Below, piece by piece: positions 1 through 64,000 of a DNA stretch of 64,000 nt (the first letter of the stretch is position 1; each line of letters opens with the position of its first letter). The DNA is from Sanderia malayensis. Taxonomy: Eukaryota; Cnidaria; Scyphozoa; Semaeostomeae; Pelagiidae. The stretch covers positions 3,162,001-3,226,000 of the forward strand of contig RQOL01000729.1 of NCBI GenBank assembly GCA_013076295.1. The letters run 5' to 3'. The position numbers and the translations under genes were made by a program. The notes below the pieces were generated by a model, which did not search any database, had not been told where the DNA came from, and saw nothing but the letters and a program-made list of their open reading frames with translations.

Positions 1-171
1 CTCAACTATCTATTCTGAAGTATCAACACTTCTATAATCAAAATTGCCTTGGTTTGTTGCCATATTACAACACAGAACTTCCCAAAAGTAAATTTACAAA
101 ATGTTGTTGTTCGTTTGGTACAGCATATATGATACTGAACTGACTCATTCCATTCGCCACACCTGAGATAA

Positions 172-209
172 TAGTTCATCTCAGACGTTGTTACGTCAGA
201 GATGAACTA
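172..209. repeat. Short hairpin (16-bp arms, 6-nt loop)
   Basis: Arms 172-187 and 194-209 are reverse complements except for one position, with TTGTTA between them. It lies about 110 bp upstream of the tyrosine-recombinase fragment. No function can be assigned. The rest of bases 1-323 shows no gene that I recognise. Confidence 0.6.
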
Positions 210-323
210 ACTCGTTTTCGTCCTTGAAACAAAATGGCCGATATCTAGAAAAATACGTCGAATCTGTAGAAATGAATACCACCACTGAATTCAGCGGGTC
301 AAACTTAGTTAATATAACTCAAC

Positions 324-758
324 TTGCCAAACCTTTGCATGTCTCCTTTAAAGACATCAAAACCAAATAAACATTTGGGTCAACTGAATTTTATTACGTA
401 TGCTCCGGATGAGAATTTGTGTGTTGTCAACTGTCTTAAAGAATACATAAAAAGAACAGAGCCTCTATGCTCAGGTTGCAAAAGTCCGCTTATGAGCTAT
501 GTTAAGCCACATTGCAAAGTATCTACCAACAATATCAGCAGATGGTTGAAGGAAGTGTTGAAACTTTCAGGCATAGACATGTCAGTCTTTACAGCACACA
601 GCTTCAGATCTGCAGCCTCACCAGCAGCAAAATCACCAAATGTTCCAATTGATAAGATCATGGCTATTGCAGGATGGCAAAGTTCAGAAACATTCAGAGA
701 GTTTCTGGACAAAGCTATTATTGCTGATAAAGGAGGTTTTGCTAACAGCATTTTTTGA
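324..758 (+). pseudogene. Tyrosine recombinase fragment of a DIRS/Ngaro-like retrotransposon
   Basis: The reading frame covers the C-terminal catalytic half of a tyrosine recombinase of the kind carried by DIRS/Ngaro elements. The HxxR box is visible as AHSFRSAAS (His92, Arg95), followed by an AGW box (Trp118) and then SSETFREFLDK. In relatives the last block reads TFxxFYxK and holds the nucleophilic tyrosine; here that position is Leu128, so the enzyme is probably inactive. The frame opens without an ATG (first codon TTG) right after a stop at 315, so the N-terminal half is missing. The stop after NSIF fits the usual end of such proteins. No RT or RNase H is found next to it; the only other DIRS-like material in this window is at 34.5-37.2 kb. 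What is seen: motifs and truncation. Inferred: family and loss of activity. Confidence 0.75.
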
Positions 759-944
759 TATGTTATGGAGATGGTTATGTTGTGAAACAAATTGCATTGC
801 TCCATGTCCACCTGCTTGAAAATCCCAATGTGACTCCTATGTGACGTCACAACAATTGTGATGTAGAATGAACAAATTGAACGAGACTTACCTCAAAGGG
901 GAGTTGAAGTTTGATTGTGATTCTACGAACAATTGTTCAGGAAC
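759..944. other. No gene seen
   Basis: Non-coding sequence between the recombinase fragment and the minisatellite. It may be the 3' flank of the DIRS-like element, but I see no inverted or split direct repeats that would define its end. Confidence 0.5.
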
Positions 945-1385
945 ATATGTATGTATGTATGTTCAGGAACATATGTATGTATGTATGTATGTGGTATAGT
1001 ATGTAGTATAATATGATTTTATAGTAGTTATAGTAGGTATAATATGATTTTATAGCAGGTATAGTATGTTGGTATTGTATGTAGGTATAGTATAATTTTA
1101 TATTATGTATAATATGTTTGTATGGCAGGTATAGTATGTTGGTATAGTATGTAGGTATAGTATGTTTTTATAGTAAGTATAGTATGTTGGTATAGTATGT
1201 AGGTATAGTATGTTTTGATGATAGGTATAATATGTTATGTTTTTTGCATAGTATGTTTCTATAGTATGCATAGTAGGTATAGTATGCTTTTATAGTAGCT
1301 ATAGTAGATATAGTATGCTTTTATAGTAGGTATAGTAGGTATAGTAAGGCTGTATAGTAGGTATAGTATGTATATATGAATGTAT
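945..1385. repeat. TATG microsatellite followed by a GGTATAGTATG minisatellite
   Basis: The first 50 bp are ATGT/TATG repeats in two blocks separated by a second GTTCAGGAACAT. The rest is a degenerate tandem array built from GGTATAGTATGT and TTTTATAGTA units in varying order. It is extremely poor in cytosine on this strand. No coding potential. Confidence 0.9.
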
Positions 1386-1598
1386 GGGCATCAGCGGGAG
1401 TGAATGCAGAGTGCGAAGCGTGCCAGCCACATTAAGCTGTTTTACTTAACGGGCTCTGTGGAGGTAGCGAGGTGACCGCGCCCCACTAGTCTAATATATA
1501 TATTCTACGGAGTCATGTGATGACACTTTTTTTTGCCGAAAACAATAGATTTGTCCCGAAACAATAGGTGGAATGCCCCAAAACAATGGGCCAAAAAG
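1386..1598. other. No gene; short GC-richer repeat piece
   Basis: Bases 1386-1490 contain TGAATGCAGAGTGCGAAGCG and a CCAGCCACATTAAG string that resemble pieces of the dispersed repeat at 2.44-2.64 kb and 59.5-59.8 kb. The remainder is AT-rich with no reading frame of note. Confidence 0.45.
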
Positions 1599-2060
1599 GC
1601 TAATGTAATCAAAAAGGCTTTTTTGTTTGTACATTTATTGTGCTAAATTTCAAATGGAAAGTGCCATTTATTGATTAGACGAAGGTTATCTATTTTTGGT
1701 CTCGATTTTTCAAAGTTCTTTTGAATTATTCCATTGATTATTCGACAAACTGTGCTATCACGAAAAAACTACAGTTTACGGTGGTGAAACTTGCAAATTC
1801 GTGTTGCCAACTCCATTTTCGAACAAATTATTCGCTGTTGGTGTGACCCGTTTGCCTTTTGCTGCAAGTTGATTGGCTTTTTCGCGACTTCACAAGAACA
1901 GTAGCAATGCTTAGGCCTAATGTAAACGAGCCCGAAGTTTTAATCAACAACTTATGATTAACATTAAGACCACACTGACCACATTAAGTTTTTTCACTTG
2001 CCCCCCTCCGGAAAGCAAGCAAATGTGAGCGCCCCTGGCTAGTTAAATAATAATCTATAG
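1599..2060. repeat. Dispersed repeat family, copy 1
   Basis: This stretch aligns by eye with 59138-59815: shared blocks include AATCA[A/C]AAAGGCTTTTTTG, GAATTATTCCA, TGTGCTATCA, CAGTTTAC, GGTGAAACTT, TTTGCCTTTTGCTG (one base different), CCTAATGTAAAC and a final TTCA[C/T]TTGCCCC block near AATGTGAGC. Copy 1 lacks about 200 bp that copy 2 has between the last two blocks. There is no reading frame, so it looks like a non-autonomous element or the untranslated part of a retroelement. Terminal repeats and target duplications were not found. Confidence 0.7.
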
Positions 2061-3325
2061 ACTATGTGTCGTTTATGTGATATGAAACGTTCTAGAATGA
2101 AATTAGGTTGATTATTTGTTAAAGACGTTAATTATTGCACTGGTAGTTGTATAGTTCTGTCTGGGGCAAAATCAAACATTTGGGAGCAAAAAACGTACAA
2201 ACGGTGGTATCTTGGTATGCTAAGTGGCTACCAAAATATCCATATGAATACTCAAAAGGATAATTCTTATTACACGGTGACGGTTTCACGGAATTCTGAC
2301 TCTACGTTCGGACTACAAAATTGTTGATAAGCCCCCTCAAAAAATCCCCCACCCGCAAGCCGAACGTAGGGGTTTCGTTGGGGGCTTTGAGCAGTTATTG
2401 TGTGCCATTTTAGGCGAAGGCAGCAAGCTAACCCAATCTATGTGGGGTGGAAAGAGGCATGAGCATACGCAAGTGCAGCCCAGGAAGTGGGCCAACCCCA
2501 GGCGAGCGTAGCGAGCTAACCTATTTTACGTAGTGTTCAAGGAAGCGAATGCAGCACACAAAGTGCGCCAACCATAAGCAATAGGGCATGACGGAAGGTT
2601 TGCGGTTGGCGCACTTTGTGGGCTGTACTAGCTTGTGCTCATGCCCTTTTCAATGGTGTGCTCAGATATTATGGTGTGCCAAGGTATGGAACTTACAGGG
2701 GCAATAAATTTAGCATCTGAAATGAGCAAGGCATGTCCATGGCACTGTTTTAGTGGACTCAATCAAGATGAATGAATTTCGATCACAGAGCACTGGAACA
2801 TGGATTGCATTAGGAAATCAAGACATGATGCTGCAAGCAGCCGTCCCGATTCTCTCTTTTTTTACCAGAGCTGCATGGTGCTAAGGAAGATCTAATGATC
2901 CCTGTTTTTGAATTACAGATATAGTATGCATCACCTGAATTACTTAGTGAGGATGTATGTGAATACTCAAAATACATAGATTATGTAATGAATGAAATAT
3001 CTGCTGAAAAACCATCTTCTTTGGAGGATGCATGTGAACTTTATAGACAACTGATGCATATAATTGGGGATGTCAATTAGGCATGCTTTTATAACCATAA
3101 CCAACTTTTAAATGGTACATAGCAAAATCTTTACTGTTCCGATTCACCCAGATTATATAAGAATCTTTCTCAATAACAAACAGTTTCTTATTGTGTACAC
3201 CCTGATGATACAAAATGATTGTAGTTGAATAGGTTAGGAGAATGTCTTACAGCAAATAAAAATAGCAATAAAACAACAACAATAACTCTTTAAGTCTTCT
3301 TACAATGTAAAATAGCCATAAATCA
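2061..3325. other. No gene; hairpin at 2552-2625
   Basis: About 1.26 kb without a recognisable gene. It holds a 22-bp inverted repeat with one mismatch (2552-2573 with 2604-2625, 30-nt loop) whose arm contains CACAAAGTGCGCCAACC, the same string family as the dispersed repeat at 59.5-59.7 kb. Bases 2640-3325 show only short AT-rich frames. Confidence 0.6.
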
Positions 3326-3327
3326 TT

Positions 3328-4312
3328 ATGGTCTTCTAAATGCCTGAGCTTTACAAATAGCAATTGAAAACAGTGAAGAGAAATCAGCAAATGTTTTACA
3401 GTGTAGTACAGGAAGTGTTAGCTCCCCGGCACAAGCACTAATGATGGCAAAACATACTCTGTGGGAAGGATGTCTTTTCTGGCAACCATGGTCCAAAATT
3501 AGCTGGATGCTATCATCACTTCCATGAAGTGGTTTGCTTGAGGAGCCTATCAACCACTTCAAAACAACACAGGGACTAGGCTTTGTTTCCTCAAACCTTT
3601 CAGTAGCTAAAATTGTTTGTCCTGTTCTCCTTTTGTTTCAGAATAGTTCCATGCAATAGCTGACTCTGAGCTTTGTATACTATCCTGGTCATCTTCTAAG
3701 GGAATTGAATAATCTTGGAAGTGATCCACGATATGCTCTTCAACAGCCCTCCTTGTAGTGCTCTTTTCTGAATGCTTTGGGCAGATTAAAGAAAACACAT
3801 AATCCGCACCAACTTACCCACCTTTACAACTTTTCACAAAAAGTGGTTTCCAAAGATCTGGGTGTTTTTTCAACTCTTTCGCAAATGCTAGATCCTCCAA
3901 GCCAGCCATAAATGCTGGCAAATAAGGAAATCTTCTGCTCACCACACTGACCATCAAGGACTTCTCTATTTCAGGAAGATGATCCTTGTCAATTTTTCCG
4001 GTGTGTCCGAAATAATTTGGTCGATAATTCCATGGTCCATTCCATGATCAATAATGCAGACCTGGCTACCATCCAGATAATTTGAAAGATTATCTATTTT
4101 GTGCTGCTCGTGCTCAGTTAGGGCTTTGTTATCAAGGAGAGTCATGTCTGACAATGAGTTTACCAAGTGATCAAACACACACTCTGCCAAGAACGTTGGA
4201 GGAAGGCCACCTTGTACGAGGTGGCCTTCACCACTATATAAATGCATGACACTGTTTGGAGGTGGTTGAATTTGATCCAGAGTTCCTGCACCAACATCTC
4301 TCCGAAGTTTAC
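3328..4312 (-). pseudogene. HECT E3 ubiquitin-ligase domain fragment
   Basis: Reading the minus strand from 4312 down, the broken frames match the HECT domain of the large invertebrate G2E3-like family. First comes an N-lobe block beginning with HLVQGGLPPTFLAE (4312-3830), then a stop, then an acidic linker and a VLKWLIGSSS strand (3800-3540). The C-lobe follows, with ISACAGELTLPV (about 3435-3400), where the Cys sits at the position of the ubiquitin-accepting cysteine. HECT ligases take ubiquitin from an E2 onto this cysteine and pass it to substrates. The gene is broken by a stop near 3825 and at least two frame changes. At 4312 it is fused to a Gypsy reverse transcriptase, so its N-terminus was lost or displaced. 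It could be a host-gene relic, but a second HECT gene inside a transposon at 11.9-14.0 kb suggests it too came from mobile DNA. Confidence 0.7.
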
Positions 4313-6369
4313 GGAGAGATGTTGCTGCAGGAAAGTCCTTGATTACTTGAACTTTAGACTCTAAAGGTTGAAATTCCTGTTGCTGCGATGTGGTAGCCGA
4401 GAAATTCCAACGAAGAAACGCCAAATACGCATTTGGTTTGATGGATAACGATGCTGTATTCTGTGAGTCGTTGAAACAGCAGCTGCAGATGCATCAGATG
4501 TTCCTCTTCAGAAAAACTAGTGACTAAGAGATCGTCGATGTGGGCCAAAACGAAATCCAAACCGCGTAGAACTTCCTGAATGAAACGTTGGAACGTCTGT
4601 GCTGCATTGCGTAAACCAAATGGCATCCGGACGAATTCGTAGAGGCCGAATGGTGTTGTGATGGCCGTCTTTGGGATATCAGCAGGCTCGACAGGTATCT
4701 GATGGTATGCACGAACGAGATCCAATTTTGAAAAGATGCTTTTGTCGTGAAGAAATGAACTGAAATCTTGGATGTGTGGAATTGGATATCTGTCCGGTAT
4801 GGTGGCTTTGTTGAGGGTGCAATAATCGCCGCACGGACGCCAATCTAGGAACCATATGCAGAGGCGATGACCAGCTACTTTCGGATGGACGTATAATCCC
4901 GAGTTGAAGCATGTGTTCGAACTCTGCTTTCGAGATGGTGGCTTTATCTGGAGCTAGGCGATGCGAGCGACAAAAGACAGGTAGACCGTGAGTACGAATG
5001 TGATGTGTGATGTCATGTTTAACTGGGTGGTCTTTGTAGTTGGTGCGCGTGATAGACGGAAACTGACGGATGAGGTTTTGATATTTTGATGCTGAATCCG
5101 GAATGCTGAACATGAGGCCTGGTGACGAGAGTTAGGATTGGATGCCTCGAATCGCGAGTTACGTTGTTTCATCAATGAGTTTACGTTGACGAACGTCAAC
5201 TTTTAAGTTGAAATGAGCCAGGAAATTAGCTCCAAGGATAGCAGTTGGAATATCAGCCAAGATGAAAATCCAATGAAACATACGGCGAAGTCCGATATAA
5301 GGGCATAGATTGTTCACTGTCAGTTTGAATAGACGATTCGTTAACGGCTTGTAATTTTAAAGACGAGACGTTTTGACGAGCGGAACGAGTTGGCGGTAGA
5401 ACACTGACGTCGACACCTGTGTCGACCAAGAAACGTGTACCAGTGGTACAGTCGGTCACATAAAATAGACGACTTGTTTTTCTTGTTGCCAGGAGGACTC
5501 GTCGCCTCTAATCGCTGGCGTTGAAGTTTTCCGAAGCCGGTGTTTGTGGTGTGGCTGCGAAGGAGCATGGTGGATCGCACTTTTGCGTTTGCGAACCGAA
5601 TTTCCAATGATGCCAGCATTGCTAATGATACCAGAAGCTGAAGAAAAGAATTCCTGCTGCGACCACGTGGGTGCGAGATCTGTTGCATTAAGCACTGCAT
5701 CTGTGTTGTCAAGGCAGAAATCTGTGCTTGCAGGTTTTGGATGTCTCTCAACGCTGTAGGTGCGACTATTTTTGACATAGCGGAGACAGAATTGCCTGGT
5801 AGAGCGACTTCTAAAATTTTATCAGCCAACGAAGCCAGTTGCTCGATTGATACGTTGTCTGCTGATGATGCCAAAATCAACTGTGCATTGGTAGGAAGAC
5901 GTTGCAAGAACAATTGGCAAAGAATTTTGTCTTTTAAACGACTGTCGCCGAGAAGTTGTCACATTCGTCGTAATAATTGCGAAGTCTTCTTGTCACCGAG
6001 TTCCTCGGAGATCAGCAATTGATGAAGTCGCTTTTGCTCGGATGCTGATGTTCGTTTGATGAGTTCGGCTTTGAGATGCTCACATGGTTCATCTGCTGGT
6101 GGCTGTATGAGGAGATCACCAATTTCTTGTGCAATCTCTGGTGGCAACGAGGAAATTACGAACGAGAACTTTGTTGACTGCGTGGTTATTCGTCGTGTGT
6201 TGAACAAAGCTTCAACTTGCGCCAACCAAACTACCGGATCGTTTGGCCAGAATGGTGGTAATTTCACACTATGACCAGACACAGAAGGTAATTCTCGTGA
6301 TGGTTGTGTTGTCGCTGTAGCCTGTGAAGAACTTGCTGTTGGTGCACCATTGTTTTGAGGTTCAATCAT
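4313..6369 (-). pseudogene. Gypsy (CsRn1-like) gag-pol, truncated, copy 1
   Basis: Minus-strand LTR-retrotransposon polyprotein in several broken frames. Gag starts at 6369 and contains LPPFWPNDPVVWLAQVEALF, typical of this Gypsy lineage; it runs to about 5850. An aspartic protease follows with FLVDTG at about 5435-5418. The reverse transcriptase starts near 5010 ([20 protein letters not shown]) and continues to 4354 with [13 protein letters not shown] and AHIDDLL (the usual Y of the YxDD box is H). Homology ends at about 4313 with IKDFPAATSLRKLRR; the rest of RT, RNase H, integrase and the 3' LTR are missing. There are frameshifts near 5900, 5340, 4850 and 4370. The tRNA-Trp-type primer site upstream (6452-6468) supports the CsRn1 assignment. 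Confidence 0.85.
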
Positions 6370-6451
6370 GTTGGTTGAAAACCCGATTACGAAATAATTT
6401 AAAATGTATGAACTTGCCTGAATATGTTCGAATATGACGAGTGAAGAATGG

Positions 6452-6468
6452 TCACGTCGTGGTCACCA
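6452..6468 (-). other. Primer-binding site, tRNA-Trp type (Gypsy copy 1)
   Basis: On the plus strand TCACGTCGTGGTCACCA equals the 3' end of animal tRNA-Trp including CCA with one base different, so on the element's own (minus) strand it is the primer-binding site. It lies 83 bp upstream of gag. The same site recurs at 63959-63975 in the second copy. tRNA-Trp priming is known for the CsRn1 clade. Confidence 0.75.
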
Positions 6469-6795
6469 ATTTGGAATCACGGTTACTGTTCGTCGAATAG
6501 TTAGTGATAACCAATAATAAGGCAAGAATTTGCGTGTCTTTGCTTCAAGAATCGAGAGCAAGAAAATATTTGTGTGCATTGTGTGAAAACTATGATCTAA
6601 CTGATTCATTAAACTTTGTACAGAAAACTAACAATCAAAATAAAATCAGGTGCCAATATCAGAGGAAAGAGAATGGTAGGTGATGATGAGAAGTTATTTA
6701 TCGACAGGATGGATTAGGGAGAAAAGACGTTAGTGTAAAGGTGTTAGAATTTGGATTACAATTGTTGTTGTCAATGTTGATATTGAAACGCTACA
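6469..6795 (-). repeat. Probable 5' LTR region of Gypsy copy 1 (outer end uncertain)
   Basis: By position this must contain the 5' LTR (the element reads leftward), starting right after the primer site. The outer boundary cannot be fixed because the partner LTR is absent and I see no target duplication. No gene is seen from here to 7220. Confidence 0.35.
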
Positions 6796-7220
6796 AGGGG
6801 GCCTATTATAAAAGCATAGGTTGAGGTATCCTTTGTATTTGGAGCTAATGAAAACACAGGTGCAACTATTTATAATGACTGCACCCAATTACCATGTCCT
6901 TTTCACAAAACTTTGGAATATTTCCCTTTCCCTTGAAAAACAGAATTGGGTACAATTAACTCATTTTGAGATCAAAATACTCCAATTTTCAAAGCCTTTG
7001 GTCCCACAGCTCTGTTAGCATTATACAAAACAGCCTCTTGTTTACTTGATTGAACAAACTTTATAATGCTAAAGACAGTCAATTAATTTGTATACATATA
7101 TGTTTGGTTTGTAAATCCTTAGATGTCTTCTCAGTATAGCTTCACTCAAAACACAAAAATCATGGAGTATCACAAGACTTGCAATGCAAGTTAAGAGATG
7201 ATAAATTATTATGATTACAG

Positions 7221-7934
7221 ATTGAAAGGTGGTGGAGAGAGATACATACCAGGTTGGAGAAATATTTTAAGTGGCAGCTGAGAAATCTGCAGGAACAAGG
7301 ATTTTATGACCCCAATGATGAAACTGACAGGCATCTACTTGCGTTCATTTTCATTCCAGTAATTCAAACTGAAATGGACAGTTTTCAAGCCTTGTGGAAT
7401 TCACATAGAATAGGCAAACAAAAAAAATGCACAACTGCCTAAAGGGGTCCCTGATTACTTATATTCTTTCCCAGAACAATATGGTTCAGAAGAGTGTGGC
7501 AAGGTTATCTTAGGAAACTTTTTTATTTCAAAGAATTCATGTGAAATATATACATAATGATGCCTTGAAAAATTATGAATAGGATGATCAGAAGTTTCAT
7601 GTTTGTTCATGTTGTTGAAGTCATAACATTATTTTCGTAACTTTTGGTGTATCATATTTCTGCAACTTATTGCAGTTTATGGCTTCGTCTAAGCATTTAT
7701 TTAATTTTGTTCATTTTATTTGTTTTTATACTTCCAGGCATTCCTGTTACCAAGGAAGATCTCAATGAAGTAGCGAAGCTTTCAGGTGCGATGACATTTG
7801 GTAATGACTACTTGCCACAAAACATCACAGAAAAATGTGAAAGGATTATTCCAGATATTGACAGTGTCCATCCCCAAGATGCTGCAGAAACGTACATGTT
7901 TTTAAAGGCTAATTTTAATATAGAGTCACACTAG
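7221..7934 (+). pseudogene. IS3EU-like DDE transposase, C-terminal two exons
   Basis: Exon 7221-7503 follows an acceptor ATTACAG and begins IERWWREIHTRLEKYFK, the conserved Glu-containing end of the integrase-like catalytic core (third acidic residue). It continues with DETDRHLLAFIFIPVIQ and WNSHRI. A run of eight A at about 7420-7427 shifts the frame; after it the sequence reads on as LPKGVPDYLYSFPEQYG. The exon ends at AAG|GTTATC. The last exon, 7738-7934, begins GIPVTKEDLNEVAKLSG after CTTCCAG and ends at a TAG. The protein would cut and paste a DNA transposon. Exons with the first two catalytic Asp are not found upstream. It belongs to the same family as the transposase at 10.07-11.60 kb, but here the C-terminal region is better kept. 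Confidence 0.75.
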
Positions 7935-8015
7935 CTTTTTTTATTAGTTTGTGATCATATGCATATTGATACACTGTTTTATGAAGAATACACCTTCTTG
8001 TACTGAACAGGTTTT

Positions 8016-8993
8016 TCATAAAGAACTGTCTAATTTTGGCAAACCAAGAAGTTCACAGTAGTTACTACAAACATGTTCATCACAAAATGTTGTGATGGCC
8101 ACAATCAATAAACTACCAGCACAAATATATATTTCTTCTCCATTGTCATCCTGAAGCTGCACAGTTGCTATTTCAGGATCAGAAAGCAGTTTACCAGCAC
8201 CCCGAACATCTAATAACGTTATATGTCCTTTGGTTGTTTCATAGCTGAAATGGGAATTCAATGGGAGCTTTCCGCTGGAGTTTTTGGGCAATATATCTTG
8301 CTACTTCCTGCATTTGCACTTCTTTGTGTGCATGGCTTTCAAGATGGGCCCTTGTTTGATACCAGTATGTCACACGATGAATACGGCAAATTAAAGTGCA
8401 ATGCACATGCATTTTTGAGGTTGGCCAATGTAAGTTCATCGTAGTCAAAAGTCACAAACTTGTGGGAATTTGGACCGTATTCCCACCCAGCTACGTGACC
8501 CACCTCTCCGAACTATCCTTGCCATTTCTTCTTGGTTTAACGTGCAGAGAACACGGAGCCAGAGAGAGAACGATGTTGTGTTAACTCTGTATTGATGTAG
8601 ACTGACTGACTAAACTGAGAATTACATGTGTTTATATACAGTTGTTGAGATTAATCAGGCTTTACGTACATTAAAATAAATAACAGGAAGGGCTAGGTGA
8701 AGTGATGCTTGGAAAGAATGCAGGGTGTTATAATCGAGAGGAAGTAAAGCTGTGAGATTAATCACGAGAAACAAAATTGTAGAATGAATGAAGCTATTAA
8801 ATTTCACGACAAACTCTCTTGGCTGCAAGGGTCTGTACGTCTGCTTACTGTCAGGCTCGGATTCCAACTTCTGCACAATCACTTCATGTGGTGATGAACC
8901 AGTTTTGTTTTTCGAACGATTTGTGTCAATCTTTGTTCTTCTAGCTGCCATCTTTCCCTGCAACTCTTCCCACAACGCTTGTCGTTTCGGCAT
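8016..8993 (-). pseudogene. Unrecognised minus-strand gene, probably spliced
   Basis: Three blocks in the same direction look like exons. One is 8993-8811, opening with an ATG and MPKRQALWEELQGKMAARR, basic and helical. The next is about 8555-8340, containing DELTLANLKNACALHFNL and CDILVSNKGPSC. The last is 8300-8016, with GHITLLDVRGAGKLLSDPE and ending at a stop. Between the last two blocks the frame changes without an obvious splice pair, so the gene may be broken. I do not recognise the family. It converges on the IS3EU-like transposase fragment ending at 7934, in the same layout as the HECT gene in the complete IS3EU-like element, so it may be an accessory gene of another such transposon. 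Coding status rests on composition and arrangement only. Confidence 0.35.
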
Positions 8994-9100
8994 TTTGAAG
9001 ATGTAATGTGATCATGCGATGGATGTGATGTTATGTGATGTTATGTGACGTTTTGAAATACTTCATGTAGCATTTTGTTCCACGCTGCCCGAAAAGGATT

Positions 9101-9140
9101 CAGCGCTCTCATAATCCCGATAAGGATTATGAGAGTGCTG
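9101..9140. repeat. 17-bp hairpin
   Basis: Arms 9101-9117 and 9124-9140 pair with one mismatch around CGATAA. It lies in the non-gene stretch 8994-9416, just downstream of short ATGTGATGTT repeats at 9001-9050. It has no T tract and no gene upstream on either strand that it would obviously terminate; it could be a transposon end. Confidence 0.6.
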
Positions 9141-9210
9141 GGCTGCTTGCAGACATTTCAATGTCAAACACAACATTTTGATTTTAAAAACAATTTCAAA
9201 AGTTCCTTTT

Positions 9211-9330
9211 TTTAATTTATAATTTATTTTATATTTATTTTTAAGTTGTAATTTAGATATTTTAACTTTTTTTTAATTTCTAATTTATGTTATATTTATT
9301 TTTAATTGGTAATTTAGATTTTTTTAATTT
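9211..9330. repeat. AT-only tandem repeat, two 60-bp units
   Basis: Units 9211-9270 and 9271-9330 are about 85% identical and almost free of G and C. They precede the Helitron helicase fragment. No other structure is seen between 9141 and 9416. Confidence 0.75.
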
Positions 9331-9416
9331 TAAATTTTAATTTTTTAAAATAAACATTTTATTTGCATTGTCAAAATGATTTTTGATTATTTTTTTTATT
9401 TTTTATATTGATTAAT

Positions 9417-9653
9417 TTTTTTATGAGAGCGATGGGCCACCATACAGGAGTGATAAAACATTTTTTATTAAACACATTATATCAAGCTCTGAACAAATAC
9501 TTAAATAGTTTGCCAGGTGAATATCCACATGACATAAAAATTTTAAAAGTTGCACCTACTGGAAGAGCTGCATCTAATATAGGAGGAAACACTATCCATT
9601 CTGCATTTCAAGTTCCAGCTTCTCAAGGCTTCAATTACAAAGCATTAGATTGT
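9417..9653 (+). pseudogene. Helitron helicase, part 1 (P-loop region)
   Basis: This is the start of a Pif1-type (SF1B) helicase domain of a Helitron. FLLNTLYQALNKYLNS follows a degraded P-loop region, and KVAPTGRAASNIGGNTIHSAF is the next helicase motif. The Walker A GKT is not readable in one frame (a small indel at about 9445-9455). The frame is cut at 9653 inside the codon series for ALDC and resumes at 14923 on the far side of the IS3EU-like transposon, in the same frame once one copy of the GATTGT duplication is removed. Helitron helicases unwind DNA during rolling-circle transposition. The Rep half that should precede it is absent upstream. Confidence 0.8.
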
Positions 9654-9982
9654 TATGGAATCAGATAGTGGACAAAAGTCGAAATGAACAATGTGAATGA
9701 ATCTGTGTGTGATTAGTGAATCAATGTCTTGTGAATCGGTGTCTTGCGAGTGAATCCATGCGGTGTGAGTGAATCGGGGCAATGTGAGTGAAGCAATGTC
9801 TTGTGAATAAATGTGTGTGAATCAATGTACTGCGAATATTTTCCAGTGAATCAGTGTCTTGTGAACATGTTTGGGTGAATCTGTGTCTTGCGAAAATGTG
9901 TGAGTGAATCAGTGTCTTGTCGATCGGTGCAATCTTCCGTGTCTATGAATAACGGCTGATCACTGTGATTTTTATCAGTGAT
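9654..9982 (+). repeat. Left terminal inverted repeat of the IS3EU-like element
   Basis: Pairs with 14593-14922 over 329/330 bp at roughly 90-95% identity by eye. It is composed of GTGAAT-containing subrepeats and ends in CTGATCACTGTGATTTTTATC. Confidence 0.9.
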
Positions 9983-10068
9983 CGCATCACTAACCACTTC
10001 AAAGAATCCCCGCTACTTGTCATTTGATACGAATCAATCCGAAGGATACAAAACAATTGCAAAACATC

Positions 10069-11602
10069 ATGGCTACAGCAGCTGTTTCTCCACGCGAAAA
10101 TTTGAAGCATCACATAGGATCAATGTTGAGCACAATAATCCGAGAGGTGCAAGGTATAGATAGAGCAGTAGATAGAAATGCCATTGACCATAATTGCTAC
10201 AAACTACAGCAGATTATGACGCTTTTACTACATTGCAAGGAAACATGACCGGATTTTGTAAGCAGTGTCACAGTTTTGAATTTGATAGATGCGTACGATG
10301 TTTTGGAGCAGGAGGCACGACCGCAGCCAGACAATAATGCCCGCCTTGTCTCTCACAATACAATTGGAAGACCCGCATTGCACGTTCCAAGAGGAACTCT
10401 ATCAATGTATTTGAAATACGGCTTCAAGTATGTTAGAATTGGGGAGTCCTTTGGTGTGAGTGCCAGAACAATAACGCGGAGAGTTGAAAGCTACAGTTTA
10501 CAGCAAGAGGTTCAACGGCATACCACAATAATGGATGCAGAGCTGGATACAATTGTGTAAGAGGTTTTCAATGATTTTCCTAATTGCGGCATTTGCCGCA
10601 TGAGAGGATTTTTAAGAGCTAGGTCTTTTAAGGTGGAGTGGGATAGAGTTAGAAACTCCATGTGGCGCATAGTTCCAGAAGGAATACTTATAAGGACAAG
10701 CCTTTTAAATTTAGTCAACAGAAGACGTTATTCTGTTCCTGGTACGTTAGCCCTATGGCATATGAATGGCAACCACAAACTGATTCACGGCTTTTGTTCT
10801 GCACAGGTCTGTCGATAGGTATTCTTGAACAATTATGTACCTTCATTGCTCAACGTATAACAAAGCTGGGACGGTTCTCGAATTATTTATTGAAGCTGTT
10901 GAAACACACGGTTTGCCCTCCAGAGTCAGAGGAGACCAAGGAGGAGAAAATGTTAATGTTGCAATGTTCATGTTTGCTCATCCTTTAAGAGGTTCAGGCA
11001 GGGGCAGTTACATCACAGGTAAAAGTTTTCACAATCAGCGCATTGAGAGATTTTGGCGTGATTTACTTCACAGTTGTTTATTCTTATTCTATCATATATT
11101 CTACTAATTGGAGGAGTGTAAGCAGTTAGATCCCAATAACGACCTTGATCTCTATTGCCCGGAGTATGTATTTTTGCCCAGGATTAATCAACACCTGCAT
11201 TTTTTCCAAGATGGTTACGACAACCATCCTGTTCGAACAGAAGACAACCAAACCCCCCTGCAACTATGGATTCAAGGATTTGAAGACCATAGCCCACTGC
11301 AGGCAGATATGTTGACAAATCCGGAACTGTATGGTGTCGAATTGGGCCCACCAATCAATGGTGCGGTTGAAGAACAGATGAGAGAACAGGACGGTGTAAC
11401 AACTATTCCCGAAATTGACATGGCCATTCCCGAAAACATTGCAGTAAATGAAATAATAAATCCCCTGGCTCATTCAGATTCAAATGGAATCAACATTTAT
11501 CTGCAAATACGAGACTTTCTGTACGGGTTATTTCCTGATGACGATGGATTATTACGTACCAAAATTTTCTTATTTATATATTGCAGTGCATGCAGATACT
11601 AA
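10069..11602 (+). pseudogene. IS3EU-like DDE transposase (decayed)
   Basis: An ATG at 10069 opens MATAAVSPRENLKHH. A helix-turn-helix region follows (GRPALHVPRGTLSMYLKYGF to SARTITRRVESY, about 10369-10490), then the integrase-like core. LWHMNGNHKLI (about 10750-10785) is where the family has WHIDGNHKL, so the first catalytic Asp appears changed to Asn. The second acid lies in [12 protein letters not shown] (about 10930-10965) and the third in [11 protein letters not shown] (about 11032-11064). The tail has DPNNDLDLYCPEYVFLPRINQH and an acidic C-terminus ending at 11602. Lesions are TGA at 10246, TAA at 10558, a one-base insertion near 10795, TGA at 10826 and TAA at 11105. The gene lies entirely between the inverted repeats and converges on the HECT gene. 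It cannot now make full-length enzyme. Confidence 0.85.
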
Positions 11603-11852
11603 TACAATGAAACATTTCATGCTATAATTTATAACAGAACAGAAGCCTAGCAGTTCAATTCAATAATGAATTGAGCTTTAACTAGACAAAACAACAACAA
11701 TAACATAACAAGATGAATGACAGCATTGCGCCATTTTAAGATTGCAAACAAATAACTACTGAATAATAAAATAACAATAACTAGAACTAGAACTTGAATA
11801 TAGATAGCAAACATAACGAGAAAGCAAAAGTCATGCATACTAGCATCTTGTT

Positions 11853-13957
11853 TCATGGGTTTGGGAATCCCAAAGCACCATGCTTGATAGCAACATCCAT
11901 CGCATTATAAAAGGCATCTTTTGATCTATGTATTGTTGGCAAGCGTATAATCTGCATGCAAGCTGACGCTGTAAGAAATATATGTCGTTCTTCTTCTGGC
12001 AGATATTGAATAGATATGTTCTGCTTGTCCTGTCGTTGCGACTTGGAAATTCTTCCAGTAGAAAACATCATAAAAGCAGTTATCCACCCGTCGCCAATCA
12101 CTTCAGGATCCTTTACATCTTCATCGATGTACTCAAAAAACCAATCCAGAGCAACGTGCTCTGGTAATGTATTTGGAACTGTTGTCACAACGTTCTTAAA
12201 TTCCCTTGCGGACATCGGAATCCTCAGATTGTTGCCACTGTATATGATTTCTTGTATTAAAGCATTTTATGCATGCCAATCTTGTTCGTGATTGGCCAAT
12301 GACACAAATTTATAATTCGCCAATGAACATTGCTTGCGTCGGAACTGAAGAGCAGCTTATTAACATCTCCATCACTGCTACAAATATCCAGCTCCTCAAT
12401 CAGGTTGTGAAGAGAACCAGTAGCTGCATTCAAAGGTATGTGATGCTTGCATAGGTGAATTGATATGGTCTCCTTAGATTCTCCAAACATTGCCGCAACT
12501 ACACCGGGTACTATAGCTGGTATTGAATTAGGAGGACCTTATTGGATTAGCAGGTGTGCTATCAGCATCCCAGTGAGGCGCATGTAAAATAGCTTTGTAG
12601 AGTCTTTGATGGGAACTAAGTCCTCTTCGTTGCCCTCAAATAAATGCTGTGTCAACTCACTCATTGCCAGACGAAAGTACTCTGCAAACAAGGCTCCACC
12701 GTCTAGTCCATCTTCTTTTTCGAACCTGACCTCGAATGTTTTTTTGAAACTTGCCCCATCTTGAACCTGTCACTTGCAATAGCGGACAATATCATGCCAA
12801 ATATTGACCGTGTCAAAAGTTAATTCTTCATATTGATTGGACTGCCTTTTGCTAGCAAATATATCCAGCATTGATTCCAGATTATCGGTTCGCTGCTTCC
12901 TTGGTACTTCCATTTTGGGAATTGTCAGTAATGCAATTCGCAGCTTCTTCTAAAGTGTCCATTTTCTGTATAGCAGCATCAATGCTATCTGCTTTCACGT
13001 CAGGGAATAACATCTCTAATTGCAACCTCCATGTCCCCTGAGTTGTACCACTTGAACCAGGGATGGATGAAAATGCAGAATGTCCCATGTACTCATCTTC
13101 GTCACTCAAAGCTCTGTCTTCTACATGAATATTTGTGTTGCCTGTGGTGCATGTCATTAAATGTGCAATAGGGGACAAAAGTCGTGGGACACCCAGGATT
13201 TTAGCAAATTTTACACGCATACTTCATCCCCCTCCCCCCCCCCATAACAATGTTGTTTGTAGAGGCGGTGTTTTTCAATATCGCCGAAATTCTTTTGGCC
13301 CGACGACAAGAAAGGACTGGTGCACAAGACAACATTGTTTTGGGGGGAGTGGGGGGTCGCATTCTGCTCACAGAGAACAAAGTGTGCAGAAGCACAGCAT
13401 TATGGGATGAAATTTTCAGGTGTCCCATGGACTTTTGTCCCCTATTGTGCTTTCATCAATGGCAACAGAATTTCTTGGTTACCATTAGTGCTTTCTGTGT
13501 GAATAGATGAGTCAACTTCTGGAACAACTTTTGCTAGTGACATATTTGATTGCACGGGGCGAATGTAAACAATGGTAAAAGCGGCAACATTGTTGCCAAT
13601 GCACTCCATGGTGTAACAAGTACTTGACATATGAATGGCTATGAGGTTCGACTGCTTGCCGCCTTTTTTGGCCTTGAACAGGTCAATCGCCCTTTTCTGG
13701 GAACACTGCTTCGGAAAACCAGTTTCAAACACTCTCAGCACTTCATCATGAGTGCCATTTTTCGGAAATGATAATCTTTTCTTACCTAAGCCAGCTTGAT
13801 GCAAAAGGTTAAGGTGTTGTTGAGATGGAGCACGACTCTCATTCGTATTTGCCAGAGCACAAAACTCGTGGGACCAAGATTCTTTGCTGCTGCTCTGAGA
13901 ATTTAATGCTTTTTGTTGTTTCTTTGGTGGAGGAAACTGACGGCCACCACTTCCCAT
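11853..13957 (-). pseudogene. Transposon-borne CUE-HECT E3 ubiquitin-ligase gene
   Basis: Minus-strand gene of about 600 codons without the MITE. Order from the N-terminus: a basic start (GRQFPPPKKQQKALNS, 13957); a domain with AGLGKKRLSFPKNG and IVYIRPVQSNMSLA (13800-13540), seen in G2E3-like invertebrate HECT proteins; an acidic stretch; a CUE-type ubiquitin-binding motif (QLEMLFPDVKADSIDAAI, about 13020-12970); the HECT N-lobe with VRFEKEDGLDGGALFAEYF (about 12735-12680); and the C-lobe with MMFSTGRI and the catalytic-Cys strand TASACMQIIRLP (about 11970-11935), ending DVAIKHGALGFPNP. It lies wholly between the 330-bp inverted repeats of the IS3EU-like element, facing the transposase. Lesions include the MITE (13166-13447), stops near 12780, 12535 and 12255, and a frame change near 12870. 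Cys and lobe motifs are kept. Role inferred: ubiquitin transfer, perhaps acting on host silencing or transposase turnover; this last point is speculation. Confidence 0.8.
13166..13447. mobile_element. MITE, copy 1, inserted in the HECT exon
   Basis: A 282-bp element whose ends are perfect inverted repeats CAATAGGGGACAAAAG / CTTTTGTCCCCTATTG, flanked by TG on both sides (13164-13165 and 13448-13449). The inner part has long runs of C and G and an imperfect inverted repeat around CAACATTGTT. Removing the element and one TG joins the HECT frame (MKA directly to HLM) with no stop. It has no coding capacity. A second copy in the opposite orientation lies at 21454-21695. The 2-bp duplication and end sequence suggest a Tc1/mariner-type parent, which is not in this window. 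Confidence 0.92.
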
Positions 13958-14592
13958 ACTTGGAAACGCATTTCTGCCATAAATATGTTTTTAAGTTAGT
14001 ATCCGAATTCAGCTCTCGTGTGTTCTATTTTGTTAAAAGTATTACTTCTGTTATAACCCGCATGTACACATTCATTTATAAGAAACTTGGATCGGGGCCT
14101 AGTACTAAAAGTTTCTTAATTTGGTATGAAAATTTTGGTGTTTTAGTACTAAGAGTTTTGCAATTGGTTTCTTATTTTTTTGGGTTAAAAGTTGCCTTAT
14201 TGTTTTGAAGTTGAGCATTTTTGGGTCGAAATACATAAACGTAGATCGTCACAAAAACAGTGCAGATCAAAGTCAAAAGTTAAAATTGAATAGATTTAAG
14301 CTTACATAACATCCAACTGTTCACAAAGAAGTGCTTAAACGGTAAAATCATGTCCACTCCATCAATAATATTAAGGAACTTTGTATTCATCATTGACTTT
14401 GGACTTGGTTGTACCGAGTGATTTTATAGTTTCTTAACTTTTCTTGAACCTCATACTAGAGCTTCTTCAATTTGTGGCCATCGCTGTACTAGTTTCTTAT
14501 AAACCAGTTTCTTACACGAAAACGTGTAAAGTCCTACTTGTATACAAACCTGTCGGACTGAACATCCCTTTCACTACCTTACAAGTTACAAT
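13958..14592. other. No gene; upstream region of the HECT gene
   Basis: About 630 bp between the HECT start and the right inverted repeat. AT-rich, with several repeated AGTTTCTTA/TTTCTTATAA strings (14107, 14167, 14488, 14503) but no frame I can support. It would hold the HECT promoter. Confidence 0.4.
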
Positions 14593-14922
14593 ATCACTGA
14601 TGAAAAATCACAGTGATCAGCGATTATTCATAGACACGGAAGATTGCACCGATCGACAAGACACCGATCCACTCACACATTTTCACAAGACACAGATTCA
14701 CCCAAACATGTTCACAAGACACCAATTCACTGGAAAATACTCTCAGTACATTGATTCACGCACATTTATTCACAAGACATTGATTCACTCACATTGCCCC
14801 AATTCACTCACACTGCATGGATTCACTTGCAAGGCACTGATTCACAAGACATCGATTCACTAATCACACACAGATTCATTCACATTGTTCGTTTCGACTT
14901 TTGTCCACTATCTGATTCCAGA
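14593..14922 (-). repeat. Right terminal inverted repeat of the IS3EU-like element
   Basis: Reverse complement of 9654-9982, ending ...CTATCTGATTCCAGA directly before the GATTGT duplication at 14923-14928. Confidence 0.9.
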
Positions 14923-15782
14923 GATTGTGACAGACTGAATAAAATCCGAAAACAATACAGAAAATTGCAGATGATTTTTATTCATGAAGTTTCAATGGTT
15001 GGCAGCAAGTTATTTAACTTCTTGAACCTACATCTTCAACAAATCATGGGAAAGGAAACCCCATTTGCAGGTTCAAGTGTAATAGCAGTTGGTGATTTGT
15101 TTCAACTTCAACCATTCTTTGACATATGGATTTTTGACACATCTGCAGAATATGGTCCTTTGGCAACAAACATCTGGCAAGAATATTTTCAAATATGTGA
15201 ACTGCACACAATTATGAGGCAGAAAGATGATAAAACCTTTCCAGAATTATTAAATCGGTTGAGAGAAGGCAATGAAACAAAAGAAGATGTAAACCTTTTG
15301 AAAACAAGAACTATTTCAAACAACAAGTTTTCCAACATAAATTTGACAGGTTATACACATTTGTTTTTGACAAATGCTGCAGTTAATGCCACTCTACCTT
15401 TCAAAACTCAAACAGACCCAGCATAATTTGGGTTAAATCTACATCTGGTCACATTGGAAAAAATGGAAGATTGCAATATAGATCACTCAGATCACACCAA
15501 ATTGACATTTCATGGACACCTGTATTTGAAGTTAGCAAACAATTTGTAATTGGAAAATCAGGTCATTTTCAATATATGAGATGTCAGTTTCTACTGAGAC
15601 AAGCAGCTGCAAAAAGTATTCATATATGTCAATGTGATACATTGCAACAGTTGGTAGAAAATTCTGCATCAAGGTCAACTGAACATATCCATTATGTTGG
15701 TCTCAGTAGAGTTGTAAATAAGAATGGTTTATATATTGACACATTCAATGAACAAAAGATATCTGTCAGTGAGAAAGTTTAA
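14923..15782 (+). pseudogene. Helitron helicase, part 2
   Basis: Continuation of the frame cut at 9653. It reads LNKIRKQYRKLQMIFIHEVSMVG (written here across two motifs), where the Walker B residues normally read DE but are HE, so the metal-binding Asp appears lost. Next come GDLFQLQPFFD, LREGNETKEDVNLLK and a stop at 15424. After a frame change the C-terminal helicase motifs continue from 15471: FLLRQAAAKSIHICQ and HIHYVGLSRV (motif VI), ending SVSEKV at 15782. Downstream, in the same direction, is the endonuclease domain of the same Helitron. With two lesions plus the transposon insertion it is not functional. Confidence 0.88.
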
Positions 15783-15788
15783 CACGTA

Positions 15789-16404
15789 ATGATGCAATTG
15801 AGGACATTTGCACAGTATAAATCGTGTCTCACATTTTTGTATAATTTATCAGCAACTTTAAAAGTCTATTTTCACAATTTCAGGTCCTTTATACTTCATA
15901 AACAAGATATATTGCAAGACCTTAATGTACAATCAGCAGATATAAATATTTTTGTTCAAACAAATTTTTCAAAAAAAAAATGATGATAAGGACTTAATGA
16001 TACCTAATTTCGCATTATACTGGAATGACAATGATGAGTTTGGTAGCGATAGGGCTATGTGTGGAACTGCAGTGTATACACAATTGAGCAAATGTAGAAA
16101 CGCAACCCATTTCAACAAAACACAGACAAAATTGAGATCACTGTTGCAGTTTGCAATCAACAAATTGAAAATTTACATATCATCAGTTTTTACAGATCAC
16201 CTACTAAAGTGGCATTTAAAGCTTTGCTTGGTGCAATACATTATATATCTAATATTTTCAAAGATTACCCAAGCATTATTATTGGTTATTTTAATGTGAA
16301 CCTCATGGAGGAATCAAAACAAAAATTTTTTTTACAACCTAATGTCAATAATGTAAACAAAGAAAAGGAATCAATTAACATCAAATTAAACGACAAAGAG
16401 AAAA
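15789..16404 (+). pseudogene. Helitron AP-type endonuclease domain, part 1
   Basis: After the helicase the sequence reads MQLRTFAQYKSCLTFLYNLS, then VYFHNFRSFILHKQDI and QSADINIFVQTNF. This is the exonuclease/endonuclease/phosphatase (APE-like) domain found at the C-terminus of one animal Helitron group. Frame changes occur near 15980 and 16160. From about 16163 it reads FYRSPTKVAFKALLGAIHYI and then DYPSIIIGYFNVNL, where the metal-binding Asp of the usual GDFN is Tyr. The frame ends at 16404 where a LINE is inserted, and the domain resumes at about 18004. The endonuclease is thought to help nick target DNA. Confidence 0.72.
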
Positions 16405-18001
16405 TTTAGATTTCAATGTTACTTGATTGTTCACTGACCAGGGGATCGTTTCCGATCGAAGACGTCAGCAATTTGTCTTTGAATATTCTTCGACTTCCAC
16501 GAATGCATATAATGATTGCTTTCACTAGAGCAAAGCTAATTTTACGTCGCAACCAAGCCTTGATGAGGCTGTAGTCACGTTTTCTTTTATCTCCAATCAT
16601 TTCTGCCAAATGGGAGTAAAATTTCTTTGCTTCACGACCCATTCCAACAGTGGCTTATATAACAATCGGAGTGAAGCTGCCATGTTCAACTTCTAAAATT
16701 CTGTCATTATAGGCTCGTTTTTTCTTACGCCATTTATCTCATAAGACTTCGATATTTCTTGAGAGCAGTACCGGTTGGCAGTTGGGTTAAAAACCCTTAT
16801 GTCGAAAAATGCCACCTGTCCTGTCTGCCAGAAACCTCGAGCGCTGATATCAGACCTTGCCTCATCACTGATGTTAACATTCGAGTTAAATACTTCACCC
16901 GTGAGTTGTTGAAGTGCCGGCTCTAATCTCACATCTTTGCAAACTTCACCAAGGAGAAGTGCGGTCGTGTTGCGTATCTGGTGATGCCTTTGTGAGATGA
17001 ATCCTCCCTTTTTACAGGAAAGAGCATGCTGTACGTTGAACTTATTACCACATTCACAATTTTCAGGAACACGATCAAGAAGCCATCCATACCGGATTTT
17101 AATTGAGTCCCAAAATTGCTGTTTTGTAAGGACATATCCTTCATCCTTCAAAGGTAGTGTCGTCAGCCGTATGGAGGCACCATCTTCTCTGGAAAGATCG
17201 TTAAGACGTTTCTCTTGCTCATCTATAGAGGCTCTCAACTCAATCAGTGTCTGGTTATTACGTTGAAAACATTCAGCTTTTATCTTTAGTTTGATTTCTT
17301 TGGACACATTTTCAACCTCAAGTTCCTTTTTCTGATTAAAGATGTTCTGCCGTAAAGAGTTAGTCAGCCTTTGTGAGTTCAAGTATTCAACGTCTGTGAT
17401 CTCTGAAAAAATCGGAATACCCAAACCACCAAGTTGCGGGGGAAGCGAAAGAAGAATTCCCTGGTTTTTAGTGCATAAGATTCCTCCAGTGACAGAAGGT
17501 ATAAAATCCGTTAGAATTACTTGGTCTAACTGCTTCAGGTTTTCCGAGATACCAGGGATTGTCCTCATGAAGAAAGTGACTTTGTTTTTATATCCACTAA
17601 TAAAACAATTAAATGCAGCTTGTGGTTCAGTTTTGGCAATGTTTGATAGAAGCTTAATTTCACGTATCCAATCGGCGATTTTTTCATTGACATAATCATC
17701 TTTAAAAATGGTAGAGCCAATGACAGCACCTAAGTGTCGCTTCCCGTCTGATGTTATTCTTATGTTGGAGCCTTCGAAGATCCTTTGTGCTTCATCCATT
17801 TTATCATCCTTAACAATTAACCAAGATTTTGTAGCCTCAAGATAGTATCCAAATTTCGGACCAAGTTCAATCAGATTTTCCCACCAGTTTTTAAGATTTA
17901 TAAGACTACCAGCAGCAGTGACATCATCAGCATAAGCAGCAGATTTAGTTGGTAATGAAATTTCCAATAGCGTGAGGATCATAGGGATGATGGCTATGGC
18001 T
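16405..18001 (-). mobile_element. 5'-truncated LINE with restriction-like endonuclease region
   Basis: The minus-strand frame 17982-16693 (429 codons) begins just before the RT box AYADDVTAAGSL. It continues with the thumb region (GPKFGYYLEATKSW, LGGLGIP), a CCHC knuckle CECGNKFNVQHALSC (about 17050-17005) and a D..FFDIRVFNP block that fits a restriction-like nuclease of R2-type LINEs. After a frame change at 16693 the C-terminus follows (GREAKKFYSHLAEM... to 16406). Everything before the YADD box is missing, as in incomplete target-primed reverse transcription. It sits inside the Helitron endonuclease; flanks GACAAAGAGAAAATTTAG (left) and AAACAAAAAGAAATTGAG (right) look like an imperfect target duplication. 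The exact LINE clade is uncertain. Confidence 0.78.
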
Positions 18002-18003
18002 TA

Positions 18004-18190
18004 AACAAAAAGAAATTGAGTTAATCACAGCAATGCAGAAAATGGGATTGCAACTTTAGAACAATCAACAACAGACTATGATTCATTACTGGACCATATT
18101 TTCACAAACATACCAGACAGAGTTGCACATTTTGGCACACTTGAATCATATTTTTCTGATCACAAGCCCATTTATATTTGTTTAAATTGA
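18004..18190 (+). pseudogene. Helitron AP-type endonuclease domain, part 2
   Basis: After the LINE the domain resumes with ITAMQKMG, a one-base frame change near 18055, then TTDYDSLLDHIFTNIP and ESYFSDHKPIYI, the last being the conserved SDH catalytic box of the EEP fold. It ends at a TGA at 18188-18190, the natural C-terminus. Confidence 0.78.
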
Positions 18191-19036
18191 ACAGGAAACA
18201 TAGGTCACTCTAATTGCTAAAATTTCAGTTAAAAGCAATTGAAAGTATCAGAACAAGACATTTTGTTAATATGTACACATTATGCATCAAAAATGTATGT
18301 AGGTAAATAAATAATTTATGTTAATTTATTGCGATCCCTGCCACATTTAAACAACATTTAAAGATTTCGTCATTTGTGGGACATGCCACCTCTACCAAAA
18401 TTGCTAATTGCTGCATCAGTCCCAACAATTCCGCTGAATAATTTCTTTTTGCTGAATAACACATGGAGTAACATTTACATTGCTTTGCAAGATTATCTAT
18501 GTGAAATTACCAGTCATACTGCAATCTTCTATTGGTGGCTCACTACATTCCAACATTACATATTGTAAAAAGATTGAGCAGTGAAATGAAACATGCAATA
18601 AGAGTCATGAATAGTCATGCAGGAAAAGCTTTGCCTTGAAGAAATTGAAAGCCAAATTTCCTGTGATAAAGACTATATTTCAACTATTTCCAAAGTGCAG
18701 CAGACTTCACCCATTTGCCATGAAGAATGAAGAAAAAGTACTGAATTTCAGTCTGAACTTTATTACTTCAATAACTTCTCACAAGTCAAGAGAAAACAGG
18801 CCACAAATATGCAAAACGAAACAATCAGATTTGAGTACGATTCTTGAAAGTGAAGCTTGGAGAATAGACGCAAGAGTTTTGTAGTTAAAACATTTATTGC
18901 AATCTCCCCTGATGCTAAGACCATACTTGAGATACAAAACTGTTTTTATCAAAGTTTCCAAAAAGTTACTTCAAATTCAATTTGTAAATTCTCATCACCG
19001 ACATTGTGACATGAGATATATAAAAAAATAAGTGTT
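18191..19036. other. No recognisable gene; junction between two Helitron parts
   Basis: Between the end of the endonuclease and the start of the Rep region. Frames at 18374-18568 and 18636-18884 are short and match nothing I know. The 3' end of the first Helitron and the 5' end of the second should be here, but I cannot identify a terminal hairpin. Confidence 0.4.
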
Positions 19037-21240
19037 ACTATTTATACAGAATCCAGGTCAGGGATGCATTCTCAGCCATCCACATTGCATCACTTCTATT
19101 TCAACAGTATCTGGTAAATGCATACACCAAGATAGAAGGCAATAAACTGCACTGGATTATGAAAAATCAACGTCAGCTTCATGTTGACACTTATCGAGGC
19201 CTGATGGGTCATCTCCACAGAAGAGCTGAACTCGAAAACCAGATGGACGGGGCTATCAATCCGAATCAGCCCATACATATCCATGTTATCACTCTACCGT
19301 CATCCTTTCCAGGCAGCCAAAGAAACATGTATCAACATTTTCAAAACACAATGACAATTGTAAGGAAGTATGGCAAGCCAGACATCTTCCTCACAATGAC
19401 TGCCAATCCCCTGGAAGGAGATAGAAGAAAACACTCATCTGTATCAGGCGGCCAATGATCGACCAGACATTGTCAGAGGAGTATTTCAACTCAAACTCAA
19501 AGAACTACTCAAAGAGATACTAGACAAGCACATTCTGGGACATGTCACAGCACATGTGTATGTCATAGAATTTCAGAAGAGAGGCCTACCACATGCATAC
19601 TTGATCCTGTCTCTTTCACAAGCTGATAAACCACGAACACCACAGCAGGTAATATCTACATACTCACATATAGAGATTGTATTAATTCTTACACATATAA
19701 TTATATTTATAACATCAAATGGACATGTCATGTATGTCATGTCATGTATGTCATGTATGTCATGATGGACATGTGCTACAACTATTCTGTACGTCATCTC
19801 GATAATAGGTGCTAATTATCATGTTCTATGTCAGGTGGATCAACTCATATCAGCAAAGATACCCGATCCACAGGATGCAAGATACCACAAGTTGGTCCTA
19901 AAACACATGACGCATGGACCCTGTGGAAGTTTAAATCCTCAATGCCTGTGCATGGAAAACAACAAATGCAAAAAGCGGTTTCCAAAAGAACAAGTTGTTG
20001 AAACTCAAATCAATGTCAAGGCTATCTTCTCTATAGACAACGCTGTCTTCATCCAGTCAATGTACATGATCGCATTTCGAATGATACTTGAGTAGTGCCA
20101 CACAACAGACACCTACTCATCAAATATCAGTGTCATATCAACGTGGAAATATGCACTACGGTAAAAGTGTCAAGTACCTCTTCAAATATATCCACAAAGG
20201 ACATGATATGGCACATGTTGAAATTCTTGAGGAAAATCAACAGCAAGTACCTCAAGACATTGAACACAACGAGGTGCGCCATTACATCAATGCAAGATAT
20301 ATTGGAATGAAGCTGTCTATTGGCTTATCCAGTTCCCCATGCACGACAAGAGCCACATAGTCCAACGGCTTTCTGTTCATCTACCATTTGAGCAACAAGT
20401 CATCTTTCATGACAATGATGACGAGCAAAGGCTCAACAACATTGGTGATAGAACAACACTTACAGCATGGTTTGAACTCAATCAGCAAGATCCAGCTGCA
20501 CAGCAGTACCTCTATCATGAGATACCAGAGCATTATGTCTTCCAGGAGCGTTCAAAAATATGAACAGCCGGACAATGAAGAACAATGCCAATCATTGGTA
20601 GAGTAAATCAAGTGCAGCCTAGACCTTCCAACCCAAAATTTGCACTCAGACTTTTGCTATTGCATCGAGAAGGTGCTACTTCATTTGAAGACCTTCGAAT
20701 AGTAGAAGGTAATCTATGTGACTCCTTCAAAGATGCAGCATTAGCTCTAGGGCTATTAGAAGATGATGCCGAAATTGCATGTTGCCTTGATGAAGCTGCC
20801 ATCTTCCATATGCCTTCACAACTCAGACAGTTGTTTGCATCATTGTTACTCTTTCAAACGCCATCAGAGATCAGAACATTCTTCAACGCCTTCAAAGAAG
20901 CAATGAGTGAAGACTTTGTCAGACGTGATCAACTCAACAATCCAGACGTAACCTTCCAAGACAGACACATGTATCAACGTCTACATGCTATTGACAACAA
21001 TTTGAAGGTTCATGGTTTGTCCATCACAAACTACGATCACCTTCCTCAGCTACTGGCCGACTTTGTCATCTCAGAGCAAGGTGATTTACAACTTACCATG
21101 ATGATATTCACTGTAATCCCTGAGCTATGTATATGTCCTGAGCAACATCAATTGACGGGCTCAAAGTATTCCTCCCAGAGGAGACACACAGGAAGGCAAA
21201 CAATATTGTCTTCCAAGAAGTCCTGTAAAGGGCTTCACAA
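19037..21240 (+). pseudogene. Helitron Rep (HUH nuclease) region
   Basis: From 19050 the frame reads RDAFSAIHIASLLFQQYLVN, then LHVDTYRGLMGHLHRR and LPSSFPGSQRNMYQHFQ, typical of the Helitron N-terminal domain. A frame change at about 19405 leads to VYVIEFQKRGLPHAYLIL (19560-19608): the HUH motif HxH is HAY, with the second His apparently mutated. A 186-bp GT-AG intron (19649-19834) splits the next part. After two frame changes comes SVKYLFKYIHKGHD (about 20160-20200) with the paired catalytic tyrosines, then FPMHDKSHIVQRLSVHLPF, and finally the 20585-21230 block with LRLLLLHREGATSFEDLR. No helicase follows. Rep would nick and rejoin DNA in rolling-circle transposition; this copy is dead. Confidence 0.88.
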
Positions 21241-21453
21241 TAGCAACAACATGATCTGGGTCCTTGGTAGCACCGGTATCAGAAGAGATATGCTTTTCCA
21301 TGCTCTCCAATATTGCCTATGGGAGTATGGCTTTCCTTTTCTCTATGAAAACTGCAATCTCTCCATTAACCATAGCTGTTTTAACAATAATTAGCATTGG
21401 GTTACCCTCCTCTCAACCAATCAACTCATTTACTTATTTATCTATAATATATA

Positions 21454-21695
21454 CAATAGGGGACAAAAGTCCCTGGGACACCTGAAAATTGCATCCCATA
21501 ATGCTGTGCTTCTGACTCCCCCCAAAACAATGTTGTCCTGTGCATCAGTCCTTTCTCGTCGTCGGGCCAAAAGAATTTCGGCGATATTGAAAAACAACGC
21601 CTCTACAAACAACATTGTTATGGGGGGAGGGGGGATGAAGTATGCGTGTAAAACTTGCTAAAATCTTGGGTGTCCAGGACTTTTGTCCCCTATTG
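21454..21695. mobile_element. MITE, copy 2
   Basis: A 242-bp copy of the MITE at 13166-13447 in the opposite orientation, with the same perfect 16-bp ends and a TA duplication (21452-21453, 21696-21697). It lacks about 36 bp found in copy 1. Confidence 0.92.
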
Positions 21696-21697
21696 TA

Positions 21698-23085
21698 GGA
21701 GGTGTTGTCACGTGACGTGCTCTAGACAAAGGAAAACTCGCCCTCCGCTCTCTGTGAACTCCTCCTACAGTTTCCGGTCTAGCGCCGCGAAAAACGCACC
21801 AAACTGCTCCACATATCCATGGGAAGGTAATGAAAATTGCTTTCGGTGAATTTCTTTTTCGTTTTCGAGATATTCAGCTTTTTCTGAATCGAAAACTTTC
21901 CCAGGAAGTCTATTGTTTTTTTCAAAAGAATCGGCCTGACTTGCCACAGGAAGCAAATTTCCACCTCGATTCTCAAGTGGTTCTCGAGTGGTAGATAACG
22001 TTAGCCTGGAATTCGCCCAGCAACTCAGTGTTTTTCGTTTTTCCAATTACAATTACTTCCAGAGATGTGTCCAAGTTAAACTAAACTACTGAGATCTGAT
22101 CCCCAAATGTTGTTTCCAGCGAACAGCGTTCTGCCCTCGAGTCAGGATTTATGTCACTATTTGAAATTTGACATATTTTGGTATTAGTCATTTCAACATC
22201 GGAGATCACTATCTTTAAAACACCGAATCTGGAATCTGAATACGGAATCGAGAATAAGGAAATCTAGAATAGCGTTCCAAATAAAGAGCAGTGTAAAAAT
22301 GGCTTCCTCTTGGCAAACAATCACAACATGGGTCGGGGAAGAATGCAATTTCAAGTTATGCTTTATATTGTAAATCTCTTTACAGTATATTAAATCTCTA
22401 AATAACAATAACTATTATTATAGATTCAACATTTCGAATTCCATATTCCGCAATCAATGCTCTACAGATGGCTGATCTGAGACAATATATTGAAACATCG
22501 CAGACATCTAGGGGGGAGGGAAGGTCCCTCTGGACCCGAGGAATGAAAATCAACAAAACACGTATGAAGAAAGAACCTAACAATACCAGTGAAAGTGAAA
22601 TTGCAATGCAATCACGAATTTAAAATTGTTGCAATTGAAATTGTTGAAACTGGTTTAAACTGATATTTTAATGCCAGCAATAAAATTCGATCTATTGGGT
22701 GCCTTTGACGTTCGATCTAACCCCTGCCAAATTTCCCAATCAAATTCTTTCAGAAGTACATGAAACACAAGACTAAAAAATTAAAAACTGGAGTGTTTTG
22801 CTTCTGTGTTAAACTGTCAGGTTACTGAAAAGATAGACAAATTTTCACGTATTAATTTTAAGCTTAATGTATCACGACTTGGCGATGTTTCCACACAACC
22901 ATTTCAAGATACCCTACGTACACCAAACGAAAGTTCCTTGGAATCTGAGCATCATATTCCGAGGACTATTTCAACTAAACGAGTGTATCATTTTTTGTTA
23001 AGGGCATTGCCCAGGGTAGTGCTGAAATGGGGACTTCCGCTTTTGTTTAACGTGGTTGTTCCTCTCAGGACAGATGCAATGACAA
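21698..23085. other. No recognisable gene
   Basis: About 1.4 kb. The minus-strand frame 22046-21765 (93 codons, charged) and others are short and match nothing I know. Bases 21700-21790 are GC-richer and contain TCACGTGAC. Confidence 0.5.
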
Positions 23086-23636
23086 CAGAAACCCACCCCA
23101 CTTTTGTTATAAGAGAAACCCGCCCCACTTTTGTTGAAGATCGCTGTTCCACTCACATCGAAGCAAAACAAAAAACCAATAAGATCGACACACAAAACCA
23201 AAATAAGAAAACCACCCACTTTGTCAAGATCGCCACACATCAAAGCAAAACAACAAAATCACCATTTTGTGAAGATGCTTCCTCAGATCGAAGTCAAAAC
23301 AACAGAAACTCAACCACTTTGTGAAGATCGCTGTTCACTCACATCAAAGCGAAAAACAAAACCACCCACTTGTGAAGATCGCTGTATCAATGAAGCAAAA
23401 ACAGAAACCCGCCCCACTTTTGTTGAAGATCCTGTTATCAAGAAGCAAAACAGCCCCACTTTTGTTGAAGATCGCTGTTCCACTCACATCGAAAGCCAAA
23501 ATAAGAGAAACCCACCCCATTTTTGTTGAAAATTGCTGTTCCTCTCAGATCGAAGGCCAAAACACCAGAAACCTACCCCACTTTTGTTGAAGATCGCTGT
23601 TCCACTCACATCGAAGGTCAAAACACTAGGGAGGTG
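23086..23636. repeat. Minisatellite, about nine degenerate units of 50-70 bp
   Basis: Units share CCCCACTTTTGTTGAAGATC, GCTGTTCCACTCACATCGAA and an A-rich GCAAAACA linker. Units vary in length and order, and the array is followed by GGTGGCGTGCGAAGCGCC. Overlapping open frames across it are by-products of the repeats, not genes. Confidence 0.9.
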
Positions 23637-25103
23637 GCGTGCGAAGCGCCCCAGCCTTCCTAGACATCGCTAAACACTCCACATGGTCAAGAAATCAATA
23701 CTATTTACAGACGGGACAAGCTACCTCTCATTCATGTTCACTATTCGATTTATAAAACATGAACATCATTAAATAGACATCAGAAGTATGTGTACATGTT
23801 TATTAATGCACGTTAAAGCTCATGTTGACCTTTACAAAATTGTATGCCAAAAGTTTTTTTATAGTTGTGTGTAGCACATAGTTTAAGCTATCATGAAAGA
23901 TACTTACTTTTTACCGTTTATGTACTAATACATTATATGCAAAAACAATGCAGGATTAATCTACTCTCTCTTCAAATTTACTGAGCTTCGTCAATGTGCG
24001 TTCTTAATGACATGCATTTCTGCTCTTCTTCTTCGTCAATAATAGCCCTTTATCTGCCATTGAAACGAGGTCGTTGAAAAACTTTGGCCTCTCTTCCATC
24101 AATTGTCAACACTAACTTTTGAAATATGAATTTGAAACAGCATGGCTTAGCATCAGAAAAAGATCATCAAAAAGGACAACTTATAATTGGGAAACTGTTT
24201 CCAAATTTACAGGGGACATTTTCAATCTATGTTACAGATAATGCACTTATACCTTATTTTTAAGTTATTCCCGATTCAATTTCACCAAATTGTTAAACCA
24301 TCTTAATCTTGGTTAGGCCATGAAAACTTTATTGATTGCAACGAAATCGAAAAATTTGATTACTTATTTAATACTTTTATAGTTTACTTGCTTCAAAAAT
24401 AGATGCTTGATGCCCTGACTAGATGTCCCTGCCAGTGTTAGCTTGGATTTAAAATAATTCTTGAAGTATTTACCAATTTATTGATTCCTTTTGTTCATTG
24501 CCTCCATGTATGTGTCACAAGAAAAATATATTGACATCCTCATCAAACTATTGTTATTTTCAAGACTGATCATGGAAGGAGAATTCATAGACCAGTGGTG
24601 GAAAGGTGATTTTCACTCAGTTTGCATTGCGAACATCTTTTCTCAATCCACAAGGGCAATTGATGAATATGGCTGCACAAGTATCATGTTGTCCTATTAT
24701 CCTATAACTATCATATGGTCATTTCATTGATTATTAATTCTTTCTTTTTCCTATGCGATTCTTAGTGAAACAAATACTGAAGTGATAAACCGAAGCTGTC
24801 AATGTCCCTAATACTTGCTATTCACACCATGCAAATGTCAAATGACTGAAACACAGATTAACCACACTATGCATGAAAAGTCAATGGAATCCTTGAAAAC
24901 TCATGAAAGGAGAACTCTGTTTATGTAAGTTTCTATCACATTGTAATTTAATTAGCTTTTGTGTCATGTTGTTGCCTCATAGACTGATCCTGACAGGACA
25001 CAAGAACAATGTATTACTTTTATCCTTGGGAGACAACTATCCTTGCTCAAATGGTAGAGTAAAGTATAAGTTCATTGTTTTGCTCCAATTTGCTGAAGAA
25101 AAA
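23637..25103. other. No recognisable gene
   Basis: About 1.47 kb of AT-rich sequence upstream of the Harbinger transposase. It may hold its promoter, 5' exons and terminus, but no N-terminal exon or inverted repeat could be recognised. Confidence 0.45.
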
Positions 25104-25106
25104 CAC

Positions 25107-26048
25107 TGTCACAGAAGAACCCATTTCTCCCAAGTGTCGTCTGGCTGCCTGCTTGTATGGAATGGGAAGAGGAGATTACTTGTAAGCTGAACATGTTGGT
25201 ATTGGAGAATCAACACTGTGTGGACTCGTCATAGAAGTTTGCCAACTTATTGTTGGGCAATTTTGGGAAGAGGTGGTGGCCAGTTTGTGGCCCAATACCA
25301 TTGAAATGATAGAAATGATGGATGCAGAACGGCAATTTACATCAGCGTATGCAGCCATAGATGGCTGTCTCATTGCAATCTGGTGCCCTCCTGGAGGTGC
25401 AGAGTCTGCCAAAGAATACCATAATTTTAAACATTTCTATTTTATAATTCTGATGGCAATCGTTGACCCAAAGTACAGGTTTATTTGGGGAAGTTGTGGA
25501 TATCCAGGCAACTCTCATGACTCCATTATTTTCCAGTCAACAGATATATATGCAGGTGTGATATCTGAGAAATTTCCAAATATTGTTCACAAGGAAGAGA
25601 ATCTCGTGGTACCTCCACTACTCCTAGGTGATAGAGCATTTCCATTCCATCCATGGCTGATGAAGCCATACTCTCATGCAACCCTGACTCCTGCAGAGAA
25701 GTACTTCAATTATAGGTTAAGATGGTTACAGAAGGGGCATTTGGCAAATTAAAAGGACGCTGGAGAATATTATCAAGAAAATGTGAAAGTACAATTGATA
25801 CAGTTAACGCAGTAACATTGGTATGTGTTGTCCTGCACAACATTTGCATTGACAAAGGTGATGTGAATTTGCGTTGCTGGGATATGAGCTGCGATGCAGA
25901 AGCAAATAAAAGGCGCCCAAGTGAGATTGTCAAGGATTTGCTGCATATAACAGCTAACAGACGAGTGAGACATAATAACAAGCAAGCTGGAAAGATCAGA
26001 GATATGTTAAAAGAAAAATTCAGCAAAGAAAAACAAAGCATGTCATAA
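25107..26048 (+). pseudogene. PIF/Harbinger transposase
   Basis: From 25107 the frame reads VTEEPISPKCRLAACLYGMG, has a TAA at 25183-25185, then VGIGESTLCGLVIEVCQLIV and the DDE nuclease. YAAIDGCLIAIWCPPGG holds the first Asp, YHNFKHFYFIILMAIVD and WGSCGYPGNSHDSIIFQ follow, LLGDRAFPFHPWLMKPY holds the second Asp. After a frame change at about 25720, VTEGAFGKLKGRWR holds the Glu and VCVVLHNICI follows, ending at 26048. Such transposases act with a SANT/Myb-like partner, and one is present convergently 130 bp downstream. Two lesions are visible, so it is inactive unless the TAA lies in an intron that I missed. Confidence 0.87.
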
Positions 26049-26177
26049 TTTGAACAAGTTAACAGAATAACAACAGTCAATATATATCTGTAATACAACT
26101 ATAAGAATTTACCAATGAAAATTGTAAACTTAGTACTAGTTATAATATAATATTGTATAATTAATATGAAATTTATG

Positions 26178-26511
26178 TCAAAAATTGATCACAGTTAATG
26201 AAAACAATTGTTGGTAAACCGGACTCTCATCAGACGTGTCACCAAATTGGTGTACACCACCAGATTGCTGTACAGTTGATGAGGTATATCCAAACCCATG
26301 CAAGTAGTTCATTTGGGGTACTCCTTGAACATGTCCGCCTCCTTGATCCTGCCAAGCTGGAGAAGTGGTTTGCTGGTGCTGTTGCCCCAGTAACATAGCA
26401 AACAGCCTTGTTTCATGCTGCATTGCTTTTTCGTAAGCATTTTCAAAATACTGAATGAGCTTATCTGTAGGATCTTTCTGTAGAGCTGTGTCAATTTTGA
26501 CCAGAAGCTCA
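26178..26511 (-). pseudogene. Harbinger SANT/Myb-like partner, C-terminal part
   Basis: Minus-strand frame beginning at the insertion point (26511) with LLVKIDTALQKDPTDKLIQ, then AYEKAMQHETRLFAMLLGQQ, a glutamine/glycine-rich tail and a stop at 26178. Its upstream half is at 32345-33000 beyond the Academ-like transposon; the two halves join in frame when the insertion and one TAT are removed. The partner proteins of Harbinger bind DNA and bring the transposase to the nucleus and to element ends. Confidence 0.72.
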
Positions 26512-26514
26512 TAT

Positions 26515-27034
26515 TAGACCAGACTGTGGTGGAGGTAGGTACCACTTTTGTGCGGAATTTACCAGACTACGATTTTTGCGTAGCCCTTGTGTCAGTTATT
26601 AAGAATCGTGATGGTAAACGGCGATCTTGGGGTGGATAGGGGAGTTATGGGGGTTCAAAGTTACGGTCTGAGACATTTTACCTCTGCGGAGGAGCTCATA
26701 CTAAAATCCTCATTTCTGAAGTAACTACAAGACTTTTGGCAACGGATTTCTTTAAAGTATGCACCATTTGGGTGCTTCTTACTAATTTGAGGTCAGCATG
26801 CCCATGTTTTGGTCACGTGACCAAAATTTACCCTTTTCCTTATATGGAATTTTTTCACATTTTTGGGAATTTTTGCATGATTATGGACAAGAGTGACCCA
26901 AATTCATTCGTTAGTGGCTTAATCAGTATTGTTGTCATGTTTAGCATCTGAATTCATTAGTAGGCACAAATGGCAACGAACATAGATAAAAGTAAACGAG
27001 TAAAAGTTCAACCTACGACATAACAAAGTGTGAT
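26515..27034 (+). repeat. Left inverted repeat of the Academ-like element
   Basis: Pairs with 31823-32341 at well over 90% identity by eye, including GGTCACGTGACC at 26813-26824, which is itself palindromic. Confidence 0.92.
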
Positions 27035-27041
27035 GCTACCA

Positions 27042-30000
27042 TTAATTTCGCAATTCATCATCCTCATCAGTATCATCGTCAATTCCAAGTACATTTTCGT
27101 CGTCATCTTCACTGTCATCCAGCTCCATTAGCAAATCTTCGATATTTTCAGGGAATGCCTTTTCCATCCAAATAATCTCGTACTTATCTGTCCAACCATG
27201 ACCAGAAAGATGTGGCAACTCCAGCTGATGTTCTCCGGCTGACTTCCAGATTTTAGCAACAAAATTTGCTCCGCTAATATGCAGCTTTAATACAGGTTGA
27301 CATGGAGGGAGTGATGAAAGATCAACGATCTTGTTTTCGTTTTCATATTTTCGTTGAAACATCTGATGCCGTACGCTATTTACATTTCTTTTCCTTGCAC
27401 CATACAGATTGCAAACGTATTCTTCTAACATTTCATAAAAAACTGGTGGCAAATTCCATTCCATTCCAAGTACTTTGAATGCCTGCAAGAATCACGGATT
27501 CTTCTCTGCTACCTTCCAGCATAGCGCTTTACTATTCCGAAAGAAACTTGACATATAATCATTTCCTGTAAAGGCGTGAAACCCTATTAGACTAAGTTTA
27601 GCTTCTCCACTCATTTCCACATTTTTAAGCCACAAGCCTTTCTGATTGTTTCCAGTGCCATTATCAAGGAAGCATCTTGTTTCGTATTGTGTCAGCTTTC
27701 CAATCATTATAACAGCTATGTCCGTGTCTCCAGATGGTGATCTAATGATTACATTTTGGCTTGGGTTCCTCTCAAGTGCATGAATACAATAAAAGACTAC
27801 CTTGGTGTCTGCTTCCTCTTGGTTACTGACGAGACTTGGCTCTATTTCTATATTTGGAAGTGTAATTTTCCAGCAGTGATTGTCTTTAGACACAAACACC
27901 TCTTCTGACTGCAGCAAACCAAGTACCTCTACCTTATTTTGCATCATAACGGACACAATCAGTGCAATCATTCGAGTTTTGTTTTCACCATTCTTGAGGA
28001 ATGCATTGAAGTCTCGAGGAATTTTTGATTTTTCTGACCGTATGATTATCTTCCTTGAGCTACCACGTCTGTTTCTTTCTGTGGACTTGATAGAGACTTC
28101 TTGGTAGGTATCTGCAACAATATCGACACGTCTGTATCCTGGCGGAATCATATGTAAAAATTGCCAAGTAAGTCCTTCGTATGTCTCTGGAATATTCCTT
28201 AGAAGTCTGATGCACGCCATGAAGTCAATTACATGTGCTGCAACTGATTGCTTTGATGGTTGGATTTCTCTGGGATGCTGTAATCGAGTTCTACATCTGT
28301 CTTCAATGATGTGCATAAGTGAAGACTTTGCTGTTACTCTGCGGGAACCATCTGGGTTCGCTAAACTAAGTGGTACTGCGCATAATGGATGCTCCAATGC
28401 AAGCTCAAAATTTACCTATCTGTTAGTCTTTGCTGAAAGCGCTAATATTGTTCCCAACATGTCTCTGTTGACATCTACGGCTTTTATTGCTGCCTTTCTT
28501 TTGATTTCCACTTTCTTGCTTGTCGTACTAAATAGTTGAAGTTTTCGTCTTGAAATGGAGTCGTGAAATGGAACTGACTTGTCAATCAATCGTTCCTTTA
28601 CAAATGCATTGAATGCAGTTTTTCCAACATTGTGAATTGATATGATCTGATCAGATATGTCACCTTCAAGAGGTATACCAGAGCTTAGATGGTAGAGATT
28701 GCATTTTTCTAGCTCTGCCCCAAATGGATTAAATAGTTCATCTTTAAGCACCTTTACAACACTTTCTGCCATATTGTCTGTTTTAAGGATCATTGACGGG
28801 CGCAGCGACTTACGCATTTCGTTAGAAGTTTTCATATTAACCATGTCTAAAAGTTCTGAAGTGTTATTTGCTTCCTCTGCTCTATTCAGTGTCCACTTTA
28901 GAATTGATTTGCTATCATTTGCAAAGTACTTAATGTCCATCACGATTAATGGTTTGCTCACCCCTCTGATCAACAGCTGTTCGGAGTAAGTATCGATCCT
29001 GTGCTTGGACTGAAAACCCGTTGTCACTTAAAATTTGCTTTGCATCAGGATGTAGCAAGTTGATGTTCTCTAAAACCCCAACATAATAACTAGCGTAGCG
29101 ACCGTAATTGGTTTTGTTCAGAGCAAAATACAAAGGCAAAAACTGTTTCCATGCATGACGTCTTGTTTCGAAGTCGTTTTCTTGCACTGCTAAGTGGGCT
29201 GTTTCCTGAATACTCATGAGATCTAGATAGAGTGAAAGCCAAAACTGTGCTGTTTTTCCAAGATTGCCTCTGCGAATCCTGTTCTTGAAGTTCCGATATT
29301 TTAGACAAAAACTTTCCAATTTGTCTAAGAGTGCGTCGAAGTGGTCAAATGGTTCTTGTGCAACGTTATGGAGTATAGCGGGAATCTCTTCTCCACTTTC
29401 CGCAATGAACCTTTCAAATAAAAGCCTGTTGAGTGAGTTCATTGCAGCTCCTACATCAAAACTCACATTTACAAAAGGCATATTTGCTTTCTCTGCAAGC
29501 TTCTGCATGTATGACAAATACTGATTTACTGTAATGTACTCTGTCACTTTTGCTTCAATCGGAGGAAGGTACGTCACAACAGTTTTCTTTATTGCTCCAT
29601 AAAATACCCCAATGTTTCGTATCTTCGTTCTCCAGGCAAAAAAAAGATGGGACTATTTGGTCTCCAGAGTTCAATATTCGTAATAGCAGCCAAAGAAAAT
29701 AGGCCCTTGAACATGGGGAGGTATATGGTGTGGCATAGTCATCATCTGTGTTAAATAAACTGAGAGCGTTAGGTTCTTTCTTTGGATCGACAAAAATTGA
29801 AAAATTTTTAGGATCATTTCGAGTTAGGGGCCGCTTCCCCGTTCTTCCAATTGTGTTCTTTGACTCTCTAACAAAGAAACTTGGGACTCATCTTGAAATG
29901 CAATCATGTGTGTGGAGTTCAATGCACCGTGGCCAGTTTGGGTGTCAAGATTTACATCAAAGTTATCTGCCCAGAAAAAGGTATTGACAGTGTAGTTGGC

Positions 30001-31281
30001 AGAAATAGGCTTTACTGGCAGTATATCCGTGTTGGTGTATTGTTGCTGGCTTGCTTCAGCGTGAGCTGTTTCAATTTCACATGCAACATTATATTCTATG
30101 CAATGTCCAAGTCGGTTGATAATCTGCACTGGCTTATTCTGTCCTGTCATGTTGTGCAACCCTAAACCAAGTAAGAAATGCTTTGCTGTAATTACTTTGC
30201 CTCTCGTTACACCATGGATCAAATCTGACGAGTATGACTCCACCAAGCGCTTCACAGTATTGCTCTCCGAGTGGTCTTTAGCTTTGAGAAGCTGGCTAAA
30301 GAATAAATCTAATGACTGAGGTGGTTTTCTGACTTCTGATGTAAGATCTTCAATGTAAGGTGGCCAATTCAATTTGGGCATTGTGTTAGCGTAGTCAAGT
30401 ATATCGCTACGGAGAGATTTGGCAGCTTCTTTAATTATGAAATCTGGGTTGTTGAATGAAGTGTGCGAATTTATCCCATCTCTGCTAATAAGGACTTCTG
30501 GAACTACCTTGCTGATTGTTACAAAGAAAAGCTTTTCTGGGAAATATGACTAAATTTTGCTTTTTAATTTGCTTCGGTATCTCGTATCTTGCGTGTGAAT
30601 TCCGTATATTTCATGAATTACAGACATGGAAACTGCCTGATTCTGTGAGAGCACTCTTTTCTGAATACAGTCAATCACCGCTTCAAAATTACCTTTCAAG
30701 CCCTGTGAATCTGCTTGGCTTTGGGTGGGTCTTTCCTGTCTTACAAATTCTTTATAACAAAACACGTGGTATTTAAATTCTTTGGCGATCAAGTCGAGGT
30801 TTTTAATTTCATAATACAGTGCTTCATCCTTGTTCTTTACACATTCTTTAATTCTCAACGATGCGCTGGGCGTGGTTATTGTTAATGGAACATGCTCCTT
30901 TCCTTTATGCTTTACCCTGTATTTCTTGCAAAACTTGCACTCTTTAGGGTAAATGTTTCGTGAGGAGCTTTGATCAGACGACTGCCGCTTTGGCCTAGCA
31001 GCAACTAAAGATTCGGTTTCTTCTTTTAAATATGATTTTTCTTGAGAGAGAATTAGCACAAATTTCTTGTAACAGGGTTCAAGATGAATACAATGTCTTA
31101 AAGGATCGATCTCTTCCGGAATGCAGTCACACTGCTCTTTATGGTGGTTCAAGCCTCCTTTTGATTCTCGAAGATTCTTAGCTGAAATAATTCTTTGCTT
31201 ATTGATTTCCGAAATTGGTTTTAGCTTACTGTACTTTGCATCTCTCAAACTGTAGTGAATAATGCAATCGGAAGGCTCCAT
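27042..31281 (-). pseudogene. Large Academ-like transposase-type protein with XPG-like motif (decayed)
   Basis: About 1,250 codons, apparently intronless, starting at an ATG at 31281 (MEPSDCIIHYSLRDAKYSKL). Cys-rich N-terminal blocks follow (QCDCIPEEIDPLRHC; KECKFCKKYRVKHKG). The middle has RGKVITAKHFLLGLGLHN and RLGHCIEYNVACEIE. The C-terminal third has QEEADTKVVFYCIHALERNP and SPSGDTDIAVIMIG, which look like the paired acidic motifs of XPG/FEN-type nucleases, then LIGFHAFTGNDYMSSFF and LPPCQPVLKLHISGANF, with a very acidic tail ending at 27042. Lesions: TAG at 30550, frame changes near 29820, 29580, 29000 and 28405, TGA at 27489-27491, and a probable internal deletion between DVGAAMNS and RLLFERF near 29435. 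Proteins of this type are repeated in many invertebrate genomes; function is inferred from placement between inverted repeats. Confidence 0.8.
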
Positions 31282-31822
31282 AGCTACACAAAATAAAACC
31301 AGAATCATGCACATGTTGCCCTATGTTTGGCAAAATAATTTTTCCTACATTCATACTAATCGTTAGTAGTATTTTAGACTAGATTTTCTTCAAAGAAAGG
31401 AATATTATATGGTAGAGCTTAATAAATTTTCAAAAATATCAAACGCTTAAACCAGAGAAGAAGAGCGATAGCTTTGTAAAAAGACACGGCAGATGGCCAA
31501 AAGAATGGAAATCCAAAAACACAGCGTGTTTCATTTATAGTTGTGATAAAACTTACCACCAAAAATCCAAGAAACAGTGCAACATTTATCTTGGATGCAG
31601 GCACTGGATAATTTAATGCTCAAACTGCAACTGCCGTCTTTAAACTTGGTGTGTGGGATCTCAAAACTGTCATTGCATTTTATATTTACATTTGCTTTGA
31701 ATTAGCAGCTTGAGTCGGACTATAGCTCAAGACATTAATTACCTGCTAAAGTAAACATTAAATTTGTTTACTCCAGCGAGGGCATAGGCGTTGAAGGCAA
31801 CAAATTGCAGATTAACGTTGGG

Positions 31823-32341
31823 ATCGCACTTTGTCATGTCGTACGTTGGACTTTTACTCGTTTACTTTTATCTATGTTCATTGCCATTTGTGCCTACTAA
31901 TGAATTCAGATGCTAAACATGACAACAATACTGATTAAGCCACTAACGAATGAATTTGGGTCACTCTTGTCCATAATCATGCAAAAATTCCCAAAGTGTG
32001 AAAAAATTCCATATAAGGAAAAGGGTAAATTTTGGTCACGTGACCAAAACATGGGCATGCTGACCTCAAATTAGTAAGAAGCACCCAAATGGTGCATACT
32101 TTAAAGAAATCCGTTGCCAAAAGTGTTGTAGTTACTTCAGAAATAAGGATTGGAATATGAGCTCCTCCGCAGAGGTTAAACATCTCAGACCGTAACTTTG
32201 AACCCCCATAGCTCCCCCATCCACCCCAAGATCGCCGTTTACCATCACGATTCTTAATAACCAACACAAGGGCTACACAAAAATTGTAGTCTGGTAAATT
32301 CCGCACAAAAGTGGTACCTACCTCCACCACAGTCTGGTCTA
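31823..32341 (-). repeat. Right inverted repeat of the Academ-like element
   Basis: Reverse complement of 26515-27034; ends GGTCTA before the TAT duplication. Confidence 0.92.
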
Positions 32342-32344
32342 TAT

Positions 32345-33000
32345 ACAGCCCTTGTTGTTTGCTCTTTTGTTCTTTTTCTCATCTTTGTAGGAACAAACAT
32401 TTTGCTTTGTTCAGGATTTTTCTCGTCATTTTGTATTGGAGAAGTGGAATCAGTGACAGATAACAAGCTGCTACTACCTATTTTCTCCATCCAGAATATT
32501 GCATGTTTAAATTTGTTTCCTTTTCTGGGCTATCAAGGATGGCTCTATTGCTTCTTCTGGAGTGCAAGATCCTCTTGTTTGGACAAGAGGAAGTAGTTGG
32601 TTAAACTTGCCATACCCTTTCTCTTTTTGAAAGCGTTTTATTCTAGCAGCAGTTTTCATTGTCAATGCTGCTTTTTAGCATTCTGAACTACAGCGTTTAA
32701 ACTTTTCTCTTGTTTGGGCGATATTGAAAAGAAACTCTTCACCTCTTGCAATGCAACCTTTTCTTAACTCGGTTAGAATCTTCTCGTAATAACCTCCATT
32801 TTTGGCTGTTTTCACGTTGGTGAATATGAGTTTCTTTTGGAACAATTTACTGTCGCAAATTATATTCACCAAATCGTCTGTAGTTGATACATTCCACTTG
32901 GCTTTTCTTCCAACTCTTTTTTTTCCCTTCGGTTCTTTCTTATTTGTTTTTTTTTCTGTTGGGAATCAACCGATGGCCTAGCCATAGATTGATCAACGCC
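32345..33000 (-). pseudogene. Harbinger SANT/Myb-like partner, N-terminal part
   Basis: Minus-strand frames with several shifts: KGKKRVGRKAKWNVSTTDDL, LVNIICDSKLFQKKLIFTN and YYEKILTELRKGCIARGEEF (32872-32690) form a SANT/MADF-like DNA-binding region. GYGKFNQLLPLVQTRGSCTP follows (about 32620-32540), then a basic block KMRKRTKEQTTRAVY ending at 32345 where the transposon enters. A frame at 33250-33008 may be its start but is not convincing. At least three frame changes are present. Confidence 0.65.
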
Positions 33001-33334
33001 TAATTCGCTATCTTCTTCTGCAAAAAACTGTTTTTACCAACTCCTTAAATTTAGGGCCAATCTGATATTCAATTGAATTATCCTCGCTGCCATTTCTGTC
33101 TGATTCAAAACTATCAATTGCAGCCATCTCTGTACTCTTTTGGATGAAGTAACATAAAATAAAATCTGAGAAAAGAGTGTTTTTGCTTTTCGCGCTCTTC
33201 TTCGTTCCTTTACTCTGCACATGCTCACAATTTTGTACAATTACAAACACTGAACCAGCCTCAAAGTCAATTACATTTGGCTTGACATAAATTCATCGCC
33301 TGAACCCAAGTCGCATTTATGTTAGATTATCTAA

Positions 33335-34140
33335 AGCCTGCTGCACACTAGAGCTTGCTGCTGAGCTGATTGTCATTCGTGGCGGCGTGCTTAGCAGGAA
33401 ACTCCAGTGTGTGCTGAACGTTTTTTGAGAATTTTGTCACTCGTGCCAGATGACACCAATATTCAACATGTTGAATAATTTTGGTCTCGAATGACACTTT
33501 CCTCTGTGTGTGCGGCGAACTGAAGCAGCAAGTTTACGATATCTCCCTCAAAACGCATGCGTTTAGGTGGACAACGTGATCGCATTTGAAGACAAAATGG
33601 CCGAACAACAAAGCGACATGATCAGTGAATGAATGTTAGAGGATTCAAAAGATTCACAAAGTAAGAATTTGATTTATAAGATTCAGAAAGTGAAGACGTT
33701 CTCCTTTTTCTTTTGCATTTGCTGATGAGACGAGCTCGTAGACGTTTACAAACAGCCAATCGAAAAAGGAGAACTTCTTTGTGACAGTCGTTTGGCTGTC
33801 TGAATCTTATAAATCAAATTCTTGCTTTCTGAATCTTCTGAATCCTCTAACATTCATTCACTGATCATGTCGCTTTGTTGTTAGGCCATTTTGTCTTCAA
33901 ATGTGATCACATTGTCCACTTAAACGCATGGGCTTTGGAGCAGATATCGTAAGCTTGCTGCTTAAGTTCGCCGCACACACAGAGAAAAGTGTCATTCGAG
34001 ACCAAAATTATTCAACATGTTGAATCTGGCACGAGTGACAAAATTCTCGCAAAATGTCCAGCACACACTGGAGTTTCCTGCTAAGCTCTCCACCACGAAT
34101 GACAATCAGCTCAGCAGCAACCTCTAGTGTGCGGCAGGCT
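33335..34140. mobile_element. Fold-back MITE of Harbinger type
   Basis: An 806-bp near-perfect palindrome with about 375-bp arms and a short unpaired centre near 33715-33770. The ends are AGCCTGCTGCACACTAGAG / CTCTAGTGTGCGGCAGGCT, flanked by TAA (33332-33334, 34141-34143), the target preference of Harbinger elements. Each arm carries ACAAAATGGCCGAACAACAA (the right arm has changed bases), which looks like the start of a coding exon taken from a parent element. No functional gene. Confidence 0.88.
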
Positions 34141-34429
34141 TAACAGAGCATCATAAAGTTAAGATAAATTTGAGTCAAATTGAACAGTTGGATACAAACG
34201 ATAGATTTATCATGGATTTATCATAGCCTTAAATTTGTAATCCTTCTAGGAAACCAACAGCCTATCTTTTTTGGGATGATATTAATAAAAGTGTTAGAAA
34301 GGCAAAAGAAATGTATAGAATGGGGAAATGTATAGAATGGGGAAAAGTTTAGGCACAAAGGGCAGAAACAAAAGTTTTCCCAACAATGCTCATCTACTTT
34401 TGTTAGGCCACCTAACAGCCAATGTGGCC

Positions 34430-36440
34430 AAAGAAATACTGCTCATACTCGTTTTTTAGGGAAAGGCCGAAAACCAACCAGAGGGAAGCGGCCACAGTAT
34501 GGATAATTCAACCAGAAGTAAGTACAAAACAAAGCAATGAACAGGTAAATTGGAACAAATTAAACTTTATTTGAAAAACAAGGCATCGGATCTTAAAGCA
34601 GGCTTTGTAGCAAAATATTGGAATTCTTGGGCCTCACTCACCTCTGGCTATGAGGTATATCAACTGTCAAAGGCATGCCAATTGATTTTGATAAAATACC
34701 TTCACAACAGTTTAAGATATTCTGCTGGGACAGTACTTTTAATGCAGAAGAAATTATCCATTGTTATTAACAAGGAGATAGAAAAGCTCCTCAAAAAAGG
34801 GGTCCTTGCTGAGTCAACACATGAAGATGGGGAATTTATTTCACCAATTTTTCTTTGAGTGATGGCACTTTTCGTCTCATTCTAAATCTCAAAGAGTTTG
34901 ACAAATTTATTCCTAAAACTTATTTCAAAATGGACACCATTTACTCTGTGTTCTATCTGATTCAGATATGCCTACTATTCTGTTCCCAATAAAACTCAGG
35001 ACCAAAAGTTCTTAAAATTTGTACATAAAGGGAAGATGTATCAATTTTGTGTATTGCCAAATGGCTTTTCTCTAGGGCCAAGATTCACAGAATCCAAAAT
35101 TCACAGAATTACTAATGCCGCCTCTAGCATCCTTGAGAAAGGACAATGTTATTGTATTGGCTTATATTGATGATCTAATATTAGTTCACAAAGAATTCAA
35201 TGGCTGTTTAGAGGCAGTGCAATGGTGTGTAACTTTACTTGAGAGTTTAGGATTTTTGATACATCCAGACAAATGCCAATTTGTTCCATGTCAAACCATT
35301 GAGTACCTTGGGTTTGTTATTGATTCAAGGGAAATACAGATCTGCCTTTCTAACAACAGGAAAGTCAAAATTATGTATTTGTCAAGGGCCATGCAAGGCC
35401 TGAAACATCCGTCTATTCAACAAGTCTCACAAGTATTGGGAGCTATAACCAGTAGCTTCCCAGGGGTGGAATTTGGACCACTTCACTATCGCCTCCTAGA
35501 ATCTGACAAAATAAAGGCTCTTAAATGTGCAAAAGGGAATTTTGATAGGTCTATATCAATATCCTCAGTTGCCAATGAGAAAATACAATGGTGGATTGAT
35601 AATGTGTTTTTTGCAAAAAATTTTATCACCCATGGGAACCCATCAATAACTGTTACAACAGTTGCATCTAGCACTGGATGGGGTGCAGTATTTAGTGAGA
35701 AAAGAGAATCTGGCATCTGAAACAAAACTGAGATCGAATGTCACATAAATGTACTTGAACTAAAAGCAGTCTTTTTCGCACTTTCTTCGCTATTTACAAG
35801 TTCAAGGAACAAGGACATCAAAGTTCTTCCTAATAACACTACCGCGGTTTGAAGTATTAACAAAATGGGCTCAATTAATTCTCGAAATTGCAATGCAACT
35901 GCTAAATGCGTTTGGGAATGGGCAATTTCTAGGAATATTTGGCTAGCTAGTCATTTGCCTGGAATCCTAAACAAGGAGTCAGATTTTGAGTCAAGGAAAA
36001 ATGATGTCAGAACCGAATTAAAGTTGTTCACCCACCACTTCGGGGATGTTGTGAATTATTTCAGTTTCGACCCAGAAATAGATCTTTTTGCATCTAGAGC
36101 TCATACTCAATTAGAAAAATATATCGCATACCACCCAGATCCTGGGTAAATAGCTGTGAATTCATTTTCAGTCAACTGGTATGATGTGAAAATTTATGCC
36201 ACGTGTGGGAAGGATGCTGAGTAAAATGATAACTGATAAGGCACATGGCATTGTAATTGTGCCCAACTGGACTAACCAAACATGGTTTTCAGTTTTAATG
36301 GTGATTAAATTTCGAATTTAGTCAGAGTTAATGTTGAAAGAAATTATCCATTCCTTGTTATTTGCACACGGCAAAATGCTGATGGGTTGATAAGAATCGG
36401 ATCCCCGATCCTGCAGTGAAATACCCATGGGGTTGGCATC
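34430..36440 (+). pseudogene. DIRS-like reverse transcriptase and RNase H
   Basis: Fragments in several frames. A leader (34550-34858) ends KGVLAESTHEDGEFISPIFL, then DGTFRLILNLKEFDKFIPKT (34865-34925). LKFVHKGKMYQFCVLPNGFS follows (about 35010-35075), then the RT catalytic box VLAYIDDLILVH (35150-35190) with LESLGFLIHPDKCQFVP and EYLGFVIDS. RNase H follows (35640-36150) with STGWGAVF, a broken piece, and FDPEIDLFASRAHTQLEKYI; then INSF-type tail and DKAHGIVIVPNWT (about 36235-36275). The motif spelling (PNG, IDD, DLFAS) is that of DIRS/Ngaro rather than Gypsy. At least five lesions. A recombinase N-terminus follows at 36.9 kb, the expected order. Confidence 0.82.
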
Positions 36441-36880
36441 CCCAATATCGTTGTCAATCGACAGTCTTTCACCTCCTCTCCTTTGAGGTATTTAGTTGTA
36501 TGAACCATCATTGTTTTACGACTGTGCTTCGCACACGTTCAATTCAATTCCTCCCACCCTCCCTGTCCTCTTTTATTGTTTATTGATTTACATTTTGATT
36601 TCAGTCATCATTTTGCTGTTTGACCATTCGGTTAGTACCGCCAGGTTTACCGGCCGGACAATTTGCACGGCAAATCGGGACACCAATCCTAAAAGCGTAT
36701 CCCTACTCAAGCAATCCGGGCCGGTAGGCTAACCGCCCAAATTCTTGAGATAACATTAACATGGCATTTGTCAATGTGATCCTTATCTCATTCCATCTAG
36801 CAAACATCAGCTGCCTCTCCCGAACCAGCCAGAAGTCAAACACCAGCTACACAAAAAGATGGAATTACTGGCATGTCTTG
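36441..36880. other. No gene seen
   Basis: Spacer inside the DIRS-like element between the RNase H tail and the recombinase start. It contains a GC-richer stretch (36630-36720), and frames across it have no family I recognise. Confidence 0.4.
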
Positions 36881-36887
36881 TGCCTAG

Positions 36888-37160
36888 GTGAATAAGAGCT
36901 TATCAAGTGGAGCAGTTGACCTGATAATGGCCTCATGGACAGAGGCTACCCAAAAAGTACTCTATATTAGAAAATGGTGTAGTTTTTGTGAAAATCATGC
37001 TTATGACATTTCCAAACCATGTATTTGTCACGGGGTGGAATTTACCACAAATCTTTTTCAAGAAACAAATAGTGAATACTCAGCTTTGAACACAGCAAGA
37101 TCTGCACTGTCTGCTATTATTCTCCTATTATGAACCTGTTAATGGTATACCAATAGACCC
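36888..37160 (+). pseudogene. Tyrosine recombinase N-terminal domain (DIRS-like)
   Basis: The frame reads LSSGAVDLIMASWTEATQK, then YIRKWCSFC and SEYSALNTARSALSAI, the SAM-like core-binding domain of DIRS-type recombinases. It stops at about 37135-37160. The catalytic half is absent and the next sequence is unrelated, so the element is truncated here. Confidence 0.8.
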
Positions 37161-37384
37161 CTTTCACGATGTTTTCACACCTTGAATCTCTGCACAAAAC
37201 CGAGGTTATAGATGTAGTGGCGCATTTTTCAAACATCTCTTACAGCGTTTCAAGGCAAAAATCGTGCTTTTTCCTCTACTGTTAAATTGCTGTAAAATTC
37301 ACAGAAAGTATTAATACGAGTAACAAAAACGCACCTAATATGACTAGAGACTTACTGCAGAGGAAGATGCAATTTTTGGGGGTC

Positions 37385-37650
37385 AATGTGCAACTTTTGG
37401 CTGTCAGAGCTATTTTTATTGAGATGGATATCAAATGGGCCCAAATTATTTTACATTTCCGAAATCAAATTTTGAGAAGCTTCGTTGGTGCGATTTGATA
37501 AAAACAACAGATGGCAGGGACGGTTTTGAGGTGACGAACCTGACTGTCTTGTGTGAAAAGCTTTTTGCATCGGCTGATATCAAGCGAATCCCAACTAAGT
37601 GGCGTCTTGTTTCTGGTGCAGTGCAGTGCCTTCGTTATAAACCTTCATGA
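37385..37650 (+). pseudogene. THAP zinc-finger fragment
   Basis: An upstream frame carries CATFGC at about 37390-37408, followed by a stop and then YFTFPKSNFEKLRWCDLI and TNLTVLCEKLFASADI, ending RIPTKWRLVSGAV. This order (C..C, W, C..H, AVP) is that of THAP DNA-binding domains of P-element and Kolobok-type transposases. The final His of the C2CH set (usually CS.HF) reads L in CEKLF, so metal binding would be lost. No transposase follows. Bases 37161-37384 hold nothing else. Confidence 0.6.
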
Positions 37651-37891
37651 AACGAAAACTGTCTTTTCTCCAACAACACAACCCGCAAGTGCTCATCATG
37701 AAAGTCTTCCGAAATTTCTGATACTTGCGAATCCAAGTATTCTTCTCTTCGCAAGAAAAAGCGTCCGATCACTCACCTACAAGAGTTTATTCTAGTTCTG
37801 ATGAGACTGAAAGTGGTTTCCCACCTCTGGCATGCCCAGCTCATTTGCTAGCTTTAAAATCTCATTTGGGAACTGGTCAGGGGTTTGGGAA
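37651..37891. other. No gene seen
   Basis: Short frame continuing past the THAP fragment without recognisable content. Confidence 0.35.
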
Positions 37892-38178
37892 CAGGTAGAA
37901 AATAATTTCCAAGATTAAACAAGCGCTAATGCTGTTTAATCTGAACTATTTACTTACCTGATTCCCAGACCCCCTGACTAGGATTCAAATGCCCACCGCA
38001 TTTACCCCACAATTGGCGCTATGATCTGGGCATAGTTTTATAGAGCTCTAAAGGAGGATGTTCCGGGAGTCTGGGGTCTACCTCACTTGAATCCTAGTCA
38101 AAGGGTCTGGGAATCAGGTAAGTAAAAATTCCGATCAAACAGCCCCATAGCTTGTTTAATCTTGGAAATTTTCTCCTG
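37892..38178. mobile_element. Fold-back element, 287 bp
   Basis: Arms 37892-37997 and about 38085-38178 are imperfect reverse complements, sharing TTTCCAAGATTAAACAAG, TTACTTACCTGATTCCCAGA and CTAGGATTCAA. About 90 unpaired bases lie between. No target duplication could be fixed. Non-coding. The following 38179-38468 also shows no gene. Confidence 0.75.
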
Positions 38179-38468
38179 CTAACAAAAACACGTCTGCTTG
38201 CTGGCTGAATTCAATTCAATTTATAATTTATAGATTTTGAAATGTAATTAGAAGTCAATGGCCATTGTCTCCACCGCATTTTCGGTTGTTAAAGTTCATT
38301 TCCAATGTCCTGGGCATGAAAAATTTCCAGAGTACAAAGGTCATGCCAAGTTTCAATGACAACAATAAATCTTCTTTAGGCCTAAATCAACCCTCTTTCC
38401 CAAATATGTCTTAAATTGAAACGTGTAACCTGTACATATGTGCCTTCTTGTCTAATAGTAATTTAATC

Positions 38469-39857
38469 ATGTTAGAGCAGTTGCAGAGTGCTGTAGATAA
38501 TGTGGATTGGAATCTTTCCTTATTTTGTCAACATTTCAGCAATGAAGATGTTCAAAGCCCAAAGGATAAAACAGGTAGGCAAAATTAACTTTCACATCTG
38601 ATGGTGTGATACTGCCAGAAACCTCGTACACGTCCCCAAGGATGCCCCCGAATCCCTGAGAATATACTGAAATCGTTGATAATCCCTTAGATTCCCCTAG
38701 AATTCACAAAAAGCCTTCAAAATCCCCTGAAATTAGCAAGAGTTTCCATTTTTTATTTCTCTGCCTCTATACGTCAGATATATTTGTTGTAGGCTTCAAT
38801 CCCAACAAAAACACATTCACACCAATTCTGGACATTTGAAAGATTTTGAAATGCTGAATGCATTACCTCCTCAACTGTTGTGTAGATGTGCTAGTTATGA
38901 GAAAATAGAATCTCTTGCAGATGCATTCTTACATAGCAATGCATTTCTCTATAAGTCATGCTTCTCTGTCTATGACAAGCAGAAACTCAATCGCAAGTGT
39001 AAGTATCAGGAGTCATTAACTGAAAAAAGGTGAAGAAGAACTTAGCAACAAAGACCCTCTTGTTACTGCCCAGCCATGACAAAGACCCAGTAGAAGAAGC
39101 ATTCATATGAAGAACGTTGCAATGGCATGTTTCTCTTGTTGTGAGCAAGACGACAAAATCAATCTCCATCAATGCAAAACATTGATTGTACATCAAAGAG
39201 GAAAACAATGTACTGAGGACATCAGAGATACACATATTTTAGCAAAACTTAGTGAAGGAGATATGGTTGCCATTGACGAAAAATATCATGTAAAATGTTT
39301 GGTTATATTTTATAACAACCATCGTGTGCATGCTAGAAAGGTAATATCCATTACCTTTTATTAATTTTTTATAGATTTCGAATGTACATTGTACATTATT
39401 CTGAAACATATGCGTTATGCTAGCACTACATCAAACATTTTACTTATTAGGAATTCGTGAGCTTGATTCAAGGAAAAGTCCTTATTGAAAAACAAACCCC
39501 TGTGTTTTATATGATAGATCTCAGAGAAGAATTTGAAGATACATTAAGATTTCTTTGTGCACCAGAACATTTCATTAAGAATGTTAATGTTGCAGGGCTA
39601 AAGAATGATCATCTTCGAGAGATACCTGGCATGTGTCAACAGAAAGGGCAAATCCATGAGTTTAATCATCGAGGAACAATTTGGAAAGCTTCCATTGAAT
39701 GCTCTTAAAATACATTGCAGATGGTGGTATAATTCTATCAAAAGTGGCAAGGATAGTAGAAAGGTTTTTGTTTGCGATAAATGAATAATTCGATGGTGAT
39801 CTTTCTAGAATAAGGCAGAATTGGTGTGTTCCATTGCCACTTTTGAATCTGGTTTCT
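38469..39857 (+). pseudogene. Academ-like gene, 5' exons (segment 1 of 3)
   Basis: Three exons. Exon 1, 38469-38574, starts with ATG and holds NVDWNLSLFCQHF; its donor is ACAG|GTAGGC. Exon 2, 38793-39340, holds KDFEMLNALPPQLL, SCFSVYDKQKLNRK, a frame change near 39030, CFSCCEQDDKINLHQC and AKLSEGDMVAIDEKYHVKCL; its donor is AAAG|GTAATA. Exon 3, from 39451, holds PVFYMIDLREEFED and, after a shift near 39710, GIILSKVARIVERF up to the insertion of an old Kolobok at 39862. The Cys pairs resemble the N-terminal zinc region of the invertebrate family whose later part carries EADTR. The gene continues at 50607 and again at 57225. Confidence 0.72.
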
Positions 39858-39861
39858 TTAA

Positions 39862-40329
39862 AGGCTTACTACAATCAAAAAAAGTGATATGATTTTTTTG
39901 CATTTGATGATAAACCTATATACCAGGAACTGATCATAAAACCGTTTTCAGAATGAAAATTCATCCAGTAGACTTTTTTCACAAGCCTGCAAAGTCTTAT
40001 TTTGCCATTTCAACTGTGACAGCCATGATGTTATAATCATGACACATTTCAAGCCTTTGTATTGAAGAGTATCGTAGCTTTTTACTGTACTCTCCATAGC
40101 TCAACAAATAGCTCATGAATCAATAATCGTTTCGCAATGCATAAATACTAAGGTGTTTTCACAAATTTTGCAATTCTTTTCATAATTTTAGAAAACGGTT
40201 TGGGGGGAATAATTGTGGTCTGAGTTGGGGGAGTTTTGGTCATGACATCCAACTGCGGGAGGGCAATCAGCCATGGCAGAGAGCGGAAGCAAACAACAGG
40301 GAATGTCAGTGTTTATATATCAAAATACT
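39862..40329. mobile_element. Old Kolobok copy A, left part
   Basis: Begins AGGCTTACTACAATCAAAAA after TTAA (39858-39861) and matches the left end of the intact Kolobok (43933 onward) for about 460 bp at roughly 80% identity. At 40329 it is interrupted by a hAT transposon and continues at 49576. Confidence 0.85.
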
Positions 40330-40731
40330 CAGAAGCGTCGTGGCCGGGGGGGGGCCAGTGGGGGCCACGCCCCCCCCCTGCAACCAAATTTGTCCGAAAT
40401 TGTCGGAAAAAGCTGATCTTGTCGGAAAAGTTGAGATCTTTACTTCCAATTTTTAAAAGCTAGATTTTTTGTACAGACATCACATCAGTTTCAGTCTGAT
40501 GACTTCCATTTTGCATCTTTATCCCATTATATTATTGCTGTTATTATAACAGTAATTAAGTGGCAATATGAAACGTGGCCGTCCTTATCTGAACAAGAAT
40601 TGGATGTTGCTTTTGTTTCTTAAGTTCGATTTTCAAATTAAACGAGCACGTGTTGAATTGAATTGGTGATTCAAATCCAACAGATTGACATTGATGTTGA
40701 CAGTATATGGCCTAAGTTATGAACGAATGTC

Positions 40732-43700
40732 ATGGAAAAACCGATTTCAAAACGTCGTAAAATTGAATGTCTCCTCTGCAAGAGAACTTTCGACAGCGAC
40801 TATCGATCACGCCGCAACAAGAAATACCATGCGCAAAAGATAAAGAAACACCAGCATGTTCCATATCAGCAATTGGGTTCTCGGACAAATTCATTCCAGG
40901 TTAGTCCAGGCCTACCTAGTCTAGTTTCTAACACTGACTGTATGTAGGTAATGTAAGCAATAAATTTGACTTTGTTTTTGTTTTTTCACAAATCTTTAAA
41001 TTTCTGTAAACTTCTTTAAAAATGTAGCTATATAAAATTTATTTTACAAAGCTTTGTTCTTTCAACAAATAGTGTTTTAAAAGTGTTTATTTTTGGAGGA
41101 TAAAACAGTTTATTGTTGTTAAAGATTGCATCATCCTCGTCATCGTCAAAGGGAGGCCAATACCAGTTGGCAGAAGCAAAAGTTAGCTGCAATGAAACTA
41201 ATGTGAACTCCAACGAGTGCGAGCCGCAGAAAATTCAAGCAGAATTGCAGCCAGAACTGGATGCTCCAGAAGCTGCAGAGCCAAGTCCAGGAATAATGCA
41301 CTTCGTCACTGGTGAGAATACCAATGAAAACGAGGGCTAAAGCCAAGGATCGTTTGTAGATCTCAATAAAAAAGAAGAGTCAAATGCATGTGACACTGAT
41401 AGCCTCTCAAACATGATGAATGAAGAAATTGAAGATTGCAAGCCAGTTCAAAATATTACATATGATCCGACAACCTACGTGGAGAAAGATATCAATGCTG
41501 CTCTAAAAAGAAAATAATTTTGAATGGCGCATTTCAACCGACAGCAAAAGAAATGAAAAACAATTGTTTTCCGAAGTCCATATCAGGTGATCATTTTCGA
41601 AGTTTTAACGAAAGTTGGTACAAAGTCAATGTTGGAAATAACACCTTTAAAAGAGAATGACTTGCATACTCTCCAATGAAGGATGCAGTTTATTGTCATT
41701 TATGTGTATTCTTTAGCAGAAACAAAGACAAAGAGACCCCATTTACTAAAACAGGCTTCCGGGATTGGAAAAAGGCACTGGTGAAATTTTCAAAACATGA
41801 GCAAAGTGGATGCCATGTCGATTCATCCGTTGACTACGTCAACTTTTGCACCAAAATAGCCATAGATGAGCAACTTTCGGACGCCACAAGGCAGACCAGC
41901 ATGGCCAGACAGAAGAGGGTTGAAAAAAATCGCAATGTCATGAAAAGGTTGATTGATATCACTCAATTTTTAGCAAAACAAGGCTTGGCATTTAGAGGGC
42001 ACCGAGAAGATATCACGACTGAAACAACAAACAAAGGAAATTTTCTGGCGCTTGCTGCTGAACTGCTTTCTAAATACGATGAAATACTTGCAAGTCATCT
42101 TAGTGAGATAAAAAAGGAAAAGCAAAAGAAAATACAAAGGAAAAGTATAAAAAAAACAAACGAAAAGGAAGAGGTAACTTAGTTACATTCCTGAGTGCAG
42201 AATCACAGAATAAGATCATCGAGAGTATCGGAGACAAGCTTCTGCAAAAAATTGTTTGCGAGATCAAATCGGCTGGAATCTACAGCATAGCAATGGACTG
42301 CACAACAGATGCATCTCACGCTGATCAACTGTCTCTAATCATAACGTATTTGAATGATTCATATGATATAACAGAGCGCCTAGTGAATATCCAAAGAGTG
42401 AAAGATTTGTCTGCCAAAGGCTTGTTAGCGACCTTAAGGGACATTCTGAGCAAAAATTCGATCAATTTGAGTGATGCCGTGGGGCAGTCGTATGATGGGG
42501 CCTCTGTCATGAGGGGAAAATACAACAGCCTTAAATCGCTGATTCAAAAGGAGAGTTCTAAGTGTCTTTTCATTTGAACGTTTGACCACGTACTGAACTT
42601 AGTAATAATGGAAGCTTGCAGTTCTTCGATTGCTGCTAAATCACTATTTGGATTTTTGGAAAAATTGTAGGCGTTTTTCTCTGCGCCAAGAAAAAGAAGC
42701 GACATCCTGGAAGAGAAGCAGAAAATTGCTAACATTTCTCAAAATCGTAGACCACAACGAGTTTCTACTACGAGGTGGTGGTCACACCAAAGAGCGCTTG
42801 ATAATGTTTTCTTTTCACAATCTGAAAGCTTATATGACTGTTTCATTGATACCTTGAATGATTGCCAATCACCTCCACAGAGCAACGAAACAGTAAATGA
42901 CGCTGAAGCATTGGAAAGAAAGTTGACTTCATTTGAAACCGTTTTGACAGCGCATCTCTTCAAGAGAATTTTCGCTATAACCGACCCAGCTTCTTCATAT
43001 CTACAGTCTGAAAAAATCGACTTCTTGACAGCTATTCGATTGGTGGAAACAGCCGAACAACAACTGCGACAGCTTCGTGACGAGTTTGGCGTGATCTTGA
43101 CTCAGGCAAAAGAGTTCTGCGCAAGTCACGAACTTGAGCAGCAAAATTTTGCAAAAAATGCACACAAAAGAGAAAGAGAATGGCTGATGAAAACGATACG
43201 GTTGACGAGGTGATTGAAGAAAATCCAGCATGCATGTATCGCAGGGAAACTTTCTTATATGCAATTGACACTTCAGTTAGATCAATTAATGAGCGCTTCT
43301 CATCGCACAAGGCTATCCTTGCCGATTTTGCCTCACTTGATCCAGAATGTTTTAAAGACCATAGAAGCAGCAACACATTGCCATCCAATGCCTTCAAAAA
43401 TGTTGCACAGAACTATGGTCAAGATTCCAACAAGTTAAAGGAAGAATATGCGTCATTTGTTGAAATTTATCCCAATCTGAAGGAATCTAGCCAGCTGTCA
43501 TTGCTATCTGAATCTAATGCTTCAGGAAATTCTGATTTGAATCGAGAGAACTTTCTAACAGCATTGAAACTATTGGCAAAGTACAATTTAAAGAGTGCAT
43601 ATCCAAACCTATTCTGCCTCTACAAGATTTTAGTCACACTCCCAATCGGCTCCACCAAGTGCGAACGAACCTTTTCGAAATTGAAATATGTAAAAAATAG

Positions 43701-43842
43701 ACTGAGATCAACCATGGGACAGGCACGACTTAATGCACTGATGCTTGTAAATATCGAAAGAGAATTGGTAAAGCAATTGAATTATGAGGACATTATTGAT
43801 TCATTTGCAGCAAGCCAACTATTACAGAATATGCTATTATAA
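40732..43842 (+). pseudogene. hAT transposase, ZMYM1/DUF4371 type
   Basis: Starts MEKPISKRRKIECLLCKRTF with a small zinc-finger-like block, then an apparent intron. It continues with an acidic region (41113-41500), a TTF-type finger region ending KDAVYCHLCVFFSRN (41676-41720) and the DUF4371 part: SIAMDCTTDASHADQLSLII holds the first catalytic Asp (42285-42345) and GQSYDGASVMRG the second (42483-42518). The C-terminal hAT dimerisation region follows: LFCLYKILVTLPIGSTKCER and FSKLKYVKNRLRSTMGQARL (43605-43740), ending at a stop at 43842. Lesions: stops near 41338, 41515, 41660, 42180 and 42575 and frame changes near 42660 and 43210. The Glu-bearing segment lies in the better-preserved C-terminal half. 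Confidence 0.85.
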
Positions 43843-44436
43843 CTGTTGTTCATATGTTATATGATTAGCAGATTTATACTTTACAGTTGCCATCATTTTG
43901 ATTTTGTGTGGATAGAAATACTTCAATTTTAAAGGCCTACTGCAATCAAAAAAAGTGATATGATTTTTTGCATTTCATGGTAAACCTATTCGAACTGATC
44001 ATAAAACCGTTTTCAGAATGAAAATTGATCCAGTAGAATTGTTTTTACAAGCCCGCAAAGTCGTCGATTTTGCCATTTCAACTGCGACAAACGTGACGTA
44101 ATAACCAGGACCCATTTCAACTTTTTGTATTGAAGTGTATGGTAGCTTTTTACTTCACTCCGTCTAGCTCCATAAATAACTAATTAATCAAAAATCGCAT
44201 CCCAAGACATAACAATATAAGCATTTTCACAAATTCTAAAATTTTTTTAAGAATTTTCAAAAACGGTTTTGCGGGATTAATTGGGGTCTGAAATGGGGCA
44301 GTTTAGGTCGTGACGTCAAACTGCGGAGTGCGCGTTACCCCAGCGGGATAAAGCGGGAGAACGGAAGAGATAGCAGGGACTGTGAGTGTAAGTGTTTCAT
44401 TCTTTTGTTTGACTCGAGTAACAAGGAGTGGTCAAA

Positions 44437-45297
44437 ATGCCGGGAGGTGAAAAAATGTATTCAGATTCTTTGTCGAGTTCTTTGTCGAGTTCTTCGTCGA
44501 GTTCTTCGATGAAATCTCACCCAGAGTTAGGTTCTGAAGATAGTTCAGACGAGGATTACGCGGTTGTAAATTTCGGAGGAGTTCAACCTTATCAAAACGA
44601 ACCTCTTGCCATCCCTGGGGAACAACGATTTAATTTTGAGGAAGACAAAGATGGGATCTCCAGAGAAAGCCTTGTTTCACGTTGTCGGAAAACAATTCCC
44701 GTTGCCTAATGGTACGTTTCATAAAAATAATTCATTTAATATATAATCAAGGGTTATAATGTGAATCAAACTCATATGCATAATGTTTTCCTAGGTGTTC
44801 ATGTACACAATGCAAAGACGACTTGCTTGTTGGCGCATTGGAGTATAGATGTTGCCGTGAGGTCAACGAAGCATGCGGGAAGATGGTGTTTTGTGGCACC
44901 ATCGATGAAATTCCCTGCATTACTCTCGATGCTAATTTCTTGGCCATGACAAATACAGAAGTTTTGTCTAATGTTGGGCCAATGTTGAAACGGAGGGACG
45001 GCAGAGCGTACAGGCAAAGGGCAGGACAAAACAGGAACGAGTGAGTGAAAACGTTCTGTTAGAAATTCTCGCCAATTCTCTCGTTGTTTGTTTTTGCTGT
45101 TTTTTATCCGGAAGGTGATCTGTTATAGATACTTGAGAGCTGTTGCCTATCTTTGGATAGCGAGATATCTGTTTGGTTATGTGGGTTGGAGTGTAACCAG
45201 GCCCTTGCCTGCCTGCATATACCAACATATCAGAGCAAAATATCCAACTGGACAAGCAACAACGGGATACATATCAGCACAGAACAGAGCGTGGTGA
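44437..45297 (+). pseudogene. Kolobok accessory gene, P2X7-ballast-like domain
   Basis: Three exons: 44437-44711, 44795-45040 and 45129-45297, all with GT-AG introns in phase. Exon 1 gives a serine-rich and acidic N-terminus (SSSDEDY type). Exon 2 starts with the Cys-rich block CSCTQCKDDLLVGALEYRCC, then EIPCITLDANFLAM. Exon 3 has YLRAVAYLWIARYLFGYVGW and ends NRAW*. The W-C-x-C and C-C pairs and the RY..GY block are those of the cytosolic ballast region of P2X7 receptors, a zinc-binding module that Kolobok elements also carry. One in-frame TAA (44707-44709) lies one codon before the exon 1-2 junction, so the product would be cut before the domain unless splicing avoids it. The role in transposition is unknown. 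Confidence 0.72.
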
Positions 45298-45471
45298 GTA
45301 ACTATCTGCACTTAATCTGGCCGTTTTATTCCTGGCCTGACATAACTGACTGAACTGCACTACACTATGCTATTTAACAAAACCTGAAAAGAACTACACT
45401 ATGCTATTTTCAAAAGAATGAACAGAAGTAGACTTGCTATTTACAAAAAACTAAATACTATGAACTGATTA

Positions 45472-48400
45472 TCAGACGAATGGGCAAGGTCCCTTTGGAT
45501 GCCCTTTTCTTGGCTTCTTGCATGCTTTGCATGTTGGCGCAGCTCTCTTGGTTTTTGACCCACTGGTCACATTGACAACAGTTGAAGCCACAGCTTGCAA
45601 TTCTTCTTGACTTTTCTCTGCAGCAAAATATTCAGTGTTGCTTTAAAAAATACTTCAATTTTATGTTGTATATATATTAGATTTTCAAACATCTGATCTT
45701 TACCTGAAGGATATAGTTCAACACTGGTACGTTTTCTTTGCAGAAATTTCTCGACTGCTTCTTTTTTGCCCACACGATTGTCAAATTTTGTATTCAATGG
45801 TTGCGGGACAGCCTTGGATTTTGCCATGAAGATGTGATGTAGTTCATCCATGGATGTGCTTAACATTGTCTCTTTAATATTGTTGACATAGCCTGAAAAG
45901 AAACTTTCATACATAGTTTTACACTCAAAAGGATAACAATGTCAAGGAGTTTAGTTCATTCAGGTGCATACCATATGTTGGTGGGACAAGAATTTCTCTG
46001 ACAACTTCCTCTCCAAGCTTATATTTTGGATACACAACATTGAAGCGTGTGGTTCCATCATGCAACTTTTTTGCTTTACGAAGCAGATTTTCATTGAAAT
46101 GGCACATTGCTATAACATGTATAAAATGGAGGTAAAATTTGCACATATCAAAGTAGCCATATAGTCATTTACAAAAAATTGTGCACTATTTGTATTGTTA
46201 CATAATGAGGTGTGTGCTTTTACCTGCAATAGGTGCCCATCCACGAAAAGTGTGTCATTTTGGGATGCCAATGGTTCAACAAAGAGTGAAAGCCTTCCAA
46301 GCAACTGGTTTGTGCATCTGAGGAGAGCTTTTCAATATCCCTGAGTAGTGAGGTGTTGGTCACGATAGATGTCAATTCATCATATGGTCTGGTACCTGCC
46401 AAAATTGTAATGGAATATGACTGTGTGCAAAGCATCATTTACCAATGCCCTCCTCATGCACACTAGTGCCAATAGGTAAGCTTATTTCAACGAATCAACA
46501 ATTTATGTACCTTCTGGAATCCATTCTCTTGGTTGTAACTCGCCATGTATACATTTAGGAAACAAAGAATCTCCATGATCTGTGTGCTTATCGGCCACAT
46601 GATTCAGAAGAGACTTCCATTTGGCAACTATAAGCTTTCCAAATCCCTGTTTTGTGGACAAAGCACACCAAAACAGATGGGATCGAATAGCTTTCATCCA
46701 TGTTAACAATATTTCACACCCCTTTGTATTTCCAATCTTAATTATTTTCTTTTTTACACTCTTGCAGACATGCCATAAATCATGGTAATGGACAGTGTCT
46801 GGATGCTTTTCCCTGATCCATTTGGCAATACTTTTGTGCCGGTCACTGATAAATGCACTGATCTTCACTTGTGCATCGTTGAGAGATTGGAAGCACCTCT
46901 GTGCCCCTAGAAGCTCCATTGCATTACTGCTGCTGGTTTCATTTGCCTTGAAAATCAAATAAATATTCTCCAAAAATATGAAAACATTCACAGATACATA
47001 TCTTTTGCATTTTGAGCAGATATTTACATATTATCATGTACAATGTACTGTACCTGCACCAATTCAAAGTGGACAAGCTTGGATATTGTGTTACAAAACA
47101 TGGTGTAAACTCCATATTTAGCATTATGCCCCATGGAATCAAATCTTCCATCACCTGACCATTCACAGTTCTCCTTTGTTGATATTGAATGTACCAACTG
47201 CCTCTGGTATTTATTCCAGTATTTCAGAACAGAAGGAAAAAGAAATTTTCGCTGATGGTAAAAGTATGTGCGCACAGATACAGAGGCCAAACCCATGTGC
47301 TTAAACATCAAGAGAACCTGATTTATGCTTACTCCAGACATTAGTATGCCAAAGCTCATCATGAGGTTGCCTGCAGGAGTTTTGCCAAATAACAGAGGCT
47401 GGCTATTCCAGTTGAATTGTTGGCCACATGCGTCACATATCTGAGTAACTGACACTGAGGTGCCAATACTTTTCATTTCCATTCTTGGTCCACTGCTCTT
47501 ACAGTTAAAGCAGAACATTTGAAACAGAGTGGCAAGCATGGAATAGAAAACAACAAACTTTGGCTCATCAGCAGCAGGTGTTTCAGGATCCATTCTAAAG
47601 GTAATAATTTGAAAAGTGACTACATGAAGAGCTATCTTGGTAGAAATTTGAGAGCAATATAGACACTTCAAGCAGAGTCACTTACTGTACACTATATTTT
47701 GTGGGTTCAAAATCTTCATCACCAGATTCACAACTTTCCTCTGTAGAGCTCCAATCAGTATCCAGATCATGATGCTCCTGGTCACTGAAGTCATCTAGAC
47801 ACAAGTTATCACCTAGGATGTATGTATACATATGTATTCATGAAATTAGATTGGTTTGTGTGAAATGAACACAAGACTATTAATGAAGACATCAAATCAC
47901 CTTGGCTTCCAATATTATGTCTATCTTCCAATATGTCAGTTGAGGAATCAGTTTCACCAGCATCCTAATAATGTAAACATAACAAGGTAAGACTTTCTAT
48001 TCATTTTTTTTCTTTGCGATCCTTTTATGAGTAGCTGCATAATAATTTAGTAAGTGGCACAAGAAGTACCACAGTGACCTACATTTAATTGAGCCTTGTT
48101 TTTATAAAAATCTTTCCTTTTTTGCAGATGACACACTTTCTTTTGCAATGATCTGACACATGAGCTAAGTTCCTCACATTTACTGCACGTTTCACCAATA
48201 GCAGCAGCGCAAAAAGATGTTGACTAGAAAAATATTTATTTGAATATTATTGAATGTTATATCATTTTCTGGATGACATTTGATCCACGCATTTAATACT
48301 CGCATTTAATACTCACATTCAGGTTTAGATTGCGTCGGTTTGGCCGAACAGGTTTGAGATGATCAGTTTCGGATTCAGTCGTAGAGCTGGGGATGCCAAT

Positions 48401-48727
48401 TCTCGGCACAGCATCATTTTTTAGCTTCAATTTCATCCCCAAAGACATTGCCAGTTCTCTGTTAGTGGTGTAACAAGACGATTCGAAATGGGCAGAACAT
48501 AGTACCGAGGTTTCGGTGGCTTGGAAGTTTGGCCTATGTAAACGTACGAAACGCACCCACGCCTTACGTCTTTCATTGTCACTAGTTTCTTTCGGAAAAC
48601 GATGAATGGTTATTCCCTCTGTATACTGACTGTTTCCACAGCTTACAAGGCCCGGTCCACCAGCAACACACCGTTGTCCAGTGCGTCTATCTCTGGCTTT
48701 ATTTTTTTCCACAGCTCCGCCATCCAT
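45472..48727 (-). CDS. Kolobok transposase, THAP domain plus DDE core, ten exons
   Basis: Exons (minus): 48727-48317, 48223-48083, 47964-47901, 47812-47686, 47594-47054, 46946-46511, 46395-46224, 46120-45972, 45892-45704, 45617-45472; 792 codons with stop and phases that fit throughout. Exon 1 holds a THAP finger (CVAGGPGLVSC, FPKETSDNERRKAWVRF, VLCSAHF, AVPRI); exon 2 is coiled and charged, exons 3-4 acidic. Exon 5 has two CxxC pairs and WSGDGRFDSMGHNAKYG (first Asp), exon 6 FISDRHKSIAKWI (second Asp), exon 7 SCLEGFHSLLN (probable Glu). Exon 10 ends with a zinc knuckle CKACKKPRKGHPKGPCPF. All splice pairs are canonical except intron 7: the in-frame exon 8 start has AT (46121-46122) where AG is expected, and the nearby AG at 46110-46111 would shift the frame. 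That is the only lesion I see. The enzyme would bind and cut element ends at TTAA. Confidence 0.83.
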
Positions 48728-49575
48728 GTTTTCTCAGTTGAATTTTAGTTACTTCCTTCAGTGAATGTTTTTCTTCCGCTGCGTTGCGTTGAAACTACGC
48801 CGCGCGAAATAAGTGGGCGTTTGATCGACCGCGCGGTTTGTAGTACCCTTTTTTAAACGGCCGTTGTAGCGGTATCGTAAGTTCAATTTTTGCCATTAAT
48901 AGCTAAAACGACGCGCCATATGTTATAGTTTTGCACCCTGGGACGCGAATTTTAAATAAACGCCCGCGTTATTAACAGCGCGGTCTTCAATTTTTTCCAC
49001 GATACTCTCCCATTGTAAAAGTCCATTTGTGTCCTGGTTATGACGTCATACCATGTCGCAGTCAGTGCCCCATTTCAAAGTCGAATTTAATATACTTATC
49101 GTGATCACATCAAAACAAAACAGATACCATAGTAATCAGTAAAGATTGAAATTTCATTTTTTGCAAAAAAACGGGAAAGTGATTTTTGATTGCAGTAGGC
49201 CTTTAAGTGCTGTAAATGTGGGAAAAAGTGACAGCTCTGATCAGTGCATCGGTTTCCACCCTCTTGGTATGTTAATTTTATTTTCAACTGGCGTACCAGC
49301 CTTCGTGCCTTTCAGGGTACATTTTCAGTACAGTTTATCGTGTACCGAAGATCTTGTACGGATGTACAGGTCAGCTGTAACCTTCTACTTAAATTTTAAA
49401 ATTTTCAAAAAGAATTTTCCGTAAGCTCTTGTCGGTGGGTGTGTCTAGTGCACAAAAAACGATGTTAATGCGAACATTTCTGTTTTTCAAAATTTTCTTC
49501 AAAAAAGTTTTGTCGGAAAATTTTGGATCTTGGCCCCCCCTAAAATTTGGGTCCCACGACACCCCTGAAAATACT

Positions 49576-50606
49576 CTTGCATTTGACTTCACTGAGTTGC
49601 ATATGATGTACATGAGAGGGAATGCAGAAATGTTTTCAGTATCAACCTGCAGTATTTATGCTGAGATTTGGCTTTTTAACATATATCTGTTGCTGCTAAC
49701 TTCTTCTCTATCAAAACCAATTACTTTTACATCACAGCTGATGTCTGGAATATCAAGTTGCTACAGTGTTTTTGCCAGGTTAGAAGTCCCAGAAATAAAA
49801 TAGAACTAGTCGCAATATTCTGCATAGCAATTTATCATCATAGTTAGAGGAGAAGTGTTACAAGCTTTCTGTTAAAACAAGATGGTTCATAAATTCCAAA
49901 TGGACAAAAAATGAAACTGGTGTTCCCGCAGCTTTATTTTTTTAATTTTTGTCTGGCCTATAAGTGTTATGAGCAAAACGCATGCCTTCAGCTCTCCTTA
50001 TCTATTTCATTTCACTCCAAATTTGTTTTGAAAACAGCTGCTTAAAAATCCCAATTATTAAATAACTGCTCTAACAGCTTACTTTGCCTGGTCCTCCAAC
50101 AACATAACCCTAGCCATTGTGTTTGCTCTTAGTTTTACTAACACTGCTCCGCTATCCATGATTTTTCATAAGTTTCCTTTGAGAATGCTTCCTGTTGCTT
50201 GGAAATATGACCGTGCAGAATTAGATGCTATTTGACTGAGAGGGTGGTTGTTTTTACCCATTTTTAATACACCGCTATTGCTTTACCGTATGTTCAATAT
50301 TTTTGGCTAATACCTAAAATGACGAGCTGAAAGTTATAGTTTTGTACCTTGGCAAACGACTTTGTAATGAAGGCCGTGATTGGGCATAGAGAAACTTTTT
50401 CCTAATACTCTGCCATTGTAAAAGTTGACTTGTGTCGTGTTTATGATGTCATTCAATGTCCCAGTCAGTGCCCCATTCCAAAGCTAAATTTAGTATACTT
50501 ATCGTGATTGTATAAAGACAAAACAGACACAAAAGTAATCAGAAAAGATTGAAAATTCATTTTTTTCCAAAAAAACAGGAAAATGATTTTTGTTTGGTTG
50601 CAGTAG
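49576..50606. mobile_element. Old Kolobok copy A, right part
   Basis: Continuation of 39862-40329 after the hAT. From about 50070 it matches 48640-49195 of the intact Kolobok, including the first 28 or so codons of the transposase (minus, from 50159, MDSGAV) and the promoter region. It ends GGTTGCAGTAG at 50606, lacking the last few terminal bases and the TTAA. About 1.5 kb in all without the hAT, so it was an internally deleted element. Confidence 0.8.
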
Positions 50607-51690
50607 ATGGAGAATCCTCAGTGGAAGATGTATCTCCCTTTGCCGACCCCATCGCAGTGAACCCTGCACAGCTTTTGTGTTTGAATGCAGTGAAAACAAG
50701 AAGACGATCAAAAGGATACTTCAAACACTCAAAAAATATATAATTAATAAAAAATATAAAAAATATATAAAAATATATAAAATATATCGAAAGGATACTT
50801 CAGACACAGAAAATAGGCCTTAAGATTCATACCAAAACAAGAAAGAAGTCAATAGGTATGCACTTTCAGACTAAGGACTGAGCATACCATATAAGAGGGT
50901 GGAAGAGCTGGACAACTCTATTACAAAGCAATTGTGTGTTAAATACAATGAAGATGGGATGGTTTTCCCATCAGCTCTCAGGAATATTAAATTTTAACTG
51001 CTGCTATAGATAATATAGACAACGATCCGTCATCTGTTGGTGCTAAGTCGTCATTTCATGGCCCAAACATTTCTGCTTTTCAAGATCTCGATCCTGAAAT
51101 GTCGAAAAGGCCGTCCTTTACTATGGATGAAAATGTATTATCTTCAAATAAAATGGATTTACTCAAAGTATTCAGAGATATCATGCCAGTGCCAGGTGGA
51201 AAACAGCAGTATCCAGCCATGAGTAAGGAGTCTACAACAATATCGAGCCCAGTACACATTGACATGAACAAAAATAAAGCTGACTGGATAAACCCGTTGA
51301 GACAGATTGACGATGAACACTCACAGCTCAATGAGATGCGGGTATCCTTCTCTGCTTTTTTTGGAAGCAAGGTACCCTTCTATAAACCAAGAGGTTCACG
51401 ATATCTCAACAATGATGCCATTGCCTTAATGTAATTTGCCATCTTACATCCAAATTAATTCCTCTGCAAATTCCTGTAGTGACTACCAATCAGCAGGTTT
51501 ATGCTCTTGCCAAGCAAGATCAATGAAAGCAGCCAGGAAAATCTAAAGAATGTCCTCCAATGCTGGGACGTGTGCATATTGAAGTTGCCTTTCTTAACGT
51601 GATAGAGCACTGGCCAAAAGTGGATGGACTACTGTTTTTGAAAGAGCACAAGTAAGCAACGTTGGCTGTATTGAAAGTTTTCTAGTGTCA
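50607..51690 (+). pseudogene. Academ-like gene, middle exons (segment 2 of 3)
   Basis: After Kolobok A the gene resumes in scattered frames: NPAQLLCLNAVKTRRRSKG (50655-50720), an AT-rich insertion (50740-50800), GLKIHTKTRKKS (50820-50855), then AAIDNIDNDPSSVGAKSSFH (51002-51060) and the 51099-51430 frame with KADWINPLRQIDDEHSQL. IPVVTTNQQVYALAKQDQ (51468-51525) and GRVHIEVAFLNVIEHWPK (51565-51620) end it near 51660. These blocks follow, in order, the known layout of this family and link segment 1 to segment 3. Every block is separated from the next by a stop or frame change. Confidence 0.65.
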
Positions 51691-53082
51691 CAAACGTCAA
51701 GAAAAACAGGTACCCTTATCAAGATATAAGACAAAAGTAGTAACTGCAATAGAGAATAAAGAATTGTCTTGCTGTGTCTTTTTAGATTTTGCTAAAGCAT
51801 TTGACACTGTTGACCAGAGGAACTGCTCAAGAGTCGTTCAAATCTTACCTTAGCAATCGAACAGAATGTGTTAGCATTAATGGAGTATTATCAAAAGATC
51901 TAGAGATAAAATACGGAGTTCCTCAAGGCAGCGTCCTTGGACCCCTGTTATTTTTACTATATATTAACGATATCAGATTCTCCTCAAAGGTTTTTAACTT
52001 TCATCTTTTTGCTGACGATACCTGTATCTTCCTTGCTGATAAAGACGTAAATAATTTGGAATACACCATAAGCAGAGAACTTGAAAATGTCTCAGATTGG
52101 CTCATTGAAAATAAATTAACATTAAGTCTCAGTAAGTCCAACTTTTTGCTAATTCATCCTATTAGCCAGAAAATTTGAACGGAAATTGAATAAAGAACCA
52201 TTAAAGGAAGTAGAGGAGGCAAAATATCTAGGAGTTCTAATAGATAAAAATTTGAGTTGGAAGTCCCATATTCAAAATGTGAATACAAAAATATCAAAAG
52301 GCTAAGTATAGTAAGACATTTTGTTCCTCAAAGCACATTATTAAACATTTATAATGCCTTTGTACTTCCTTCCTAAACTGGGGAAGTGCCTCTAACACTA
52401 CCCTAGGCCCATTGCATAGAAAATTCAAGAAAACAGTACGATTGATAATGTTTAACAGTAAAACTGAACATAGCAAACCCATTTTTAAATGTGTAAACAC
52501 ATTAAATTTTGAAGACTGTTACAAACTTGAATGCGCTAAATTCATGTATGACATAAATAAGAGTAAATCCGAAACAGCTTTTAGTAAACTATTTGCAAAA
52601 GCAAAAAATATTCACAACTACGACACTAGACACACAACCTCAGGAAAATTCTCCAAAACCTGTTTTAGGACAAACATTGGTAAAACTTTATCAAAAATGT
52701 TGGCGTAGATGTGTGGAATTCTATTCCCCAAAACATTCGACAATCAGAGACAAAAATTTATTTTGCTAAAGCCTTCAGAAAGATCATGATTTCAAAATAT
52801 TAGTACCTAAAGTTACACTCATTCTATTAACAGGCACATTGTTACAGATAAATATAACACTCAACCAAAGTCTCAAAAGCATTCCTCCCAAATTTTTATC
52901 CCCACTTTTAATTTTATCCCTACCCCTTAAACTTATAGATTTGCGTTTTATATGCAGCTGATGTTATATATTTTATTTTATTTTTCTTTATCATTATAAT
53001 TTGAAAAAATGGTGCTTATTAAATATTGTTTGTGTTTAATTAAAAAATGAATAGAGCAATTTAACTCTTAAATGGCACATGG
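51691..53082 (+). mobile_element. CR1/jockey-type LINE fragment
   Basis: A 5'-truncated LINE reverse transcriptase. VVTAIENKELSCCVFLDFAK is followed by a small deletion, then ESFKSYLSNRTECVSINGV, YGVPQGSVLGPLLFLLYIND and FHLFADDTCIFLA (RT catalytic FADD). After a frame change come AKYLGVLIDKNLSWKSHI (52215-52275) and the C-terminal thumb region KNIHNYDTRHTTSGKF (52605-52655). The 3' untranslated part continues to 53082, where a Copia element is inserted, and ends at about 57224. Non-functional. The exact clade is uncertain. Confidence 0.75.
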
Positions 53083-53299
53083 TGTTGAGAATAAGAATGA
53101 CTCGATTATTATTATTATTATTACTACATTGACTGACTCGATTGACACTAGCTGCATACTTCCGTTTCCTTCTCTTTATATTGTTACAGTTATATTCTTT
53201 CCTTTTACGAACAAGTTGTTTATACTTTGATTTCATATATATATTACGTTTATCAGTATATCAAAGTGTGTCTTCATTTGTATTTCCATACCTTTAACA
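53083..53299 (+). repeat. Copia 5' LTR
   Basis: 217 bp, nearly identical to 56849-57065, with an ATT trinucleotide run near its start and TATATA near its middle. Confidence 0.95.
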
Positions 53300-53314
53300 G
53301 GTTATGGGCCCAGG
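53300..53314 (+). other. Copia primer-binding site, initiator tRNA-Met anticodon type
   Basis: GGTTATGGGCCCAGG lies directly after the 5' LTR and is complementary to the anticodon stem-loop of initiator tRNA-Met. It is the half-tRNA type of primer known from Drosophila copia. Confidence 0.85.
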
Positions 53315-53390
53315 ATACGTGGTTTAATAGTTTATCTTAAAGTTATAAGTTTGTCTGTTCTGTTTTGCGTGTCTTATTCGTTCATGGTAT

Positions 53391-56300
53391 TTGGTGATGG
53401 CGACATCAGGGGACGAAACTAGCGGAGGTTTCAAAGTTGAGAAACTCACAGGAGATAACTATTACTCATGGAAATTCCAAATGAAGATGGCGTTGGTTGG
53501 GAAGGATTTATGGGACATAGTCACTGGGGATGAAGTATTGGATGAAAATTCCAACGAAGGGAAAATATTGCATTAGCCACGATTTGTCTGTCAGTTTTAC
53601 CAAGCCTTCAAATTTATGTTCGTGCTGCAAAAAGTGCTAAAAAAGCCTGGGATAATTTGGAGCAGCACTTCGAGAAAAGATCTTTATCTCAGAAGATTTT
53701 TTATCGCCGCAAACTTTATTCTGCTAGGCTAGAGAAAGGCACAACGATGTTGGAGCATGTGAATGGTTTGCAAACACTGTCCGACCATTTGGAAGCTGTG
53801 GGGGATCCGATAATGGAGAAGGATCTAGTCATCATTTTGATTAGTAGCCTAACGGAAGACTACAATCATCTAATCACGGCATTGGAGACCATAGCAGAAG
53901 ACAGATTGTCTTGGGTTTATGTGCGTGATAGAGTTCTGTATGAATATGAGAAACTTCATCAACATGCTGCGAATGAAGGGGCTGCAACGAAAAATGACGA
54001 CGCGCTATTGGTAATTAGCAAGAAGAAGTCAGATGCCCAACGTAAGAAATGTTTTTATTGCCAAAAAGAAGGACAGGGGCGTCACAGCACATGACATATG
54101 AGAACTCTGGAATGTTAAACTATGAGAAATTTTCAACACCAAGGAACATCAGATTGGCTGATAACAGGATCGTCCATGTGTATGGGAAAGGCAATATCAG
54201 AATTCCAATATACGATGGCACAAAGAAATGGAATTTCATGTTGTGTGGTGTTGTTTTTGTTCCAGAACTGAAAAGGAAGTTGTTGTCGTTGTCTTCTATG
54301 ATAGACAAAGGAAGCGAAATTTGCTTTGATGAGAAATCCTGTAAAGCAACAAAGTTTGTCGGTTTGTCGGTAGCCATTGGACACAAACAAGGAAATCTAT
54401 TTAAGCTGAACAATAGAACAAGTGATTCAGCTTGCACAGTTTCTTCACAAGACAGTAATGGCAAAATGAATTTATGGCATTCTCGTTATGCACATTTGGG
54501 GATCAATAACCTGAAGCTCCTGAAGGAGAAGTCAATGGTTGACGGGTTGGTCTTTAACTCTAAGGAAAGCATCGATTCATGTGAAATCTGTGCTAAAGGT
54601 AAGCAGAGATGCGAGCCATTTCCCAAGAAGAGTCAAAGTCAGACAACACAGTTATTGGAGTTGGTCCATAGTGATGTTGGCATAGTAAATGTTGATTCAA
54701 TGAGAGGATCTCGATACTACGTGACGTTTATCGACGACTTTTCAAGATACACTGTGGTGCATTTTTTAAAGAAGAAGAGTGAAGTTCTTGATAAATTTAA
54801 AGAATTTGTAGCAGTAATGGAAAACCTCACAGAGAAGAAAGTCAAAGCATTGCGTACTGACAATGGAGGTGAATACATATCTGCAGCATTTCAGCAGTTT
54901 TGCTCAAATCATGGGATCAGAAGGGAATTCACGATTCCAATGAATCCTCAACAAAATGGCGTTTCAGAGAGGATGAATCGCACGTTAATGGAGAGTACAA
55001 GATGCATGTTGCATCATGCTGAATTGCCAAAGATGTTTTGGGCAGAGGCGCTAAATACAGCGGTGTACTTGCGGAACAGAAGTCCGACAGTTGCACTTGA
55101 TGGTGTAACACCTTATGAACGTTTCTTCGGCAAGAAGCCAGATGTAGGAAACTTAACAACATTTGGATGCAAGGCATTTGTGCATATTCCAAGTGAAAAG
55201 AGAAGTAAGTTGGATGCAAAGTCAATCACTTGTGTGTTCATTGGATATGGAACAATGAGCAAAGCATTCAAGTTTTACGACCCTGTGAAGAAAAGAACGT
55301 TCATTAGCAAAGATGCAAAGTTCTTGGAAAACGACTTTAATTTCAAGCAACTGTGCAGTGAAAGACATGACAATGAACAAGATTTGTTCATCCTGCCTGA
55401 AGTGAGCTCTGAAGAAAACGATTGTAAGCCAGAAAATCACAACCGACCTGAAGGCGATTTGCCAGCCGATGCTGTTCGTGTAATTGATGCTGATCGTGTA
55501 ATTGATGAACAAGAAGAACCTAGACATTCCACAAGAGTGAGAAATGCTCCAGAGAGACTTGGAATAATCACTGGAGATTGGTGGACAGATGAAGGTTTAA
55601 ACTGTTCTATTGCAACGACCGATAATGTTGAACCAACAAGTATCAATGATGCACTTAATGGCATGCACGCTCCACATTGGAAAAAGGCCATTGAAAGTTC
55701 AATCGCTTCTTAAGAACAGAACATGGGATTTGGTCGACCTACCAGCTGCAAAGAACCTGGTTGGATGTAAATGGGTTTTCAAAATCATGAGAAACTCTGA
55801 TGGCAGTATCAACAGATACAAGGCTAGACTGGTCGCGCAGGGATTCTCGCAAGAAGCAGGAATCGATTATGATGAAATATACGCACTAGTTGCCAGGTAT
55901 AATTCAATCCGCACGGTTTTAGCCGTGGCAAATGCATTGGATTATGAAGTACATCAGATGGATGTAAAAAGAGCATTCTTAAATGGAAAACTTGATCAAG
56001 ACATTTACATGAAGCAACCAGATGGGTGTATAGATGAGAAACATCCGAACAAAGTTTGTAAGCTTCAAAAAAGTCTTTATGGCTTAAAACAATCTGCTTG
56101 ATGCTGGAATCTAGAGATGGATAGATATCTAAAGTCAGCAGGCTACAAGCAAAGTGATGCAGATTATTGTATCTATACCAAATCAAAGAATGATAAAGAG
56201 AAGAGAAGAAGTCAAGTCATCATAGCGCTCTATGTAGATGACATAATCATAGCATCAAACGACACAGATATGTTGCGAGCTGAAAAGAAATCATTATCTG

Positions 56301-56829
56301 AAAAGTTTGAAATGGAGGATCTAGGCGAAGCTCACTACTGCCTAGGAATGGAAATCAACCGTGATCGTGAGAAGAAAATTCTACAGATTAGTCAAAAAGC
56401 CTATTTGGAAAATATGCTGAATATATACTCCAAGTTGCTGGAAGTTCAATCTCTTGGAGAAGCCAAAGACAAGCCATAGTTGCATTATCATCAACAGAGG
56501 CTGAATATGTTGCTATGAGTCTAGCAGCTCAAGATGCAATATGGTTACGTCGATTGCTAAATAGCTTAGAAATCAAGCAATTACAACCGACTACGCTGCA
56601 CGAAGACAATCAGGGAGCCATTGCATTGTCGAAGAACCCCAACAACCACTCGAGAACAAAACACATAGATGTTAAGTACCATTTTATCCGGGAAACAATT
56701 CAAATTAAGCAAATTGCAGTTGAATATTGCAAGACGGACAAGATGGTTGCAGACACGCTCACTAAAGGATTACCGAAACACAAGTTCCAGGAGCTACGCT
56801 CATTGATGGGTATAACAACATGGAAATAA
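53391..56829 (+). pseudogene. Copia gag-pol (internally deleted)
   Basis: Gag starts MATSGDETSGGFKVEKL with a frame change near 53575, then runs to CFYCQKEG (54048-54075), the first half of a zinc knuckle. A deletion joins it to GASQHMTYEN, removing the rest of the knuckle and the catalytic Asp of the protease. The integrase is long and open (54100-55713): LWHSRYAHLGINNL, FIDDFSRY (Asp), LRTDNGGEY (Asp), QQNGVSERMNRTLM (Glu). RT continues after a shift near 55700 with VGCKWVFKI, HQMDVKRAFLNG, a TGA at 56100-56102 (usual Arg codon) and ALYVDDIIIAS (56228-56260). A second deletion near 56430 joins ENMLNIYSK to RQAIVALSSTEAEYV, removing the end of RT and the start of RNase H. RNase H ends at 56829. 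Confidence 0.92.
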
Positions 56830-56848
56830 TAAACTCGTCAAGTGAGAG

Positions 56849-57065
56849 TGTTGAGAATAAGAATGACTCGATTATTATTATTATTATTACTACATTGACT
56901 GACTTGATTGACACTAGCTGCATACTTCCGTTTCCTTCTCTTTATATTGTTACAGTTATATTCTTTCCTTTTACGAACAAGATGTTTATACTTTGATTTT
57001 ATATATATATTACACTTATCAGTATATCAAAGTGTGTCTTCATTTGTATTTCCATACCTTTAACA
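56849..57065 (+). repeat. Copia 3' LTR
   Basis: 217 bp, preceded by a short purine run AAGTGAGAG (weak polypurine tract). See the 5' LTR entry. Confidence 0.95.
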
Positions 57066-57070
57066 CATGG

Positions 57071-57224
57071 CTCGAAAGCCTGCATGGGTTATTTCCATGT
57101 CTCATTCAGCAATAATTTCTTGAATACATATGTACTGTAATACCTGACTTTTGTAACATTATATAATACCTTGCATTGTAATATTGAAATTGTTAAATCC
57201 TATTATTGTAATTAAAAGCTGAGA
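57071..57224 (+). mobile_element. LINE 3' tail after the Copia insertion
   Basis: Continues the LINE untranslated region cut at 53082 and ends in an AT-rich stretch (ATTATTGTAATTAAAA) just before the Academ-like gene resumes. Confidence 0.5.
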
Positions 57225-59012
57225 AAACACACATGAAAGTATCACTGGCAGCCCTAGTTACTATATCACATAGAGCTTTCATATCTGAACATATCTTGTG
57301 CTCCTATGATGAATGGAATGAAAAATTATCCAAAGCACCAGCCACTGCCTCCTATTGGTTTATGGTTATTGGTCTGGAAATATTCATGTTTACTTCCATA
57401 ACCAGCATCGGAACAGGACATTTTGAACTTTTTGTTGCATTTCTGCAGCACATAGCCCAATGGATGTTCGCCTTAGATCATGTGCACTATGCAAGATGGC
57501 TTCCTGTGTTTATAGAAGATGTAATAAGTTTATCGGAGCACAATAAATCAATAGCTAATGGGTTTCAGAAGGGCTTCTTTACCATAAGAAAATCAAACAA
57601 CCTTTTTGAAACCTGGGCATTGACCAAGCTCACAAGCAAAACAATAAGGTCGTTAAAATTGATAGAGGAGCAATAGGATTATTGGATCATGAACCTGCAC
57701 TTTTGAAATGGGCAGTTGCAAATCCCATCATCGGTGATATTCAGGAAAAGAGCAGATAAAAGAAGGGGGTGTTTTCAAACACAACGAAGGTGCTAACTTG
57801 TTTGAAGAAAGATTTACAAGAGACAGGAAGTCATTTCTTGATGCGTTTTGGGATTTAGGAATCCCTTTTCAAGAGAAAGAAGCATCATTAGCACATATTG
57901 GGTTCCCTGTTCTTGGTGATGCTGCATGCGATTCAGAAACATCAGGAGAAGAAATCGGTAAAACTCAATACCAATCATTTGTCAATGAGCATATAATAAA
58001 GGAACATGTTCACTGTATGATAACATCAAGAAGAACAATCTTCTTTTTTTCGCTACGAAAACGATATTGTAACCTGAAAATCCAGGCAAAAAATTGCAAG
58101 CTTGAGTGCAGACCAACAACTTTACGCTAATCTCTATGTAGCCTATCAAGACAGAGAAGGTGGCCTGGACAATGTTTTGCACACAAGAACGATTCATACC
58201 CAGTATCACTCTCAGAAAATGGTAGATTGAGAAAATGTACATTTCTCGAAGACTTAGAGGATGCAAGGTTAGAACTAGTTGATCTGGAGGCTAAAATAGT
58301 AGATGCAACAGCTTTTGTGAATTTCAATGCACCTAAATTTTCACAAACGTATGGGGATTATTGCTCAGTTTAACTTGTTGATAATGTCCATAAACTTTAA
58401 CAACATGTAAAACGCCAAAATTTTGTTTTTGATGTATACAAATCTGACAGAATCAAAGCCCAAACAAAAGAGAATAGAGAAAAAAGCGTTTTCCATTAGG
58501 AAAGAAACCCCGATCAGCAGACGAATTCATGAGGCACAACGTCAACAAGACAGAAACTTTTAAGATGCTAGCTGAGAAGATTATTAATGATGAATCAGAC
58601 CAAACAACAACCATTGCCACAATGTTAGAAAAAGCAATCTCAAATAGAGTCGGTGCCAATTTATCAAGAATTCAAAACTGGAATCACAAAGAAGCTGACA
58701 CACGACTCCTTCTTCATGTGCTGGCTGCAGCAAAAAATGGACACAAAAGTATTTCAATTATTACTGTGGACCCAGGTGTTGTTGTATTTGCACTGAATCA
58801 TTTCTCCAACATAAATATTAAAGAAATTTGGGTAGACATTGGAATAAATCAACATCGCAGGTGGCTATTCTGTTTTTGCAAGGGTTTTACAGGAACTTCC
58901 ATTTTGGTTTGCACTCAGATGCTGCGACACACTATCGATGTTTGCAGCTCCAGGGAAGAAGACGGCTGGGAAATTATGGCCTGATGTAACAGAGACACTC
59001 ATCAGGTGTGTT
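57225..59012 (+). pseudogene. Academ-like gene, 3' part (segment 3 of 3)
   Basis: The frame reads VSLAALVTISHRAFISEHI, then FALDHVHYARWLPVFIEDV (57470-57526) and GFFTIRKSN. After shifts, FLDAFWDLGIPFQEKEASL (57834-57890) and TQYQSFVNEHII follow, then YVAYQDREGGLDN (58135-58173). The nuclease-like pair comes next: WNHKEADTRLLLHVLAAAKN (58678-58737) and ISIITVDPGVVVFAL (58755-58800). In relatives the second motif reads TVDTDVVV; here the second Asp is gone. CDTLSMFAAPGKKTAGK (58922-58975) is the last conserved block, ending at about 59012. At least eight frame changes. The Cys-rich C-terminus is missing here. Confidence 0.75.
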
Positions 59013-59137
59013 TATCTCAATTATATTTTTGAGGAAAAGTTGACTGTGGTTATTTGACTGAATGAATTTACTGACAAATTGATTGAAACTCTAGCAAAAT
59101 TCTTTCAACACTTTCAGGCTGTCATCAAGCCAGCTAC

Positions 59138-59815
59138 CATGTAATCACAAAGGCTTTTTTGTTTGAGGGTATATGGAGATGTATTTCACGCTGGAGGTTT
59201 AGCTTCATAATTTAACCAGGGTAATGGATTTTGTTTTTCGAATTTCTTCCGAATTTTTGAATTATTCCAAAAATTATTCTGCTAATTGTGCTATCATGAA
59301 GAAACAACAGTTTACCCTGGTGAAACTTCCAAATTCGCATTGTGAACTCTATTTTTAAAAAAAGTGATTGCTGTTCGTGTGACCAATTTCGCCTTTTGCT
59401 GTAATTTAATTGGCTCTTTCGCAACTTCACGTGAAAGGTCACACGTTTAGGCAACTGCCATTGTTGCTTCAGCATGCTTGCGAAGCTTAAGCCTAATGTA
59501 AACAAGCCCAAAGTTTTAATAAACAAATTATGATAAGGGATGATAAGGCGCACTTTGTGCGAATGCAGCACACAAAGTGCACCTATCAGTCACAGCTCCT
59601 TGACATAATAGATAGACAGGCTAGCGCAGTGATCTAACCCATTGTACGTGGGGTTGAAAGGGACCTGAGCGTGAGTGAATGCTGCATATAAAGTGCGCCA
59701 GCCACAAATGAGCGTAACGAGCTAACCTATTGTACTTGGGGTAGAAACCATATTAATTTTTTTCATTTGCCCCGTCCAAGAAACGAGCCAATGTGAGCAC
59801 CCTCGGCTGGTGTCA
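59138..59815. repeat. Dispersed repeat family, copy 2
   Basis: Aligns with 1599-2060 along its length, and additionally with the 2.44-2.62 kb region through GAATGCAGCACACAAAGTGC and GAGCTAACCTATT strings. It contains a hairpin at 59548-59582 (GCACTTTGTG / CACAAAGTGC). Non-coding. The following 59816-60198 is AT-rich with no gene seen. Confidence 0.72.
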
Positions 59816-60279
59816 ATTTAAAATTCGATAATGTATTCTCAATATATTTTCACAATTTCACAACCAGAAAACATTTTCGATACAAATTTAATCTATTCTA
59901 TTTTAGCCACCGTTTAAAGCAGAAAAAACGACAGTTAAACATAAGTGTATTCATAAAATATGCATTAGTTATACTTACGACAATTATTCCATTACTTTTA
60001 TAACTTCAATTCCCTACCAAGTTCATCTTGTTATGATTGTAGCGTAGAAATATATTATATTTACTTTTTTGTGTTTCAGCTTCACACAAGGCTATAATTA
60101 TTTTTGTTGTTTTTGCTATTGAGGCCATTGTCAACAAGCAATAGCATTTACAATTATCTTGCCTAATTTATTTCTTATATTATAACTTATGTCCAAACGT
60201 GTGTCTAATTCCCAAATATATGCTTCGGATCATAAACAGGTCTAACAGAGACAGAAAGATAAAAAAAATATGCAGTATC

Positions 60280-60600
60280 ATGGATAGACAAGAAGCATTG
60301 CAGAAACGGCAAAACATTGCAAGAGAACAACGTCTAGATTTGGACATTGATGCACTCCTGCAGAATAAATTGATGGCAGTAAATGGATTTGTACAACATT
60401 ATCGAAAAATGGGTGAAATATTGGAGGAACAGCAGCAGCAAGCTATTGCAAATAATCAGGCAGTTCCGACATTCAAAGTGATTGAAACAGGTCGCCCACA
60501 ACAAGATCGCAGATACGATAATCCTACTGCCAGTGAAATTGCAGCTATATACACATAGTCCATCAGCTGAGGGGGTCCTAATACTCATTCAACCGAAACA
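60280..60600 (+). pseudogene. Helitron Rep N-terminal fragment
   Basis: The frame from an ATG at 60280 (MDRQEALQKRQNIAREQRL) continues with VNGFVQHYRKMGEILEEQ and DRRYDNPTASEIAAIYT, then a stop at 60558. After a shift, VLILIQPKQTK. This matches the start of Helitron Rep proteins (N-x-FVQxY and RRYNxPTxxEVAxI). The fragment has no HUH region after it. Bases 60601-60974 show no gene. Confidence 0.68.
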
Positions 60601-60974
60601 AACTAAATATATGTGAAAATAGTTGTATTTGCGACCTGAATACAAGAAACAATGATGGACAATTCCAAGCGGTAGCTTAAGGTGGAAACGGGGTTAATAA
60701 AATTTGATGTGTCATTCCTGATCAAAATGCATATTCTCCTAAGCTCGACTCCAAAATTCTTAATATTTTAGACCTGGTAGCGGATTTTTCTCACGAGTAA
60801 AAATATTTTCATCCAAATAGTTTAGATAAACAATTTTCCATTTCTCATAAAGCAGCAAGAACTCGGTTGGGGGCTGGTAGGCGGTCTGCAGTCGAATATA
60901 CGATCACTCTTTTCATATGACTGAAAAATTGAAAATGTGGTTAAAGTTACAGTGTTTTTGGTGTTTTTTGGCAT

Positions 60975-61880
60975 TTAGTCATCCTCAAAGTCCATGTCAT
61001 CATCATATGTTGCTGCATGTGTATTCTTTTCATGTCCATGTTTGTTTTGCGATTCGCAACAAATCCCAACATCCATATTTTCACATTCTATAGCACATAG
61101 CACATAGCACATATAGCACATAGCACATAGCACATCTGTGCATGTCAAGTTAGCCTGTAGGCAGCAACACAAATCCCTTTTGCATGACCTTTTGCAACGG
61201 CAGCTTAACAACTTCATGATTTCATGTGGTGCAGGATTCCTACCTACAATCCTGGCCAAAAATCCTGGAACGCTGCTAATATTTTCATTCCATTCTGCAA
61301 ACTTTTCTTTCCTTCCCACGATAAAATTTTGATCTTTGCACATTGTACATATTTTTCAGCGGGTAATCGCCATCCACGAGTATGCTACATGCCTTAAAAT
61401 CACCAATCGACATTGTTTGTGTGGGGAGGGGATGTTTTCAACCGTTCCATGTCTTTTTGGCAAGGATTGCAGCCACTTCATTGCTATTGAATCTTGCTTG
61501 ATCTCCCAGCCTTGACTATCAGGTGATGAAACATCCGGGATTTGAAAAATCGCTGTTTTCCATTATCGAGCTTGATAATTAGCTCTTGTTATGTGTAAGG
61601 TGAGAGTTGATTTACACGGTGGTAAAGCTTCTGGCTCGACTTTTTCGCCCTTTGAACAGTATAGCTGATAGCGAAGTAAGTGAACATTTGGAAGTCGAAT
61701 AAATTCTTCAAGTTTGCCAAGCAAACTTTCTGACACTGCCCATGTGTTCCAAAGGTTGGACAAAACTGCTAGATTATCAAGGTTGGCCACCAACATCTTA
61801 AATGCTCTATTAGTTCCTTTCCCCGCAAGGGCCGAGTTTACATGGCGTGAAAGCATGCATAGCAATCAGAGATTGGCGGA
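60975..61880 (-). pseudogene. Academ-like protein, C-terminal part (second loc.)
   Basis: Minus strand: [20 protein letters not shown] (61835-61776), LLGKLEEFIRLPNVHLLRYQ and LPPCKSTLTLHITRANYQA (61625-61569). After frame changes come IPDVSSPDSQGWEIKQDS (61540-61487), IMKLLSCRCKRSCKRDLC (61222-61170), LTCTDVLC and CENMDV, with an acidic end at 60975. The Cys-rich tail is the one expected at the end of the gene whose segments lie at 38.5-59.0 kb, but it is on the other strand and so belongs to a different copy. It is fused at about 61885 to a Gypsy RT. Confidence 0.72.
61078..61134. repeat. TAGCACA short tandem repeat inside a Cys-rich coding region
   Basis: About seven copies of ATAGCACA with one ATAT variant. 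It falls between the CTDVLC and CENMD blocks of the Academ-like tail and inserts extra Cys/Tyr residues there, so it looks like a late slippage expansion. Confidence 0.85.
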
Positions 61881-61884
61881 ACTC

Positions 61885-63764
61885 TTGGCAAGACCTTTGT
61901 GGGTGCAGCTTCGAAGCGATTGCTGTCTTGTCTATGTCGGCGGGATTTACGGGAATCTGATCATAGGCTCTGACGAGATCAATCTTTGAGAAGATAGACT
62001 TGCCCTGAAGAGATGGGGAGAAATCCTGAATATGTGGTACGGGATAACGGTCCGGAACGGCTGCTGTGCTTAGAGCACAATAATCACAACAAGGGCGGCA
62101 ATCGCCTGGTGTTGACTTTGTGACCATATGTAGCGGCGAAGACCAATTGCTTTCGGATTGGCAAATAACACCAAGTTGCAACATGTGGTAAAATTCAGCT
62201 TTGGCAATTTTGAGACGATCTGGTGTGAGGCGACAAGTGCGACAGAAAGCAGGTTGGCCTTTGGCCATGGGTGTTGATATGGTGTGTTACTCTGTGTTTG
62301 ATCTCCATATCTTTGTAATTCGGACGAGTGAGGTCTGGAAATTTCTTGAGAAGTTCTCTGTATGGTGAAAATACCACAGGTAGAACATAAACAGGGCGAG
62401 GTGAATTATTACCAGCTTGAAGACCATTGATAACTAGGCTTGCAGTAGTGTCGATCAGTTGACAGCGTGCAACATCTACTTTCAAACCAAAATTAGCAAG
62501 GAAATCAGTGCCAAGAATCGGAGTAGGAAGATCGGCAATAATAAAGATCCATCTGAATTGACGGCAAAGACCAATATCCAACGTGCAGGAATTTTCGCCG
62601 TGAGTCGTGATTGGTGTGTGGTTAACAGCTTGTAGAGTAACAGGAGAAGTGCGTAATGTAAAAGAAGATGATGGCGGGAAAACACTAACATTGGCTCCAG
62701 TATCCACCAAAAAACGTGTACCAGTGTAGCGATCGGTGACGTAAAAGAGACGACTGGATGGAGAGAGGCGAGGAGAACTTGTCGCCATTAGTCTCTGGCT
62801 TGATAGTTTTCTGACTGTTGATAGTGAGATGGTCGTTGTTGCTGTTGTTGTTGTTGTCGAGCTGGCGAATTGACTGGAAAACTGCATGGGGAGTTGCATC
62901 TATTTGCACTGGCTCCGAAATTGTAATGGTAACAGCAAAATGCTCCTGAAAGCTCGTCCGGGGGGCAGTTTGGAGATCACGCGAAGGAGTTGCGGCGAAA
63001 TGGCGATCATGAACGAGATTGTTGACATCCGTGAGAAGGAGGCTGGAGCTGTAAGTGATCTGCAAGTGCTTGCATTTGCGAAGTGAGCTGGTTGATTTGC
63101 CCTTGACAATCAGTTTGGCAATCTCAATTGACGATCAACTCAGCGTTTCTGTCGTTGGTTTTGATTGCCAGGCAGGTATGGCAGATGTAGGTAAGGCAAC
63201 TTCTAAAATTTGGTCTGCTAACGCAGCCAATTCATCCAAGGGAACTCTGTCCGCAGTGGAAGCCAGTATGAGCTGAGCGTTCATTGGCAGTCCTTGTAGG
63301 AAAAACTGTTTGAAGATGGATTCTTCGGGAAGATTGTCCCCCAACAGTTATTGCAAGCCTCTCAATAACTGTGAAGGTTTTCGATCTCCAAGTTCTTCCG
63401 AGATTAGAAGACGATGCAAACGCTTTTGTTCAGAAGCAGAGGTACGTTTAATTAGCTCTGTCGTGGGATGCTCGTAAGGTCGTACAGTTGGTGGATCAAT
63501 AAGTAAGTCTCTAATTTCCTGGGCAATTTTGGGCAGTAGTACGCCAACAACATGATCAAACTTGGGGGCTTGTGCTGTAATTCCACGAGTTTTAAACTGG
63601 GACTCGATCTGAGCGAATCAAACCTTGGGATCATTGGGCCAAAACGGTGGAAGTTTCAGACTGTGATATGCAGCTATTGGAGTTGGAACAGGCAAAGTAC
63701 CAGCAGTAGAGGATGGGCCTGGAGTGCTGGCAAGAGTGTCAGAGACTTGTTGGTCAGGACTCAT
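61885..63764 (-). pseudogene. Gypsy (CsRn1-like) gag-pol, truncated, copy 2
   Basis: Gag begins at an ATG at 63764 and carries LKLPPFWPNDPK (about 63660-63625), a stop within it, LIKRTSASEQKRLHRLLISE (63460-63400), a stop near 63348 and FLQGLPMNAQLILAS. The protease region is open (62899-62195) with FLVDTGANVSVFPP (Asp-Thr-Gly at about 62710) and ILGTDFLANFGL. RT starts after a shift near 62270 with [19 protein letters not shown] and runs to [20 protein letters not shown], ending at about 61910, before the catalytic box. The same lineage as 4.3-6.4 kb; the protease is better preserved here. The 5' LTR lies beyond the window end. Confidence 0.87.
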
Positions 63765-63958
63765 ATTTTAATAATGCCAAATGTTGTCCAGGATTTAATA
63801 TATGCAATTCTTCAACATGTATGTAAATAAAAGGTAAATAAAGTGTTTACGAAATACCTCAGCGGATGTAGCTTGGAAAGTCACAGACAAAGCCGGAACA
63901 AGTGAAATCAGCAAAATAATTCTTGTAGTTGAATTAAAATAAATAACAGTCTTTCGGG

Positions 63959-63975
63959 TCACGTTGTGGTCACCA
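63959..63975 (-). other. Primer-binding site, tRNA-Trp type (Gypsy copy 2)
   Basis: Plus-strand TCACGTTGTGGTCACCA matches the tRNA-Trp 3' end with two differences and lies about 195 bp upstream of gag. The LTR should begin at 63976 and run off the window. Confidence 0.7.
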
Positions 63976-64000
63976 ATTTAATAACTTGCGAATGAAAAAG

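Follow-up and report, generated by a model that had tools for sequence, protein, structure and literature searches.

A HECT ubiquitin-ligase gene accompanies the transposase of IS3EU-type elements in the genome of Sanderia malayensis

An IS3EU-type element inserted in a helicase frame

The window analysed here, a stretch of 64,000 nucleotides from Sanderia malayensis, contains an IS3EU-type DNA transposon with two convergent genes, both decayed. Its limits are given by inverted repeats and a target site duplication (TSD), and the coordinates of the earlier note (9654-14922) were right. The features are as follows (L015, L017 and L030 are other loci of this genome).

9402..9653, + strand: 5' piece of the split frame of a host PIF1-like helicase (PF05970)
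9648..9653, no strand: left copy of the TSD, GATTGT
9654-14922: whole IS3EU-type element
9654..9983, + strand: left terminal inverted repeat, starting with TATGGAATCAG, with 29-bp sub-repeats within
10069..11530, + strand: decayed IS3EU-type transposase, with an HTH-like part and a PF24764 core
11856..13987, - strand: HECT ubiquitin-ligase gene (decayed; convergent with the transposase; alignment to L015/L017)
11856..12218, - strand: HECT C-lobe, with the acceptor-Cys codon at 11958-11960 in TASACMQIIRLP (position by frame count; alignment)
12269..12892, - strand: HECT N-lobe and linker, interrupted by in-frame stops (alignment)
12930..13031, - strand: CUE-like stretch WRLQLEMLFPDVKADSIDAAIQKMDTLEEAANCI (alignment to L015/L017; PF02845 sub-threshold in L030)
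13168..13445, no strand: 278-bp MITE nested where the HECT gene encodes its zinc finger, with ends ATAGGGGACAAAAGT and flanks TGTGCA/TGTGCT
14593..14922, - strand: right terminal inverted repeat, whose outer end on the - strand is TCTGGAATCAG
14923..14928, no strand: right copy of the TSD, GATTGT
14929..15426, + strand: 3' piece of the split frame of a host PIF1-like helicase (PF05970)

The boundaries had been proposed from 330-bp inverted repeats, a GATTGT duplication and a helicase frame restored upon removal of the element, and we recovered all three. The terminal repeats are identical at 301 of 330 positions (ungapped, counted from the outermost bases), and an inverted-repeat finder returned arms of 318 nt at 9656-9973 and 14603-14920 (94%). 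The two 6-bp copies of the TSD are perfect. The left end reads TATGG; the right end, on the other strand, reads TCTGG and is one base off the TA..TA / TAYGG..CCRTA pattern. When the flanks were fused so as to leave one TSD copy, a single stop-free frame ran across the join (...FNYKALDCDRLNKIRKQYRK...). The left piece matched positions 30-82 of PF05970 (PIF1) at 2e-5, slightly below the cut-off, and the right piece matched positions 97-221 at 2e-10. Since both flanking pieces match this profile and the frame rejoins, the element splits a PIF1-like helicase frame. The flanks of L015 and L016 encode a frame with an EHIHYV stretch resembling that of the helicase frame around the element of the window (9402-15426), which may be due to chance or to a target preference. 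The 29-bp sub-repeats make up part of both inverted repeats and are perhaps multiple transposase-binding sites. A search of the window with Rfam returned nothing at gathering scores.

The transposase and the HECT gene

The transposase was confirmed as integrase-like, of the IS3EU type: PF24764 matched the window at 10829-11104 (E 7.8e-32), with HTH_Tnp_4 upstream (4e-4), and the same profile matched five relatives at 2e-76 to 8e-81. The relatives keep the D, D, E residues, with 36 residues separating the last two (DD36E). Compared with the intact L015/L017, the copy in the window is interrupted by four in-frame stops and a frameshift near 10,790, and its first catalytic Asp is replaced by Asn. 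IS3EU elements are described as having TA..TA ends, usually a 6-bp TSD, and an integrase-type DDE transposase (in the part of PMC10045372 consulted), and in fungi as having TAYGG..CCRTA ends and 6-bp TSDs (PMC12730594, likewise in part). The TSDs found here have this length: GATTGT in the window, CGATAC in the short element L035, and ten further perfect, non-palindromic ones.

The C-lobe in the window scored below the Pfam threshold (PF00632, E 0.0018, 18.4 vs a cut-off of 23.9 bits). When aligned to intact relatives, the gene is nevertheless a clear HECT (E 4e-58 and 8e-61). Both lobes and the acceptor-Cys strand TASACMQIIRLP, which the earlier note had pointed out, are therefore present, and both lobes are found in the family. 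The acceptor Cys was found in all 25 rows having that column, the window included; L037 has no aligned residue there. Relative to L015/L017, the gene in the window has at least two in-frame stops and a frame-changing loss of about 120 bp; it also lost the zinc-finger cysteines and received the nested MITE. Hence, the description of the element as complete holds for its ends but not for its genes, and from its sequence this copy is a fossil, a dead element.

The CUE-like motif proposed earlier is a tentative assignment: the stretch aligns to L015/L017, and PF02845 matched the family slightly below its cut-off (best E 6e-4 in L030, 19.8 vs 21.1 bits), but in the window it had no Pfam match on its own. 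The family also has a C2HC, UBZ-like finger that was absent from the earlier description. Its four residues (C-x2-C...H-x3-C) are nearly invariant in our alignment; PF18574 was matched by 11 of 15 homologues when hits up to E 1 were allowed, the best being 4.8e-7, and zf_UBZ gave weak matches in L019 and L020 (0.014-0.058).

The MITE within the finger region has a second copy at about 21456-21694, in the opposite orientation, with 228 of 238 aligned bases identical and 41 gap positions. Its ends have GGACAAAAGTC in common with the ends of the IS3EU element, and this 11-mer has six exact matches in the window vs 0.04 expected. The MITE may have been moved by a related transposase. We considered whether the HECT gene was an independent insertion with boundaries of its own and rejected this, since the inner inverted pair is the MITE inside the gene.

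HECT genes beside transposases across the genome

All 30 transposase loci that we read carry a HECT-like gene: 20 picked as pairs, the window, and nine picked as HECT-negative. The first 20 (L015-L034) had been chosen as pairs or likely pairs, and their 20 HECT genes are therefore no test. The nine others (L036-L044) were selected for a good transposase core without a HECT nearby in earlier searches, a further one included for L039-L044, and all nine have a convergent HECT-like gene. The arrangement is convergent at 29 of these 30 loci and divergent at L024, where the genes lie inside ends with the TSD GTTTAT. The HECT gene thus appears to be standing cargo, as had been suggested, and we found no transposase-bearing copy lacking it among the loci read. 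One element without HECT, L035, also lacks a transposase match: it spans 1,679 bp, has inverted repeats of the same kind that read TATGG at either end, is flanked by the TSD CGATAC, and contains no stop-to-stop frame longer than 88 aa and no HMM match better than E 0.1 for either gene.

A first tally found a HECT match within 6 kb of 54 of 129 transposase clusters, 51 of them convergent. Once a second HECT query and the PF24764 list were added, a HECT was present, among the matches listed (150 of 572 candidates scored in one list), at 83 of 157 clusters; 77 of these pairings were convergent, five divergent and one on the same strand, with a median gap of 947 bp. Random placement on the same contigs (200 replicates) gave a mean of 17 and a maximum of 25 pairings. 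The tally rose with the second query, showing that Pfam and a single query miss divergent HECTs. Among the matches listed, 74 clusters had no HECT by search; eight of them were read and all eight have one, the other 66 being judged by search alone. They are eight rather than nine because the later search did match the HECT of L036. By Pfam, the HECTs of L038 and L040 were above the cut-off, that of L039 was below it, and those of L036 and L037 had no match. Our own HECT HMM detected the last two (E 1e-16 and 6e-13), and a wider HMM including L036 and L038-L040 detected L041-L044 at 1e-9 or better (for L041, 1.6e-12 vs 0.0014 with the narrower one). Neither HMM gave an E under 1 in the remainder of the window (16001-64000).

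Of 24 whole loci, 13 have both genes enclosed by inverted repeats that start with TAT and are flanked by a 6-bp TSD, which in 11 is perfect and non-palindromic; in the 11 other loci we found no clear inverted-repeat pair with a TSD. The finder gave hits in 12 of 20 loci vs one of 380 mismatched left-right pairings. Seemingly perfect TSDs at inner positions (TACGTA, ATGCAT, TTTAAA, AAGCTT) were not counted, being palindromes inside the inverted repeats. The TSDs differ among loci, which are therefore separate insertions. L015 and L016, near-identical and with flanking frames in common, probably represent a single insertion in two haplotypes, and L026-L028 form one family.

Some loci have a more complex structure. 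In L032, a second pair of terminal inverted repeats (2390-9836, TACGG.., TSD CTCTAT) surrounds the transposase and HECT element together with remnants of another similar transposase, i.e., elements nested within elements. L026 and L027 (on C436) are near-identical and 16 kb apart; GATTGC lies on both sides of L027 and only on the right side of L026, as after tandem duplication or recombination. Two further loci (C777:595158-595697 and C781:1044906-1045445) encode a divergent PF24764 match in a 467-aa frame, with no HECT match within 6 kb. By its sequence, this gene is a candidate domesticated transposase.

Parallel descent and selection

Pairwise identities of HECT and transposase were correlated across 21 loci, near-identical copies removed (Mantel r 0.65, p 1e-4; L039 and L040 enter with a partial transposase). 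The trees of 18 loci have three clades in common with moderate support: (WIN,(L015,L017)), where WIN is the window, (L021,(L022,L034)) and (L036,L037). They also conflict: L025 groups with L026, L029-L031 and L033 by HECT and with the L015/L018 group by transposase, and the sister of L029 is L031 by HECT and L030 by transposase. Strict nearest neighbours were identical in eight of 18 loci, and the deepest rows hold three of the four longest HECT branches. As the trees are largely parallel despite these conflicts, HECT mostly travelled with its transposase. Some exchange of HECT between elements is possible. The pattern of a one-off capture from the host, sought in the HECT tree, was absent.

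Between families (pairs more than 50% identical, with synonymous sites near saturation), pN was 0.29-0.33 and pS 0.78-0.86 for HECT, and 0.24-0.36 and 0.74-0.89 for the transposase. Close copies had ratios of 0.28 to 1.92; in three pairs these were 0.70-1.05 for HECT and 0.51-1.92 for the transposase. Frameshifted rows (L023) are noise in this comparison. The pattern fits constraint on active lineages and decay of copies.

Homologues in other genomes

Among the 120 transposase homologues listed of 1,172, we found sequences from Rhopilema, Hydractinia, Clytia, Porites, Acropora, Dendronephthya, Amphimedon and Saccoglossus. P0008 and P0021 are respectively 88% and 90% identical to the HECT and the transposase of L021, and have a source size of 4,392 bp in common. 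The longest contigs of Rhopilema LOC135686279 (HECT homologue) and LOC135686290 (transposase homologue) are equal in size (15,264,025), and three of the 14 distinct contig sizes of HECT homologues recur among the 120 listed transposase homologues; in neither case is equal size proof of the same contig. In a second set of HECT homologues, none of 19 contig sizes recurred among these 120. The HECT match P0147 of Rhopilema is named "G2/M phase-specific E3 ubiquitin-protein ligase-like", which is consistent with a spread of invertebrate HECT-like genes via transposons. Viral contigs gave eight pattern matches to the transposase alignment, none of them a relative.

What the HECT gene may do for the element

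The element of the window is a dead member of a large and diverse IS3EU-type group. The sequences establish that the two genes are associated, that they lie between inverted repeats and descended largely in parallel, and that the HECT fold and its acceptor Cys are conserved. We conclude with high confidence that IS3EU-type elements in this genome represent a conserved association of a DD36E transposase with a HECT E3 gene on the opposite strand. The HECT appears to be often preceded by the C2HC, UBZ-like finger and the CUE-like stretch. From its acceptor Cys and fold it is likely a working ligase and, judging by the finger and the CUE-like part, one that may encounter ubiquitin-tagged proteins. 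Protein tagging might thus be a regular part of the life of these elements.

It is very improbable that this copy alone captured a host HECT, or received one as an independent insertion with boundaries of its own. The pair of MITE arms inside the gene could suggest it, and 74 of 128 HECT clusters have no transposase match within 6 kb, presumably including cellular HECT genes. Yet the inner arms belong to a 278-bp MITE within HECT and mark no gene boundary, relatives with other TSDs hold the same gene in the same convergent place, and the trees of the two proteins are largely congruent; for this genome, the loci read and the HECT tree already contradict such a capture. A passenger gene with no role for the element, retained through descent alone, would account for the many broken copies and for the near-1 ratios between some close ones. 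We regard it as improbable, given the between-family excess of pS over pN in HECT and an acceptor Cys conserved even where the best identity of a HECT to another row falls to 24%.

Two roles deserve more weight. HECT could mark host silencing or repair proteins for turnover and be kept because the host represses the element. The modules next to HECT resemble ubiquitin-binding ones, and a role against silencing has been proposed for enzymes of other transposons, such as the TET/JBP of fungal IS3EU (PMC12730594, in the sections consulted). However, such fungal genes are described there as moving between transposon superfamilies, whereas HECT mostly keeps to one transposase lineage. An anti-host role is thus a serious though doubtful candidate, nearly as likely as a target within the transposition complex. 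We favour the latter because of this constancy with one lineage, unlike that of the fungal TET genes; it is the most likely mechanism, if held tentatively. The ligase is presumably active and acts in trans, as the transposase must do for copies without either gene (e.g., L035). In the transposition complex, it would ubiquitinate the transposase or its bound partner proteins, and thereby control the amount of the complex or its removal from DNA.

More broadly, HECT might be the obligate second gene of animal IS3EU, with a ubiquitin step built into the transposition cycle, and many invertebrate HECT or "G2/M phase-specific E3-like" genes might be transposon genes or their domesticated descendants; we consider this conceivable, at somewhat less than even chances. 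A constant ubiquitin ligase beside the transposase would tie transposition to protein turnover. The system offers a direct way to ask if ubiquitin clears eukaryotic transposition complexes or removes host defences, and could explain where some of the HECT genes annotated in invertebrates, cnidarians included, came from.

Comparison with known systems

Second proteins that travel with a transposase are known in Harbinger (with a Myb-like protein) and in RAG1-RAG2 transposons, but they are not HECT ligases. Plant MULE elements carry ULP1-like protease genes, i.e., an enzyme of the ubiquitin/SUMO system on a transposon, though a protease where HECT is a ligase. NEDD4L, E6AP, AREL1 and the Rhopilema protein P0147 have the HECT fold and acceptor Cys in common with the family described here. 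They differ from it by low identity (15-21% in structural matches), and the HECT described here has an N-terminus comprising a C2HC finger and a CUE-like stretch and is transposon-borne. In the open-licence literature we found no description of a HECT gene on a DNA transposon, IS3EU or otherwise; earlier mention in Repbase, Dfam or subscription papers is possible. The HECT passages of PMC9926710 and PMC8195603, as far as consulted, are unrelated to transposon HECTs.

The group of the window resembles IS3EU/GingerRoot in its TA..TA ends, 6-bp TSD and integrase-type DDE transposase, but the main text of PMC10045372 mentions neither HECT nor ubiquitin. A close parallel is the TET+ IS3EU of fungi (PMC12730594, again in part), from the same superfamily, with TAYGG..CCRTA ends and a second gene opposite the transposase. 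This gene is an alpha-kinase, and alpha-kinase and TET/JBP stand in place of HECT, the main text mentioning neither HECT nor ubiquitin. By analogy, the place of the second gene may be filled by different protein-modifying enzymes, a HECT ligase here and an alpha-kinase in the fungal elements.
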